Source: Defluviitaleaceae bacterium (lineage in GTDB: Bacteria; Bacillota; Clostridia; Lachnospirales; WRAX01). From it: a stretch of 64,000 bases of DNA. Shown here in pieces: positions 1-64,000 of this stretch (within the stretch, counting starts at the first letter, position 1; every line of letters starts with the position of its first letter). Under the pieces are notes generated by a model, which was not told where the DNA came from, ran no database searches, and worked only from the letters and a program-made list of their open reading frames with translations. The position numbers were made by a program, and so were the translations under genes. The stretch covers positions 1 to 64,000 of the forward strand of contig WRBJ01000006.1 of NCBI GenBank assembly GCA_009784615.1, written 5' to 3'.

Positions 1-155
1 GAATTGACCCAAACAAGCAACTTTTTTCGCCCTATTTCAAAGGAATGCTAGGAGTGAACCATTCAAACCCACTAGCAAATTAATTATACAACATTGCTCT
101 TGTTTTGTCAAGAGTTTTTTTGTATAATCTTGTCAAGTTGTTGATAACAAGCAAG

Positions 156-312
156 CTGGATTGCTTTGGGGTTTACTACCCATCTTGTCGTAGGAACGTC
201 CCTCGCAATGACGTAGCGTGTTGGAACCAGACAACCCTTGCCAAGGGTTGCCGTCATTGCGAGGGCTACCAAATACGTAGGGCAATATACATAAAGACCG
301 AAGCAATCAAGT
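156..312. repeat. Dispersed MITE-like repeat, copy A, imperfect terminal inverted repeats (CTGGATTGCTTTGGG ... CCGAAGCAATCAAG) and internal CCCTCGCAATGACG / GTCATTGCGAGGG arms
   Basis: Same end and internal motifs recur at 35229-35363 in the same order; no coding explanation. Confidence 0.8.
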
Positions 313-369
313 CAAAAGGATGTAGGTGCGACAAGGGTATGCATAGACCACATTGTTCGCCCTTTAACC

Positions 370-2517
370 CTACGGTTTTATGCGGGTTAGGTTTATTAAG
401 CGCAGGTTTGTAGGGTTTGTTATGTCTAATGCTATCTGTGCCGTGGCGGGTTCGTGTGTATCTAGCATTGTGATGTTGGCTGTTATGGGATTATTTGACA
501 ATATACTTGCAACATCCTGCTGGGTTAATTTGTAATTATATCGTGCGGTTTCGCTTTTCCATATTGTAAACTTGCAACCGCTTTTCCATTTCGCACAATA
601 GTAAGATTTTGTGTTTTCTAAAACATCACTATTGCAATAAGGGCATTTGCCTAGTGAGCCATTGGTCGCTTTGCGTTTGCCTTTGGTCATTTTGCGGTCG
701 TCTTGTGGGAAGGTGATAGATGTGTTTGTATCGCTTTTTGTGGCATTATCAACAAGATAATATACAAATTTTTCAATACTTCCCATAAATCGTTCTGGGT
801 TCATTGCGCCGTCGTTTATGCGATGCAAGCCTTTTTCCCAACGTCCTGTGGTTTCTGCGGATGTTATCTCGGTTGGCAATATTTGTATTAAGGTTTTGCC
901 TTTGTCGGTAGGCTGTAATGCCTTGCCCTTGCGTATTATATAGCCCACGGCAAGCAAACGCTCTATAATAGCGGCTCTGGTAGCGGCTGTGCCTAGCCCG
1001 TTTTGTTTCATATGCGCCGCTATTTCTTCGTCATCTACTGCTTTTCCCGCATTTTCCATAGCGGACAACAGGGTTGCTTCGGTATAGGGTTTTGGAGGTT
1101 GTGTCTTTTTTGCGATACTTTTAATATCTGTCATTTGGACAGCATCGTTTTTGTGCAACATTGGCAGGTTTTCTTTATTTTCCTCGTTTTCTGTATTATA
1201 AAGCTCTTTCCAGCCCATTTGCACGATTACTATGCCTTTTGACACGAAATCTTCCCCTGCTACGGCTGTTATTGCCTCGGTAATATCTTCGATATAAGCG
1301 GGATAGAAGGCGGCTAAAAAGCGACGGACGATAAGGTCGTATATTTTTGCTTCGTCTGCGGATAGCCCTGTGCTTGCGGTTTTGTTTGTGGGGATTATTG
1401 CGTGGTGGTCGGTTACTTTGCCTGCGTCTATTATACGTTTGGTTATTGGCAGTTTTTCCAATGTTTGTAAATGAGTTGCGTATTGGGCATATGCGGGGTT
1501 ACGGGTTAAGCCCGTAATGACGGCATTTAGGTTTATGTCGGGGGAAAGATGGCGGCTGTCTGTCCTTGGGTATGTTATTAATTTGCGTTTTTCGTATAGG
1601 TCTTGGGCTATTTGCAGGGTTTTTGTAGCAGAATAGCCAAAGCGTCGGTTGGCTTCACGTTGCAGTTCTGCCAAGTCTTGCAGAAGTTGTGGCGGGGTGC
1701 TTTTTTTATTGGTTTCTATTGATGTTATTTTGGCTGGCTGGTTTTTTACTTTTTTAATGATTTCGTCTGCGATTTCGGCGGTTGGTATGCGAAAAGGGTG
1801 AGATTGTGGGTCTGTCCCACAATGCCGTGAGGAATAGTTGTCGTTTTGGGCGGCGAATGTGGCGTGAATTTCCCAATAGTTTGTTGGGGTGAAGTTGTCT
1901 ATTTCGGTTTGACGGGCGACAATCATCGCTAGGGTTGGGGTTTGCACACGACCTATGGAAAGATTTGCGTTGTGTCGTAACGAATAGGCACGGCTGGCGT
2001 TAATGCCCACCAGCCAGTCTGCGTGGCTACGGCATAGGGCAGAGTTGTATAGATTGTCAAAATCTGCGGCGGGTCGCATATTTTCAAGCCCAATGCGTAT
2101 AGCCTCGTCTGTCATTGACGAAATCCACAGGCGTTGTACGGGCTTTTTGCATTTTGCGTGATTGTATATGTATCGGAAAATAAGCTCGCCTTCACGTCCG
2201 CTATCCGTTGCGCATATTATATTACTAATTGTTGCATCTTTCATTAATCGGGTTAATATACGAAGCTGGGCGGCAGTCTTTTTTATAGGCTTTGTGCGGA
2301 TTTGCGCAGGGATAATGGGCAGTGATTGCACTGTCCATTTTTTTAATGCTGGGTCGTAGTCGTCTGGGTCGCAAAGGGTTAGCAAATGCCCTATTGCCCA
2401 CGATATTATATATTTGCCGCCCGATAATACACCGTCACCTTTGGTGTTTGCACCTACAACACGGGCTATATCACGTGCGACGGACGGTTTTTCGGCTATT
2501 ACTAATATTTTTGACAC
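370..2517 (-). CDS. topB: DNA topoisomerase III (type IA)
   Basis: MSKILVIAEKPSVARDIARV N-terminus, SIGRVQTPTLAMIV, LITYPRTDSRHLS active-site motif, C-terminal Zn-ribbon-like segment. Confidence 0.95.
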   Translation of the reverse strand: MSKILVIAEKPSVARDIARVVGANTKGDGVLSGGKYIISWAIGHLLTLCDPDDYDPALKKWTVQSLPIIPAQIRTKPIKKTAAQLRILTRLMKDATISNIICATDSGREGELIFRYIYNHAKCKKPVQRLWISSMTDEAIRIGLENMRPAADFDNLYNSALCRSHADWLVGINASRAYSLRHNANLSIGRVQTPTLAMIVARQTEIDNFTPTNYWEIHATFAAQNDNYSSRHCGTDPQSHPFRIPTAEIADEIIKKVKNQPAKITSIETNKKSTPPQLLQDLAELQREANRRFGYSATKTLQIAQDLYEKRKLITYPRTDSRHLSPDINLNAVITGLTRNPAYAQYATHLQTLEKLPITKRIIDAGKVTDHHAIIPTNKTASTGLSADEAKIYDLIVRRFLAAFYPAYIEDITEAITAVAGEDFVSKGIVIVQMGWKELYNTENEENKENLPMLHKNDAVQMTDIKSIAKKTQPPKPYTEATLLSAMENAGKAVDDEEIAAHMKQNGLGTAATRAAIIERLLAVGYIIRKGKALQPTDKGKTLIQILPTEITSAETTGRWEKGLHRINDGAMNPERFMGSIEKFVYYLVDNATKSDTNTSITFPQDDRKMTKGKRKATNGSLGKCPYCNSDVLENTKSYYCAKWKSGCKFTIWKSETARYNYKLTQQDVASILSNNPITANITMLDTHEPATAQIALDITNPTNLRLINLTRIKP
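1499..1517. repeat. Palindromic repeat element inside topB (TTACGGG-TTAAG-CCCGTAA)
   Basis: Perfect 7-bp stem; translated as VITGLTRNP in TopB. Confidence 0.7.
1803..1823. repeat. Palindromic repeat element inside topB (ATTGTGGG-TCTGT-CCCACAAT)
   Basis: Perfect 8-bp stem; translated as RHCGTDPQSH in TopB. Confidence 0.7.
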
Positions 2518-2581
2518 GGCTTTTCACCTCGAAAGGATTATAGCATAAATTGCGAACAAAGGCAAATTTCTGTATAATAGA

Positions 2582-2616
2582 AAATCCCCTGCAAATTTTT
2601 ATTTTTCAGGGGATTT
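2582..2616. terminator. Hairpin AAATCCCCTG...CAGGGGATTT, terminator-like
   Basis: 10-bp perfect stem, followed on the minus strand by TTTT. Confidence 0.5.
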
Positions 2617-2697
2617 GTTGGGTTATAGTGTCTTTTTAACGGCTGCGTGTTCCAATCGAAAAAAATTCGCTTGACAAAAGCAGTATAATCCAAAAAA

Positions 2698-2735
2698 CCA
2701 AAACGAGCGGTAGGTTGACTTATTGCTCGTTTTGG
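2698..2735 (-). terminator. Hairpin CCAAAACGAGC...GCTCGTTTTGG followed by a T-run on the minus strand
   Basis: 11-bp perfect stem; minus strand continues TTTTTTGG. Confidence 0.55.
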
Positions 2736-2750
2736 GTATCAATCACTTTT

Positions 2751-2807
2751 TGTATAATATTATCATATTTGTATAATATTATCATATTTGTATAATATTA
2801 TCATAAA
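2751..2807. repeat. Three tandem 19-bp units TGTATAATATTATCATATT
   Basis: Direct reading; the third copy ends AAA instead of ATT. Confidence 0.95.
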
Positions 2808-2836
2808 GGTAGGTAATTTTTTCGCAAAAAAATCTG

Positions 2837-2865
2837 TTGACAAGCATTTGTCTTTGTAATATAAT
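2837..2865 (+). promoter_or_regulatory. Sigma-A type promoter TTGACA-N17-TATAAT for the Mrp cassette
   Basis: Exact consensus hexamers with 17-bp spacing upstream of mnhE. Confidence 0.85.
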
Positions 2866-2919
2866 TGTAACAGTATATTTTATGTCTTTAAGGGCATAAA
2901 AAATAAATTACATATCGAG

Positions 2920-3435
2920 GTGAATTTTGTGGGCAAATACTCTTTTTACATCATAGTGGCATTGGTCATTATATGGGTTGTTCTCACAGAAACATTTAGC
3001 TGGGAAGCGGTGGCTATTGGTATGTTGGTTGTGGTTTTTTCTGTATATTTTGCAGACAAATTCTTGCCATCTGCCAGCAAACAAGCAGATACCGTCAAAT
3101 TTTCTAAGCTAATCTTTTATCCATTTTATCTAATCGGGCAGGTTTATCTGGCTGGTTTTTCTATGTTGCGTTTTATCATCACGGGTGCGCAGTTTGAAAT
3201 TATTCCCGTTAAAACCACGTTAGAATCAGAGCCGCTAAAGATTATGTTAATGGATTCTATGACGTTCGTCCCTGGTTCAATATCTATGGACATTGAAGAT
3301 GATACAATAATGTCTTTGTGGATATTTGACAAAAAGCTCAATTTAAAAGAGTTAGGACCAGAAAAAGTGTCGGCACTTGCAAAAGGCGGTCTTGAAAAAA
3401 GATTGCTACGTGCGCAGTTGCCGCAGAAAAATTAA
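2920..3435 (+). CDS. mrpE: Na+/H+ antiporter subunit E (MnhE/MrpE)
   Basis: Small membrane protein with MrpE-like C-terminal TPGTVS-like segment (FVPGSISMDIEDD), cassette context. Confidence 0.85.
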   Translation: MNFVGKYSFYIIVALVIIWVVLTETFSWEAVAIGMLVVVFSVYFADKFLPSASKQADTVKFSKLIFYPFYLIGQVYLAGFSMLRFIITGAQFEIIPVKTTLESEPLKIMLMDSMTFVPGSISMDIEDDTIMSLWIFDKKLNLKELGPEKVSALAKGGLEKRLLRAQLPQKN

Positions 3436-3448
3436 AGGGGGCTAAGAC

Positions 3449-3775
3449 GTGGAAAACTTTATGCAGGATTTTTTGCAGTATGCTTTGTATGCAAAGCTAA
3501 TAATTGTTGGCATCTACATCATCCATACCTTACGTGGCCCAACAATTTGGGATAGGATGATGGGGCTAAACCTTATCGCCACCAAAACTATTATGATATT
3601 TATCGTTTTTTCCTCGCTAGAAGGTATTACCTTCTTGCTTGATTTGGCGATAATGTTTGCGCTTTTCGGCTTTTTGGGTACGGTGTTTTTATGCCTATTT
3701 TTGGCAAAACACAAATTGGGAAGAGTACGTAGTACAGCTAAAAGCACAAGCGTTAAAGAAGGGAGCGATGCATAA
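3449..3775 (+). CDS. mrpF: Na+/H+ antiporter subunit F (MnhF/MrpF)
   Basis: Size, topology, RGPTIWDRMMGLNLIATK motif. Confidence 0.85.
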   Translation: MENFMQDFLQYALYAKLIIVGIYIIHTLRGPTIWDRMMGLNLIATKTIMIFIVFSSLEGITFLLDLAIMFALFGFLGTVFLCLFLAKHKLGRVRSTAKSTSVKEGSDA

Positions 3776-4242
3776 TGAATTTTGCCATAGAACCTATCGA
3801 CATCAGCATCGAACCCATTTATGCTGATATTGTGCCAATTGCGGGTGAAATTGTTTCTGCATCATTGTCGCTTCACCCTGCCGTGTTGGTAATTTCTAAC
3901 ATCATTATTGGTATTGGACTTTTCTTTATGATAATGGGCGCAATCGGCATTTTCCGTTTTGATGATTTTTACAAGCGTATATTGTTGGCAGCAAAGGTAG
4001 ACACGGTTGGTATGATAACCCTTGTCATTGGGCTTGGTGTACGCCACGGTGCTATGGGCGATGTCTTTTTTACGCTAAAGCTAGTTTTTATCGTTGTTAT
4101 CATCCTTATCCTTAACCCGCTTGTGGCACACGTTATGGCACGCTCTGCTTATGCGTCCGGTTATAAACTGACGGGAACTATTCAAGAAGCGGATGATGTG
4201 GGTGCAGAAGACGAAACCGATTTGTCAAAATCTATTATGTAG
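3775..4242 (+). CDS. mrpG: Na+/H+ antiporter subunit G (MnhG/MrpG)
   Basis: GAIGIFRFDDFYKRILLAAKVDTVG motif. Confidence 0.85.
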   Translation: MNFAIEPIDISIEPIYADIVPIAGEIVSASLSLHPAVLVISNIIIGIGLFFMIMGAIGIFRFDDFYKRILLAAKVDTVGMITLVIGLGVRHGAMGDVFFTLKLVFIVVIILILNPLVAHVMARSAYASGYKLTGTIQEADDVGAEDETDLSKSIM

Positions 4243-4254
4243 GAGGTTAGAGTT

Positions 4255-5256
4255 GTGTCAAATACGATATATATTTTGTTTGGATTATGCCTGGCTGCCC
4301 TGCTGTTAATGGTTTTTGAACGCAGAGTGTATCGCCTTATAATATACACCGGCATATTTTCATTAATAATGGCGGGCATTTATCTATTTTTAGGTAGCCC
4401 CGACGTTGCTATGGCAGAAGCCGCTATTGGCGCATTTTCCGTCATTTTCTTTATAGTGGTAGCAGAAAAGTATTACAGAAAGTATAAAAAGAACAGACAA
4501 CTTGCCGCAGAAGGCAAAGAAGAAAAAAAACATATGGAAAAGCCCGCAAAGAGCTTTTCTTGGGGCAACGCTATCTTTGGTTTGCTTTTTGTTGGCGGCA
4601 TTGCGTTTTTGTTCCTTCACTTTAGCCCATCTATGGAAGCTAGAGAATATACAACATACCTTCGTGACCAATTCTTGGTAAACGCAGGACACGATGTTGG
4701 CGGTCAAAACGTAATTGGCGCAATATTAATGGGTTATAGAATTTACGATACGCTTTTTGAAGCATTGCTTCTTGTAATGGCTGTTACGGCGGTTACACAA
4801 CTGTCTTTCTTTGGCGATTATGCTGTAAAACAAGGCACGCAAAGCGTTGTAAAAAAAGACAAAGTCGCATTTTATTCTATACGCATCATCTCCCCGCTCA
4901 TCCTCATCTTTGGTATATACCTTATTATGAACGGGCATATCTCCGCTGGCGGCGGCTTCCAGGGCGGCGTAGCGGTTGCGGCATTCTTTGTTTGCCGTTA
5001 TTTGATACATAACATCTATGACCTTCCTGTTAAGAAAATCCTTAGTATGGAAGAAATAGTGTTTTTTGCCCTTGCGGTGTTTACTGTACTTACGGTGTTT
5101 ATTGCACCTGCCGTACTGCAATACGAAACTTTACGCAGTGAGACCTTCCAAACAATTCAGCTTGTTTCGGCTAATGCTTTGGTAGGTATTAAGGTTGCTT
5201 GTGGTTTCTTCGTTATCTTCTATAGATACATCGCCGTAGAGCGTACATTTGAATAG
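4255..5256 (+). CDS. Fused DUF4040/MbhD-E-like plus MnhB domain protein
   Basis: N-terminal GSPDVAMAEAAIGA (MrpA C-terminal/DUF4040) plus C-terminal MNGHISAGGGFQGGVAVA (MnhB). Confidence 0.85.
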   Translation: MSNTIYILFGLCLAALLLMVFERRVYRLIIYTGIFSLIMAGIYLFLGSPDVAMAEAAIGAFSVIFFIVVAEKYYRKYKKNRQLAAEGKEEKKHMEKPAKSFSWGNAIFGLLFVGGIAFLFLHFSPSMEAREYTTYLRDQFLVNAGHDVGGQNVIGAILMGYRIYDTLFEALLLVMAVTAVTQLSFFGDYAVKQGTQSVVKKDKVAFYSIRIISPLILIFGIYLIMNGHISAGGGFQGGVAVAAFFVCRYLIHNIYDLPVKKILSMEEIVFFALAVFTVLTVFIAPAVLQYETLRSETFQTIQLVSANALVGIKVACGFFVIFYRYIAVERTFE

Positions 5257-5277
5257 GTATATAAACCAACGAAAGGA

Positions 5278-5805
5278 ATGGTAATCCCTATGTTTGGATT
5301 AGGATTTTTGGAAGTTTTTCCGCTGGTTTTAATCTTTGTGTCGTTGTTTGGGATAATAACCACCAACAATGCAATTAAAACCATTATATATATGACCATA
5401 TTAAATGCGGGCGTTATAACCTTTTGGATTATTTTGGGCTCGGAATATGGCACAACAACCCTGCCGCCAATAATGGTTGACGATATTATAAGCCAAACCA
5501 ATTATTTAGAGCGTATGGCAGACCCATTGCCATCTGCGCTTATGATAACAGCAATTGTAATAGGCTTTGCGGTTACGGCGGTACTTATTATTATCTTAAT
5601 AAGCATTTTCCGCAGATACCGCTCTACAGACTGGCGTGTTATCGTGCCATTGGCTAAAAAAGACTATAAAGGTGAATTTAAACCTTTTGAGGAAGATATT
5701 CCTGCAACGCCATACCCAGCAAAAGGCAAAGGACCTATTATTTCGGAGTATATTAAATATCCAGGTCCCGGGCTAAAACGTGAAGAGAAAGGGGGCGTGA
5801 AATAA
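5278..5805 (+). CDS. mrpC: Na+/H+ antiporter subunit C (MnhC/NuoK-like)
   Basis: NuoK-like topology, DPLPSALMITAIVIGFAVTA motif. Confidence 0.85.
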   Translation: MVIPMFGLGFLEVFPLVLIFVSLFGIITTNNAIKTIIYMTILNAGVITFWIILGSEYGTTTLPPIMVDDIISQTNYLERMADPLPSALMITAIVIGFAVTAVLIIILISIFRRYRSTDWRVIVPLAKKDYKGEFKPFEEDIPATPYPAKGKGPIISEYIKYPGPGLKREEKGGVK

Positions 5806-5806
5806 T

Positions 5807-7495
5807 ATGTTACCATATTTTGTAATTGTTCCCGTGCTAATGGCAATCTTTCTCTTTATTTTTACATCAGTTAAATCATCACGGGTTGTCGCTATATTTT
5901 TTCAACTAATTTTGGTAGGTTTTTCGGGATATTTGGTGTATCTAACCCGTTCTGAATCTATTTTAGAATTTGTTGGCTCTACTGATAATTTTCTAAGTAT
6001 TGTTTTATACGCCTTCGATTTTAACACTATTTTGATAGGCTTAACAACAGTGCTGTTTTTGGTGGTTATTATCTATAACTTTCATCAAGAGCAAGGCAAA
6101 ATGTTTTGGCTACTTTTGTTCATATGGCAAGCCGTGCTTTTAGGCATTTTGTTATCACGCGATATGTTTAACATCTTCGTAATGATGGAAGTTGCGGGCG
6201 TTGTTGTTACTATGTTGATAATGACAAAGCGCAAAACACGCTCTATATACGATGCTATATTCTACTTGCTTGCAAACGTGCTTGCAGTGCAGTTCTTCCT
6301 GCTTGGTATGGCTTATGTTTACCGCTTAACGGGTACATTGGACTTGCATTTGATAGCAGAAAGATTGGCATTAGTGGCGCAAGAAGATGTAACCCAGCTA
6401 TATTTGCCATATGCTTTGGTAATGACACCAATTGCCTTTAAATGTGCAATGGTGCCAATGTCCATTTGGGTGCCGAAAGCCCACGGTTCGCCTGGTGCGC
6501 CAACTGGTGTATCTGCGATACTTTCTGGTATGTACATCAAATGTGCCGTTTACCTTTTCATCACCTTCCAAGGGGTTTTTGCTCCTGTGGCAAACCATGC
6601 TTTCTTTGTTATTTTGGGTGCGGTTACGGCTATTTCCGGCGCTATTATGGCTATGTCTAACCACAATGCAAAAGCTATACTTGCCTTCCATACAGTTTCG
6701 CAGGTTGGTTTGATAATTTTCGGCGTTTCGTTAGGTATGGGCGACGGTTATTATTCTGATTATGCAATGCTTGGCGGTTTGTATCATTTGGTAGCGCATG
6801 CGTTGTTTAAATCTACGCTGTTCTTAACAGCAGGCATAATAAAACGCTCTTATGGCTCGCTGGACGCTTATGTGGTGCGTGGTGTGCTAAAACGTATGCC
6901 AATAGTCGGTACGGCAATGGGTCTTGCTATATTAGGCATTATGGGTGCGCCGTTCTTTATCGGCTCTATTTCAAAATACTACATCGCTTATGGCAACGAC
7001 AGGTTTTCGCTGTTTTTCTGGCTTAACATAATTATCGGTCTTGCAACCATCATCAGCTTTATTAAATATGGTGCGATGTTGTTTGGCAAAGACCCAGGCA
7101 TAAAAGGAGAACATCCGAAAATTGACAAACCACGCCTTATCTCTGTTTTGATTTGGAGTACACTAAGCCTATTTGGTGGTTTGTTTGGTGCGCAATTTAT
7201 TAACTATTCTTTTGAATCTTATGTTTACAGACAAAGCGCAGGATATGGCGCAACAGCAAACGGCTCGCTACTAACAACCTTTACAGGCGATTATATGCTT
7301 GGTATGGCGGGGTATTACGAAAAAGCCATTTGGTGGATTCTTTCGGTTGTCGTCGGCTACCTATTATTTAGGTATGTGGTTAAGGGCAACAAAGTTCTTA
7401 AAAAATTAAGCTATTTGGATATGGGCATAAAAGGCATTGCTACTTGTATATTGGTCTTCTTCGCCGCACTACTAATATCTGTTGGCTTTATGTAA
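5807..7495 (+). CDS. mrpD: Na+/H+ antiporter subunit D (MnhD/NuoN-like proton pump subunit)
   Basis: MVPMSIWVPKAHGSPGAPTGVSAILSG and HALFKSTLFLTAG motifs. Confidence 0.9.
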   Translation: MLPYFVIVPVLMAIFLFIFTSVKSSRVVAIFFQLILVGFSGYLVYLTRSESILEFVGSTDNFLSIVLYAFDFNTILIGLTTVLFLVVIIYNFHQEQGKMFWLLLFIWQAVLLGILLSRDMFNIFVMMEVAGVVVTMLIMTKRKTRSIYDAIFYLLANVLAVQFFLLGMAYVYRLTGTLDLHLIAERLALVAQEDVTQLYLPYALVMTPIAFKCAMVPMSIWVPKAHGSPGAPTGVSAILSGMYIKCAVYLFITFQGVFAPVANHAFFVILGAVTAISGAIMAMSNHNAKAILAFHTVSQVGLIIFGVSLGMGDGYYSDYAMLGGLYHLVAHALFKSTLFLTAGIIKRSYGSLDAYVVRGVLKRMPIVGTAMGLAILGIMGAPFFIGSISKYYIAYGNDRFSLFFWLNIIIGLATIISFIKYGAMLFGKDPGIKGEHPKIDKPRLISVLIWSTLSLFGGLFGAQFINYSFESYVYRQSAGYGATANGSLLTTFTGDYMLGMAGYYEKAIWWILSVVVGYLLFRYVVKGNKVLKKLSYLDMGIKGIATCILVFFAALLISVGFM

Positions 7496-7513
7496 ATCAC
7501 ATCAATGTATCAT

Positions 7514-7545
7514 ACGGGGCGGGCAAATGCTCGCCCCGTGTTTAT
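7514..7545 (+). terminator. Rho-independent terminator after mrpD
   Basis: ACGGGGCG...CGCCCCGT stem then GTTTATA. Confidence 0.75.
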
Positions 7546-7582
7546 ATAACACATCGGTACTTTTAGTCAGGAGAAAAACCTT

Positions 7583-8041
7583 ATGAAAAAAACATTTGCT
7601 GACAGAATTATGCCATTCTCATTTATTATATTGGTTGTTGTATCACTTGTTGTTTTTGTATATTTTTATGAATCCCCCTTATCAAGACAAGGAAACTTTA
7701 TAAGGGCATTAGAATTGCCCCATACAATTGAAATGATAGCAATTATAAGCGCAAGGGGCGACTCTGGCGGAAACAGCAATCGTAGCACTTTGCGCTCTGT
7801 AATGCTTGTCAAAACAGAATTGCCTCGGGAAGATATAATTGATGTATTCACAACAGTAGGATTTAGCACTTGGCTTAATCCGTTTGATATTGACCGAAAC
7901 CTAGATTATCCAATTATTTCTAAAATTATAGAGCCAAGTAGCTACCAATTCAGTTCTCTAAGAAATTTTCATTTAATTTTTGATGAATTAATAGATTGTG
8001 ATACGTTTGATGGGTTTTATTTCATTGAATTTATAAATTAA
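7583..8041 (+). CDS. Hypothetical protein with one N-terminal TM segment
   Basis: Good RBS (AGGAG) and ORF; no family recognised. Confidence 0.7.
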   Translation: MKKTFADRIMPFSFIILVVVSLVVFVYFYESPLSRQGNFIRALELPHTIEMIAIISARGDSGGNSNRSTLRSVMLVKTELPREDIIDVFTTVGFSTWLNPFDIDRNLDYPIISKIIEPSSYQFSSLRNFHLIFDELIDCDTFDGFYFIEFIN

Positions 8042-8059
8042 AAAAGGGGGCTTCAAATC

Positions 8060-9451
8060 TTGGATGAAGAAAATAACAATAAACGCGAGTATTTAACGCC
8101 ACGTGAACAGCAAATGGCGGGTGCTAATCTGCGGAAGCTGGTTTTGACATATTCCATACCAACCGTAATTGGTATGTTGGTTTCTGCACTATATGTGGTG
8201 GTTGACCGCTTTTTTGTAGCACAAATACCCGGTATTGGCGACGACGCTTTGGCAGGCATAACACTTGCCTCGCCTGTTGTGCTTATTCTTGGCTCGGTTT
8301 CGCTGCTTATCGGCGTTGGCTCTGCCGCAAAAATTTCTATACGGCTTGGTGAAGGCGACCGTGCAGGTGCCGAACGTATTTTGGGCAATTGCTTCACGCT
8401 AAACCTAATTTGCTCCATAACGCTGGGTATCATTGCCCTAATCTTTCTTGAGCCTATTTTGCGTGCTTTCGGTGCGTCTGACGCTACCCTACCTCACGCT
8501 TACACATACACTAGCATAAAACTATACGGTGCATTATTTATGTATCTTTCGTGGTCGATGAACCACCCAATACGTGCCACGGGCAATGCAAAACGCTTTG
8601 CGTCTGCCCAGCTCATCGGCGCAATATCCAATATATTCCTTAACCCACTATTTATTTTTACTTTTGATATGGGCATAGCTGGTGCAGGTTGGTCAACTGT
8701 GCTTGCACAAAGCCTTTCTGCTATTTGGGTTATGCTTTACTATTTCCGTGGCGACCCAGCAATACGCATACGCTTAAAAAATATGGTGCCGCATTTAAAA
8801 ACCATATTAACCATTTTTTCGGTAGGCGTTGCGCCTTTCTTTATGCAAATCCTCGGCTCTGCCGTTGCTATAATTGCAAATCGTTTTTTAATGCAGCACG
8901 GCGGCGATTCTGCCGTGGCGGCTTTTGGCGCAATAGCAGGCGTTACTGCATTATTTGTTATGCCTGTTTTTGGTATTGCACAGGGTAGCCAGCCAATTAT
9001 AGGCTTTAACTACGGCGCAGGCGACTTAGGTCGTGTAAAAACAGGTTATTTTTGGGCGGCAATTTATGCTGTAAGCATTTGCGTAATTGGGGCAATACTA
9101 TTAATGACATTTCCACGGCAAATAATGGGGATGTTTGTAGAAGACCCGCAGGCGTTGGAGATAGGCGCAACAGGTATGCGCATAATGGCGTGGACATTGC
9201 CCGTGGCGGCTTTTCAAATGAACGCATCAACCTTCTTTATGTCCATAGGCAAGGCAAAATGGTCGGTTCTATTATCTGTAATGCGTCAAGGCGTTTTCCT
9301 TATACCGCTATATTTTATTTTGCCGCAATTTATGGGTGTTATGGGCATATGGTGGTCAACACCAATAGCAGATATTACCGCATTTTCCGTTGCATTATTG
9401 TTAATTTTACGACAAATGAAACAATTGGGCAAAACAATAAAAAATGCTTGA
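8060..9451 (+). CDS. MATE family multidrug/Na+ efflux transporter
   Basis: MATE fold pattern; PVFGIAQGSQPIIGFNYGAG motif. Confidence 0.92.
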   Translation: MDEENNNKREYLTPREQQMAGANLRKLVLTYSIPTVIGMLVSALYVVVDRFFVAQIPGIGDDALAGITLASPVVLILGSVSLLIGVGSAAKISIRLGEGDRAGAERILGNCFTLNLICSITLGIIALIFLEPILRAFGASDATLPHAYTYTSIKLYGALFMYLSWSMNHPIRATGNAKRFASAQLIGAISNIFLNPLFIFTFDMGIAGAGWSTVLAQSLSAIWVMLYYFRGDPAIRIRLKNMVPHLKTILTIFSVGVAPFFMQILGSAVAIIANRFLMQHGGDSAVAAFGAIAGVTALFVMPVFGIAQGSQPIIGFNYGAGDLGRVKTGYFWAAIYAVSICVIGAILLMTFPRQIMGMFVEDPQALEIGATGMRIMAWTLPVAAFQMNASTFFMSIGKAKWSVLLSVMRQGVFLIPLYFILPQFMGVMGIWWSTPIADITAFSVALLLILRQMKQLGKTIKNA

Positions 9452-9511
9452 CAGGATTGATAAAATTTGATAAACTATAGATAATTCCTAGTAAAGCGAG
9501 GGGAATTGTTG

Positions 9512-9967
9512 ATGAAAATTTCGACAAGAGGAAGATATGGGTTAAAAGTCGTTGTAGACATAGCCCAATATACTACGCCGCAGGCTCGTTGTGTTAGTTT
9601 AAAAAGTAGCTCCGAACGCCTTGGTATTTCAGAAAATTATTTAGAACAAATTGTTGCCCCACTTAAAAAAGCAGATATATTAAAATCTGTGCGTGGTGCT
9701 GGTGGCGGGTATTATTTGTCACGCCCAGCGGAAGAGCTTACCGTAGGCGAAATTTTGCGCATTTTGGAAGGAAGTCTTGCACCTACAGATTGCGCCGCAG
9801 GTGATTCTGATGGTTGCGGTGATTCTGATTGTGCAGGTTGCCCATCAAAAGCCGTTTGGACAAGTCTTTTTGAAAATATTAATAATGTCGTGGACAATAT
9901 AACAATTAACGATTTGTTGAAAAACTTTGGCGATGAAAGGAAAGATTTTACAAATGATATATCTTGA
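9512..9967 (+). CDS. Rrf2 family transcriptional regulator (IscR/CymR-like)
   Basis: MKISTRGRYGLKVVVDIAQY; three-Cys region C..GDSDGCGDSDCAGC. Confidence 0.93.
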   Translation: MKISTRGRYGLKVVVDIAQYTTPQARCVSLKSSSERLGISENYLEQIVAPLKKADILKSVRGAGGGYYLSRPAEELTVGEILRILEGSLAPTDCAAGDSDGCGDSDCAGCPSKAVWTSLFENINNVVDNITINDLLKNFGDERKDFTNDIS

Positions 9968-11150
9968 CAACGCCGCAACAACGCAGGTTCGGCAAGAAGT
10001 GCTTGACGCTATGATAGAATATATGCGTGAAAATTACGCAAACCCGTCCAGCATATATCAAAACGCAAGCTGTGTAAAGGTTGCAATGGATGTTGCGCGT
10101 GAAAAAATAGCACGTGCTATTAATGCCGACCATTCAAACGAGATATTTTTTACAGGCTCTGGCACAGAAGCTATCAACTGGGCGATAAAATCCATTGCAT
10201 ACGAGCTTTTTGAAAATCGTAAGCATATTATTACAACAGCAATAGAACATCACGCCGTACTACACACTTGCAAATACCTTGAAACCGTGGGCTATGATGT
10301 TACTTATTTACCTGTGGATGAATATGGAATGGTTACTGCCCAGCAAGTGGCAAATGCCATTCGCCCCGACACAATTATGGTTGCGGTTATGATGGCAAAT
10401 AACGAGGTTGGCACAATAATGCCTGTTGCCGAAATTGGGCAAGCCATCAAAAAAATCAACGAAACCCGCAACCGTGAGGATAGAATATATTTCTTCATAG
10501 ACGCAATACAAGCCGTGGGGCATATTCCTGTAGATGTCAACGAGCTAGGCGTAGATTTGCTTGCTATAAGCGGGCATAAAATTTATGCTGCAAAGGGTGT
10601 TGGTGCGCTATATGTGCGCCGTGGCGTTAAACTAATGCCATTTATACACGGTGGCGGTCAAGAGCGTGGCCGCCGTGGCGGTACAGAAAATGTGGCGGGC
10701 ATTGTAGGTATGGGTGTCGCAATAGAGCTTGCAATAAAAGAAATGCAAGCCGAAAACGAAAAACAAACAGCATTGCGTGATTATTTAATCACCCAAATAT
10801 TAGAAAAAATACCATACAGCAAACTCAACGGTCATCCTACAAAACGCCTTCCTAGCAATGTTAATATAATCTTTGACTATATAGAAGGCGAAGGTATACT
10901 GCTAATGCTTGATTTTAACGGCATTTGTGCTTCCAGCGGTTCGGCTTGTACTAGCGGTTCCCTGGACCCTTCTCACGTGCTGTTAGCAATGGGATTGCCT
11001 CACGAAAGAGCTCACGGCTCGTTACGCTTATCTATCGGCAAAGACACAACAAAAGAAGACCTCGATAAAGTAATAGATGTATTACCAAAAATAATAGAGC
11101 GTTTAAGGCAAATATCCCCATTGTGGGAAGAAAAAGAAGGGGCGATATAA
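9954..11150 (+). CDS. Cysteine desulfurase (NifS/IscS)
   Basis: MIYLDNAATTQ, SGHKIYAAKGVGALYVR, SSGSACTSGS active-site loop. Confidence 0.95.
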   Translation: MIYLDNAATTQVRQEVLDAMIEYMRENYANPSSIYQNASCVKVAMDVAREKIARAINADHSNEIFFTGSGTEAINWAIKSIAYELFENRKHIITTAIEHHAVLHTCKYLETVGYDVTYLPVDEYGMVTAQQVANAIRPDTIMVAVMMANNEVGTIMPVAEIGQAIKKINETRNREDRIYFFIDAIQAVGHIPVDVNELGVDLLAISGHKIYAAKGVGALYVRRGVKLMPFIHGGGQERGRRGGTENVAGIVGMGVAIELAIKEMQAENEKQTALRDYLITQILEKIPYSKLNGHPTKRLPSNVNIIFDYIEGEGILLMLDFNGICASSGSACTSGSLDPSHVLLAMGLPHERAHGSLRLSIGKDTTKEDLDKVIDVLPKIIERLRQISPLWEEKEGAI

Positions 11151-11581
11151 TGTACACCGAAAAAGTAATGGATTATTTTATGAATCCTCGCAATATGGGC
11201 GAAATTGAAGATGCTTCTGCCGTTGGTTTGGTAGGCAATGCCAAATGCGGCGATATTATGAAGATGTTTTTGGACATCGACGATGAAACAGGTATTATCC
11301 GTAATGCAAAATTTAAAACTTTCGGTTGTGGTGCGGCGGTTGCCACATCTTCTATCTCTACCGAAATGATAATTGGCAAAACCATCCACGAAGCTCTAGC
11401 TGTAACCAATGCTTCTGTAACAGAAGCCCTAGATGGCTTGCCGCCGCTAAAAGTCCACTGTTCTGTTTTAGCAGAAGAAGCAATCCGTTCTGCTTTGTGG
11501 GACTACGCACAAAAAAAGGGCATAACTATAGAAGGATTAGAAGAACCAAAAACCACCGACCATCACAATCACGATGTATAA
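11150..11581 (+). CDS. Fe-S cluster scaffold protein (NifU/IscU)
   Basis: MYTEKVMDYFMNPRNMGEIEDA, GNAKCGD, FKTFGCGAAVATSS, KVHCSVLAEEAI. Confidence 0.95.
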   Translation: MYTEKVMDYFMNPRNMGEIEDASAVGLVGNAKCGDIMKMFLDIDDETGIIRNAKFKTFGCGAAVATSSISTEMIIGKTIHEALAVTNASVTEALDGLPPLKVHCSVLAEEAIRSALWDYAQKKGITIEGLEEPKTTDHHNHDV

Positions 11582-11587
11582 TAAAGA

Positions 11588-11616
11588 AAACCCCGATTGA
11601 AAACCAATCGGGGTTT
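11588..11616. terminator. Bidirectional terminator between iscU and the YjfB-like gene
   Basis: 12-bp perfect stem AAACCCCGATTG/CAATCGGGGTTT. Confidence 0.8.
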
Positions 11617-11627
11617 ATTCACTATAA

Positions 11628-11843
11628 CTAAATCATTATATCAATATTAGCACCAAGCCCATCAAAGCCAACGGGCGGCACGGCGGCAGGTATAGCGGCT
11701 AAAAGCCCAGCGACCATCTCGCCCGTTTGCTCGGCGTGGTCCATAGCATTGCGCATTAACGCCACATTAACCTCTTGCAAAATATTGGATTGTGCCATAT
11801 TCATCGACAATGTTGCAATAGCCATTGTGTCCATAATAATCAC
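11628..11843 (-). CDS. YjfB-like putative motility protein
   Basis: Short protein with MA(I)ATLSMNMAQSNI...GANIDIMI pattern typical of the YjfB family. Confidence 0.7.
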   Translation of the reverse strand: MIIMDTMAIATLSMNMAQSNILQEVNVALMRNAMDHAEQTGEMVAGLLAAIPAAVPPVGFDGLGANIDIMI

Positions 11844-12019
11844 CTCTTATGTAAAGTATATCACACAGAACAACATAATGCAAGTCTTTTAGGGTAATAA
11901 TGTTAATGTAAAATGTTTGTAATGCAACCGTAACACAAAGTCGGGAACTTCTACGATACACTTGCGTTTATATAGTATAGCCAGTGATACAAGGCAAAAA
12001 TAAAAAAAGAGGTGTAAAT

Positions 12020-13681
12020 ATGATTAATTTAAGAAAAATTGGAGCAGCGGCGTTGGCAGGCGTTTTAGCAATATCAGCCGCACCCGTTATGGCAAATGAT
12101 TTTGTAAATGCGGAAATCGTATTTGGCAACGAAGAAGCGGCAGAAACACGCCCAAACTTCCTATCATTTAGTGGCGTTATCACAGAAATAAACCCAGCCG
12201 AATTTGGGCAAATACACGTACAAAATGCCGAAGGCAGTACGGTCGTCTTTAACTTAAACGTCAATACATTTGTGTTAAGCGAAACCGCCTTGGCTGTAGG
12301 TTCCGAAGTTACAGGCTTTTATAGTGCAAATGGCATTATGACGTTGCAATATCCGCCGCATCACCAAGCAACAGTAATTGCGGCAATACCGCATAATATC
12401 ATAGTAGACCGCTTTGAAGTGATGGAAAATGGCTCTTTTGTGTCAGCAGGTAACGAGCTTGTCCTTAATATAAGCGACAGTACGCCAATTATCTTCCAAG
12501 ATGGCTTGGATGTACGTGAAAATCTGTTCGACCGCACTTTAGAAGAGGTGCTTGACGGGCGCATTTTGGCAGTAACGTACGACATAGCAAACCGTATGAT
12601 GCCACCCGGCACAATACCCGCCGATCCAGCCCTTACCATTACCGTGCTTTTTGAAACAGCCGTACATCTGCCAGGATTTGGCTTTGATATTGAAAATGGC
12701 TTCGACATAGGTTTTGTAGATTTTGCGACACCTGATTATCACAACTTTAGCGGCGTGGTTACGGAAGTAACCGAAATGGAGCATATCACACGTGTTCGTT
12801 TAGAAAATGCCGAAGGCGGCATAACCGATTTTAACATAGACCATATGACACACATAATGGGCGAAACGCCCACAATTGGTGACAATGTGCAAGGCTTCTT
12901 TAATATTATGTTGCCTGCTATTATGATATATCCGCCGCAGTATACTGCACGTGTGTTAATTAATGGCGAACAAGAAGCTATGTTTACATTTGTGGGGCAG
13001 TTTGAAGTAGCGGAAAATGGCTCTTTTATCAGTGATAGCGATATGGGTCTTGTTCTTAATATAAATGACGAAACCCCTATTACATTGCCAAATGGTGAAA
13101 ATGTGCGTGAAATTTTGGGTGAACAGACCCTTGAGGAGTTTCTTAATGGACGTACGCTTGCCGTAAACTATACCCTATCTAACCGTGCAATGATACCTGG
13201 CACTATGCCTGCTGACCCTACGCTTTCTGTTGTGGTTTTATATGTACACGCTGTAACATTGCCAGGTCTTGTTGGTGATTTTGATTTAGGCTTTGATAAT
13301 GAAGATGGGAATATGTGGGCATATAATTATGGTATTTCTGTAAATGGGCGTATGCTTGATGCTTTATGGCATTACCAAGATGGCGGTTATTTTGTACCTT
13401 TCCGTGCTGTGGTTAATATGTTGGGCTTTGGTGCATCTGTTACTTGGGATGACGAAACCCGCCATATAGGCGTATCTAACGGCACGCACGAAATTCGTTT
13501 TGCCGTAGGCTCTGACAGCTTTATTGTTGGTGAAATGGATGTTGTTTTATCCCATCCTGCAATTTTAGTGGACGCTACGACCTATGTGCCGTTTAAGTTT
13601 TTTCAAGATGTGTTCGGAATGAATAATGCGTGGATGCACGCAGGGCAAATTTTTATTGATAATGAAGAAACAATGCAGTAG
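12020..13681 (+). CDS. Secreted protein with two tandem repeats and a C-terminal stalk (copper amine oxidase N-terminal-like) domain
   Basis: Signal peptide MINLRKIGAAALAGVLAISAAPVMA; GRMLDALWHYQDGGYFVPFRAVVNMLGFGASVTWDDETRHIGV. Confidence 0.85.
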   Translation: MINLRKIGAAALAGVLAISAAPVMANDFVNAEIVFGNEEAAETRPNFLSFSGVITEINPAEFGQIHVQNAEGSTVVFNLNVNTFVLSETALAVGSEVTGFYSANGIMTLQYPPHHQATVIAAIPHNIIVDRFEVMENGSFVSAGNELVLNISDSTPIIFQDGLDVRENLFDRTLEEVLDGRILAVTYDIANRMMPPGTIPADPALTITVLFETAVHLPGFGFDIENGFDIGFVDFATPDYHNFSGVVTEVTEMEHITRVRLENAEGGITDFNIDHMTHIMGETPTIGDNVQGFFNIMLPAIMIYPPQYTARVLINGEQEAMFTFVGQFEVAENGSFISDSDMGLVLNINDETPITLPNGENVREILGEQTLEEFLNGRTLAVNYTLSNRAMIPGTMPADPTLSVVVLYVHAVTLPGLVGDFDLGFDNEDGNMWAYNYGISVNGRMLDALWHYQDGGYFVPFRAVVNMLGFGASVTWDDETRHIGVSNGTHEIRFAVGSDSFIVGEMDVVLSHPAILVDATTYVPFKFFQDVFGMNNAWMHAGQIFIDNEETMQ

Positions 13682-13694
13682 AATGTATTAATTC

Positions 13695-13727
13695 AAAATG
13701 GCGGCAGGTTAACCTACCGCCATTTTT
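13695..13727. terminator. Terminator between the stalk-domain gene and feoB
   Basis: AAAATGGCGG...CCGCCATTTT. Confidence 0.75.
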
Positions 13728-13787
13728 GGGTTTTTAAATTACAGCGCTTCTTATATTGTTTCTCTACACTCTTCACATAGGTATATT

Positions 13788-15572
13788 TTAGACAAAAATC
13801 TGCCCGATTTGATTAATTAACCCGCCAATTACTATCGCAGTTACAACCGTCGAAAGCGTTATAAAAATTGCTATTTTGGCTTTAAATTCCTTTGCCAAAA
13901 CTGCAAATACGGATAGACAAGGAATGTACATCAACGCCACAGCACCGCCAACAAAGGCTTGTAAAGATGTAAGGTCTAATGCCAAAAGCGGCGCAACAGA
14001 CATTTCTCTGCGTACAATACCTAAAATTAAAGCGGTAACGGCTTCGGCGGGCAACCCCAACCAACCGCTGACTATAGGTTGTGCCGCATCTGCTATAATG
14101 CCCAAAATGCCGCTTTCTGCAAGCAATGCCGCAAATAATATTGCTATCATCATTGGTCCTTGCGCATCTTTCAAAAAATGCCGCATGCGGGATAGCAATT
14201 TTCTGCCATATGCCCTAGGGCTTGGGATAAGCACATTTGGAACTTCTATTAACAATGGGTCGACCTTGCCTTTTATAAACTTGCTGGCAATTATTGCTAC
14301 AACGACAAACAGAACAAAGGAAAACAGCAACATAGCGGGCAACATCCACCAAGCATAACCTGCCGTAAGGCTAACTAACGCACCCATTTGTGTTATGCAA
14401 GGTATGGCAAAACATATTGCTGTTGCTATAACAATACGTTCTTTGCGGGATGAAGCGGCACGACTGCCGATAATCGCCGGCACAGCGCAACCATAGCCCA
14501 TAAGTATATGTATTAAAGAACCGCCTTGCACGCCTAATTTACGCATTATATTATCAAACAAAACGCTAATGCGTGGCAAAAATCCTGTATCTTCTAAAAA
14601 AGTGAAGGCAACATAAAACATCAATACAAAAGGAAAGATTATAGCTAGTATCCATTCAAAAGTGATAACGAATATACCAAATTCGCCCACAAGTATGTTT
14701 AAAAACACGCCTTCTGGTATAAAGCTAGAAAACAAATTCTCAAAAAACGGCACAATGAGGTAGTCAACTAGCATAGTTAGCGGAATGTGCAACCCTTCGC
14801 CGCCAAAAAATATTACAGCAATTGTAGCGGCTATAACCAAAAGGGCTATAAAAATACCCGGAAAAGGCTTTACCATAGCATCGCCCAGCTTGTCCAAAAA
14901 GCTAGGTTTTTCGTTTATTTTAAGGCAGGTTTTGCGGCACACTGCTTTTGAAGCTGCCCAAGCATCGCCGTATTTGTCCATTTGATTTACGTGGCATTTA
15001 TAGCATTTATCACAATGGGTTTCGGGGCAGCCTTTTGGATTTTTTACAATATCTTCTAAATGTTGTCTAATGGTATCTATGCCTTGTTTTTTTGTAGCGA
15101 TTGCCTCTATAACAGGCGCACCAAGCTCGTCCGAAAGCAATTTTGAATTAACGGCGATGCCTTTGCGCTCTGCGACGTCCATCAAATTTAATACATAAAT
15201 AAGCGGCGTTTTATATTTGCGCAAATCTATAGCAAGACGTAAATTACGCTCTAAATTAGAAGCGTCAAGCACACAGATAATGGCAACCGCACCGCTGTTT
15301 GCAAACTGCAAAGCAACTGCTTCTGCTTCCGACGAGGCTTCTTTTAACGAATATGTACCTGGTACGTCTATTAGTGTGTACTCCTGACCGCCAAGGCTAA
15401 TATTGCCTTGGGTGAAGCTAACGGTAGAGCCTGCATAGTTTGACGATACAGCGTGTATGCCAGTAAGCTCTGTAAAAAATACGCTTTTACCTACATTGGG
15501 GTTGCCCATTAGCAATATTTTGTTTGGGTTATTAAGCGTCTTATCGTCTAGTTGGGCATTGTGGTGATTCAT
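13788..15572 (-). CDS. feoB: Ferrous iron transporter B
   Basis: GNPNVGKSVFFTELTG G1 motif, GxYxLKEASSEAEAVA, Gate domains. Confidence 0.95.
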   Translation of the reverse strand: MNHHNAQLDDKTLNNPNKILLMGNPNVGKSVFFTELTGIHAVSSNYAGSTVSFTQGNISLGGQEYTLIDVPGTYSLKEASSEAEAVALQFANSGAVAIICVLDASNLERNLRLAIDLRKYKTPLIYVLNLMDVAERKGIAVNSKLLSDELGAPVIEAIATKKQGIDTIRQHLEDIVKNPKGCPETHCDKCYKCHVNQMDKYGDAWAASKAVCRKTCLKINEKPSFLDKLGDAMVKPFPGIFIALLVIAATIAVIFFGGEGLHIPLTMLVDYLIVPFFENLFSSFIPEGVFLNILVGEFGIFVITFEWILAIIFPFVLMFYVAFTFLEDTGFLPRISVLFDNIMRKLGVQGGSLIHILMGYGCAVPAIIGSRAASSRKERIVIATAICFAIPCITQMGALVSLTAGYAWWMLPAMLLFSFVLFVVVAIIASKFIKGKVDPLLIEVPNVLIPSPRAYGRKLLSRMRHFLKDAQGPMMIAILFAALLAESGILGIIADAAQPIVSGWLGLPAEAVTALILGIVRREMSVAPLLALDLTSLQAFVGGAVALMYIPCLSVFAVLAKEFKAKIAIFITLSTVVTAIVIGGLINQIGQIFV

Positions 15573-15822
15573 AACAGGCTACCTCCTTAACTGCTATTTG
15601 CGTAGCGATGTCTTTGCCAATCGCCACTAAAAATGCATTTTCTACACGCAAAAGCACAGGACCGCCAAAGGCATAACGCCCTTTAACCGTTACCCTTGTG
15701 CCAACCCGCAAGCCTAAATTTTCTAATAAGCTAATGCCAGGCAACGACGCTACCTCAAAAACACCCTGTTTTTTGGCGGTATATAGGCTTTTAACCCCTG
15801 TTGTCATAGTATCTCTCCTCAA
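15541..15822 (-). CDS. feoA: Ferrous iron transport protein A
   Basis: SH3-like FeoA size and pattern, overlaps feoB start. Confidence 0.85.
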   Translation of the reverse strand: MRRDTMTTGVKSLYTAKKQGVFEVASLPGISLLENLGLRVGTRVTVKGRYAFGGPVLLRVENAFLVAIGKDIATQIAVKEVACYESPQCPTRR

Positions 15823-15946
15823 ATATCCTAGTAATTTAGTCGGTATTACAATCTAATATTAACATATGCAAATTTTGTTGTCAACAGTAAATTTTTACAT
15901 TGGTAAAATCTTTTGTTGAGGTATGTAAGACATCAAGCTCGAATAA

Positions 15947-15982
15947 AAAACACGGAAGGGATGATTACCTTCCGTGTTTTTG
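15947..15982. terminator. Bidirectional terminator
   Basis: AAAACACGGAAGG...CCTTCCGTGTTTT stem. Confidence 0.75.
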
Positions 15983-15983
15983 T

Positions 15984-16490
15984 TTAAACAAGTTTTGCTT
16001 TTCTGCCGAAGTTTGCGGCGGCGGATATAAAAATTATTTGCAACGGCAACATTATTACGGTACGCAATACCCGTATTGCCAAAAAGCCAATTGCGCCTTG
16101 CCCTGTTATTTGCGTAAGCCAAAATGTGTCTAGGAACATATTCCACGCAATTGTTACAATAAGCACAGCGAAGATAATGTTAAGGATGTTTTGGTGCCGC
16201 CCTTTATGCAACAATAGACCATATGTAACGCCCGTTAAAAATGCTGTGATTGTGAAGCCAGGGTGATATGTAAATGTGGAAAAGAGGAAAAACCCAATGA
16301 CATCAGCCATAGCGGCGGCAATGCCCGCTTGCAGTGGACCATACTTCATACCGATTACGGCGATTGGCAAAAACCCAAATCCTATACGGATAAGCGGCGT
16401 TTGTATTGACAAAAAGCGCGTTAGAACAATTTCTAACGCAATAAGCATTGCGACTGTCGCAAGCATTGTTACCGTGTAGTGTCTGTTCAA
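15984..16490 (-). CDS. folT: ECF transporter folate-specific S component
   Basis: ECF S-component fold pattern, TTG start, THF riboswitch directly upstream. Confidence 0.88.
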   Translation of the reverse strand: MNRHYTVTMLATVAMLIALEIVLTRFLSIQTPLIRIGFGFLPIAVIGMKYGPLQAGIAAAMADVIGFFLFSTFTYHPGFTITAFLTGVTYGLLLHKGRHQNILNIIFAVLIVTIAWNMFLDTFWLTQITGQGAIGFLAIRVLRTVIMLPLQIIFISAAANFGRKAKLV

Positions 16491-16500
16491 TTTAAAAACC

Positions 16501-16596
16501 TCCCAGCGGATGCAAAGATATACCGCAAGCCTATCGACTTTTCGTCTGTTGGCGACTTCCCATCCAACAGCACTTAACGCATATCTTCTACTCTGA
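16501..16596 (-). ncRNA. Tetrahydrofolate (THF, folT-motif) riboswitch
   Basis: AGAGTAGA...ATGCGTTAAGTG...GATGGGA-GTCGCC...ACGAA...GCGGT...TTTGCATCCGCT, with P3 CTGTTGG/CCAACAG and P2 AGATAT/ATATCT pairings. Confidence 0.9.
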
Positions 16597-16639
16597 ATTG
16601 CCCGTTATGGGCTTGAATAAGAACACCGGTTAAAACCGG

Positions 16640-17821
16640 TTAAGAAATTGCGGCTGAGAGCCGCTTTAAAATATAAGTCGAACCCAAAGCGCAGATAATA
16701 TCATCGTCGCCAGCTTCGTTTATTGCCGTCTTCGCTCCTTCCTCTATAGAATTATAGAAAGCGGCATTTGCACCGCATTTCGTCAAATAATTTGCCAAAT
16801 CTTTTGCGGGTAATGCACGTGGGCTGTCGGGTGTTATTGCGATAAATTTTTTGGCAATAGGCAATAATGCCTGTGTCATTTGTTGATAATCTTTATCTGC
16901 TAAAACACCGTAAACAAAGGTGATTTTTTTGTCTGGATAAAGTGCGGATAATGTTTTTGCGGTAGCTTCTGCACTTTGTACATTATGTGCGGCATCAACA
17001 ATGAAAGTGGGATTGTGTCGCAAAGTTTCAAAACGCCAACGCCATTTTGTTGTAAAAATTCCACGGCTTACGGCTTCTTTTTGAATATTCCATCCACGTG
17101 CCATCATCATTACAACTGCTGTAATAGCAAGCGATGCGTTTATTGCTTGGTGTGAGCCGTGTAGAGGCAATTGAACTTGCGACATTTCTTTCGTTAAAAT
17201 ATCTGCTACTTTGGCTAGTTTTACCCCATTGCGCACACATTTTGCGGCAATAACATTGTCTATAGTTTTTGATTGTGGGTAAGTAACGCAAATTGTGCCA
17301 CGTTTAATAATGCCGGCTTTTTCGGCGGCGATTTTATCTATTGTATTGCCCAAATATTCTGTATGGTCTATACCGATTGCTGTAATTACAGCAACTTCGG
17401 GCATTGGTATAACATTGGTAGCGTCCAGCCTGCCGCCCATACCGACCTCTAGCACCACAATATCACATTTTTGTCTGTAAAAATGCAGCAATGCGGCGGC
17501 GGTGTAAACTTCAAATTCGGAGGGTTTATCGTCCATTGCAACTGTCTTTGCTTCGACCTCTTGCAAAAGTGTGTCAAAATCTTCCTGTGCAATTTCAGTA
17601 TTATTAATTTGGAGCATTTCTGTAGAAGAGATTATGTAGGGCGAGGTAAAAAGACCAGTTTTTAAACCAGCCGTAACAAAAATATTTGACAAAAATGCAC
17701 AGGTAGAACCCTTACCGTTTGTTCCTGCCACGTGTACATATTTTAGGTGATTTTGCGGGTTGTCAAGTAATTCTAAAAGCTGTGAAACACGCTCTAAACC
17801 CAATTTTATCTCGTGTTGCAT
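16640..17821 (-). CDS. folC: Bifunctional folylpolyglutamate synthase/dihydrofolate synthase
   Basis: IKLGLERVSQLLELL, VAGTNGKGSTCAFLSNI; start chosen at MQHEIKLGLERV rather than the longer ORF start. Confidence 0.93.
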   Translation of the reverse strand: MQHEIKLGLERVSQLLELLDNPQNHLKYVHVAGTNGKGSTCAFLSNIFVTAGLKTGLFTSPYIISSTEMLQINNTEIAQEDFDTLLQEVEAKTVAMDDKPSEFEVYTAAALLHFYRQKCDIVVLEVGMGGRLDATNVIPMPEVAVITAIGIDHTEYLGNTIDKIAAEKAGIIKRGTICVTYPQSKTIDNVIAAKCVRNGVKLAKVADILTKEMSQVQLPLHGSHQAINASLAITAVVMMMARGWNIQKEAVSRGIFTTKWRWRFETLRHNPTFIVDAAHNVQSAEATAKTLSALYPDKKITFVYGVLADKDYQQMTQALLPIAKKFIAITPDSPRALPAKDLANYLTKCGANAAFYNSIEEGAKTAINEAGDDDIICALGSTYILKRLSAAIS

Positions 17822-17826
17822 AAAGC

Positions 17827-17856
17827 ACCCCCAATATGTTATAACATATTGGGGGT
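17827..17856. repeat. Perfect 30-bp palindrome ACCCCCAATATGTTATAACATATTGGGGGT overlapping the folC SD
   Basis: Direct reading; the two halves are exact reverse complements. Confidence 0.97.
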
Positions 17857-17862
17857 ATATAG

Positions 17863-18015
17863 TCAAGTTTTATGTGAAAAATGTGGTTTAGATTTTTGCA
17901 TTTGTTTGTTTAAATGCATATCCAAATATGGGTCGTTGTCTTTGATGCCTGTAAAGTCGTTGGTTGACACCACCGCCGCAGAAATTGGTTTTGGGTCAGG
18001 GAAATCCTTTTTCAT
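17863..18015 (-). CDS. 50-aa small protein upstream of folC (MKKDFPDPKPISAAVVSTNDFTGIKDNDPYLDMHLNKQMQKSKPHFSHKT)
   Basis: Strong SD GGAGG 6 nt before the ATG; intact 51-codon frame not in the supplied ORF list. Confidence 0.65.
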   Translation of the reverse strand: MKKDFPDPKPISAAVVSTNDFTGIKDNDPYLDMHLNKQMQKSKPHFSHKT

Positions 18016-18088
18016 AGCACACCTCCTTTTTATTAGCTTGACCTTGCGGGTGGTTTATATGTATAATGGAAGAAAGGGAGGTTTTGGG

Positions 18089-20020
18089 ATGAATGAAAGA
18101 ATTTCAGAGCTTGTTAATATTTTGAACAAAGCGTCGTCGGCTTATGAAGCAGGAAGTCCGATAATTATAGATTTAGAATATGATGCGCTATATGACGAAC
18201 TTTTAGGTTTGGAAGCCAAAACAGGCATTGTTTTAGATAATTCTCCAACACAAAAAGTAGGGCACGAAGTGGTGTCGTCATTAGAAAAAGTGCGGCACAG
18301 CGCACCTTTGCTATCTCTTGATAAAACAAAGGATGTTGCGAAATTGCAGAGCTTTTTATCATTAGGGCAGGGGATTTTGTCTTGGAAGCTGGACGGGCTT
18401 ACGATTGTTTTAAAATACGCCGATGGAAAGCTGGTTCAAGCTCTTACACGTGGTAATGGCGAAATTGGTGAGGATGTAACGCATAACGGGCGTTTTTTTC
18501 GTAATGTTCCTAAAAAAATTGATTATAAAGGTGAATTGAGCATACGTGGTGAAGCCGTAATTGGCTTTGCCGAATTTGAGCGGATTAATGGCGAAATTGA
18601 CGGCGAAAAATATAAAAATCCACGCAATTTGTGCGCAGGAACGATAAGGCAGCTTAACAGCCGAATATCCGCAAGCCGTAATGTAGATTTTTTTGCTTTC
18701 GCTGTGCTTGCAAGTGATTTGGAATATGCAAAAAAAACTGAACAATTAGAATTTTTGTCAGGTCTTGGCTTTGCTGTAGCCGAGCATAAATTGGTAGCCG
18801 AAAATAATGTAGATGAAGCGGTTAATGCTTTTAAACACGCTGTCGAAGGACTAAATTATGCCACCGATGGGCTTGTGCTAACCTATGATGATATTGAATT
18901 TAGCGAAAGTTTGGGTGCAACATCGAAATTCCCAAAAGATTCCATAGCGTTCAAATGGGCAGATGAAATGGCGCAAACACGTCTTATTGACGTGCTTTGG
19001 AACACATCTCGCACGGGCTTAATTAATCCTATAGCTATTTTTAAAAATGTAGAAATAGAAGGAACGAATGTAGAACGTGCCAGCCTTCATAATTTATCCA
19101 TTGTAGAAAGTTTGGAGCTAGGCATTGACGACGAAATATCGGTCTATAAAGCAAATATGATTATACCGCAAATTGCAGAAAATTTCACACGTAGCGGTGG
19201 CATTAAGCCGCCCGAAAACTGCCCAGTATGCAACGCCCAAACCCATATTAAAGACGAAAATGGTGTAAAAACACTGCATTGTACCAACCCAAATTGCAAA
19301 GCACGTGTTGTACGTACAATAGTGCATTATATAAGCCGTGATGCGGCAAATATCGACGGCTTTTCAATACAAACTGTGGAAAAATTCCTTGAACTAGGAT
19401 TTTTAGAAAATTTCAGCGACATTTACAAAATTGGTGAATATGAGGAGCAAATTACAAACTTGCGAGGTTTCGGCGAAAAATCTTTTGCCAATCTGATTGC
19501 CGCAATCGAAAAATCAAAAGATATCGCATTGCCTAACTTTATTTATGGTTTAGGTATTGATAATGTTGGATTATCAGGCGCAAAGGCATTATGCCGCAAT
19601 TTTAGCAACGATTTTAATGCGATAAGAAACGCCGAACCACCAGAATTTGCCGCAATTGATGGCTTTGGCGATATAATAGCCGCAAGTATTTACGAATATT
19701 TTCAAAACCCCGAAAACAACCGCATTGTAGACATCGCTTTGGCTAATTTGCGCATTACAAAAACTGATGTTGCCGAGCATCGACAAAATACCGCAATCGC
19801 AGGTAAAACCTTTGTTATAACAGGTGATTTGCAACATTTTAAAAACCGCAAAGAATTAACAGACCATATAGAAGCCGCAGGCGGCAAGGTTGCAGGCTCG
19901 GTATCCAAAAAAACAGACTATCTTATCAATAACGACACAACATCTACATCATCAAAAAACAAGAAAGCAGAAGAACTGGGCGTAAAAATTATTAACGAAC
20001 AGGATTTTCTGCAATTGTAG
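18089..20020 (+). CDS. ligA: NAD-dependent DNA ligase
   Basis: SWKLDGLTIVLKYADGKL active site, Zn cluster CPVCNAQTHIKDENGVKTLHCTNPNC, BRCT C-terminus; start at MNERISELVN. Confidence 0.95.
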   Translation: MNERISELVNILNKASSAYEAGSPIIIDLEYDALYDELLGLEAKTGIVLDNSPTQKVGHEVVSSLEKVRHSAPLLSLDKTKDVAKLQSFLSLGQGILSWKLDGLTIVLKYADGKLVQALTRGNGEIGEDVTHNGRFFRNVPKKIDYKGELSIRGEAVIGFAEFERINGEIDGEKYKNPRNLCAGTIRQLNSRISASRNVDFFAFAVLASDLEYAKKTEQLEFLSGLGFAVAEHKLVAENNVDEAVNAFKHAVEGLNYATDGLVLTYDDIEFSESLGATSKFPKDSIAFKWADEMAQTRLIDVLWNTSRTGLINPIAIFKNVEIEGTNVERASLHNLSIVESLELGIDDEISVYKANMIIPQIAENFTRSGGIKPPENCPVCNAQTHIKDENGVKTLHCTNPNCKARVVRTIVHYISRDAANIDGFSIQTVEKFLELGFLENFSDIYKIGEYEEQITNLRGFGEKSFANLIAAIEKSKDIALPNFIYGLGIDNVGLSGAKALCRNFSNDFNAIRNAEPPEFAAIDGFGDIIAASIYEYFQNPENNRIVDIALANLRITKTDVAEHRQNTAIAGKTFVITGDLQHFKNRKELTDHIEAAGGKVAGSVSKKTDYLINNDTTSTSSKNKKAEELGVKIINEQDFLQL

Positions 20021-20030
20021 CAAGATATAC

Positions 20031-20495
20031 TTACAAATTTTTAATCTTAAAATCACGCTCGTTTTCACGACGAGCGTCTTTTTGTGCTATGCTGTGGCGT
20101 TTGTCGTACAGTTTTTTACCTTTTGCAAGGGCTATATCTAACTTTACATAAGCCCCTGAAAAATAAATTTTTACAGGAATTATTGTGTACCCTTCACGTG
20201 TTACCGAACCCAGTAGCTTATTAATTTCTCGCTTATGCAAAAGCAATCGGCGTTTGCGCAATGGGTCTTTATTAAACATATTTGCTTGCTCATACGGCGA
20301 TATATGCATATTAACAATAAAGGCTTGGCGGTCACGTACTTCAACGTGGGCTTCGCCAAGGTTGCATTTGCCCGCACGCAAAGATTTTACCTCCATACCA
20401 AAAAGTTCAATGCCAGCTTGAAAAGTTTCCTCGATAAAATAATTAAACTTTGCTTTTCTGTTTTGTGCAATTAATTTATAACGTCTTTCGCTCAT
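20031..20495 (-). CDS. smpB: SsrA-binding protein
   Basis: MSERRYKLIAQNRKAKFNYFIEETFQAGIELFGMEVKSLR. Confidence 0.95.
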   Translation of the reverse strand: MSERRYKLIAQNRKAKFNYFIEETFQAGIELFGMEVKSLRAGKCNLGEAHVEVRDRQAFIVNMHISPYEQANMFNKDPLRKRRLLLHKREINKLLGSVTREGYTIIPVKIYFSGAYVKLDIALAKGKKLYDKRHSIAQKDARRENERDFKIKNL

Positions 20496-20575
20496 ATCTT
20501 TCACCTCATTTACATTATAGCCCAAAATAAAATAATTTGCAAATTTTTTCCGAAGGTATTATAATGTAGGTAATT

Positions 20576-21580
20576 ATGCAAAAATACAGAAGAGGTGGTC
20601 TTGTGTTTAAATTAAAATGGCGAGGGAAAAGGCGGCAAAAACGGGCTTTATCCCCAATGGATGCGTTGCGTCGCAAATATTTGCGGTTTAAAATAATAAC
20701 GCTGTCGGCAATTGCATTGCTTGCAATTGGCTTATTTTCGGCGGTTTATATTAATTATGACTATCTTATTTTTAAAACGCTTATCGCAGGTAATTATATC
20801 CACACCAGCACGTTGGATGATATGATGACAGAGCATTTGGGCATTGACCCACAAGGGCGATATGGGCGTTATTTTGACAATCTTGTTATTTCTATAGTAA
20901 CGCGTGAGATACGGGCGCAGGGCAACGACCCTTACACATTTTTACAAACTCCGCCACAACGTATAGCGCACGAAAATTTAATACAACAAGAAGCAACAAG
21001 AGCAAGGTTTTATGAAGTTGCCCCAGGCATTGCCTACCTTAACCTGCCAAACACATCACCATATGTAGAAGATTTTGTAATGGCACGCCGCAACGAAATA
21101 AATGCCTTTGACAATATAATAATAGATTTACGAGAGAACTTAGGCGGGGAACTAGCGTCGTCCCAAGCAATAGCGGGGCTATTTTTAGAACGCCGTGCCG
21201 TGGTTAATTTTGAGCAAGCCCGTATGGATTTTTGGCCTTTTACACGTGAACGCCGTGCAAGCGGCAACCAAGTGTTAGAATTTGAAAATATCGTAATATT
21301 ACAAAGCACCGCAACAGCATCTTCTGCAGAGGTGATTATTACGGCATTGCAATATCATTTGGATAATGTTACAACCATTGGCGAAACCACATACGGCAAG
21401 GCTGTTGGGCAGGTGCTAATCCCGTTGCGGCGTGGTTTTGCAGTCAACGGCACCGTTATTATTGTAGAAACCCCTGACGGTAACACAGTGCATAATGTGG
21501 GCATTACACCCGATATTGCACATAATGCAGATAATGCGCTGGAAGCTGCAATACAATTTTTGCAAGGAGAACGTCCGTGA
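20576..21580 (+). CDS. S41 family C-terminal-processing-peptidase-like membrane protein
   Basis: DNIIIDLRENLGGELASSQAIAGLF and TATASSAEVIITAL S41 motifs. Confidence 0.8.
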   Translation: MQKYRRGGLVFKLKWRGKRRQKRALSPMDALRRKYLRFKIITLSAIALLAIGLFSAVYINYDYLIFKTLIAGNYIHTSTLDDMMTEHLGIDPQGRYGRYFDNLVISIVTREIRAQGNDPYTFLQTPPQRIAHENLIQQEATRARFYEVAPGIAYLNLPNTSPYVEDFVMARRNEINAFDNIIIDLRENLGGELASSQAIAGLFLERRAVVNFEQARMDFWPFTRERRASGNQVLEFENIVILQSTATASSAEVIITALQYHLDNVTTIGETTYGKAVGQVLIPLRRGFAVNGTVIIVETPDGNTVHNVGITPDIAHNADNALEAAIQFLQGERP

Positions 21581-22479
21581 TAACGCTAAAACCTGCTGAT
21601 TTCCCAAAACGATTAAAAAATATCGACGATATGCCGGCACAGCTTTATGTAAACGGTGGTTTTGGCGTGGGTTTTGACGAAACCCCGACAGTAGGCATTA
21701 TTGGCGCAAGGGATAATAGCTTGTACGGGAGAAAAGTCGCACAGCAAATTGCGCAGGAGCTTGCAAATTGCGGCATTATCATAATCAGCGGTATGGCTCG
21801 TGGGCTTGATGCTCACGCTCATCGTGGTGCATTATCGGCAAACGGTAGAACCATAGCCGTCTTGCCAAGCGGCATAAATGTATGCTATCCGCAAGAAAAT
21901 TACGAGATTTTTAAACAAATCCCACAAAACGGTGCATTGGTAACAGAATACCCGCCAGACCATAAACCGCAAAAATGGCATTTTCCCGCACGCAACCGCA
22001 TAATTTCCGCACTTTCTGATATATTAATTGTGGTGGAAGCGGGCGAACGTAGCGGTACATTTATCACGGTTGACCACGCTCTTAACCAAGGTAAAGAAGT
22101 ATTGGTCGTGCCTGGCAATATCACCAGCAAACAAAGCAAAGGCGCAAATATGCTAATAAAGCAGGGTGCAGGTATCATCACATCCTATTTGGACGCAATT
22201 ATCATTCTGCAACGCCAAAGGCATTTGGAAAAATTTTTCAAAGCCTTAAAAGCTGATAACAAGAGCATTACAATGACATCAACACAAGTTGCGCAAAATT
22301 TTTTACTTGCAAACGAACATTCATTGGTGTATTCTTGTATAAATCACGAACCCTGCACCATAGATTTTATTGTATACAAAACAGGGTTAAGTGTGGCACA
22401 AATTAATACAATTCTCTTAGAAATGGAACTTATGGGACGTATTAAAAAAATAACAGGCAATAGATATATTCTAAATTAA
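21577..22479 (+). CDS. dprA: DNA-processing protein A
   Basis: VGIIGARDNSLYGRKVAQ, SGMARGLDAHAHRGAL. Confidence 0.95.
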   Translation: MITLKPADFPKRLKNIDDMPAQLYVNGGFGVGFDETPTVGIIGARDNSLYGRKVAQQIAQELANCGIIIISGMARGLDAHAHRGALSANGRTIAVLPSGINVCYPQENYEIFKQIPQNGALVTEYPPDHKPQKWHFPARNRIISALSDILIVVEAGERSGTFITVDHALNQGKEVLVVPGNITSKQSKGANMLIKQGAGIITSYLDAIIILQRQRHLEKFFKALKADNKSITMTSTQVAQNFLLANEHSLVYSCINHEPCTIDFIVYKTGLSVAQINTILLEMELMGRIKKITGNRYILN

Positions 22480-22492
22480 TGAGGTGTAAACA

Positions 22493-24589
22493 TTGGCGAA
22501 AACAGCGGCAAAAAAATCAGAGCCAAAGGCGAAAAATTTGGTGATTGTAGAATCGCCCGCAAAGGCAAAAACTTTAAAAAAATTTTTAGGCTCTGGTTAT
22601 AAAATTGAAGCATCTATGGGGCATGTGCGTGATTTGCCCAAATCAGAGCTTGGCATAAAGATAGACGAGGATTTTGAGCCGAAATATATAACCATACGTG
22701 GTAAGGGCGACTTGCTTGCGAAATTGCGCAAAGAAGCCAAAGCGGCAAAGATTGTATATCTTGCAACTGACCCGGACCGTGAAGGCGAAGCTATTTCGTG
22801 GCATCTTTTGCACGCCCTTAAAGTAGAGCCAGAAAAGACTGCAAGAATCACATTTAACGAGATTACAGAAACAGCAGTAAAAGACAGCATAAAAAACGCC
22901 AGACCAATAGATATGACATTGGTTGACGCACAGCAAGCCCGTCGCACGCTAGACCGTGTTGTGGGCTATAAAATAAGCCCATTATTATGGAAAAAGGTTA
23001 AAAAAGGCCTATCTGCTGGTCGTGTACAATCTGTTGCACTAAAAATAATTTGCGACCGTGAAGAAGAAATTGAAAACTTTATCCCCGAAGAATATTGGAG
23101 CATTGACACCGTATTAAGCGGTGTGGCAAAAAAACAATTTGAAGCAAAATATCACGGCACAGGTGGCAAAAAGGTTAAGCTAGAAAATAAAGAAGCTGTT
23201 GACAAGGTGCTTAAAGTTGTCGATACGGCTGACTTTGTGGTAGAAGATGTAAAAAAATCGCAACGCAAACGCCAACCGCAAATGCCCTTTACAACATCCA
23301 CATTACAACAGGAAGCGGGTAAAGAGCTTAATTTTGCCGCCCGCAAAACAATGATGGTAGCTCAACAACTTTATGAAGGTGTCGAGATTTCAGGACGTGG
23401 CACTTTGGGTCTTGTTACCTACATCCGTACGGATTCTACGCGTATATCTGATGAAGCGTTTACGGCGGGTCGTGATTATGTTTTGGATAACTTTGGTGCA
23501 GATTTTGCTGTTAAAACTAAACCAGAACCAAAAGCAACACGCCGCACACAAGATGCCCACGAAGCCATCCGCCCGTCATATATCAACATCCGCCCAGAAG
23601 ATATTATGGACTCCCTTACAAAAGACCAATACAAGCTGTATCGCCTTATTTGGCGGCGTTTTGTTGCGTCGCTAATGACACCTGCTGTTTTTGATACAGT
23701 GGCGGTTAAGATTGTAGCAGGCAAGCACCAATTTAATGCAAATGGCTCTATATTGCGGTTTGAAGGATATAAGAAGGTTTACTTGTCAAGCGATGATAAA
23801 GAAGATGATGCCAAGGCTTTGCCTGAAATTGCCGTAGGTGAGGTGTTAAAACTGGTAAAAATAACACCTGCGCAACATTTTACACAACCTCCGCCGAGAT
23901 ATTCTGAAGCAACGCTTGTTAAGGCTATGGAAGAAAATGGTGTTGGCCGTCCGTCAACATATGCTCCTACAATCGCAACGCTTACCGCTAGGGGCTATGT
24001 TTCTAAAGAGCAAAAGAACTTGCACCCAACCGAATTAGGCGGTGTTGTAAACACAATTATGATAGAAAATTTTGAACAAATAGTTGATATTGACTTCACT
24101 GCAAAAATGGAAGAAACGCTTGACGGAGTAGAAATGGGCGAAGTAGCTTGGAAAGATATTTTGCGCAATTTTTACTACCCGTTTAATGAAACCGTAGAGC
24201 GTGCCGCCGAAATTATTGATAAAATAGAGATTAGGGACGAAGAAACGGACGTTTTATGCGAAAAATGCGGTCGCAATATGGTAATAAAATTCGGGCGGTA
24301 TGGGCGGTTTTTGGCTTGCCCGGGTTTTCCTGATTGTCATAATGCAAAACCGCTTTTTGAAGACGCAGGGGTAGATTGCCCACAATGCAAAAAAGCTCGT
24401 GTTATGATTAAAAAGTCCAAAAAAGGGCGTATTTACTATGGTTGTGAAAATAACCCCGAATGTGATTATATAAGCTGGAACAAACCAACGGGCAAACCTT
24501 GCCCAAATTGCGGCAAACCGCTAATAGAAAAAGGCAAAGCGCAAAAAGTGGTTTGCAGCGATGATAAAACCTGTGGGTATAGGGAGTAA
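22493..24589 (+). CDS. topA: DNA topoisomerase I
   Basis: NLVIVESPAKAKTLKKFLG, ATDPDREGEAISWHL, LVTYIRTDSTRIS, C-terminal zinc ribbons. Confidence 0.97.
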   Translation: MAKTAAKKSEPKAKNLVIVESPAKAKTLKKFLGSGYKIEASMGHVRDLPKSELGIKIDEDFEPKYITIRGKGDLLAKLRKEAKAAKIVYLATDPDREGEAISWHLLHALKVEPEKTARITFNEITETAVKDSIKNARPIDMTLVDAQQARRTLDRVVGYKISPLLWKKVKKGLSAGRVQSVALKIICDREEEIENFIPEEYWSIDTVLSGVAKKQFEAKYHGTGGKKVKLENKEAVDKVLKVVDTADFVVEDVKKSQRKRQPQMPFTTSTLQQEAGKELNFAARKTMMVAQQLYEGVEISGRGTLGLVTYIRTDSTRISDEAFTAGRDYVLDNFGADFAVKTKPEPKATRRTQDAHEAIRPSYINIRPEDIMDSLTKDQYKLYRLIWRRFVASLMTPAVFDTVAVKIVAGKHQFNANGSILRFEGYKKVYLSSDDKEDDAKALPEIAVGEVLKLVKITPAQHFTQPPPRYSEATLVKAMEENGVGRPSTYAPTIATLTARGYVSKEQKNLHPTELGGVVNTIMIENFEQIVDIDFTAKMEETLDGVEMGEVAWKDILRNFYYPFNETVERAAEIIDKIEIRDEETDVLCEKCGRNMVIKFGRYGRFLACPGFPDCHNAKPLFEDAGVDCPQCKKARVMIKKSKKGRIYYGCENNPECDYISWNKPTGKPCPNCGKPLIEKGKAQKVVCSDDKTCGYRE

Positions 24590-24592
24590 AAA

Positions 24593-25450
24593 ATGAATGC
24601 AAAAATTTTATATAACCAGCTGGGTAAAGATTTTGTAACCCCGCAAATGACGGATTATAACTGGTCTGGAATTATGGGCGATATGGCTGATTTTGTCTGC
24701 GATGAATATAAAACTCGAAATATGGGATTGATGTGTGATTTTGCGGATGAGATAAACAAGGTTTTCACCGCCGTATTTCCTTCCGACGCTGTATTGAAAG
24801 CGGTTTTGAACGATGGCGTGCAAGATGCAATAATTTTTGTACATCATCCAATAGTTTGGGATTTAAGCAAAGACGATACAAAAGCGTGGTATGATGTTAA
24901 TGCAGAGCTTTTGCAAGAAATGAAACGGCGTAAGATTTCATTATTTAATTATCACGTGCCACTTGATAGTTTCGGAGAATATTCCACAAGCAAAACCCTT
25001 GCAGAAACGGTTGGAGTAATCGTAAAAACACCATTTATTCCTTACCACGGCGGACTTTGCGGTGTTTGGGGTTATGCAAATCTTAAAAATGCAACAGACC
25101 TTAACGCTGTATATTCGCAGGCTGTGGGACATAAAACTAAAATATATCAATACGGCAATGATGAAATTGCTGATGGAAAAATCGCTGTTGTGGCGGGCGG
25201 CGGTAATGATGTTGATGTGTTGACAGAGCTTGTAACAAATGGCATAAATACGCTTGTTACAGGCGTTACACGTGCCAGCGATTATACAAAAGCCGCCCAC
25301 GATTTTGCAAAAGCTAATAAAATAAACCTTTTGGGCGGCACGCATTATTCAAGCGAAAAATATGCTTGCATTGCTATGGTCGATTATTTTAAGAATTTAG
25401 GGATTGATGCCGAGTTTGTGGCGGACGAACCTTGTTTTGAGGATATGTAA
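24593..25450 (+). CDS. Nif3-like dinuclear metal center protein
   Basis: FVHHPIVWDLS, VVAGGGNDVDVLTE, LLGGTHYSSEK. Confidence 0.85.
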   Translation: MNAKILYNQLGKDFVTPQMTDYNWSGIMGDMADFVCDEYKTRNMGLMCDFADEINKVFTAVFPSDAVLKAVLNDGVQDAIIFVHHPIVWDLSKDDTKAWYDVNAELLQEMKRRKISLFNYHVPLDSFGEYSTSKTLAETVGVIVKTPFIPYHGGLCGVWGYANLKNATDLNAVYSQAVGHKTKIYQYGNDEIADGKIAVVAGGGNDVDVLTELVTNGINTLVTGVTRASDYTKAAHDFAKANKINLLGGTHYSSEKYACIAMVDYFKNLGIDAEFVADEPCFEDM

Positions 25451-25579
25451 AATAAATAAAATCTTACAAGATGGGCTTGGCAATCAAGTGACAAAGGGTC
25501 GTGTGGGTGTTGCCGAAGTCTAACAGACAAAAATCGAATGATTCCGTATATATTAAAAAATAAAGGTGGAATCTATTTT

Positions 25580-26005
25580 ATGTTATTTAAGCGACCGTTA
25601 AAACCAGCTTTGACCCTGCTATTACTTATTGCGATGATTTCATTAGGTGCTTGCAGTCAGAGTTATCCAACATTTATGTCATTTTCATTCAGTACATCAG
25701 CACCGGCAGATTCGGTTCGTGAAAAGATTATTTATATTAACAGCAATATAGATAGTTTGCGATTAAATGCGAAATTGCAAATGGATTTTGGAACCGTCTA
25801 TATTCAAATATTAAGTATTGATGATGAGGAAGTTATTTGGAGTAATAGCTACGAAGATGATTCGAGCTTTATAATTGAGCTATCAAATTTAGAAGCTAAC
25901 AGTGAATATTTAATAAGAATCGATACGATTCAATCCCAGAGGGTGCAGCTTAGCATAACCTCTGATTCTAAACTTGTAGAGGCAAGAGAAAAGCCCGACA
26001 GGTAA
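25580..26005 (+). CDS. Hypothetical lipoprotein
   Basis: MLFKRPLKPALTLLLLIAMISLGAC lipobox; RBS AAAGGTGG. Confidence 0.7.
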   Translation: MLFKRPLKPALTLLLLIAMISLGACSQSYPTFMSFSFSTSAPADSVREKIIYINSNIDSLRLNAKLQMDFGTVYIQILSIDDEEVIWSNSYEDDSSFIIELSNLEANSEYLIRIDTIQSQRVQLSITSDSKLVEAREKPDR

Positions 26006-26016
26006 AGCGCAATCAT

Positions 26017-26045
26017 AAAACGGACACCTCGAAAGTGTCCGTTTT
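26017..26045 (+). terminator. Rho-independent terminator
   Basis: AAAACGGACAC...GTGTCCGTTTT. Confidence 0.8.
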
Positions 26046-26135
26046 CTGCATTGTTCCGTGATTTTACCAACGTGTACAGCCCCATCATTGTTAGTGTTTT
26101 TTCTTACATCTATTTAGGTGTGTAGTGCTTTATGG

Positions 26136-26651
26136 TTAATGATGTTCTTCTTCCAGCTCGGCGATTTGTTTTGTTTGGTGTACTGCGCCAGCTTTGTGGT
26201 TTGGCGGGGCATAGATAGTGTATAAGCGTAGCGGTACATTGCCTGTATTTGTTATATTATGCCAAGTGCCAGCGGGTACAAAGACTGCGGTATCATCAAA
26301 AACAGGTTGCTCGAAATAAAGATTGTCGTGGCTATCTCCCATCTGGCACACGCCATTGCCGCCTTCTATGCGCAAAAATTGGTCAACGTGGGGATGTACT
26401 TCAAGCCCAATGTCATCACCTGGTAAAATGCTCATAACGGTTAATTGCAAATGCGGTCCCGTCCACAGCACGGTTCTGTATGTGTCGTTGTGTAGGGTCG
26501 CCTTTGCAATATCAATAACAAAAGGGCGGCCGCCAAAATCGGTGTGAATTTCTTGCGTCTGCACGTGGTTATGCTCCATAGCAGACTCATCGTTTTGTGC
26601 ATAAATACCATAACCAATGGCAGAGCCGGGTGTTATTCCAAAATCGTTCAT
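26136..26651 (-). CDS. Cupin domain protein
   Basis: GLEVHPHVDQFLRIEGGNG... FVPAGTWHNITNTG cupin motifs. Confidence 0.88.
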   Translation of the reverse strand: MNDFGITPGSAIGYGIYAQNDESAMEHNHVQTQEIHTDFGGRPFVIDIAKATLHNDTYRTVLWTGPHLQLTVMSILPGDDIGLEVHPHVDQFLRIEGGNGVCQMGDSHDNLYFEQPVFDDTAVFVPAGTWHNITNTGNVPLRLYTIYAPPNHKAGAVHQTKQIAELEEEHH

Positions 26652-26753
26652 TATTAAATCTCTCCTAAATCTTTTACATCATTATATGCTTGCGCTTGCA
26701 AATGGGTTGTGGTATAATGTACCTTTGATTATTTTCTGAGGAGGTACTTTTTA

Positions 26754-28382
26754 ATGCTTCAGGATAAAGTATATATTTTTGGACATAAAAATCCAGATAC
26801 AGATTCTATTTGCGCCGCCGTTGCTTATGCCAATTTAAAACGTGAAATAGGCGTTGTAGGTGCTACGGCTTATCGTTTGGGCGATATTAGCCTTGAAACC
26901 GAATTTGTATTGGATTATTTTGGTGTGCCAATACCTGAGCTATTAACGGATGTTAAGGGCAGAATAGGAGATTTGAAGGTATACGACCCCGTTTCTATTT
27001 TAGAAACCGAGCCTATAAAAACGGCATGGGATATGATGTTAAACAGCGACACAAGCCGTCTTGTGCCTATTACAGATGGCAGTAATAAACTAAAAGGCAT
27101 ACTTGGTATGGGTAATGTTACGCAGATTTTTATGGATGATTCTGATGACGATATTACAGAACACCACGAAATTTTATATGAAAATTTGATACGTATTTTA
27201 AATGGCAGACAAGTTGGCGGAAATTATAAATACGAGCAATTTTGCGGCAATCTTTATGCGGGGCCTGTGCCAGATGGTGCGGTTATTTGCGATAAAGACA
27301 TTGTTATTAGCGGAAGCATTGAAAATGCGTGGAAATTGGCGTATGAATATGATTTTGGTTGCATTATTTTAACCAATGGCATTGCACCGAAAGGGCTGGA
27401 AAATGCCAAAGCAAACATTGTCTGCGTCAATGCGTCTACTTTTAAGGTAGTTAGCCTTATAAAACAGGCTATTTCTGTGCGTTCTATAATGAACACCAGC
27501 GGCATAATTTCTTTTACAAAGGATGATTATATCGACAAAGTGCTTGAAATTATGCGTGGTAACCGCTTCCGAAACTTTCCGATAATAAATGATGACGGAA
27601 CGCTTTATGGCGTGCTATCCCGCCGCCACGTAATGGGCGTTGCTGGTAAAAAAGTAATAATGGTAGACCATAACGAGCGTAGCCAAAGCGTGGAAGGGTT
27701 GGAGCAAGCCGATATTATAGAGATTATTGACCATCACCGCCTTGCGGATATTCAAACAGAAGCGCCGCTATATTCGCATATGGAGCCGCTGGGTTGTACC
27801 TGCACTATCATTTATAAGATGTATAAAGAACACGAGGCTGAAATTCCGAAAGATATGGCGGGGCTTATGCTTGCGGCAATTTTGTCAGACACGCTTAATT
27901 TTACATCTCCGACAAGCACGTCAATTGATAAGGCAACGGGCGAAAAATTGGCGGCTATTGCGGGTGTAGACATTGCCGAATTTGGTCGTGCTATGTTTAA
28001 GGCGGGTACAAACCTAGATAAAATGAGCATTGCAGAAATGCTTAATGTGGATAGAAAACGCTTTAGTTTCGGCGAAAAATCGGCTTATATTTCACAGTTT
28101 AACACGCTTGATTTTGAAGCAGTTATGAAGCGTAAAGACGAGATTTTGCAAGAGCTTGCAAATTTTTATAATGCAAACGAATGTAGCCTTGCTATGTTGA
28201 TGCTTACTGACCTTGATAGAAACGGTAGTGAGATTTTTGCGGTGGGACGTGCAAAAGAAATGGCAGATGTTGCCTTTGGAATGAAATCAGACCAAAATCA
28301 TATTTTCTTAGATGGCGTGGTTTCCCGCAAAAAGCAAATTGTGCCGGATTTAAGCAAAGCGGCAGGCGGTAGTGCTGTATAA
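26754..28382 (+). CDS. Mn-dependent inorganic pyrophosphatase with CBS-DRTGG-CBS insert
   Basis: FGHKNPDTDSICAAVAYA DHH motif, DHNERSQS, DHHRLADIQT, internal CBS/DRTGG region. Confidence 0.92.
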   Translation: MLQDKVYIFGHKNPDTDSICAAVAYANLKREIGVVGATAYRLGDISLETEFVLDYFGVPIPELLTDVKGRIGDLKVYDPVSILETEPIKTAWDMMLNSDTSRLVPITDGSNKLKGILGMGNVTQIFMDDSDDDITEHHEILYENLIRILNGRQVGGNYKYEQFCGNLYAGPVPDGAVICDKDIVISGSIENAWKLAYEYDFGCIILTNGIAPKGLENAKANIVCVNASTFKVVSLIKQAISVRSIMNTSGIISFTKDDYIDKVLEIMRGNRFRNFPIINDDGTLYGVLSRRHVMGVAGKKVIMVDHNERSQSVEGLEQADIIEIIDHHRLADIQTEAPLYSHMEPLGCTCTIIYKMYKEHEAEIPKDMAGLMLAAILSDTLNFTSPTSTSIDKATGEKLAAIAGVDIAEFGRAMFKAGTNLDKMSIAEMLNVDRKRFSFGEKSAYISQFNTLDFEAVMKRKDEILQELANFYNANECSLAMLMLTDLDRNGSEIFAVGRAKEMADVAFGMKSDQNHIFLDGVVSRKKQIVPDLSKAAGGSAV

Positions 28383-28394
28383 TGGAGGAAAATA

Positions 28395-28844
28395 ATGGAA
28401 AATTTCATTATGAAAAACATTAGTGACATTGAAACAAGAAAAGTAAGTTTTGGCGGTAAAATGGATTTTTTGGCAAAGCCTGTTATCCCTTGGGATGATG
28501 TAAGCACTTGTTCGGCATCTTTTGTCGAAGTCCCTGTTGGAAAAAGCTCCTATCCATACCATTGGCACAGCATAGCCGAAGAAATTTTCTATATCATAAG
28601 CGGTAAAGGAAGATTGCGTACATTTTACGGCGAAAAAGATGTAAAAGCGGGTGATATGATATGTTTCCCGACTGGCGAAAAAGGCGTACACGCAATTGAA
28701 AATGCGTCAGATGATGAGCCGTTGGTGTATATTGATTTTGCCACAAACCCTAAAACGGATATTGCAGTAGAGCCCGATACAAACCAAGTGATGATTTATG
28801 GCAAACATATACCTGATTTAACACTAGATTTGCCAAAGAAATAA
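28395..28844 (+). CDS. Cupin domain protein
   Basis: YPYHWHSIAEEIFYIISGKGRLRT...GEKGVHAIENAS. Confidence 0.85.
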   Translation: MENFIMKNISDIETRKVSFGGKMDFLAKPVIPWDDVSTCSASFVEVPVGKSSYPYHWHSIAEEIFYIISGKGRLRTFYGEKDVKAGDMICFPTGEKGVHAIENASDDEPLVYIDFATNPKTDIAVEPDTNQVMIYGKHIPDLTLDLPKK

Positions 28845-28948
28845 AGGTACAAAGGCGTAAAATTTTGTTGTTGCAATTTTCACAAATTGCTGGTATAATT
28901 GTCAAATAAAAATAAAAAAAGAAAAAATTTGAAGGGATGTTGTAAATT

Positions 28949-31111
28949 ATGAACTTTGATTGGGCTTTTGCAATTGGTGGTGCTGGGGCATTAATTGCTC
29001 TTGCTTTCGCCTTTGTGCAAAGCAGGAAGGTAATGAAATTTGACGAAGGTACGGACGGTATGAAAAAAATCGCCGCCGCCATTCGTTCTGGCGCAAAAGC
29101 ATATTTAAAGCGTCAATTTAAGGTTGTAGCAATTTTTTATCTTATCGTTGTTGCCGTTTTAACTGTTATGGCATTTTTGGGCTTTTTATCACCTTTTATG
29201 CCTTTTGCATTTATTCTTGGCGGTGCACTTACGCAATTATCTTCGTTTATCGGTATGAAAATTGCTACATATGCCAATGTGCGTACAGCCAATGCGGCAC
29301 AAACCAGCCTTAACAAAGGTTTGCGTGTTGCTTTTTCATCCGGTACAGTTTTGTCATTTACGGTGGTTGGTCTTTCTTTATTAGACGTTTCTGTTTGGTT
29401 TTTGCTTCTTCGTTTTGTTTTCGACCTTAGCCCAACCGAAATTGCCGACAATATGGTAATGTTTGGCGTTGGTGTTGCGGTATTTGCATTATTTGCACGT
29501 GTTGGCGGCGGTATTTTTACAAAAGCGGCAGACGTTGGTGCAGACCTTGTAGGTAAGGTTGAAGCTGGTATACCTGAAGATGACCCACGTAACCCTGCCG
29601 TTATTGCCGACAACGTAGGCGACAACGTAGGCGACGTGGCTGGTATGGGTGCAGACCTTTACGAAAGCTATATTAAATCTATGCACGCCGCTATCGCTCT
29701 TGGCTATGCCGCATTTATGCATACCATCCCAACGCAAGGTTTTGATATGGTTTTTGCGTCAATGTTCTTGCCTGTTGGCTTGGCGGTTGTTGGCGTTATC
29801 GCTTCGCTTATCGGCACATTCTTTATCCGCACAAAAGAAACAGCAAGTAAAAAACAGCTTCTGCATACATTGCGCCTTGGCACATATGGTGCGGCAGGTA
29901 TAGCCGCCGTTGGTTTTGCTCCGCTTACATATTTTGTAATGGGTAGCGAGAATTGGCTCGGGCTATATATTGCAATCATCGCTGGTTTGGTTGCAGGCTG
30001 TCTTATTGCATATTTTACAGAATATTACACATCTGCGATTTATAAGCCTACACAAAATCTCGCAAAAGCCTCTGAAACTGGCTCTGCAACCTTCATCATA
30101 GGTGGTATTTCGCTTGGTATGAAATCTACAATCTTCCCAATTTTAATAGTTATTGCCGCTGTTGTTGTTGCGTTTTTATCAGCTGGCGGTGTTATTGGGT
30201 CAGACGGCACAGAGTTTACTTTTGCACAAGGCTTGTATGGTATTGGCCTTGCGGCGGTAGGTATGTTGTCTACTTTAGGTCTAACGCTTGCCTGTGATGC
30301 ATATGGTCCTGTTGCAGATAATGCAGGTGGCATTGCAGAAATGGCAGGTCTTGACCCAATCGTGCGCGAGCGTACAGACGCTCTTGACTCTATCGGCAAT
30401 ACCACAGCCGCTACAGGCAAAGGCTTTGCTATAGGCTCTGCGGCATTAACATCTCTTGCGTTGCTTGTATCATTTATAAAACTTGCTGTGCGTGAAATTT
30501 CAGTGGCAACCGATAATCCAAATTTCACAATGAGCGATTTGGATTTAAGTATTGCTAACCCAAGCGTTCTTATAGGTGTATTTATTGGTGCTGGTTTGGT
30601 ATTTGTTTTCTCTGCGATGACTATGTCTGCTGTTAAAAAAGCGGCGCAAAGCATCGTTGTGGAAGTTCGCCGTCAGTTTAAAGAAATTAAAGGATTGATG
30701 GAAGGCAAAGCAGAGCCTGAATACGAAAAATGCGTTGACCTTTGCACAAAATCTGCCCTTCGTGAGATGGTAGGACCGACTGCATTGGGCGTTATCACGC
30801 CGATTGTTACAGGTTTGGTGTTTGGTGTAGAAGGCGTTATTGGCTTAATTGCAGGCTCTACAGTTGTTGGTTTTGTTATGGCTGTATTTATGGCAAATGC
30901 CGGCGGTGCGTGGGATAATGCTAAAAAATACATCGAAACAGGCAAACACGGCGGCAAAAACAGCGAAAGCCACAAGGCGGCTGTTATCGGCGACACGGTG
31001 GGCGACCCATTTAAAGACACAACGGGTCCGTCACTTAACACGTTGTTTAAAATGGTTTCTACAGTAGCAATGGTTTTTGTTGGTATCATTGTTACTTACT
31101 CAATCTTCTAA
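28949..31111 (+). CDS. hppA: Membrane-bound H+/Na+-translocating pyrophosphatase
   Basis: DVGADLVGKVEAGIPEDDPRNPAVIADNVGDNVGDVAGMGADLYESY. Confidence 0.97.
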   Translation: MNFDWAFAIGGAGALIALAFAFVQSRKVMKFDEGTDGMKKIAAAIRSGAKAYLKRQFKVVAIFYLIVVAVLTVMAFLGFLSPFMPFAFILGGALTQLSSFIGMKIATYANVRTANAAQTSLNKGLRVAFSSGTVLSFTVVGLSLLDVSVWFLLLRFVFDLSPTEIADNMVMFGVGVAVFALFARVGGGIFTKAADVGADLVGKVEAGIPEDDPRNPAVIADNVGDNVGDVAGMGADLYESYIKSMHAAIALGYAAFMHTIPTQGFDMVFASMFLPVGLAVVGVIASLIGTFFIRTKETASKKQLLHTLRLGTYGAAGIAAVGFAPLTYFVMGSENWLGLYIAIIAGLVAGCLIAYFTEYYTSAIYKPTQNLAKASETGSATFIIGGISLGMKSTIFPILIVIAAVVVAFLSAGGVIGSDGTEFTFAQGLYGIGLAAVGMLSTLGLTLACDAYGPVADNAGGIAEMAGLDPIVRERTDALDSIGNTTAATGKGFAIGSAALTSLALLVSFIKLAVREISVATDNPNFTMSDLDLSIANPSVLIGVFIGAGLVFVFSAMTMSAVKKAAQSIVVEVRRQFKEIKGLMEGKAEPEYEKCVDLCTKSALREMVGPTALGVITPIVTGLVFGVEGVIGLIAGSTVVGFVMAVFMANAGGAWDNAKKYIETGKHGGKNSESHKAAVIGDTVGDPFKDTTGPSLNTLFKMVSTVAMVFVGIIVTYSIF

Positions 31112-31120
31112 AAATAGCAA

Positions 31121-31156
31121 ATAAAAGGCGACTTGCTTATTGCAGTCGCCTTTTAT
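31121..31156 (+). terminator. Rho-independent terminator after hppA
   Basis: 13-bp perfect stem ATAAAAGGCGACT/AGTCGCCTTTTAT. Confidence 0.85.
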
Positions 31157-31162
31157 AATGAC

Positions 31163-31191
31163 TTGACAGTGAAATCTTATTGCGTTATAAT
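31163..31191 (+). promoter_or_regulatory. Promoter TTGACA-N17-TATAAT upstream of the DNA methyltransferase
   Basis: Consensus hexamers and spacing. Confidence 0.8.
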
Positions 31192-31213
31192 TTGATAAGG
31201 GGGATGAAAAAAG

Positions 31214-32227
31214 ATTAGTATTGATTTTGAGCATTTTGATGAAGAAATAGGTGGTTTTATTTGTGGAGATAACTTAAATGCAATGTCGTTTTTGCTTGCA
31301 AATGGGTTTGCAAATAAATTTGATTTGGTTTATATAGACCCACCGTTTTCTACAAGCAATATTTTTACAGTGTGCGAGCGTACCAGCACAATTAGTCGCA
31401 CAAACGGCGGCACAATTGCTTATTCTGATAAATTTAGCAAAGGTGAATTTTTGGACTTTCTTCGTCAAAGATTACTTTCGATACGAGAACTAATGAGCGA
31501 ACAAGGCTCTATTTATCTTCATATTGATACAAAAATTGGACATTATGTAAAAATTTTGATGGATGAGGTTTTTGGCGAGGAGAATTTTCTTTCGGAGATA
31601 ACAAGAAAAAAATCTAATCCTAAAAACTTTAGCCGTAAGACATATGGCAATGAAAAAGATGTAATTTATTTTTATGCAAAGTACGCTGACAAGCATATTT
31701 GGAATAATATTACAATACATCACAACAAAAAGGACTTGGAAAGAATATACCCTAAAATAGATACAGATGGTCGGCGATATAATACTGTTCCTTTACACGC
31801 ACCAGGCGAAACTGTTGATGGAGCAACTGGTGGCGCTTGGAAGGGAATGAATCCGCCTGCTGGTCGCCATTGGCGTACTTCGCCAAAGGAATTGGATATT
31901 TTGGATGCCAAAGGCTTAATTGAATGGTCAAAAAACGGTAATCCGAGGCTGAAAAAGTTTGCGGATGAACATAAAGGTAAGAAAATTCAAGACATCTGGT
32001 TGGATTTTAAAGACCCCCAATACCCAAAATATCCAACGCAAAAGAATTATGATATGTTGGATTTAATTATTAGACAATCATCAAGCCCCAGCTCTTGGGT
32101 TTTGGATGTTTTTATGGGTAGCGGCACAACGCTTGTTGCCGCAAAAAACAATGGTCGGCAGTTTGTAGGTATTGATAATTCGGAAATAGCAATTAATATT
32201 GCGAGAAAATTGCTTTGCGAGGTGTAG
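31214..32227 (+). CDS. Site-specific DNA methyltransferase (adenine/cytosine-N4; DPPF motif, beta-type order); 5' end uncertain
   Basis: GGFICGDNLNAMSFLL + LVYIDPPF + VLDVFMGSGTTLVAA; conserved frame extends upstream of the ATG at 31283. Confidence 0.85.
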   Translation: MSIDFEHFDEEIGGFICGDNLNAMSFLLANGFANKFDLVYIDPPFSTSNIFTVCERTSTISRTNGGTIAYSDKFSKGEFLDFLRQRLLSIRELMSEQGSIYLHIDTKIGHYVKILMDEVFGEENFLSEITRKKSNPKNFSRKTYGNEKDVIYFYAKYADKHIWNNITIHHNKKDLERIYPKIDTDGRRYNTVPLHAPGETVDGATGGAWKGMNPPAGRHWRTSPKELDILDAKGLIEWSKNGNPRLKKFADEHKGKKIQDIWLDFKDPQYPKYPTQKNYDMLDLIIRQSSSPSSWVLDVFMGSGTTLVAAKNNGRQFVGIDNSEIAINIARKLLCEV

Positions 32228-32800
32228 ATGAAAGGGTTGTTTATTCAATATAATTCGCCGGTGGTGCTTACTTTTGGGGCGGTTTCGTTATTTGCGCTTT
32301 TGCTTGGGCAATGGACAGACCACGCCAGTACGTGGGCTGTTTTTTCGGTATATCGCAGTAGTTTTACCGACCCTTTGGCATATGTAAGAATTTTATTACA
32401 CGTGTTAGGCCACGCTAACTTCGAGCATTTTTTTAGTAATTTTTTGATAATACTATTGGTTGGACCAATGTTAGAAGAACGCCACGGCGGCAAGAATATT
32501 TTGTTACTTATCGCTTTTACTGCGCTTATAACGGGTTTGGTGCAGATAATTTTTTTTGACACGGCTTTGCTTGGCGCAAGCGGCATTGTGTTTATGTTTA
32601 TGATTTTGGCAGGATTTGCTAATCTGCAAAAAGGGCGTATTCCTCTTACGCTAATACTGGTTGTTGTTATTTTTATTGGGCGAGAATTTATTGGCAGTAT
32701 TACAATAGACGACCAAATTTCACGCATAACGCATATTGTTGGCGGGCTTTGCGGTGCGGTTTTTGGCATAATTATAAATAAACAATCTTTGTTTAAATAA
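32228..32800 (+). CDS. Rhomboid family intramembrane serine protease
   Basis: HANFEHFFSNF, LGASGIVFM catalytic Ser, THIVGGLCGAVFG catalytic His. Confidence 0.85.
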   Translation: MKGLFIQYNSPVVLTFGAVSLFALLLGQWTDHASTWAVFSVYRSSFTDPLAYVRILLHVLGHANFEHFFSNFLIILLVGPMLEERHGGKNILLLIAFTALITGLVQIIFFDTALLGASGIVFMFMILAGFANLQKGRIPLTLILVVVIFIGREFIGSITIDDQISRITHIVGGLCGAVFGIIINKQSLFK

Positions 32801-32814
32801 ATGGAGGTGTAGTA

Positions 32815-33213
32815 ATGAGCAAGTCGGATTTGGCGGCAGAAAAATTTAATAGCGGATTAAGTTGCTCGCAGGCGGTGTTATGCGCTTTTGCTGATGATTT
32901 TTCTATTGACGAAAATCTTGCAAGATTTATTTCTTGCGGTTTTGCAGGTGGTATGAAGCGTGGCGAAACCTGTGGTGCATTGTCTGGCGGAATAATGGCT
33001 TTAGGTTTACAAGCTGCGCAAACCGAAAAAAGCGTGCAGGCGCATAAAGAGCTATGTTTTGGTGCAGTGGCGCAATTGATGAATGATTTCGAGCAAAAAC
33101 ACGGCTCTGTGCTTTGTCGTGAGCTAATTAAAGACAAGCCCGACAGAAAGCCATTTTGCACAGAATTAGTACGCAATGTCGTCGAATTGGTCGAAAAAAA
33201 CACTTGCAATTAA
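32815..33213 (+). CDS. C_GCAxxG_C_C family redox protein
   Basis: SCSQAVL...CGFAGGMKRGETCGALSGGIMALGL pattern with spaced Cys. Confidence 0.85.
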   Translation: MSKSDLAAEKFNSGLSCSQAVLCAFADDFSIDENLARFISCGFAGGMKRGETCGALSGGIMALGLQAAQTEKSVQAHKELCFGAVAQLMNDFEQKHGSVLCRELIKDKPDRKPFCTELVRNVVELVEKNTCN

Positions 33214-33249
33214 TCACAACATACGATATAATGGCTTTGTATTTATTAT

Positions 33250-33344
33250 GGGAGTAGATGGGTGCTGGTGTGCCTTGCGGTCTTCAAAACCGTTGTTTGC
33301 GTGATGAGCGCATAGGTGGGTTCGATTCCCACATATTCCCGCCA
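33250..33344 (+). tRNA. selC: tRNA-Sec (anticodon TCA)
   Basis: 95 nt; GCGGT-CTTCAAA-ACCGT anticodon arm, long variable arm TGCG...CGCA, T arm GTGGG-TTCGATT-CCCAC, 3' GCCA encoded. Confidence 0.93.
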
Positions 33345-33370
33345 AAAATTCGGCATTGCCTTTAAATATA

Positions 33371-33400
33371 ATAAACGACCCTTTTGCGGGTCGCTTATTT
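33371..33400. terminator. Terminator downstream of tRNA-Sec / of the minus-strand stalk gene
   Basis: ATAAACGACCC...GGGTCGCTTAT then TTAT. Confidence 0.65.
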
Positions 33401-33403
33401 ATG

Positions 33404-35140
33404 TTAGTACGTGATTATCACACGCCAATCGCCTTCTTCCCACTGCACATCTGCCCCAAAGGCTTCTGCTACAAACCTTGCGGGTACAAAGGTTCTGCCG
33501 TTTATTATTACGGCTTGTCCCATATTGTTTGGTAGGAGTTGGTTTGTTGGTATTGTTATTACTTGTGTGGTTATTGTGTCGTTTGTTTCTTCAATATCCC
33601 TTGTTATTATCACTGTCCACGTTTCGTCATCAAAGGCTACATTTGCGCCAAAGGTCTCTGCTATTATGCGTATTGGCACCATTGCTCTTTGGTGCTCTGG
33701 GTCTATAAAGGTTGCGCCCATATTACTTTCTGTGTATATGCCGTTTATGTTATATACATTTACGCCTATTAGCAGTTGTAGTATGGTTGGGATATATTGT
33801 GGTTCGTTTATTGTTATTGTTGCTATGTTTGATGTTGTTTGTGCTGTGTTGTTGCCGGTCTATTTGGTTTGCATTGTTGTTGTTTGTTATTATTACACGG
33901 TAACGGTTTATGCGGGTTGTGGATGGTGTGGTTGTGTCTATTGTTAGCTCGTTGTTTGTTGCGCCTTGTATTGGTGCGAAAAAGCCGCCCGTTGCGCCGT
34001 CTGCTTTATACCATTGGTAGGTTAGTGTGCCGTTATCGGAGGATGTTGCTGTTACGGATAGTGTGTGGGTTGAGCCTGCAATTAGTTCTATAGATTGTGG
34101 TTGTTGTGTAATACGTGGTGTTGCGGCGTGGGTTTGTTGTGGTTGTGGGTCTGGTTCTATTGTTTCTATTGCTTGCCAGATTGCTGTAAATGTTCTGTTT
34201 TCTGTTATATTATTAAGGTTTAGGGCTGGTTGCCAGCCGTTAAAGGTATAGCCGTTGCGGGTTGGGTTTGATGTTAGGGGTGTTGCATTGCCGCCTTGGT
34301 TAATGGTTTGTGATAATAGTGATTGGTTGCCTTGGTATGTGCCGCCGTTTAGGGCAAAGGTTACGGTGTGGGTTGTTGTTTGGGTGGATGTTATTGTGAT
34401 TTGTAAATCTTGATAGTGGCTTCCTGCGGCATTTTGTGCGGTTATTCTAAAGTTGAATGTGCCTGTTTGTGTTGGTGTGCCCGATATTGTATTTCCGTTC
34501 AAAGTCAAGCCACTGGGAAGGCTTCCGCTTGTTATGCTCCAAATTGGGGATGGAAAACCTGTGGCGGTAAGGTCTTGGCTATAGGGTGTAGCTACTGTGC
34601 CGTTTGGCAGGGATGTTGTGGTTATTGTGGGGGGTGTGTTGGGGGTGTTGCCTGTTATTGTGCCGCTACCTATTATTGTAGCTGTAGGCGAATTGTTGAT
34701 TGTACCGTTGTTGGTGATTATGGCTGCGTTATCTATCATATTATTGTTGTTAATTATACCGTTGTTGGTTAGTCCGTTTGTGCTTGTAAAAAGGAAAAGT
34801 TCGCCGTTATTAACAATTGTGCCTTCGTTGATAATTAGAATGCCTGTGCTTTGTGCAATAAAAGACACACTGTTGTTTATTGTAAGCGTGTTGCCGCTTT
34901 GTATAATGAGGGTGGTATTGTTGTTTAATAGTAGAATTGAAGTAATTGTAATATCACCTGTTATTGTTACAGTGCCGCCCGATGGTGGAACTGCGCCAAG
35001 GGCGTTGCGCAAATCTTGTTCGGTTGTTATGCTAAGAGGGGCGATTTCGATGTGGTCTGTGTTGTTGGCGAAGGCGGTGATTGCAAATATTGCCGATAGT
35101 ATTGCCGATAGTAGAATATTAGCTTGGTGCGTTTTTTCAT
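33404..35140 (-). pseudogene. Secreted surface protein (Asn-rich repeats, putative Ig domains, InlB B-repeat, C-terminal stalk domain) split by apparent frameshifts
   Basis: ORFs 33750-35012 and 33404-33721 join in another frame (NTAQTTSNIATITINEPQYIPTILQLLIGVNVYNINGIYTESNMGATF); signal peptide frame offset by 1 nt from ATG at 35140. Confidence 0.8.
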
Positions 35141-35228
35141 AATGTCATCTCCTGTGATATGTTTTTTGGTATTATAGCATAGGTTGTGGGTTGGGGTCAA
35201 GGGTTTTGGGTAACTTGATGTTGGGTGG

Positions 35229-35363
35229 CTGGATTGCTTCGGGGTTGGCTACCCTCGTTTTCGTAGGAGCGTCCCTCGCAATGACGGTAGCCCTTGGTGC
35301 TTTCGTCATTGCGAGGGCTACTAAGTGCTTAGGGCAATACGCATCAAGCCCGAAGCAATCTAG
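35229..35363. repeat. Dispersed MITE-like repeat, copy B, TIR CTGGATTGCTTCGGG / CCCGAAGCAATCTAG
   Basis: Terminal inverted repeat nearly perfect; shares internal blocks with 156-312. Confidence 0.85.
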
Positions 35364-35430
35364 TAAATAAAAGATGAGATTGTTTGTTAGTTAAAGGCGT
35401 GGTATAATGTAATGGTGGAGGTGTATACAT

Positions 35431-36450
35431 ATGGAAAATATTGCTAGAAAGATACAGGGCGGCGGCTGAGGTAGCAAAATTTCGGCTAGTTTGCTGAGCG
35501 GGATAATATCTAAGATACCTAGTATTAGTAATGAAAATTTGATGGTTGGTTTTGATACGGCGGATGATGGGGCGGTGTATCGCCTTCGTGATGATTTGGC
35601 GGTTATTGCTACGCTGGATTTTTTTCCGCCTTTGTGTGATGACCCCTTTATTTTTGGGCAGATTGCGGCTTGCAATGCACTTTCGGATGTGGCGGCTATG
35701 GGTGGTGTGCCTACGCTTGCGCTTAATATACTTGCTTTTCCTAATGATGGCGACCCTACATATTTGGAAGCGATGTTGGCTGGTGGTGCGGATATTGTTG
35801 CCAAGGCGGGGGCGGTATTGTGCGGCGGACATTCTATTGCGGATGATACTGTAAAATATGGGCTTTCTGTAATGGGAACTGTTCATCCTGATAAAGTGTT
35901 GTATAATAATCGCTGTAAGATTGGCGATGTTATTGTGTTGACAAAGCCGCTTGGTGTTGGTTTGGTTGCGGCGCAATTTGCTGTGGGAAATGCGGCAAAA
36001 GCGGGTTTTGACGAGGCGGTGCGACATATGACCGCACTTAACACAATTACGATGGATATTGCGAAAAAATATAGGATAAATGCCGCTACGGACGTAACGG
36101 GTTTTGGGTTTTTGGGGCATTTAAACGAGATGGTTTGTGGCAATAGCATTGTGGTGCAATCGGATGATTTGCCCATTATTGACGAGGCTTTGGAGCTTGC
36201 GCAAAAAGGGTATAAAACGGGCGGCGGCAAGAAAAATAGGGTGTCGTTGGGTGATAAGGTTGATTTTGGCGATGCCGACGTGGCTTTGCAGGAGATTATG
36301 CTTGACCCGCAGACTTCTGGCGGATTGTTGTTATCTATGCCGAGAGATGACGCAGAGCGGCTTGTGGATGATTTGATGGAGAATGGCATTATTGCGGCGA
36401 TTGTTGCCGAGGTTGGCTCTTGTCGTGAGAAAAATATTTATGTGCAATAA
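35431..36450 (+). CDS. selD: Selenophosphate synthetase with in-frame TGA (selenocysteine)
   Basis: MENIARKIQGGG-U-GSKISASLLSGIISKIP...; TGA at 35467-35469 in frame; remaining SelD motifs (DVAAMGGVP, GGHSIADDTVKYGLSVMG, TDVTGFGFLGHL, DPQTSGGLL). Confidence 0.93.
35473..35495 (+). promoter_or_regulatory. Candidate bacterial SECIS hairpin just 3' of the selD TGA
   Basis: AGCAAA-ATTTCGGCTAG-TTTGCT, 6-bp perfect stem, 11-nt loop. Confidence 0.55.
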
Positions 36451-36475
36451 AATAATAAGTTTTTTAAAAAAAGGC

Positions 36476-36504
36476 TTGACAAATGAAGTTGTGCGGTGTA
36501 TAGT
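36476..36504 (+). promoter_or_regulatory. Promoter TTGACA-N17-TATAGT for ylxM-ffh operon
   Basis: Hexamers and spacing. Confidence 0.75.
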
Positions 36505-36539
36505 GTGTAAAGTAAAAATATTTTACAGGAGGTTGCGGT

Positions 36540-36848
36540 ATGGATAAACATTTGCGCAACACCCTTTTGTATGATTTTTATGGAGAATTGTTGACACAAA
36601 AACAGCGGGAAATTTATCATATGTATTTTTGTGATGATATGTCTTTGGCTGAGATTGGGGAAAAATGCGGTATTACACGGCAAGCCGTTAATTTTTCTAT
36701 AAAACAGGCGCAAAAATCTCTTGATGATTTGGATGGGGTTTTAGAGCTTGTTGCAAAAAATAGTCGGATGAATGATTGTTTGGTTGCATTGCAAAGCGGA
36801 GATTATGATAGTGCAGAGCTGATTTTAAAGGATTTGATGGAGGTGTAG
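36540..36848 (+). CDS. ylxM: YlxM family DNA-binding protein / putative SRP accessory
   Basis: YLLTQKQREIYHMYFCDDMSLAEIGEKCGITRQAV pattern, upstream of ffh. Confidence 0.9.
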   Translation: MDKHLRNTLLYDFYGELLTQKQREIYHMYFCDDMSLAEIGEKCGITRQAVNFSIKQAQKSLDDLDGVLELVAKNSRMNDCLVALQSGDYDSAELILKDLMEV

Positions 36849-36850
36849 CT

Positions 36851-38191
36851 ATGGCATTTGAAAGTTTGGGGCAAAAATTGCAAAACACCTTTAAAAATTT
36901 GCGTGGCAAGGGAGTTTTAAACGAAAAAGATGTTAAAGAAGCTATGCGTGAGGTGCGCTTGGCTTTGCTTGAAGCTGACGTAAACTTTAAAATTGTAAAG
37001 GAATTTGTAGCAAGTGTTACCGAAAAAGCTGTTGGCGATACGGTTTTAAAGGGGCTTAATCCTGGTCAGGCTGTTATTAAGATTGTTAATGAAGAATTGA
37101 TAGAGTTGATGGGGTCTACGCAAAGCAAGTTGACTTTTGCGGGACAACCGCCCACTGTGTATATGATGGTGGGCTTGCAGGGGTCGGGTAAGACGACCAG
37201 CACGGCAAAGATTGCGGCGCAATTGCGAAAACAGGGTAAAAAGCCGCTTTTGGTAGCTTGCGATATTTATCGTCCGGCGGCTATTAAGCAATTGCAGACG
37301 CTTGGCAATAATTTAAATATACCCGTGTTTGAAAAGGGCGGGCAAAACCCCGTGCAAACTGCGCAGGAAGCTCTTGCGCACGCACAGCATATGGGCAACG
37401 ATATTGTTATTGTGGATACAGCTGGGCGACTTCATATTGATGAAGAATTGATGGACGAGTTGTCGAATATTAAAGATACTATACGTCCACAGGAAGTTTT
37501 GCTTGTTGTTGATGCTATGACGGGGCAGGATGCTGTTAATGTGGCGGAGAGCTTTAGTGAAAAGATTGGTATAGACGGCGTTATTATTACTAAACTTGAT
37601 GGTGATACACGCGGCGGTGCGGCATTGTCTGTGCGAAAGATTACGGGTAAGCCCATAAAATATGTTGGTATGGGTGAAAAAGTTGATGATTTGGAAGCCT
37701 TTCATCCTGACCGTATGGCTAGCCGTATTTTGGGGATGGGCGATGTGTTGTCGCTTATTGATAAGGCACAGGAAGCATTTAATGAGCAGGAAGCCATTGA
37801 TTTAGAGCGAAAAATTCGCAAAAATGAATTTGATTTGAATGATTTTTTAACACAAATGCAACAGGTTAAAAAGATGGGTCCGATAAAAAATATCTTGGGA
37901 ATGTTGCCCGGAGCGGGCAATATGAAGATTAACGAGGATGACATTAACGAAAAAGCTATGTCGCATGTAGAGGCTATTGTGCAGTCTATGACACCTAAAG
38001 AGCGCAGTAATCCTGCTATTTTAACTGGTTCACGCCGCAAGCGCATTGCTAATGGTAGTGGTCGAAGCATACAAGAAGTTAATAGAGTTTTAAAACAATT
38101 TGATGAAATGAAGAAAATGATGAAACAATTTAGTGATATGGGTAAATCTGGCAAGAAGCGAGGCAAAATGCCTTTTAACTTTCCATTTTAA
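36851..38191 (+). CDS. ffh: Signal recognition particle protein
   Basis: GLQGSGKTTSTAKIA, DTAGRLHIDEELM, M domain SGRSIQEVNRVLKQF. Confidence 0.97.
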   Translation: MAFESLGQKLQNTFKNLRGKGVLNEKDVKEAMREVRLALLEADVNFKIVKEFVASVTEKAVGDTVLKGLNPGQAVIKIVNEELIELMGSTQSKLTFAGQPPTVYMMVGLQGSGKTTSTAKIAAQLRKQGKKPLLVACDIYRPAAIKQLQTLGNNLNIPVFEKGGQNPVQTAQEALAHAQHMGNDIVIVDTAGRLHIDEELMDELSNIKDTIRPQEVLLVVDAMTGQDAVNVAESFSEKIGIDGVIITKLDGDTRGGAALSVRKITGKPIKYVGMGEKVDDLEAFHPDRMASRILGMGDVLSLIDKAQEAFNEQEAIDLERKIRKNEFDLNDFLTQMQQVKKMGPIKNILGMLPGAGNMKINEDDINEKAMSHVEAIVQSMTPKERSNPAILTGSRRKRIANGSGRSIQEVNRVLKQFDEMKKMMKQFSDMGKSGKKRGKMPFNFPF

Positions 38192-38225
38192 CAATAAATA
38201 ATACACATAAGTGGAGGAAACAAAA

Positions 38226-38465
38226 ATGGTAAAGATTCGTTTAAAAAGAATGGGTGCAAAAAAACGTCCTTTCTATCGTGTTGTTGTGGCTGATGCTCGT
38301 ACTGCCCGTGATGGTAAAACTATCGCAGACATTGGTGTTTATGACCCAACAAAAGACCCGATTGTATTTAATGTTGATGCTGAAGTAGCTAAACAATGGA
38401 TTCAAAACGGCGCACAACCTACTGACACTGTACGTAGACTATTTAAAAATAACGGAGTGTTGTAA
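38226..38465 (+). CDS. rpsP: 30S ribosomal protein S16
   Basis: [26 protein letters not shown]. Confidence 0.97.
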
Positions 38466-38467
38466 AA

Positions 38468-38704
38468 ATGAAAGAATTGCTTGAAATTATCGCAAAACGA
38501 TTGGTTGATAAACCTGACGATGTGAGCGTTACTGAAAAAGATGGGCAAAAAGGCAAGGTGCTAGAGCTACGTGTTGCGGCTGACGATATGGGTAAAGTTA
38601 TCGGCAAACAAGGACGTATTGCAAAAAGCATACGTATTGTAATGCGTGCGGCGGCTATCCACAATAATCAATACATATCTGTGGATATTATGCCGAACGA
38701 ATAG
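38468..38704 (+). CDS. khpA: KH domain RNA-binding protein
   Basis: MKELLEIIAKRLVDKPDDV...ADDMGKVIGKQGRIAKSIR. Confidence 0.95.
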   Translation: MKELLEIIAKRLVDKPDDVSVTEKDGQKGKVLELRVAADDMGKVIGKQGRIAKSIRIVMRAAAIHNNQYISVDIMPNE

Positions 38705-38715
38705 GGCTTGTCGAT

Positions 38716-39225
38716 ATGGATTATTTTGAAATTGGAAAAATTGTTAATACTGTGGGTGTTAAAGGCGAAGTTCGTATTTATCCCACCACCGACGAAGCAC
38801 GGCGATATGACCTTTTAGAGGAAATCGCCGTGGTTTTTGACGATGGCTCTAGGAAAAATTGGAAGATTGAAAAAGTGCGCTATCATCGAAATTTGGTGGT
38901 ATTAAAGCTGGCTGGTGTTGACAATGTAGACGATGCACACAAATTGCGTGGCGGTACTATTATTATTGAGCGTGAAAATGCAGTGCCACTTGGTGAGGAT
39001 GAATATTATATTCCTGACCTTATTGGGATGGATGTTGTAGCTGCTGATGGTAATGAGCTGGGCGTTTTGACGAATGTTTTACTGACGGGCGCAAACGATG
39101 TATATGTGGTAAAACAACCTACGGGTAAAGAAATTTTGATACCTGCTATTGGTAAATGTATTTTGTGTGTGGACGTTGTAGGTAGAAAAATGACCGTTGA
39201 GCTTTTAGAGGGGTTGATGTCGTGA
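38716..39225 (+). CDS. rimM: Ribosome maturation factor
   Basis: IGKIVNTVGVKGEVRIYP...LRGGTIIIERENAVPL. Confidence 0.95.
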   Translation: MDYFEIGKIVNTVGVKGEVRIYPTTDEARRYDLLEEIAVVFDDGSRKNWKIEKVRYHRNLVVLKLAGVDNVDDAHKLRGGTIIIERENAVPLGEDEYYIPDLIGMDVVAADGNELGVLTNVLLTGANDVYVVKQPTGKEILIPAIGKCILCVDVVGRKMTVELLEGLMS

Positions 39226-39884
39226 ACTTTCACATTTTAACCCTTTTTCCCGAGGCGATAGACGGCGTTAAACATTCTATGATAAAGCGGGGGATTGATG
39301 ACGGAAAAATAACTATCAACCCCGTGCATATAAGAGATTTTGCGATAAATTCTCGCCGACAAGCGGATGATTATCCGTATGGCGGTGGAGCCGGGATGAT
39401 TATGCGCCCCGAGCCAATCTATGATGCATATAAAAGCCTTAATTTGTCGCAGGCGAAAGTGGTTTTTTTAACGCCCAGCGGCAGGGTTTTTAATCAAAAA
39501 ATTGCACAGGAATTTGCGCAGGAAACTGACTTAATTTTGCTTTGCGGGCATTACGAAGGCATTGACCAACGCATTGTTGACGAAATTGTTACGGATGAGA
39601 TAAGTATTGGAGATTTTGTGCTAACTGGCGGAGAGCTTGCGGCGATGGTTGTGATTGATGCTGTTGGGCGGCTTGTACCTGATGTGATAAAACCAGAATC
39701 CTTAGCCCACGAGAGTTTCTCTGATGGGCTTTTAGAGTATCCTCAATATACACGTCCTTATGATTTTATGGGGCATAAAGTCCCTGAAATTCTATTAAGC
39801 GGACATCACGGCGAGATTGCAAAATGGCGTAGCGAAAAGGCTTTGGAAGCCACACGCCGTAAAAGACCCGATTTGCTTATGTAG
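39222..39884 (+). CDS. trmD: tRNA (guanine-N1)-methyltransferase
   Basis: MNFHILTLFPEAI, YGGGAGMIMRPEP, LLCGHYEGIDQRI. Confidence 0.97.
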   Translation: MNFHILTLFPEAIDGVKHSMIKRGIDDGKITINPVHIRDFAINSRRQADDYPYGGGAGMIMRPEPIYDAYKSLNLSQAKVVFLTPSGRVFNQKIAQEFAQETDLILLCGHYEGIDQRIVDEIVTDEISIGDFVLTGGELAAMVVIDAVGRLVPDVIKPESLAHESFSDGLLEYPQYTRPYDFMGHKVPEILLSGHHGEIAKWRSEKALEATRRKRPDLLM

Positions 39885-39934
39885 ACAGGGATTTTGCTTG
39901 GTTGCCTATGATGTATTGGGTGGGGTGAAATGGA

Positions 39935-41224
39935 ATGAAAAAGACGGTGGCGACTACTACTATTGGTTGCAAGGTTAATTTGTATGATACGCAGGCTCTT
40001 TTGGAGGGCTTTATTTTGGCGGGTTACGATGTTGTTGATTTTGGTGATTTTGCGGATGTTTATGTGATAAATACCTGTTCGGTTACAAATTTGGCAGATA
40101 AAAAGAGCCGTCAGATGGTTGGGCGGGCAAGACAGCGCAATCCTCAAGGCATTGTTGCGGCGGTTGGGTGCTCTACGCAGGCTAATGCTGATAAATATAG
40201 AGGTTTAGGCGTGGATATTGTTTTGGGAAATGCAGGGAAAAACGAACTTGTCGCTCTTGTAAATAACTTTAATAGGGGCGGCTTATGGTCGCTGGTTTTT
40301 ACACCCTCGAAAGATTTTGAAGAGGCGCAGGTTTTTAGCGACACGGACAAAACAAGGGCTTTTTTGAAGGTGCAGGATGGCTGTGATTCTTTTTGCACTT
40401 ACTGCATTATTCCATATGTTCGTGGTCGGTCAAGAAGTCGGAAATATGATGATGTTATGGCACAAGCAAAAATTTTTGCTAAAGCTGGGTATAAAGAAAT
40501 TGTTGTGGCAGGTATTCACGTTGCGTCTTATGGGAAAGATTTAGGAGGAGGCAGCTTGCTGTCGTTGCTTGGTGATATTGCGGCGATAGATGGCATAGAG
40601 CGGGTTAGGCTTAGTTCGGTTGAGCCTAATGTTATAACATCCGAATTTTGTGAGTTTGTTGCAAACCATCCGAAGTTTTGCGACCATTTGCATTTATCGC
40701 TACAATCGGGCAGTGACGAAATTTTAAAGCAGATGAACCGCAAATATACAGCGGGTGATTTTCGCAAGGCTGTACAGATGATTAGGGCGGTGTCGCCGGA
40801 TATTGCTATAACTACTGATATTATTGCAGGTTTTCCTGCCGAAACAGATGAACATCACGCCGAAACTATGGCGTTTTTAAAAGAAATAAAATTGGCGAAC
40901 TTGCACGTTTTTCCATATTCGGCAAAAGATGGAACGCAGGCGGCGAAGATGAAGCTACAATTGACAAAGACCGTTAAGACAAGGCGGGTTAGGGAATTGC
41001 TTGCGCTTAGTGATGGGTTAGAAGAAGCGTATTACCTGCGGTTTGTTGGGCGAGTAGTGGATGTCTTGGTAGAGGAAATGAACCAAGATGGATATTATGT
41101 TGGAAAAACTACAAATTATTTACCTGTGCATTTTATTGCGGATAGCGAAGTTTTGCAAAATGATATTGTGGCAGTAGAGCTTGAAGAGGTACGTGATAGC
41201 AAAGTTTTTGGCAGAATGAAATAA
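39935..41224 (+). CDS. mtaB: tRNA t6A37 methylthiotransferase (radical SAM)
   Basis: TIGCKVNLYDTQAL, CDSFCTYCIIPYVRGRSRSR, LHLSLQSGSDEILKQMNRKY. Confidence 0.95.
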   Translation: MKKTVATTTIGCKVNLYDTQALLEGFILAGYDVVDFGDFADVYVINTCSVTNLADKKSRQMVGRARQRNPQGIVAAVGCSTQANADKYRGLGVDIVLGNAGKNELVALVNNFNRGGLWSLVFTPSKDFEEAQVFSDTDKTRAFLKVQDGCDSFCTYCIIPYVRGRSRSRKYDDVMAQAKIFAKAGYKEIVVAGIHVASYGKDLGGGSLLSLLGDIAAIDGIERVRLSSVEPNVITSEFCEFVANHPKFCDHLHLSLQSGSDEILKQMNRKYTAGDFRKAVQMIRAVSPDIAITTDIIAGFPAETDEHHAETMAFLKEIKLANLHVFPYSAKDGTQAAKMKLQLTKTVKTRRVRELLALSDGLEEAYYLRFVGRVVDVLVEEMNQDGYYVGKTTNYLPVHFIADSEVLQNDIVAVELEEVRDSKVFGRMK

Positions 41225-41296
41225 TGTTTGCAATTTATTTGGAAATGTGTTACAATAAGACATAGTATGAGTGAAATGATAAATTTTGGAGGTTTT

Positions 41297-41563
41297 ATGC
41301 GCCCAAGAAGCAATTCGGAAACCCAAAAAATCAGTTTTACAAGCCGTGAAGCGAAAAATCGTACACGTGATATTTTGGTGGATGTACGGCAAGCCCTTGA
41401 AGATAAAGGTTATGACCCCTATGTGCAAATTGTGGGTTATATTTTGTCGGGTGACCCAACATATATTACAGCGCACAACAACGCCCGTGCGGCTATTGGG
41501 CGGTTAGAGCGTGACGAGCTTTTAGAGGAGCTTTTGATGCATTTTATGGAAGGCAAGCGTTAA
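41297..41563 (+). CDS. IreB family regulatory phosphoprotein
   Basis: ALEDKGYDPYVQIVGYILSGDPTYITAHNNARAAI. Confidence 0.93.
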   Translation: MRPRSNSETQKISFTSREAKNRTRDILVDVRQALEDKGYDPYVQIVGYILSGDPTYITAHNNARAAIGRLERDELLEELLMHFMEGKR

Positions 41564-41988
41564 TGCGGGTTTTGGGGCTTGATTATGGTGATAGACGTAT
41601 TGGGGTTGCCGTGTCGGACGGGCTTGGCTGGACGGCAACGGCTTTAAAGACTATAGAGCGTAAAAACCCTAACGATTTGAAGGATAGTATTGAGGAGATT
41701 GGTAGGATTGTATCCGAATATTCCATACAATATGTTGTTTTGGGTTACCCTAAAAATATGGATGGTACAGAAGGCGAAAACTGTCGTAAAGTAGCGACAT
41801 TTAAGGATAAACTGCAAAAAGCGTACCCTAATTTACAAATTGAGTTTTTTGATGAAAGGCTGACAACAGCAAGGGCGCATCAGATTTTTAATGAGGTGGG
41901 CATAAAAGTGAAAAATAAGGGCAAAGGAAGCATTGACAAGTTGGCTGCGCAGATTATTTTGCAGGGATATTTGGATATGCGGCGATAA
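41563..41988 (+). CDS. ruvX: Holliday junction resolvase-like protein RuvX/YqgF
   Basis: MRVLGLDYGDRRIGVAVSDGLG, YPKNMDGTEG, DERLTTARA. Confidence 0.95.
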   Translation: MRVLGLDYGDRRIGVAVSDGLGWTATALKTIERKNPNDLKDSIEEIGRIVSEYSIQYVVLGYPKNMDGTEGENCRKVATFKDKLQKAYPNLQIEFFDERLTTARAHQIFNEVGIKVKNKGKGSIDKLAAQIILQGYLDMRR

Positions 41989-42045
41989 TACCCTAAAATA
42001 CAATATTGCGGTTGAATACGCAATAACAAAAAGGAGAAAGAAAAG

Positions 42046-42360
42046 ATGAATGAGAATTTGAATGATGATTTAGACTTGATGGATGATGAAATTGAGATTG
42101 AATCTATTGTAATGACAGACGAAGATGGTAATGATGTCGAATATATGATTATTGATGAGTTTGAGCAGAACGGAACCAATTATTTAGTTATGATTCGTAT
42201 GGAAGATATTGATAGCGACGAGGTTGAGGCGGTTATTTTTAAAGAAGTAGAAGCGACGAATGATGAATTTGTTTACGAAGAGATTAGCGAGGAAGAATAT
42301 AACGCCCTTGAAGAGATTTTGAAGCAACGCTTGGACGAATTTGACATTGAGGCGAAATAA
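42046..42360 (+). CDS. DUF1292 family protein
   Basis: Acidic short protein, DDEIEIESIVMTDEDGNDVEYMIIDEFEQNGTNYLVMI, position after ruvX. Confidence 0.85.
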   Translation: MNENLNDDLDLMDDEIEIESIVMTDEDGNDVEYMIIDEFEQNGTNYLVMIRMEDIDSDEVEAVIFKEVEATNDEFVYEEISEEEYNALEEILKQRLDEFDIEAK

Positions 42361-42448
42361 ACGAAAAAATGGAAAGAGGCAACCTATGTGTTGGTGCGAG
42401 GATGGTTCGTGCCTTTGTTTGCGTGCTTTTGACGAAAGGAGAATATTT

Positions 42449-44125
42449 TTGGCAACAAAGAAAAATAAATTAAAAGTTATTGCTTTGGGCGGACTTAATG
42501 AGATAGGAAAAAATATTACATTATTTGAATATGGAAATGAAATTTTGGTGGTGGACAGTGGTATTGCCTTCCCCGCTGATGATATGCTGGGGATTGATTT
42601 GGTTATCCCTGATTTTACGTATTTGATAAACAACAAAGACCGTGTAAAGGGCGTTGTGCTAACGCACGGACACGAAGACCATATTGGCAGTTTGCCATAT
42701 TTATTGCGGGATATAAATTGCCCGATATATGCAACAAGGCTTACAATAGGGCTTGTGGAAATTAAGTTTAAGGAACATAAGCTACTGGATAAGGTTAAGA
42801 CAAATTGCGTGAAACCTGGTGAAACTGTTAGAATAGGTAATTTTAGCGTAGAATTTATTGCGGTTACACATAGCATTGCCGATTCTGTTGCGGTGGCTAT
42901 TACTGCGCCAAATGGTATGCAAGTGATACACACGGGCGATTTTAAAATTGACCACACGCCTGTTAGCGGGCAACATATGGATTTGCAGCGTTTTGCACAG
43001 CTTGGCAAGCAAGGTGTAGACCTTTTGCTGATGGATTCTACCAATGTTGAAGCGCCGGGTTATACAATGAGCGAGCGTTATGTTGGCGTGTTTTTTGAAC
43101 GTATTTTTGAAAAATACCAAGAAAACCGTATAATGGTTGCGACTTTTTCATCCAATATTCACCGCATACAGCAAGTGGTTAATTGTGCTGTAAAACATCA
43201 TCGTAAGGTGGCGGTTGTTGGGCGGTCTATGGTTAATACTGTTAAAATTGCGCAGGAATTAGGGTATCTTATTATTCCACCACGTGTTTTGATAGAGCCT
43301 CATCAAATAAACAATTACGAAGACAGACATATTACGATTGTTACAACAGGCAGCCAAGGCGAGCCTATGAGTGCGCTGTCCCGTATGGCGGGCGGCGAAC
43401 ATCGTCAAGTTGGTATTCGCCCAGGTGATGCCGTTGTTATCTCTGCGTCATCTATACCCGGTAATGAGAGGTCTGTATCAAAAGTTATTGACGAATTGTT
43501 TAAAAAAGGTGCGCATGTAATGTACGACGGACAGGAGGATGTACACGTTTCGGGACACGCCAAGCGTGAAGAATTAAAGATTATGCACGCATTGATAAAA
43601 CCCAAGCATTTTATGCCTGTACACGGCGAATATCGCCATCTAAAGATGGCAAAAGAGCTTGCTATTGAAATGGGTGTGCAAAAAGAAAATTGCTTTGTTA
43701 TGCAGATTGGTGAAGTTTTAGAACTAAGTGAGCAGGGTACAAAGGTTACAACGACTGTACCAAGCGGGCAGGTTTTTGTTGATGGTAGCGGCGTTGGTGA
43801 TGTTGGCAGTATTGTTATTAGGGACAGGCGTATTTTGTCGCAAGACGGACTTATTATGGTGGTTATCACATATTGCGGTGAAACACGTCAATTGCTTGCG
43901 GGCCCCGACATTATTTCACGTGGATTTGTGTATGTGCGTGAAAGCGAAAGCCTAATTTGCGACCTTAAAGATATTGCGAAACAGGCATTTGAAAAATGGC
44001 AGGACAGCAATAAAGCCAATGAATGGGCGAATATGAAAAACGATATAAAAGACGAGTTGCGCCAATATGTTTGGCAAAAAACAAAGCGTAGCCCGATGAT
44101 ATTACCTGTTATTGTATCTGTTTAG
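42449..44125 (+). CDS. rnj: Ribonuclease J
   Basis: LGGLNEIGKNITLFEY, LTHGHEDHIGSLPYL; TTG start with GAAAGGAG SD. Confidence 0.95.
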   Translation: MATKKNKLKVIALGGLNEIGKNITLFEYGNEILVVDSGIAFPADDMLGIDLVIPDFTYLINNKDRVKGVVLTHGHEDHIGSLPYLLRDINCPIYATRLTIGLVEIKFKEHKLLDKVKTNCVKPGETVRIGNFSVEFIAVTHSIADSVAVAITAPNGMQVIHTGDFKIDHTPVSGQHMDLQRFAQLGKQGVDLLLMDSTNVEAPGYTMSERYVGVFFERIFEKYQENRIMVATFSSNIHRIQQVVNCAVKHHRKVAVVGRSMVNTVKIAQELGYLIIPPRVLIEPHQINNYEDRHITIVTTGSQGEPMSALSRMAGGEHRQVGIRPGDAVVISASSIPGNERSVSKVIDELFKKGAHVMYDGQEDVHVSGHAKREELKIMHALIKPKHFMPVHGEYRHLKMAKELAIEMGVQKENCFVMQIGEVLELSEQGTKVTTTVPSGQVFVDGSGVGDVGSIVIRDRRILSQDGLIMVVITYCGETRQLLAGPDIISRGFVYVRESESLICDLKDIAKQAFEKWQDSNKANEWANMKNDIKDELRQYVWQKTKRSPMILPVIVSV

Positions 44126-44137
44126 CGAGGTGGGCGT

Positions 44138-45217
44138 ATGTGGCGCAAAGTTATTAACGTAAGCAATTATTTGGCTGGTGGGCTGTTTAACATCGGTCTT
44201 GTTGTTGCAATTATTGTGATTGCTTATTTTATTATAAATAGAGCGTTTGATTTTGGATTTGGTTTGCTTGCTGATGACGGTATGTCGCGGCCTTCGCAAG
44301 AGGTTATTGTAGAAATTCCAGAAGATGCTTCAGCTATGGACACTGCACGGATTTTGCGTGAAAATAACCTAATTGCAAATGAATTTATATTTTATTTGTC
44401 GGCGTTTATGAACGGCTCTACAAGGCATTTTATGAACGGGACTTTTACATTAAATATGAATATGAGCCAAGAATATCTGATGGAAGCCCTGCAAAGCACA
44501 AGATATTTACGGCAGGAAGAAGGACGCATTGTTATTATCGAAGGGCGAACAAATTGGCAAGTAGCTAATTTGGCGGCGACTTTGGGGTATTTTACTGCGG
44601 CAGAATTTACTTACGAGCTTGAAAATGGATTTTTTGCGCATAGTTTTTTAGAAGATATTGCAGAACGCCCGCAAAGGTTAGAGGGATTTTTGTTTCCAGA
44701 CACCTATCATTTACCGCCTAATCCTGTGCCAAGAGATTTGATTGTGCGTATGCTTGACAGATTTGACCAAATTTTCAACGAGGCGATGTGGGCAAGGTTT
44801 GCAGAGCTTGAATTTGAGCTGGGTTGGCGACCTACGCTAGAGCAAGTTGTAACGGTTGCGTCTTTGATAGAAGTTGAAGCGGTTAATGCAAGCGACAGAC
44901 CTATTGTGGCAAGCGTTATTTATAATCGTTTGGCGGCGGGTATGCCTTTAGAGCTTGTTTCGACGGTTGTTTATGCAACAAATACGGCACCTGACCAGCT
45001 TACGGCGGCACAGTTTAATGTAAATTCGCCTTATAACACATTTAATCGCACAGGTTTGCCCATTGGACCTATTAATAACCCAGGTTTGTTATCTTTAGAG
45101 GCGGCGTTAAGCCCTGCCTTATCGGATTATTTGTATATGATGCCGCTTGATGAAGGAATGTTTTTTGCAAATAGTCAAGAGGAGTATTTGGCAATGAGAG
45201 CGGGGCAGATGGAATAA
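44138..45217 (+). CDS. mltG: Endolytic transglycosylase MltG
   Basis: RLEGFLFPDTYHL, VASLIEVEAVNASDRPIVASVIYNRL, SPYNTFNRTGLPIGPINNPGL. Confidence 0.95.
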   Translation: MWRKVINVSNYLAGGLFNIGLVVAIIVIAYFIINRAFDFGFGLLADDGMSRPSQEVIVEIPEDASAMDTARILRENNLIANEFIFYLSAFMNGSTRHFMNGTFTLNMNMSQEYLMEALQSTRYLRQEEGRIVIIEGRTNWQVANLAATLGYFTAAEFTYELENGFFAHSFLEDIAERPQRLEGFLFPDTYHLPPNPVPRDLIVRMLDRFDQIFNEAMWARFAELEFELGWRPTLEQVVTVASLIEVEAVNASDRPIVASVIYNRLAAGMPLELVSTVVYATNTAPDQLTAAQFNVNSPYNTFNRTGLPIGPINNPGLLSLEAALSPALSDYLYMMPLDEGMFFANSQEEYLAMRAGQME

Positions 45218-45888
45218 TGCTTGTAAAACCGCACGTTTTTGAATTTTTGGACGGATATGCAAAATTTGCGCAGGGTGATGCTCTGCGCAATTTGCAAATA
45301 AAGGCGTATAAGGATGTTTTGCCGATAATTTCACGTGAAGTTTCGGGATTTTTGACATTGCTATTAAAAATGAACAAGCCGTCAAGGATTTTAGAGATAG
45401 GCTGTGCCGTTGGTTTCTCGGCGGCATTGTTTAACGAAGTGTTGCCCGATGCTCAAATTACGACGATAGAGCGTTTTGACCCAATGATAATGAAGGCAAA
45501 AGAGAATTTTAAAATACTTGGTATTGCTGATAAAATCAGACTTTTAGAAGGTGATGCTATTGATATTATGCCCAAACTTGCACAAGATGGAGAAAAGTTT
45601 GATTTTGTGTTTATGGATTGTGCGAAGGGGCAGTATATACGCTTTTTACCGTATATTTTACGGCTTTTAGAAGTTGGCGGTGTGATGTGTGTTGATGATT
45701 GCTTGCAAAAAGGCACTTTGCATAGAAAATTGGAAGATGTGCCACGTAGGCAACGCACGACACATCGTAATTTAAAGGAATTTTTGGATGTTGTGATGGC
45801 GGACAAGTGTCTAAATTCGATGATTTTGCCAATTGGTGATGGGTTATTGGTTAGTTTAAAGGAGAGAGAAGATGAAGCGGACAGATAA
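45217..45888 (+). CDS. SAM-dependent O-methyltransferase (TrmR-like)
   Basis: RILEIGCAVGFSAALF, DFVFMDCAKGQYIRFLP; mltG/U32 context. Confidence 0.9.
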   Translation: MLVKPHVFEFLDGYAKFAQGDALRNLQIKAYKDVLPIISREVSGFLTLLLKMNKPSRILEIGCAVGFSAALFNEVLPDAQITTIERFDPMIMKAKENFKILGIADKIRLLEGDAIDIMPKLAQDGEKFDFVFMDCAKGQYIRFLPYILRLLEVGGVMCVDDCLQKGTLHRKLEDVPRRQRTTHRNLKEFLDVVMADKCLNSMILPIGDGLLVSLKEREDEADR

Positions 45889-47110
45889 AGTGGAATTGCT
45901 GGCACCCGCAGGCGATTTGGAGCGTTTGAAATATGCGGTGGAATATGGCGCAGACGCAGTATTTATTGGCGGCTCTGTGTTTGGTTTGCGGGCGAAAGCG
46001 AAAAATTTTGATATGGAACAGATGGCGCAGGGCGTGAAATATGCCCACGATAGAGGTGTAAAGGTTTTTGTGACGGCTAATGTTTTTGCACGTAATGATG
46101 ATTTTGAAATTATGGGCGAATATTTTAAACAGGTGCAGGAAATTGGCGTTGATGCACTAATTATAGCTGACCCTGGTGTTTTTACAGTAGCTAAACAGGC
46201 TGTACCAAATATGGAAATACATATTAGCACGCAGGCGAATATTACAAGCTATCAATCGGCTTTATTTTGGGCTAATCAGGGCGCACAGCGCATTGTGCTT
46301 GCCCGTGAGCTTGATTTTGAACAGATTAAGCAGTTGCACGAAAAAGTAGAGAACAAGGTTGAAATTGAGGCTTTTGTACACGGGTCTATGTGCATTTCAT
46401 ATTCGGGGCGTTGTCTTTTGTCGTCTTTTTTAAATCATAAAGATGCAAATAGAGGCGAATGTACCAATGTTTGCCGTTATAATTTTGCGCTTATGGAAGA
46501 ACGTAGGCAGGGTGAATATTTTCCTATTTATGAGGAAGAAAACGGCAGTTTTATACTTAATTCTAAGGATTTGTGTATGATAGAATATATTCCAGAGATT
46601 GTAAATTCTGGTATATACTCATTTAAAATAGAAGGACGAATGAAAACACCCTATTATGTTGCGACTGTTGTTAAAGCCTATCGTGAAGCCATTGACGATT
46701 ATTTTGCTGACCCTGAACTTTACGAGAGTAAAAAAAGTTATTATATGGGCGAATTGTTAAAATCTAGCAATCGTGACTTTACTACGGGCTTTTTCTTGGG
46801 TAACCCCAAAACCAGTGGGCAAGTTTATGGTGGTGAAGGATATTCTCGAACATATGACTTTTTGGGCGTTGTGCGGCATTATGACGAAACTACGGGCATT
46901 GCAACCATTGAACAGAGAAATAAATTTTTGTTGGGCGATACTATAGAATTTTTGCGGGCAGGCAAGCCTAATTTTACCCAAAAAATTGATTATATGACCG
47001 ACGAGGAAGGCAACCCGATTGAAGCCGCACCTCATGCACAACAGATTGTTAAAATTAAGGTTGAACAGCCTGTTGGTACTATTGATATAATGCGTGGCTT
47101 GACTGCATAG
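45872..47110 (+). CDS. Peptidase U32 family protein
   Basis: ELLAPAGDLERLKYAVEYGADAVFIGG, GSMCISYSGRCLLSSFLNHKDANRGECTNVCR. Confidence 0.95.
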   Translation: MKRTDKVELLAPAGDLERLKYAVEYGADAVFIGGSVFGLRAKAKNFDMEQMAQGVKYAHDRGVKVFVTANVFARNDDFEIMGEYFKQVQEIGVDALIIADPGVFTVAKQAVPNMEIHISTQANITSYQSALFWANQGAQRIVLARELDFEQIKQLHEKVENKVEIEAFVHGSMCISYSGRCLLSSFLNHKDANRGECTNVCRYNFALMEERRQGEYFPIYEEENGSFILNSKDLCMIEYIPEIVNSGIYSFKIEGRMKTPYYVATVVKAYREAIDDYFADPELYESKKSYYMGELLKSSNRDFTTGFFLGNPKTSGQVYGGEGYSRTYDFLGVVRHYDETTGIATIEQRNKFLLGDTIEFLRAGKPNFTQKIDYMTDEEGNPIEAAPHAQQIVKIKVEQPVGTIDIMRGLTA

Positions 47111-47256
47111 TTAAGCGTAATGCTTTGCAAAGTATCGAAAATCATTTAAAATCAGAAGAATATGGTTATATTGCTGGGGAAATAAAAAATCTATCCAAAT
47201 TTAATGATTGCCAAAGAAGAAGAAATAAATAAGCATATAATTTAGAAGGGAATTTG

Positions 47257-47415
47257 ATGAAGGTTAAAATCATTACAGCAAGTACAGAAAAAAGTTTACA
47301 AAAGAAGATAGATATGTTTTTAGAACAAGTACGAGGCATTGAGATTATTGATATGCAGTTTTCGGCGGGCTATGGGTTTATGGGGATAATGATACGGTAT
47401 AAGAGAGTGATGTAA
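47257..47415 (+). CDS. 52-aa Cse60-like small protein (MKVKIITASTEKSLQKKIDMFLEQVRGIEIIDMQFSAGYGFMGIMIRYKRVM)
   Basis: Intact frame, overlaps acpS start by 1 nt; resembles sporulation protein Cse60 in size and pattern. Confidence 0.6.
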   Translation: MKVKIITASTEKSLQKKIDMFLEQVRGIEIIDMQFSAGYGFMGIMIRYKRVM

Positions 47416-47780
47416 TGGAAGTGCTTGGGATTGGTACGGATATTGTGACGGTTTTGCGTGTAGAGCGTGCTGTGGCTAATACGCACTTTTTGCGCAAGTG
47501 TTTTACTGATGGCGAGGTGGAATATTGTCGTGGCAAGGGTGTTGCGGCTATGCGCAGTTTTGCTGGTTTTTTTGCGGCGAAGGAAGCTGTTGCAAAGGCT
47601 TTGGGCGGCGGTTTTGTTGGGTTTTTGCCAAGAGATATTGAAATTTTGCATAATGCTTCAGGCAAGCCTTTTGTGCGGCTATCTTCTAATGTTGATGCGC
47701 CGCAGGATTGTGTGGTACATTTAAGTATTTCGCACGAGCGGGATTTTGCTGTGGCGATGGCTGTTGTTTGCAAGGGGTGA
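47415..47780 (+). CDS. acpS: Holo-[acyl-carrier-protein] synthase
   Basis: MEVLGIGTDIVTVLRVERAV, FFAAKEAVAKALGGGF, HLSISHERDFAVA. Confidence 0.95.
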   Translation: MEVLGIGTDIVTVLRVERAVANTHFLRKCFTDGEVEYCRGKGVAAMRSFAGFFAAKEAVAKALGGGFVGFLPRDIEILHNASGKPFVRLSSNVDAPQDCVVHLSISHERDFAVAMAVVCKG

Positions 47781-47784
47781 TTTT

Positions 47785-48972
47785 TTGAGCAGAGATATTG
47801 ATATACGTAAGTTTCACGAAAGCGGCGTAAAGAGGTCGGTTGGCGGCGAATTTGCGCCTAAGCCACCAAAGCGGAAGCTATACACATGGCTATTTTTTGT
47901 ATTTATTTTTATTGTAATTGGTGCATATATTGCAGGTTATATTTACACTCATATGACGGGTGATGGTGTAGAGCTAATGCGTGTTGAGATGGGCTATGCA
48001 GTACCGCAGGCGGCATTTGATGGTGTGATTGTACGTGATGAGGTGGTGTACAGTGGTATACTTTTGCCCGCTTTTGATGAACATCAGCGTGTACGTGGAG
48101 GGCAAATGTTGGCTAGTGGTGTTTATGCACAATCTGCTGGCACGGTTTCTGGGTTGACCGACGGATTTGAGGGACTTTTGTCGCCACAGGGAATTACGGC
48201 TGTTACACGTGATATTATCGCCGATGTACAAAACGCAGAATTTACACAAGGTATTAGAGTGGTTACCAGCAACGATTGGTATATAGCGGCTTATATGCCT
48301 GCTGATTATGCCCGTAATTTACGTGCGGGGCTTACAATGACAATTTTTGTACATATTTCTGATGAAGACGATAAATTGCCGCTTGCTGTGATGGTAGAGC
48401 GGTTGCAACAACGTGTTGATGATTATTTTATAGTGTTTACGACAAATGCCGAGATGTTGCGGTTTATTGACGAGCGTGGTATTGTTTTTTCTATAAGCCA
48501 AAATCCTGTGGAGGGATACAAAATACCAAGAACTGCTTTGGTAGAGCGTAGTGTTTTTCCTGTACCCCGTGAGTTTGTAACTGATAGGTATTTGGGAACA
48601 AATACTGTGGAGATTGGGGATGGAAGGCGTGTGCCTGTTGGTGGATGGTTTGACGGTGATTATTTTTTAATTTTGGCAGATGGCGGGTATTTGCGGGCTA
48701 ATGATGTTATATTGGTTACAATTGATGAAAGCGATGAAACTTTAGTGCAAATTGAAAGCAAAACTTATACGCTGGATAGGATTGAAGTAGTAACGGGTGT
48801 TTTTCAGGTTAATATGGGTTTTACGACCTTTAGGACGGTTGTTTTGCCCGAAAATTATTCTAGGGATGATGAATATATAGTTCTTAACCCTGCAGAAAAC
48901 CCATTTTTACGGCTTTTTGACTGGATTGCAAAAGATGCACGAAATGTAGATAATCGACTGCTGTTGAATTAA
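47785..48972 (+). CDS. HlyD-like periplasmic-adaptor-type membrane protein
   Basis: N-terminal TM, barrel-sandwich-like AAFDGVIVRDEVVYSG segment; TTG start with AAGGGG SD; upstream of sepF. Confidence 0.75.
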   Translation: MSRDIDIRKFHESGVKRSVGGEFAPKPPKRKLYTWLFFVFIFIVIGAYIAGYIYTHMTGDGVELMRVEMGYAVPQAAFDGVIVRDEVVYSGILLPAFDEHQRVRGGQMLASGVYAQSAGTVSGLTDGFEGLLSPQGITAVTRDIIADVQNAEFTQGIRVVTSNDWYIAAYMPADYARNLRAGLTMTIFVHISDEDDKLPLAVMVERLQQRVDDYFIVFTTNAEMLRFIDERGIVFSISQNPVEGYKIPRTALVERSVFPVPREFVTDRYLGTNTVEIGDGRRVPVGGWFDGDYFLILADGGYLRANDVILVTIDESDETLVQIESKTYTLDRIEVVTGVFQVNMGFTTFRTVVLPENYSRDDEYIVLNPAENPFLRLFDWIAKDARNVDNRLLLN

Positions 48973-49011
48973 TAATGTTTCTGAATAAATTTGCGTGAAT
49001 GTATTTATGTG

Positions 49012-49043
49012 TTTTCCACAAACTTCTCCACAAATCATCCACA
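49012..49043. promoter_or_regulatory. Three DnaA-box-like sites (TTTTCCACA, TTCTCCACA, TCATCCACA)
   Basis: Each one mismatch from TTATCCACA; start-to-start spacing 12 and 11 bp. Confidence 0.5.
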
Positions 49044-49060
49044 TTTCATTAAAATAGATG

Positions 49061-49089
49061 TTGACAAGCCTATTTTTAATGTGTATAAT
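49061..49089 (+). promoter_or_regulatory. Promoter TTGACA-N17-TATAAT for sepF
   Basis: Exact consensus and spacing. Confidence 0.85.
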
Positions 49090-49164
49090 GTTTTCAATGG
49101 CAATTTTATTTCGGATGAATAGCGAAGGATGTATTGTCAAAAATACGCCGAGGAGGATAATATA

Positions 49165-49698
49165 ATGAGTGCAATGAGAAAAATTAAGGACTTTTTTGCT
49201 CATACAGGAGAAACAGAGTATCGTGAAATTGAGGAAGTGGTAGAGGATTACGATTATCCTGCTGAAGCGGATGATATTGTACCGTTTTCACGTGGGCGTG
49301 GTTTTGAGCGTGCTGGGGACACCATTTCGTTTACGCCGAAACGTCCTATGCCAAAAAGTGAGATTTTTGGTGACGATAGTACGGCGTTTGGCATTGGTGG
49401 TGTCAATGCTTTGCCGCAAATTATTTTGGCAAGCCCAAAGACTATTGACGAGGCATCGGGCGTTGCCGATATGCTTGAGCAAGGCAAAACTGTGTTGATT
49501 TGCCTTGATGATATTTCTTTTGAAGATAGTGTAAGAATAGTTGACTTTTTAAGTGGGTCAGTGTATACTAGCAAGGGAGCAATTACACAGACGCAAAAAC
49601 GCAATTTTTTGGTTACGCCAAAGGGCGTAGAAGTTACCGAGCAACACAAGGAGCAACTAAAATCCAGCGGTATCTTGAAAAATGCGTTTCGTAGGTAG
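49165..49698 (+). CDS. sepF: Cell division protein SepF
   Basis: Short N-terminal amphipathic helix, DMLEQGKTVLICLDDISFEDSVRIVDFLSGSVYTSKGAITQTQKRNFLVTPKGVEV. Confidence 0.93.
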   Translation: MSAMRKIKDFFAHTGETEYREIEEVVEDYDYPAEADDIVPFSRGRGFERAGDTISFTPKRPMPKSEIFGDDSTAFGIGGVNALPQIILASPKTIDEASGVADMLEQGKTVLICLDDISFEDSVRIVDFLSGSVYTSKGAITQTQKRNFLVTPKGVEVTEQHKEQLKSSGILKNAFRR

Positions 49699-49722
49699 CA
49701 GAGGGTCTAGTTTTGGAGGATT

Positions 49723-50016
49723 TTGATGGTATATTCACAAGCGATTCAATTGGCGGTGCATTGGTTTTTTGAAATATTGTGGTGGGCTATGGTGGCTAGA
49801 GCTATTTGCTCGTGGTTTCCATTTTTGCGGGATAGTTTTATTGGCGGCTTTTTATCCTTTGTTACCGAACCTTTTGTTTCGCCTGTTAGAAAATTAATTA
49901 ACAAATCGCCGCTTGGCGGGGGTATGCTGGATTTTTCTTTGATAATAACATTGCTTTTAATGCGATTGATTTTTCGTCCGATTTTACTAATGTTGGCAGC
50001 AATGATACCATTTTAG
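49723..50016 (+). CDS. YggT family membrane protein
   Basis: RAICSWFPF...FVTEPFVSPVRKLINKSP. Confidence 0.93.
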   Translation: MMVYSQAIQLAVHWFFEILWWAMVARAICSWFPFLRDSFIGGFLSFVTEPFVSPVRKLINKSPLGGGMLDFSLIITLLLMRLIFRPILLMLAAMIPF

Positions 50017-50026
50017 ATTTTATGTA

Positions 50027-50051
50027 GGGCGACTTGACGGTCGCCCGTTTT
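50027..50051 (+). terminator. Terminator-like hairpin between yggT and nadD
   Basis: GGGCGAC-TTGACG-GTCGCCC then GTTTTTG. Confidence 0.6.
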
Positions 50052-50065
50052 TGTACGGAGGAGAT

Positions 50066-51085
50066 ATGAAAAAAATAGGGATTTTGGGCGGCACATTTGA
50101 CCCTCCGCATTTTGGACATATAAGGGCGGCACAGTGGGCTTGTGATGAATATGGTCTTGACGAGGTGATTTTTTTGCCTACTGGAAACCCTGTTTTTAAG
50201 CAAGGCAAAGATGTAACGGATGCTGAAATGCGTTATGAAATGTGCTTGCTTGCTACGGCGGATTATCCGAATTTTTCGGTTAGTCGTATGGAAATTGAGC
50301 GTGAAGGTGCTACGTATACCATTGACACAATGCGGGAATTTGTAACTTTAATGCCTGATGTACAGCTTTATTTTATCATTGGGGCAGATGCGGCAAGGTC
50401 TTTTGATAAGTGGCGGGATAGTGATGAAATTTTGCGGCTTTGTACTTTGTCAGAGGTGCCTAGGGTTGATGAAGATATTTCGTCTAGCCAAGTAAGAGAA
50501 GCGACTGGAACACTAAAGTCTTTGACGGGGCTTGTTGCGCCTAATGTTGCGGATTATATACGCCGCTACGGATTGTATAATAAGCATTTGCAAGGGGTTG
50601 CCAAGGAAGCTGTAGATTTGGCAAAATATTATAAGGTTGATGCAAAAAAGGCCTGTACTGCTGGGATTTTGCACGATTGTGCCAAACAGCTTTGTATGGA
50701 GATGAGCTTTGAAGAAATGCGAGAGATTTGTGCCGATGGCGGCATTGTGCTGGATGATTTTTTTGCTGAAAATAAAGAGATTGCACATTGTTATGTTGGT
50801 GCTGTTATTGCGCAGGAAATACACGGAATTGATGACCCTGAAATTTTGTCGGCTATAGCCAATCACACTTTTGGCAGTGATGATATGAACACGATGGATA
50901 AAATTGTATTTTTGGCAGATTTTTTTGAACCTAATCGTCCGCAAAATGATGTGCGCAAGATAGCAAGAAAACTTGCTTATGAAGATATTGACAAGGCTAT
51001 GGATTATGTGATAAACTATACTATCGAGAAAAATGTGAAAGAGGGAAGGGCGATTTATGCAAAAGGACGACAAAAAGGTTTTTGA
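50066..51085 (+). CDS. nadD: Nicotinate-nucleotide adenylyltransferase fused to YqeK-type HD hydrolase
   Basis: MKKIGILGGTFDPPHFGHI, SSSQVRE then GILHDCAKQL HD motif and DKIVFLADFFEPNR. Confidence 0.92.
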   Translation: MKKIGILGGTFDPPHFGHIRAAQWACDEYGLDEVIFLPTGNPVFKQGKDVTDAEMRYEMCLLATADYPNFSVSRMEIEREGATYTIDTMREFVTLMPDVQLYFIIGADAARSFDKWRDSDEILRLCTLSEVPRVDEDISSSQVREATGTLKSLTGLVAPNVADYIRRYGLYNKHLQGVAKEAVDLAKYYKVDAKKACTAGILHDCAKQLCMEMSFEEMREICADGGIVLDDFFAENKEIAHCYVGAVIAQEIHGIDDPEILSAIANHTFGSDDMNTMDKIVFLADFFEPNRPQNDVRKIARKLAYEDIDKAMDYVINYTIEKNVKEGRAIYAKGRQKGF

Positions 51086-51422
51086 AGCTGTAAAAGCGGC
51101 TTATGCAGCTGTTGAAGATAAAATGGGCGAAGATGTTGTTGTGCTTGATATAAGCAGTGTTAGCATAATTTCAGATTATTTTATTATTGCCAGTGCTAAT
51201 AATTCTAACCAATTAAAGGCTATTGCAGATAATGTCGAGGAGAAATTGGCGGCACTTGGCATTACAATACGACATTTGGAAGGTGTACAGTCTGCCCGTT
51301 GGATTTTGATGGATTTTGGCTATATTATTGTGCATTTGTTTTGTAAAGAGGATAGGGAGTTTTATCGTCTTGAAAAACTTTGGGGTGATGCTAGGCATAT
51401 TTTGCACGATGAATTAGTTTAG
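51057..51422 (+). CDS. rsfS: Ribosome silencing factor
   Basis: DVVVLDISSVSIISDYFIIASANNSNQLKAIADNVEEKL, GYIIVHLF. Confidence 0.95.
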   Translation: MQKDDKKVFEAVKAAYAAVEDKMGEDVVVLDISSVSIISDYFIIASANNSNQLKAIADNVEEKLAALGITIRHLEGVQSARWILMDFGYIIVHLFCKEDREFYRLEKLWGDARHILHDELV

Positions 51423-51434
51423 GGGAGCAAGAGC

Positions 51435-51866
51435 ATAAGAAATAGGTTATGCTTGCTTGTGCTAATTTTGGTAGGATTATTTTAGTAGCTTGCAATTATA
51501 ATGCAGGTAATGAAAATAGAGCTTTAGCTGGAACAATTGTAATTGAAGGTAACTTACTTACAATTACAACATCAGAAGTTTTTACTAATTTTGATAAAAT
51601 GGACGAGCTTGCTTTGCGTGCTGTGCAAGTTGTAAATTATGAAAATATAGAGCAATTGTCAGAGTTTGGTTTAACACAAAGCGATATGCCAAGCGGAATA
51701 GCTATCCGTTTTTGATACAGAACCATATGTAAATGGGACAAGACGACGTGTTACAAATTCGCTTGACGAATTTATGGCTTATCATATGCCGAGTGTAATA
51801 CATTTTATTGAAGTGCAAGATGGCAAGGTAATGCGTTTGGTGCAAGAATTTGCATTTACGATATAA
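51435..51866 (+). pseudogene. Degraded small lipoprotein gene (signal peptide, lipobox and C-terminus in different frames)
   Basis: Frame pieces RNRLCLLVLILVGLF / LVACNYNAGN...SGIAIRF / DTEPYVNGTRRRVTNSLDEFMAYHMPSVIHFIEVQDGKVMRLVQEFAFTI. Confidence 0.75.
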
Positions 51867-51881
51867 TTATCGGGGGATAAG

Positions 51882-53849
51882 ATGGCGAAAAAACAGTATG
51901 GGAATGAGAGTATAACACAGCTTAAAGGAGCCGACAGGGTGCGATTGCGCCCGTCGGTTATTTTTGGGTCAGATGGGCTTGAGGGTTGTCAACATTCTAT
52001 TTTTGAGATAATATCAAATTCGATTGACGAAGCACGTGAGGGTTTTGGCGACCGTATTGAGATTATATTGCATGTCGATGGGTCTATAACAAATGCCGAT
52101 TATGGGCGTGGTATACCTGTTGACTATAACTCTATTGAAGAAAAATATAATTGGGAACTTGTTTTTTGTGAGCTTTATGCGGGTGGTAAGTATAATAATA
52201 ATGACAGCGACAATTATCAGTTTAGCTTGGGGCTAAACGGGCTTGGGCTTTGCTCTACGCAGTATGCTTCACGTTTTATGAATGTGAAGATTTATAGAGA
52301 TGGCTATGAGTATAGCCTTAATTTTGAACGTGGCGAGAATGTTGGTGGGCTTTCTAAAGAATTGACGGATAGGGTACAGACAGGCACGATTATACATTGG
52401 ATGCCCGATAATGAGGTATTTAAGGACATTGCTGTGCCGCTTGAGTTTTTTCAAGATATGCTAAAAAAGCAGGCGGTTGTTAACCCGCAGGTTACTTTTG
52501 TTTTGACGGATGAGGCTAGTGGTGAGGAGTTTGTTTATCGCTATGAAACAGGGCTTGTTGGATATATTGAGGAGTTGACGGGCGGTGAAGGCTTTGTACC
52601 AACTGTGCTTTTTGAAAATGAAACAAAAGGGCGGGATAGGGAAGATTTACCCGAATATCGTGTTAAATTTTCTATGGCGTTTTGTTTTGATAATAAAAAT
52701 AGTGTCAGCGAATATTTTCACAACAGTAGTTATTTGGAATATGGTGGGTCGCCGGAGCGTGCTGTAAAATCAGCTTTTACTGCGGCTATTGATACATATA
52801 TTAAAAATAATGGTGGATATAAAAAGGATGAAAAAAAGATTGCTTTTGTAGATATTGAGGATAGTCTTGTGCTTATTTCGTCCAGTTTTTCGACAGTAAC
52901 ATCGTATGAAAATCAAACTAAAAAGGCTATTAACAATAAATTTATACAAGAAGCGATGACAGAATATTTGCGCAAACAGCTTTCGGTATATTTGATTGAG
53001 AATAAGACAGAAGCAGACAAAATTGCGGCGCAGGTACTGGTTAATAAGCGGAGCAGGGAATCTGCTGAAAAAACACGTCTTTCCATCAAGAAAAAATTGA
53101 CGGGTGGCGTGGATTTTACTAATCGTGCAGAAAAATTTGTAAACTGCCGCACGAAAGATATTGAACGCAGAGAATTGTATATTGTAGAAGGAGATTCTGC
53201 TCTTGGTGCTTGCAAATTGGGGCGTGATGCAGAATTTCAAGCAATTATGCCTGTACGTGGTAAAATTCTAAATTGCTTAAAAGCCGACTATAACAAGATT
53301 TTTGCCAGCGATATTATTGTGGATTTAATACGGGTTTTGGGTTGCGGCGTAGAGGTGGATAGTAAGCATAATAAGGATTTAAGTAGTTTTGATATGGACA
53401 AGCTGGTTTGGAGCAAGATTATTATTTGTACAGATGCCGATGTAGATGGTTTTCAAATACGTACTCTTATTTTGGCGATGTTATATCGTTTGACCCCGCA
53501 GCTAATCACGCAAAACAAGGTTTTTATTGCAGAAAGCCCGCTTTATGAAATATCTAGTGGTGATGAAATTTATTTTGCATACAGCGACGCAGAAAAAAAT
53601 ACGATTACGAAGAAACTGAAAGGTAAAGTGCATATTCAACGAAGCAAAGGGCTTGGTGAAAATGAGCCAGATATGATGTGGCAAACCACAATGAACCCTG
53701 CAACACGTAAGTTGGTGCAGGTTTTGCCAGAAGATATAGAGGATACCCGCCAAATGTTTGACGTGCTTTTAGGCGATAACATCAAAGGACGCAAGGAATT
53801 TATAGAAGAACACGGACACCGCTATATTGAAATGGCAGATGTTAATTAA
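51882..53849 (+). CDS. Divergent type IIA topoisomerase subunit B (GyrB/ParE-like)
   Basis: GHKL N-terminus NSIDEAREGFGD, NADYGRGIPVD; Toprim YIVEGDSALGACK, IICTDADVDGFQIRTL. Confidence 0.9.
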   Translation: MAKKQYGNESITQLKGADRVRLRPSVIFGSDGLEGCQHSIFEIISNSIDEAREGFGDRIEIILHVDGSITNADYGRGIPVDYNSIEEKYNWELVFCELYAGGKYNNNDSDNYQFSLGLNGLGLCSTQYASRFMNVKIYRDGYEYSLNFERGENVGGLSKELTDRVQTGTIIHWMPDNEVFKDIAVPLEFFQDMLKKQAVVNPQVTFVLTDEASGEEFVYRYETGLVGYIEELTGGEGFVPTVLFENETKGRDREDLPEYRVKFSMAFCFDNKNSVSEYFHNSSYLEYGGSPERAVKSAFTAAIDTYIKNNGGYKKDEKKIAFVDIEDSLVLISSSFSTVTSYENQTKKAINNKFIQEAMTEYLRKQLSVYLIENKTEADKIAAQVLVNKRSRESAEKTRLSIKKKLTGGVDFTNRAEKFVNCRTKDIERRELYIVEGDSALGACKLGRDAEFQAIMPVRGKILNCLKADYNKIFASDIIVDLIRVLGCGVEVDSKHNKDLSSFDMDKLVWSKIIICTDADVDGFQIRTLILAMLYRLTPQLITQNKVFIAESPLYEISSGDEIYFAYSDAEKNTITKKLKGKVHIQRSKGLGENEPDMMWQTTMNPATRKLVQVLPEDIEDTRQMFDVLLGDNIKGRKEFIEEHGHRYIEMADVN

Positions 53850-53868
53850 TTATTGGTAAGGTGATTGT

Positions 53869-54513
53869 GTGAAAGTGTTATGTATATCTGCATCAAATGA
53901 TTTTAAAGATGGCGTAAAGGAAACTTCGTCATTTATTATTTGCAGGCGTGTAATTGATAAGATTAGAAATGGGATGCCACAAGCCGATTGTTCTATTTTA
54001 GAATTAAAAAAATATATGCCAAAACCTTGCACTAATTGCCAAAAATGCATAGATAGTAGCCGTTGTGTGGCGGGTGATGATGATTTTAATAAAATTTATG
54101 AACAAATACTTGGTTGTGATGTTTTGTTTATTGTTTCGCCACACTATGCACCAATTCCTGCTAAACTGTGTATGATAATGGAAAAGATGGAATCTATAAC
54201 ATTTAACCCTTGGTTGAGAGATAATTCTTACAAGTCGGATATTGTTGGTATACCGACTGGAGTTATATCTCACGGTGCGGCTGGTGCTGATTGGGCTTTA
54301 AGAGAATATGAAAAGGTAGTTAATTATCCAATTGCAAACTTTTTGTTTACAATACCATCATCCCACGTAGAAAGCCGCCAATTAAAATTAGTGCCGCATA
54401 ATGATGACTGGAAAGCGGGAATAAGCGTTCCGCCTGTAAAAAATTATAAAGATTGGTCGGACTTGCAGATTGTGATGTTTGAAGATTATATCAATAAAGT
54501 AATTTCTGCCTAG
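53869..54513 (+). CDS. Flavodoxin-family / iron-sulfur flavoprotein-like NAD(P)H oxidoreductase
   Basis: CTNCQKCIDSSRCVAGDDDFNKIYEQILGCDVLFIVSPHYAPIPAKL. Confidence 0.85.
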   Translation: MKVLCISASNDFKDGVKETSSFIICRRVIDKIRNGMPQADCSILELKKYMPKPCTNCQKCIDSSRCVAGDDDFNKIYEQILGCDVLFIVSPHYAPIPAKLCMIMEKMESITFNPWLRDNSYKSDIVGIPTGVISHGAAGADWALREYEKVVNYPIANFLFTIPSSHVESRQLKLVPHNDDWKAGISVPPVKNYKDWSDLQIVMFEDYINKVISA

Positions 54514-54609
54514 GACTTGCGATAACAAAACTGTTACATTTTTGTGTCAAAACTTGTCGAAACCGCAAAAATATGATAAAATGTTGAAAAACTATTTGAG
54601 GTGATATAG

Positions 54610-55689
54610 TTGTTTAAGCGTTTTGTATATGTTTTTGTGGTTGTTTTTTGTATTTTTATTATTGTTGGTGTGGATGATATTTTTGCCCATCAACCTGCTA
54701 TTGGCGAGCCTATTGGCGTTGTGTTGCATACGGATATTAGAGTTTTTATTGATGCAATAGAGATTGAAGGGTTTAATATAAACGACTACACATATGTTGT
54801 GGCGGAAGATTTGGTAGCTTTTGGTATGGATGTGGCGTGGGATGGCGATACTTCATCGCTGTATATAGTCCGTGGTAGCTTTAATACCGAACCACCCAAG
54901 GTTGACGCAAATCAAAACCACCCAGGTAGTTTTGCGTTTTTCTTTGTTCATACTGAAATTGTAACATATATTGACGGCAATTTGGTGCAAAGTTTTAATG
55001 TGGATGGCCGCACGGTTGTACGTGTTGATGATTTGGCGGCGGCTTTTGGTAATGTTTTTTGGGACGAGCGCAACAGGCTTGTTTTGCTACATTTAGAGCC
55101 TTTACCGCAGTCGGAAGAAACTGTGCAATTTGTAACGAGTCAATTTATGGTATTTAACGAAGGTAATCGACACGGCATTGTTAATTTGGTGGGTGATGTT
55201 ATTGTGCCTGCGGTTTATAGTCAAAATGAAATTCGTATGCTTTATAATTTGACAAAACTAGATATGCCGATGCAAATTGCGCTTGGTGATTGGTTTGGAG
55301 ATTTGCGTGAAAGTTTGCCACGCCACATCCCGCTTCGTATTATTGATATTTTAACAGGCATTGAATATAATGTGGCAAGTTTTTCAAACGGTAATCACGC
55401 TGATGTAGAGCCGGTGACAGCTAATGATACCGAGCTAATGTTTGCAACACAACCCGCTTCGTGGACGGGTCGTCCTGTTATTGTGGTTTTTGACGACCGT
55501 GCATATGTTGCGGCGATACATACGATGCCGCACGATGTGGTGCATATTAGGGATAATAATTTGGATGGGCATATTTGCTTGCATTTTAACGGAAGTACGC
55601 AACATATAAGCCCTAATGCGGTTTATGCAAGAGAGATTAATCAGGCATACGAGGTTGCGCAAAAATTTTTACGATATTTTGGAAAATAA
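54610..55689 (+). CDS. Secreted protein with two stalk-like domains
   Basis: Signal peptide; YVVAEDLVAFGMDVAWDGDTSSLYIVR and VVRVDDLAAAFGNVFWDERNRLVLL. Confidence 0.75.
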   Translation: MFKRFVYVFVVVFCIFIIVGVDDIFAHQPAIGEPIGVVLHTDIRVFIDAIEIEGFNINDYTYVVAEDLVAFGMDVAWDGDTSSLYIVRGSFNTEPPKVDANQNHPGSFAFFFVHTEIVTYIDGNLVQSFNVDGRTVVRVDDLAAAFGNVFWDERNRLVLLHLEPLPQSEETVQFVTSQFMVFNEGNRHGIVNLVGDVIVPAVYSQNEIRMLYNLTKLDMPMQIALGDWFGDLRESLPRHIPLRIIDILTGIEYNVASFSNGNHADVEPVTANDTELMFATQPASWTGRPVIVVFDDRAYVAAIHTMPHDVVHIRDNNLDGHICLHFNGSTQHISPNAVYAREINQAYEVAQKFLRYFGK

Positions 55690-55692
55690 ATG

Positions 55693-55721
55693 TTGACAAG
55701 ATTACTAGGAAATGATATAAT
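55693..55721 (+). promoter_or_regulatory. Promoter TTGACA-N17-TATAAT
   Basis: Exact hexamers and spacing upstream of the TM1266-type regulator. Confidence 0.85.
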
Positions 55722-55737
55722 GCGTCTTAAGTTAATA

Positions 55738-55808
55738 TCACCTAACACCAAGACTGGTTTTCTCTCAAGGTGAAAGGCGCAAAATATTTTTTGAAATTAA
55801 TGCGCCTT
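55738..55808 (+). promoter_or_regulatory. Structured 5' leader of unknown class upstream of the TM1266-type regulator
   Basis: P1 TCACCT/AGGTGA enclosing ACCA-AGAC-TGGT; then AAGGCGCA/TGCGCCTT 8-bp stem. Confidence 0.5.
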
Positions 55809-55841
55809 AGGGTGCATTTTATTTTGGAAAGGGTGAATTAT

Positions 55842-56087
55842 ATGGGAAATAGGGTTGCGGTTATTGCGATTATTATTGAAGATATTGAAAAGGCCGCCGC
55901 CGTAAACATATGTTTGCACGAATATGCAGATAATATTATAGGGAGAATGGGATTGCCTTATAAACAAAAGAAAATGAACATCATCAGCGTTGTGGTTGAC
56001 GCGCCGCACGACACGATTTCTGCATTGTCTGGCAAGATTGGGCGCATTGAAGGTGTTAGTGCGAAAACATTATATTCTAAAAATTAG
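55842..56087 (+). CDS. TM1266-family putative iron-only hydrogenase system regulator
   Basis: MGNRVAVIAIIIEDIEKAAAVNICLHEYADNIIGRMGLPYKQKKMNIISVVVDAPHDTISALSGKIGRIEGVSAKTLYSK. Confidence 0.85.
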   Translation: MGNRVAVIAIIIEDIEKAAAVNICLHEYADNIIGRMGLPYKQKKMNIISVVVDAPHDTISALSGKIGRIEGVSAKTLYSKN

Positions 56088-56099
56088 GAGGAAAAACGT

Positions 56100-57131
56100 A
56101 TGAAAAAGAAATTATTATTGATTTTGGCAGTGGTTTTTGCTTTGGTTGTGATGGCGGCGTGTAATAACAGAACAGAGCCGACCATAACAACGCCGTCTAC
56201 AACACCTTCAACAGAGGTTGATATAACGGCAGATGATACCGAACTTGTTGGTGGTGAAGTTAATATTGCGACATTGCGTGGTCCGTCGGGGCTTAGTATG
56301 TTGTTATTGATGGATACTGATACTCAAAACGATTATAATGTGATGCTGATGGGTGCACCTACTGAAATTCCGCCGCTTTTGGTGCGTGGTGACATTGATA
56401 TTGCGGCGGTGCCTACTAATCTTGCTTCAAATTTGTATAATACTATGGATGGAAATATTGTAGTGCTTGCGGCTACGACACTTGGTGTTTTGCATATTGT
56501 AGACACAACGGGTACAATTAATAGTGTTGAAGATTTGCGTGGGCAAACTATTTATGCCAGTGGTGGCGGTGGTATGCCAGAGTTTATTCTTAACTACATC
56601 CTTGAAGGCAATGGATTAACACCAGGTGTTGATGTTATTATAGAATTTAGAACAGAGCACACCGAAATTGCGGGTTTGATTGATACAGGTATTGCCCAAA
56701 TAGCAATGTTGCCAGAGCCTTTTGCTACAACAACCGTTAATCGTGTTGATGGTTTAGAATACGCGCTTGATTTAACAGAAGAATGGAACAAAATCTCACC
56801 TGACGCTGGTTTGATTATGACAACCGTTATTGCCCGTCGTGAATTTGTAGAGCAAAACCCTGATTTGGTTGAAATTTTTATGATGGAACTTGAAAGCAGT
56901 GTTAATTTTACTAATAATAGCGTTGAACAAGCGGCAGAGCTTGCCGTAACATACGACATCATTCCCGCCGCACCTGTGGCACGTTTAGCAATACCGCGCT
57001 CTAATATTGTGTTTATAACAGGCGGACAATTTGAAACTTATGTTACCAATATTTTGGAAGTGTTTTATAACCACAACCCGGTTTCCATAGGGGGTCAAAT
57101 GCCTAATGCGGATTTTTTCTTTAATAATTAA
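56100..57131 (+). CDS. ABC transporter substrate-binding lipoprotein (NMT1/SsuA-like)
   Basis: Lipobox ALVVMAACNN; NMT1-like GDIDIAAVPTNLASNLYN, DLRGQTIYASGGGGMPEFILNYIL. Confidence 0.88.
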   Translation: MKKKLLLILAVVFALVVMAACNNRTEPTITTPSTTPSTEVDITADDTELVGGEVNIATLRGPSGLSMLLLMDTDTQNDYNVMLMGAPTEIPPLLVRGDIDIAAVPTNLASNLYNTMDGNIVVLAATTLGVLHIVDTTGTINSVEDLRGQTIYASGGGGMPEFILNYILEGNGLTPGVDVIIEFRTEHTEIAGLIDTGIAQIAMLPEPFATTTVNRVDGLEYALDLTEEWNKISPDAGLIMTTVIARREFVEQNPDLVEIFMMELESSVNFTNNSVEQAAELAVTYDIIPAAPVARLAIPRSNIVFITGGQFETYVTNILEVFYNHNPVSIGGQMPNADFFFNN

Positions 57132-57852
57132 AAAAATAGTTGTTGCCGCCTTTTGGTTTATTGTGTGGGATATAGCGGCACGCATTGTAGGTAGCAGTAT
57201 AATATTGGTTGGGCCTGTCGAAACCTTCGGCAGGCTTTTTGCCCTTACGGGTACAACGGCTTTTTGGAGCAGGATAAATTATTCGCTATTACGCATTATG
57301 CTTGGTTTTGTACTGTCTTTGGGTGTTGGTGTTTTGCTTGCCGTGGCTTGCCATAATTCAAAAATTATACGTGATTTAATTACACCGCTTATAAATGTAA
57401 TAAAGTCTATACCTGTTGTATCCTTTGCCCTTTTGGCAATTTTTTGGATTTCGAGGGATTATATGTCCGTTTTTATCGCATTTGTAACGGTTTTGCCCAT
57501 TGTGTTTTTTAATACGCAAAAGGGCATTGAAAATACCGACGAAAAACTAATTGAAATGGCAGATGTTTTTCGAGTGGGCATTTTTAAAAAAATAAAACAT
57601 ATTTATGTGCCGCTGGTTATGCCTTTTGTTATTTCGGCGGCGGCAAGTGGCCTAGGTTTTGCGTGGAAGGCAGGTATTGCGGCAGAAGTTATTGGTTTTA
57701 GCAGAAGCTCTATTGGCGGAGGTTTGCACGAAGCAAGAAACTTTTTGCTTACGGCAGATTTGTTGGCTTGGACAATTGCGATTGTTGTTTTGGCTTGGGC
57801 AATGGAGAAGGTTATATTCTTTCTTTTCGGGAGGTTTAAAAAATGGCAATAG
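57106..57852 (+). CDS. ABC transporter permease
   Basis: EAA-like loop ASGLGFAWKAGIAAEVIG; overlaps flanking genes. Confidence 0.9.
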   Translation: MRIFSLIIKKIVVAAFWFIVWDIAARIVGSSIILVGPVETFGRLFALTGTTAFWSRINYSLLRIMLGFVLSLGVGVLLAVACHNSKIIRDLITPLINVIKSIPVVSFALLAIFWISRDYMSVFIAFVTVLPIVFFNTQKGIENTDEKLIEMADVFRVGIFKKIKHIYVPLVMPFVISAAASGLGFAWKAGIAAEVIGFSRSSIGGGLHEARNFLLTADLLAWTIAIVVLAWAMEKVIFFLFGRFKKWQ

Positions 57853-58415
57853 AAATAAAAAATATCTCGAAAAGTTTTGGTAGCAAAGTTGTGCTTGCAG
57901 ATTTTAGTTTAGTGTTGGAGCAAGGCATTACTTGTATTATGGGTGCTTCAGGCAAGGGCAAAACTACATTAATCAACATACTTGCGAGGTTGGTTTCTGC
58001 TGATAGTGGCGAAATCGTTATGCCTGCTGGCGCAAAAATATCATTTGTTTTTCAAGAGGATAGACTGTTGCAATGGGACACGGCGATACAAAATGTGCTT
58101 TTTCCGATGAAGCGTCCGAAGGATTTTATAAAAAATGCGACAGAATTATTGATACAGTCGGGCTTGGAAGAAGCTATTAACAAAAAAGCCGACGAATTAT
58201 CGGGTGGTATGAAACGGCGTGTTGCAATTTGCCGTGCGCTGATTGCCGAACACGATGTGTTGATTATGGACGAGCCTTTTAAAGGTCTTGATGATGAACT
58301 AAAACCAAGAATTATGGATATGATAAAAAACCATAGCGTAGATAAAATTGTGCTTTGCATAACTCACGATAAGACCGAAGCGAGCTACCTTGGCGGTAAA
58401 TTGGTGCAAATGTAG
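57843..58415 (+). CDS. ABC transporter ATP-binding protein
   Basis: MGASGKGKTTLINILARL Walker A, LSGGMKRRVAICRALI, DVLIMDEPFKGLDD. Confidence 0.93.
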   Translation: MAIEIKNISKSFGSKVVLADFSLVLEQGITCIMGASGKGKTTLINILARLVSADSGEIVMPAGAKISFVFQEDRLLQWDTAIQNVLFPMKRPKDFIKNATELLIQSGLEEAINKKADELSGGMKRRVAICRALIAEHDVLIMDEPFKGLDDELKPRIMDMIKNHSVDKIVLCITHDKTEASYLGGKLVQM

Positions 58416-59226
58416 CTTACTATTGCCACAAAATTTAGTGGCATATTTGCTGATAGATATACCGACTAATATACGCAAACGCAAATTGTCGCTGGCGGCG
58501 ATAAAGCTGCAAAGCGAAGATGTAAAAATAATCGACCTTGCCGTAATGTATGGATATGACAGCGCAGATGGTTTTGCCCGTGCTTTTGCAAAGCAACACG
58601 GCATTGTACCTTCTGTTGCTCGTCAAGCGGGTATTAATTTGACTATTTTTCCTCCTCTTAATTTCCAAATCAAAATAAAGGGAGCGATAGCTATGAATTG
58701 GAGAATTGAGGAGAAAGACGCTTTTAAGGTCTTTGGGATTGAGCGGATTTTTAGCCGTGAAGATTTAAGTAATGGAAATGTGCCAAGGTTTTGGGCAGAG
58801 AGCGAAAAAAATGGTGGTTTAGAAAAATTGTATGATGATGCTGGTGGTATACGCAATGCGGATGGTAGTCCGAAATATAGCGATACTACTGAAACAATGT
58901 GCATTGTTAATTCGGTTTGTGACTACAAAGAGCTTGAAGGTGGCAATTTTGCATATATGATTTGTGCTTTTGCAAACCCAAATAGCAAAACAGATGGTTA
59001 TGAGATTGTGCAAATACCAAAAACGACTTGGGCAGTTTTTCGCAGTGAAAAATTTAGCCTAGACCATATAGGTCAAGAAATACCTAAATTGTTTAATAGG
59101 GCGTATAGCGAATGGTTGCCAACATCTGGATATGACAGGGATAACAGGGCAAATGTTCCGTATATGGAGATATATTATCGTGCCAAAAATGGGGATTTTT
59201 TGAAGAAGTTTGGATTCCTGTGGTAA
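58390..59226 (+). pseudogene. 5'-truncated AraC/GyrI-type regulator; GyrI-like domain may be translated alone from 58693
   Basis: IPTNIRKRKLSLAAIKLQ...GYDSADGFARAFAKQHGIVPS second HTH only, then MNWRIEEKDAFKVFGIE GyrI-like domain. Confidence 0.7.
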
Positions 59227-59240
59227 AAAATAAGGTCTAT

Positions 59241-59275
59241 AATTTAAAAGACGGCGCATTGCCGTCTTTTAAATT
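59241..59275. terminator. Bidirectional terminator
   Basis: AATTTAAAAGACGGC-GCATT-GCCGTCTTTTAAATT. Confidence 0.85.
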
Positions 59276-59349
59276 ATTTTGAGGACATTTTAATTTTCAA
59301 AATAAGTCTATAGTGTTTTTGAAAAAATAGAAAAACCTTTAGTATGATT

Positions 59350-60489
59350 CTACGGCAGTATTACCATTGGTGTTGAAATTTCATTGCGTTCGGGTATATT
59401 TTTATGTTTTAGCGCAAGCCAATACATCTGCGTAGCGTTAATTTCATTTACAAGGGTATTTTTGGCGTGTTTTGTATTGGTGATTATGGGTAATGCCGCA
59501 TTTTTGTACATTTGCGTAATTAGATGAGATTTACTGCGTTTAAAACCCAAAACACGTAAATAACGCACTTTTTCTTGTTTTTCGTGGTTCAAAAAAATAT
59601 TTAACGCCGCACGTTTTAACGCCGTATATGTGATATTTTTTGTTTTAACAGCAGAAACTATATCACTAATGTAATAATGTTCTTGCGCTGCTACATCAAA
59701 AATTGTTTTGTGCTTTTGCGTTTTTATTATATAGTGAAAAAAAGCACTAAAATTATCTACATTATTAACAGCCGACTGCAAATATTCTTCCGACAAAATT
59801 TCGTAAGAAGATGACGGCATATAGTCTGCAAGCTCTGAAATATTGCCTGACAAAATTTGCCCACGAATTGCACTTGCCGATGCATATGGCGGACGCATTT
59901 GCTTATCGTGATGATTAACGCCAATACGTGCGATGGCGTGTGGCGTAATAGCGGAATTAAGCCGTAACAACGCCTTTAAATATTCTATGGCGAGGATGTT
60001 GTTTGGCGTGCGTAAAATTTCTGTGGTATTGGGCAAAATAGCAGAAACAGCGGTGGCTCTAGCTTTTGGAAAGCTATTGCCTTTTGCAAGCTCATCACGC
60101 AAAATTGCTTTAAATTTGGGCGTTTCATTAACAAGCAACTTGGCAATGGGCAGCAAAAGCGATAAATCTGTATTTTCAGCACCAAAACAAATATCAGTGA
60201 CAATACCGCTTGCTACAAGAATTTCAACACCTGCTTGTGCAAAACCTTCTGCGCTGGATGTTGCAAATTCCACAGGTAGCTCAAGCACAAGGTCTGCCCC
60301 GTTTAGCAACGCCTGTTTTGTACGGGCAAATTTGTCAATAATTGCAGGCTCGCCGCGTTGCACAAAGTTCCCACTTAACACCACAACAACATTATCTGCC
60401 CCGATTTTTTTACGTGTAATATCTAATTGAAATTTATGACCATTATGAAAAGGGTTATATTCGGCAATTATACCGCAAATTTTCTTCAT
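59350..60489 (-). CDS. tmcAL: tRNA(Met) cytidine acetate ligase-like nucleotidyltransferase
   Basis: MKKICGIIAEYNPFHNGHKFQL, VVLSGNFVQRGEPAIIDKFART. Confidence 0.93.
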   Translation of the reverse strand: MKKICGIIAEYNPFHNGHKFQLDITRKKIGADNVVVVLSGNFVQRGEPAIIDKFARTKQALLNGADLVLELPVEFATSSAEGFAQAGVEILVASGIVTDICFGAENTDLSLLLPIAKLLVNETPKFKAILRDELAKGNSFPKARATAVSAILPNTTEILRTPNNILAIEYLKALLRLNSAITPHAIARIGVNHHDKQMRPPYASASAIRGQILSGNISELADYMPSSSYEILSEEYLQSAVNNVDNFSAFFHYIIKTQKHKTIFDVAAQEHYYISDIVSAVKTKNITYTALKRAALNIFLNHEKQEKVRYLRVLGFKRSKSHLITQMYKNAALPIITNTKHAKNTLVNEINATQMYWLALKHKNIPERNEISTPMVILP

Positions 60490-60571
60490 TTCATCACCAC
60501 CAAATAAAAGATTGTTATCATTATAAAATATTTTTTGGAAAATTGCAAAATAATTTGACAACTCGCTTTAG

Positions 60572-61432
60572 ATGGTGTATTATAGATTAGAACAGGTTTT
60601 TTTACTTCGTGAGGGGTTGGACGCAATAGAGCTAAAAGAAACGGAATTTAGGCAAATAAGAGACTTTCTAAAGGAAAACTTTGGCATATCAATGGGTGAT
60701 GAAAAGCGCACATTGGTTTATTCTCGTTTACGTCCATTGTTGCGAGAAAAAGGTTTTTCTGATTTTTCACAGTTTATTGACTATGTAAAATCAGACAATT
60801 CGGGTGAAGCTAGCGTTGTTATGGCTAATCGTCTAACAACAAACCACACATTTTTTATGCGTGAGCCCGAACATTTCGAGCTTTTGGCAAAAGAAGCCCT
60901 GCCTTGGGTTGAAAACGAATTTGGGCGTGAAAAAGATTTACGTTTGTGGTGTGCGGCTTGCTCTAGCGGTGAAGAAGCATATACACTGCAAATGATAGTG
61001 AAAGATTATTTTGGTGACAAAGGCTGGAATACCGAGATTTTAGCAACAGATATTTCCGAAAAAGTGTTGTTGCAAGCCAGTAATGGTATATATTCGGGCG
61101 AGTCTTTGCGTGTGATGCCCAATGAATGGCTTAAAAAATACTTCACGCAATATGATAACGAAAATATGCGTGTGAAAGAAGAAATTAAACGGCAAGTAAC
61201 ATTTAGAAAATATAATTTGATGAATGAAACAATGCCATTTAAACGAAAATTTCACGTTATATTTTGCCGCAATGTAATGATTTATTTTGACAATGCTACA
61301 AGGGAACAAATGGCGAAAAGATTTTATGATATTTTAGAACCAGGCGGATGGCTTTTTATCGGACATTCCGAATCGCTATCCAGTGCCGATGTACCACTAA
61401 AATACGTACAACCTGCTGTGTATAGACGTTAA
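60572..61432 (+). CDS. cheR: Chemotaxis protein methyltransferase CheR
   Basis: LWCAACSSGEEAYTLQMI, ATDISEKVLLQA, VIFCRNVMIYFD. Confidence 0.95.
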   Translation: MVYYRLEQVFLLREGLDAIELKETEFRQIRDFLKENFGISMGDEKRTLVYSRLRPLLREKGFSDFSQFIDYVKSDNSGEASVVMANRLTTNHTFFMREPEHFELLAKEALPWVENEFGREKDLRLWCAACSSGEEAYTLQMIVKDYFGDKGWNTEILATDISEKVLLQASNGIYSGESLRVMPNEWLKKYFTQYDNENMRVKEEIKRQVTFRKYNLMNETMPFKRKFHVIFCRNVMIYFDNATREQMAKRFYDILEPGGWLFIGHSESLSSADVPLKYVQPAVYRR

Positions 61433-61503
61433 TATAGCGGCGGTTGTTTGACATAAATATTGCAAATTATAACAATCACAAATGGAGATAACGGAGGTTA
61501 CTT

Positions 61504-63858
61504 ATGGCTGATTTCGACAGAGAATCAATGTTGGAAATGTTCTCGTTTGAGATGAACCAATTGGTTGACCAATTGGAGCAGACCATTATTGCAAGCGAGT
61601 CTGGTTTTTCTAGCGATTTTATTAACGAAGTTTTCCGCATTATGCATACCATAAAAGGGTCTGCGGCTATGATGCTTTTTGATACGATAGCAACAGCAAC
61701 ACATGCGGCGGAAGATTTATTCTTTTATTTGCGTGAGGAAAAACCGACAGATGTTAATTATTCCGAGCTAACCGACCACGTTTTGGCTTGTATGGACTTT
61801 ATTAAAGAAGAACTGGGCAAAATTGAGCAAGGAGTGCCTGTCAACGGCAACCCCGATAAGGTTGTGCAAGACATTACGGCGTTTTTGGCGGGCTTAAAAG
61901 GTGAAACGGTAGGTGAAGTAGCTGTTGCGACAGAAGAAGCAAAAGCAGCTGCGGCGGCGGAAATTACATCGCCATTTGGCAATCATCGTTATCGTGTTAA
62001 AATCCGTTTTGACGAAGAAGCACAAATGGAAAATGTTCGGGCTTTTGCTGTTATCAACAATTTAAAAGCATATACTCTTGGAATGGTTTGCGAGCCAGAA
62101 GATTTGACGAGCGAAGATGCAATTCCATTTATTCGTGTAAATGGTTTTACCGTCAGCTTTACATCAAATTACAGCTATGACACTATTTTTGACATACTTA
62201 ATAAAGGTGTGTATATACAAGATATTTTTCTTGAGGAGTATACAAAAGAAAATGAAGAAATGGAAGGGCTTAACAGCTTTGATGTTTTCTTAAAATTTGA
62301 TGAAGGTGCGCAAATGGAAAATGTGCGCGCTTACACTGTTGTAAATACCTTAAAGCCTTATGCAGACTATCTTTTGCATCATCCTGCTGACCTTTTGGAC
62401 GAAGGTGCGGCGGCTGTTATACAAACAAAAGGCTTGCATATAGACCTAGCAACAGCACAAAGTTACGATGATGTTTATGATTTATTAATGCAAACGATAT
62501 ATTTGAAAGAATTAAAAATCACACCTAAATATGGACAGGCGGCTGTGGCTACTGTTGCTGAAACTGTGCTTGCAGAAGATACAGCGATTGTTGCAAACGA
62601 TGTTCCTGCGGCGGCTTCTGCACCTGTTGTTGATAATGTTGCGGCGGATGCGCAGGCTTTAGCGGCAAGCGCAAACCCTGCGGCGGCAAAACGTTCTTCT
62701 GGGCAAGCTGTTATTTCTGTTAATGTTTCCAAATTGGACCAATTGCTTAAACTAATGGGCGAATTAGTTATTGTTGAGGCTATGGTTACGCAAAATCCAG
62801 AACTTGAAGGCTTACAGCTTGAAAACTTTCACCGTGAAGTGCGTCAGCTAAAGAAAATTATTAAAGATGTACAAGAAACCGTAATGACAATGCGCCTTGT
62901 ATCTCTTAGCGGCACATTCTTTAAAATGAACCGTATCGTGCGTGATATGTGCAAGGCATTAAATAAGGACTGTGTTCTTGACATTGTCGGTGAAAATACC
63001 GAAGTGGACAAGAATATTATTGAGCATATTGGCGACCCAATTATGCACATTGTGAGAAACAGCCTTGACCACGGTATAGAAACACCAGAGAAGAGACGTG
63101 CGGCTGGCAAACCAGAAAGAGGTCGCATTGTATTAGAAGCACGCAATGCAGGCAGTGAAGTTTGGATTATTATCGAAGATGACGGTGCGGGTCTTAACAA
63201 AGACCGCATTATGGATAAAGCACGTGCAAACGGGCTATTGAAAAAACCTGAAAACGAATATACCGACCGTGAAATTTTCCAATTTATATTTATGCCAGGC
63301 TTTAGCACAAACGAAGTCGTAACAAGCTATAGCGGTCGTGGCGTTGGCATGGACGTTGTTAATAAGAATCTCGAGTTTGTCGGAGGTTCGGTGGTTGTAG
63401 ATTCTGCTCCAGGCGAAGGTTCTGTATTTACAATGAAAATACCTTTAACACTTGCTATTATTGAAGGTATGATTATTAAGGCGGCTGGTGCAAAATACAC
63501 CATCCCAATTGTGTCTATCAGAGATTCGTTCCGTCCAAACCCAGAAGACATCTTTATGGACCCCAACGGAAACGAGATGATAACAGTGCGTGGCGACCAT
63601 TATAATGTGGTGCGCTTGCACGAGTTCTTTGGACTTGAAGGCGAAGTGAAAGAAACCAAAGATGGCATAATGATGATTATCGAAAATGGCGATGACGCTG
63701 TGTGCTTGTTCGTTGATGACCTTATCGGCGAGCAACAGGTTGTTGTAAAATCTATACCGAAATACATTAAAAAAATACGTGGTGTTTCGGGATGTACATT
63801 GCTTGGTAATGGCGAAATCAGCCTAATTATTGATGTCGCCGGATTCTTTGATAAATAG
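61504..63858 (+). CDS. cheA: Chemotaxis histidine kinase CheA
   Basis: HPt MHTIKGSAAMM, NSLDHGIETPEKR, GRGVGMDVVNKNLE, CheW-like C-terminus. Confidence 0.96.
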   Translation: MADFDRESMLEMFSFEMNQLVDQLEQTIIASESGFSSDFINEVFRIMHTIKGSAAMMLFDTIATATHAAEDLFFYLREEKPTDVNYSELTDHVLACMDFIKEELGKIEQGVPVNGNPDKVVQDITAFLAGLKGETVGEVAVATEEAKAAAAAEITSPFGNHRYRVKIRFDEEAQMENVRAFAVINNLKAYTLGMVCEPEDLTSEDAIPFIRVNGFTVSFTSNYSYDTIFDILNKGVYIQDIFLEEYTKENEEMEGLNSFDVFLKFDEGAQMENVRAYTVVNTLKPYADYLLHHPADLLDEGAAAVIQTKGLHIDLATAQSYDDVYDLLMQTIYLKELKITPKYGQAAVATVAETVLAEDTAIVANDVPAAASAPVVDNVAADAQALAASANPAAAKRSSGQAVISVNVSKLDQLLKLMGELVIVEAMVTQNPELEGLQLENFHREVRQLKKIIKDVQETVMTMRLVSLSGTFFKMNRIVRDMCKALNKDCVLDIVGENTEVDKNIIEHIGDPIMHIVRNSLDHGIETPEKRRAAGKPERGRIVLEARNAGSEVWIIIEDDGAGLNKDRIMDKARANGLLKKPENEYTDREIFQFIFMPGFSTNEVVTSYSGRGVGMDVVNKNLEFVGGSVVVDSAPGEGSVFTMKIPLTLAIIEGMIIKAAGAKYTIPIVSIRDSFRPNPEDIFMDPNGNEMITVRGDHYNVVRLHEFFGLEGEVKETKDGIMMIIENGDDAVCLFVDDLIGEQQVVVKSIPKYIKKIRGVSGCTLLGNGEISLIIDVAGFFDK

Positions 63859-63869
63859 GAGGAAGCTAA

Positions 63870-64000
63870 ATGAGTGTTACAATGGATAACGATTTTATGG
63901 CGGAAGACCGCTCTGCGGCAGATATTACTCGTAATTTGTATCTTTCTTTTATCATTGAAGAAGAGCAATATGCCGTGGAAATTAGCAGTATAAAAGAAAT
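63870..64000 (+). CDS. cheW: Chemotaxis protein CheW (truncated by window end)
   Basis: RNLYLSFIIEEEQYAVEISSIKE; position after cheA. Confidence 0.88.
   Translation, partial: MSVTMDNDFMAEDRSAADITRNLYLSFIIEEEQYAVEISSIKE

Follow-up and report, generated by a model that had tools for sequence, protein, structure and literature searches.

We consider it probable that the topB gene of this Defluviitaleaceae bacterium contains two translated CGTC-type REPs, and that they belong to a genus-wide landing, in frame, of CGTC and GTAG REPs in which native codons were overwritten or later exchanged. Until now, protein-coding palindromes have been regarded for the most part as a peculiarity of Rickettsia and Wolbachia. 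The features referred to below lie in the window, which is the whole stretch of 64,000 nucleotides that was analyzed.

370 to 2517, minus strand: topB, DNA topoisomerase III (type IA), 715 aa, GTG start, intact open reading frame.
1798 to 1827, minus strand: site 1, CGTC-type REP (CGGCATTGTGGGACAGACCCACAATCTCAC) read as RHCGTDPQSH, codons 231-240, identified by palindrome pattern and genome copies.
1570 to 1572, minus strand: codon of Tyr316, part of the ITYPRTDSR motif and 17 codons ahead of site 2.
1495 to 1521, minus strand: site 2, CGTC-type REP (GTCATTACGGGCTTAACCCGTAACCCC) read as VITGLTRNP, codons 333-341, identified by palindrome pattern and genome copies.
155 to 315, no strand assigned: long CGTC-tagged repeat pair (CGTCATTGCGAGG...GAAGCAATC) with oppositely oriented members, some 55 bp downstream from the topB stop, identified by repeat copies.
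35228 to 35367, no strand assigned: second long CGTC-tagged repeat pair of the window, intergenic, identified by repeat copies.

The product of topB matches the Pfam families Topoisom_bac (8.8e-130) and Toprim, and structures of E. coli Topo III rank first in both fold and profile comparisons. The residues Y316, P317, R318, D320 and S321 of the catalytic motif, invariant in 27 homologues, are all present, and Tyr316 is what we take to be the catalytic tyrosine from established knowledge of type IA topoisomerases.

The two sites were described earlier as variants of one palindrome read in two different frames, and both parts of this description hold. The pattern CATTRYGGG-N5-CCCRYAAY matches both sites, and their codons (site 1, 1827-1798: CGG CAT TGT GGG ACA GAC CCA CAA TCT CAC; site 2, 1521-1495: GTC ATT ACG GGC TTA ACC CGT AAC CCC) are read in phases one base apart relative to the repeat, both within the intact open reading frame. 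When the consensus CGTCATTGCGGGCTTGACCCGCAATCTC is placed on the topB coding strand, two phases are free of stops, and these are exactly the two used; the third has a TGA. The sites form hairpins with stems of 7-8 bp and loops of 5 nt (-8.9 and -10.9 kcal/mol): site 1 has an 8-bp stem, and site 2 has seven of eight pairs, the first being A-C. The unpaired tag is an exact CGTC at site 2, complete at 1522, and CGGC, with one change, at site 1. The topB copies show the features of CGTC REPs, namely a stem of 8-9 bp with A-T pairs at positions 1-2, a loop of 4-5 nt, and an unpaired CGTC (variants TGTC or CCTC) at one end.

The genome carries several copies of the palindrome, both between genes and inside coding sequence; the preliminary description had proposed such a search. 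An exact search of the 1.58 Mb genome gave three sites, the two in topB and one intergenic copy with the plain consensus, and the same pattern at up to two mismatches gave 24 matches in the whole genome, compared with 1 for a reversed-pattern control; the R/Y widening of the pattern was chosen after the topB copies had been seen, and in relatives the consensus copies dominate. Since there are three exact sites and 24 matches against one in the control, the topB palindromes are not due to chance. Across 16 genomes of the family, the pattern gave 0 to 131 matches per genome, with controls of 0-2. The family is mostly intergenic: about 6 of the roughly 8 short CGTC REPs of the window's genome lie between genes, and the tag of the inspected intergenic copies is mostly TGTC or CGTC. 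Longer relatives (CGTCATTGCGRG and CGTCATTGCGAG, with a shared CGTCATTGCG end) occupy about 30 places in the genome, mostly as opposed pairs. The two-mismatch CGTC matches in the conserved genes L010, L016, L019, L020, L022 and L025 were judged to be ordinary coding sequence, as were the GGIAG-type motifs in L133-L135.

To our knowledge, no enzyme acts on CGTC-type REPs. The sole Y1 transposase found in the window's genome, which is 86.5% complete, is a 129-aa protein (L001, G000:C10:20126-20473); inverted palindromes, ACCGGTTAAAACCGGT and ACGGCT-AGAGCCGT, border its gene on either side and are unrelated to CGTC or GTAG REPs. Because the palindromes flanking its gene are different, it was rejected as the source of the topB repeats.

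The window protein was aligned with 29 relatives. A scan of genome contigs for nearer TopB relatives found solely the sister MAG contig WRBU01000109.1, from Defluviitaleaceae bacterium Lab288P1bin92, the nearest named relative, which is placed in Clostridia, Lachnospirales, and which we take from its isolate name to have a termite-gut source. We refer to the window's genome as G000 and to the same-genus sister genome, 68% complete, as G001. With two genomes of the genus compared, and their TopB proteins (L027 in G001) 68-69% identical, no event can be finely polarized.

Insertion had been expected at both sites, and the alignment did not bear this out. At site 2, the anchors are 30 aa apart, the same spacing as in the five nearest relatives of the family, so the repeat added no residues. 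Site 1 has gained 2 aa relative to L028-L030 for a 9-codon repeat, and the conserved strand end, GKWF in relatives, is gone from the window TopB. Relatives free of the REP have neither the residues nor the palindrome at these sites. Of the two outcomes that the preliminary description had named as refuting it, neither was seen, the palindrome being repeated in the genome as well.

At site 2, the sister protein reads VIGGLARN, and its DNA (GTCATTGGGGGATTGGCTCGCAAT) has a broken stem. Over 24 nt, the window and sister sequences each match the REP consensus at 20 positions and match one another at only 16, while four REP-free relatives match the consensus at 9-11. This star-like pattern, a comparison of sequences, suggests that a REP was present at site 2 in the ancestor of the genus and decayed in two directions. 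An improbable alternative is chance convergence, in which a native helix (V/I-I-A-x-L-A-N), similar to the REP peptide VIAGLTRN, drifted into a palindrome. Site 2 is length-neutral among relatives, the native residues and the REP peptide have V, I and L in common, and the sister peptide VIGGLARN would also fit such a drift. However, both genus members reach 20/24 to the REP consensus, whereas 20,000 draws of codons for native-like peptides averaged 10-11 and never exceeded 16 of 24, and, with the sister peptide held fixed, its codons match the REP consensus at P about 0.005.

At site 1, the sister TopB carries a different repeat. Its loop contains GACAACGTAGGGGCGGCTAATAGTCGCCCGCATTCC (DNVGAANSRPHS), an exact match to the GTAG-tagged palindrome at C109:3171-3195, with a gain of 5 aa, and the same TopB loop therefore holds a CGTC REP in the window species and a GTAG REP in its sister. 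By a rough hand estimate made post hoc, there is a chance of a few in 10,000 that any of the seven non-RAYT intragenic sites would lie within about 10 codons of one of the window sites. With a degenerate site-2 copy in the sister and an unrelated repeat, of GTAG type, in its site-1 loop, more has happened here than the insertion of one element twice. In another family member (L031, G003:C69:6155-6176), TopB ends near residue 579 and the C-terminal region is missing; the 3' end of this topB lies inside a consensus CGTC REP, which is followed by a dRS3-like palindrome (GATTCCCGCTTTCGCGGGAAT).

An AlphaFold model of TopB (mean pLDDT 86.6) was used to locate the sites in the fold. Site 1 comprises the end of strand 226-232 and the next loop, and site 2 covers helix 330-338; the loop-like placement proposed earlier does not apply to site 2.

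It is also conceivable, if quite unlikely, that the topB hairpins are kept for a role as nucleic acid (mRNA stability, translational pausing, or a DNA target of Topo III or gyrase), the peptide being a by-product. In its favor, each stem has a base pair that differs from the consensus yet still forms (G-C has become A-T at site 2, and C-G has become T-A at site 1). A long REP pair is also found immediately downstream from topB, and E. coli REPs are cited as gyrase targets (PMC3733652). Against such a role, the stem at site 2 is broken in the sister genome, where another repeat occupies site 1; hairpins are absent from both places in other relatives, and the same repeats occur in unrelated genes.

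The GTAG palindrome pattern gave 46 and 47 matches on the two strands of G001, compared with 2 and 1 in the controls. Among 43 GTAG sites surveyed (20 regions plus topB), 12 lie in frame in recognizable genes: one each in those for TopB, PheT, PyrC, MnmG, RsmF, a copper ATPase and a B12/radical SAM gene, and five in two RAYT (Y1_Tnp) genes. In-frame translated palindromes in conserved genes, the mark of Rickettsia palindromic elements (RPE), are present in the window TopB and in G001 genes. Net length changes were assessed against relatives or solved structures, with anchor-to-anchor lengths for TopB, PyrC, PheT and MnmG. For the GTAG REPs of 8-9 codons in G001, they range from about -2 to +5 aa: 0 in PyrC, +4 in MnmG, about -2 in RsmF, near zero in the copper ATPase, and, in PheT, 0 relative to the window's genome and +4 relative to genus g11.

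These lengths bear on how the repeats entered the genes. One reading, which we hold tentatively, is that REPs spread by overwriting a similar number of codons and not by insertion, with certain loops, such as TopB site 1 and the PheT linker, as sites of exchange at which one small repeat gives way to another, unrelated one. Another, which we find somewhat less likely than not, is clean insertion followed by compensating deletion, in which the REP adds codons and neighboring native loop residues are lost later. The changes of +4 in MnmG, +5 in the sister TopB and about +3 in RAYT resemble insertions that were compensated in part; the length of variable loops drifts in any case, and for Rickettsia palindromic elements genuine gains of tens of residues are reported (PMC3767692, PMC10969869). 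However, no aligned case has the full +8 to +9 aa of a fresh insertion, and GTAG copies that match the pattern exactly and look young stand at net 0 in PyrC and PheT. Survivors with near-zero length change are expected under overwriting and compensated insertion alike because selection would act on loop length.

In the window's genome, too, GTAG-like copies occur within genes, namely HemW-like, PrmA-like and flippase-like ones; for PrmA, the PDB match begins past the REP and gives no length information. A further candidate, L167, was rejected as an in-frame GTAG REP, since the repeat is probably upstream of the true start. A 475-aa open reading frame resembling a phage portal protein (L163, G000:C3:60223-60247) includes a GTAG-like REP (VGANIIRPF) close to its start and, farther along, a stretch that is CGTC-like (EGQARND).

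The PheT linker holds a GTAG REP in G001, a AAATTCAAAATTC-type repeat in G000, and TTATCGA- or GAATTACG-type repeats in G011, G013 and G015. This linker lies near residue 200 of PheT, and in species without a GTAG REP there it contains short tandem-type repeats of about 7 bases, with peptides such as KFKIQNSKLE and ELRITNYELE (L240-L246, pheT of G000, G013, G011, G015, G003, G012 and G014). At the PyrC hairpin that carries the GTAG REP in G001, pyrC of G011 (L212) has GCCCGAAATGACGG, which may be a CGTC REP that is reversed in orientation and has decayed. In Rickettsia, PheT is also among the targets, and orthologues may hold different repeat groups at one place; for such orthologous sites, the study of R. 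japonica did not decide between hot spots that receive different elements and a single element that has diverged (PMC3767692). The hot-spot view is favored by our data because the TopB loop has a CGTC REP in one species and a GTAG REP in its sister, and the PheT loop is likewise reused.

Both Y1_Tnp genes of G001 have GTAG repeats inside and flanking them, so that only the GTAG repeats are seen to be associated with RAYT. RAYTs of G001, G006 and G014 (L182, L183, L186, L187 and L189) contain GTAG REP-like peptides in frame at two shared loops; the best cases are in opposite orientations at the two loops, VGAGIARPH and GRAMHAPT, and the net change is about +3 aa. A search of solved structures with the G001 RAYT protein gave no match.

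The process that we infer from these data is as follows. REPs of the two unrelated superfamilies, CGTC and GTAG, would enter genes in frame where the protein is permissive, the REP DNA being copied into the gene perhaps through single-strand processing or template switching. GTAG copies would probably have moved with the help of RAYT, whose cleavage of the repeat is putative. A similar number of native codons may have been overwritten at landing or exchanged later, and selection would retain the in-frame REPs that preserve loop length and fold, so that TopB stays functional. In-frame events can be frequent because each REP strand is short and open in two of three frames. No new function is claimed for the REP-coded residues. 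The near-zero length change offers a testable alternative, in which selfish repeats supply protein sequence by replacement and not by insertion.

Several parts of this picture are already known, namely in-frame palindromes in Rickettsia and Wolbachia (PMC10969869, PMC3767692) and intragenic REPs in several phyla (PMC3733652). The open-access papers searched yielded no report of coding REPs in Bacillota. As far as that literature shows, three points are new: that the hosts are Bacillota, that one loop holds repeats of two superfamilies, and that the net change in length is near zero.

In comparison with known systems, the topB copies resemble the CGTC-tagged REPs of Di Nocera et al. 2013 (PMC3733652) in the CGTC-type tag, the 8-bp stem with terminal A-T pairs and the 5-nt loop, as well as in having intergenic and intragenic copies, with replication and repair genes among the hosts. 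That study described CGTC and GTAG REPs whose intragenic copies are often in DNA replication or repair genes, assigned Neisseria dRS3 and Rickettsia RPE-4 and RPE-6 to the CGTC superfamily, and found no dedicated transposase for it. Its CGTC hosts are Proteobacteria, Chlorobi, Bacteroidetes, Spirochaetes and Thermotogae, with Firmicutes unmentioned, whereas the present hosts belong to the Clostridia, and each topB copy is a single unit with a gain of 0 or 2 residues. The repeats of G001 are like GTAG REPs/REPINs in their GTAG tag and GC-rich stem, their many copies, and the RAYT-type (Y1_Tnp) genes in the same genomes; unlike them, many lie in frame in conserved genes, and REPs are found within the RAYT coding sequence. 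The likeness to RPE and to Wolbachia WPE is that palindromes are translated in frame in unrelated genes. The analogy with Rickettsia drawn in the preliminary description stands for the copies of both species, which lie between genes and in frame inside genes, and is not supported for clean loop insertion. RPE are 84-150 bp long and add tens of residues, whereas the units here are single, about 25-27 bp, with a net change of 0 to +5 aa, and one TopB loop is common to two unrelated superfamilies, unlike in RPE or WPE. The topB repeats work like RPE but are not classed as RPE; they are a Bacillota counterpart of Rickettsia palindromic elements, overwriting more than extending the protein by a presumed route of replacement.
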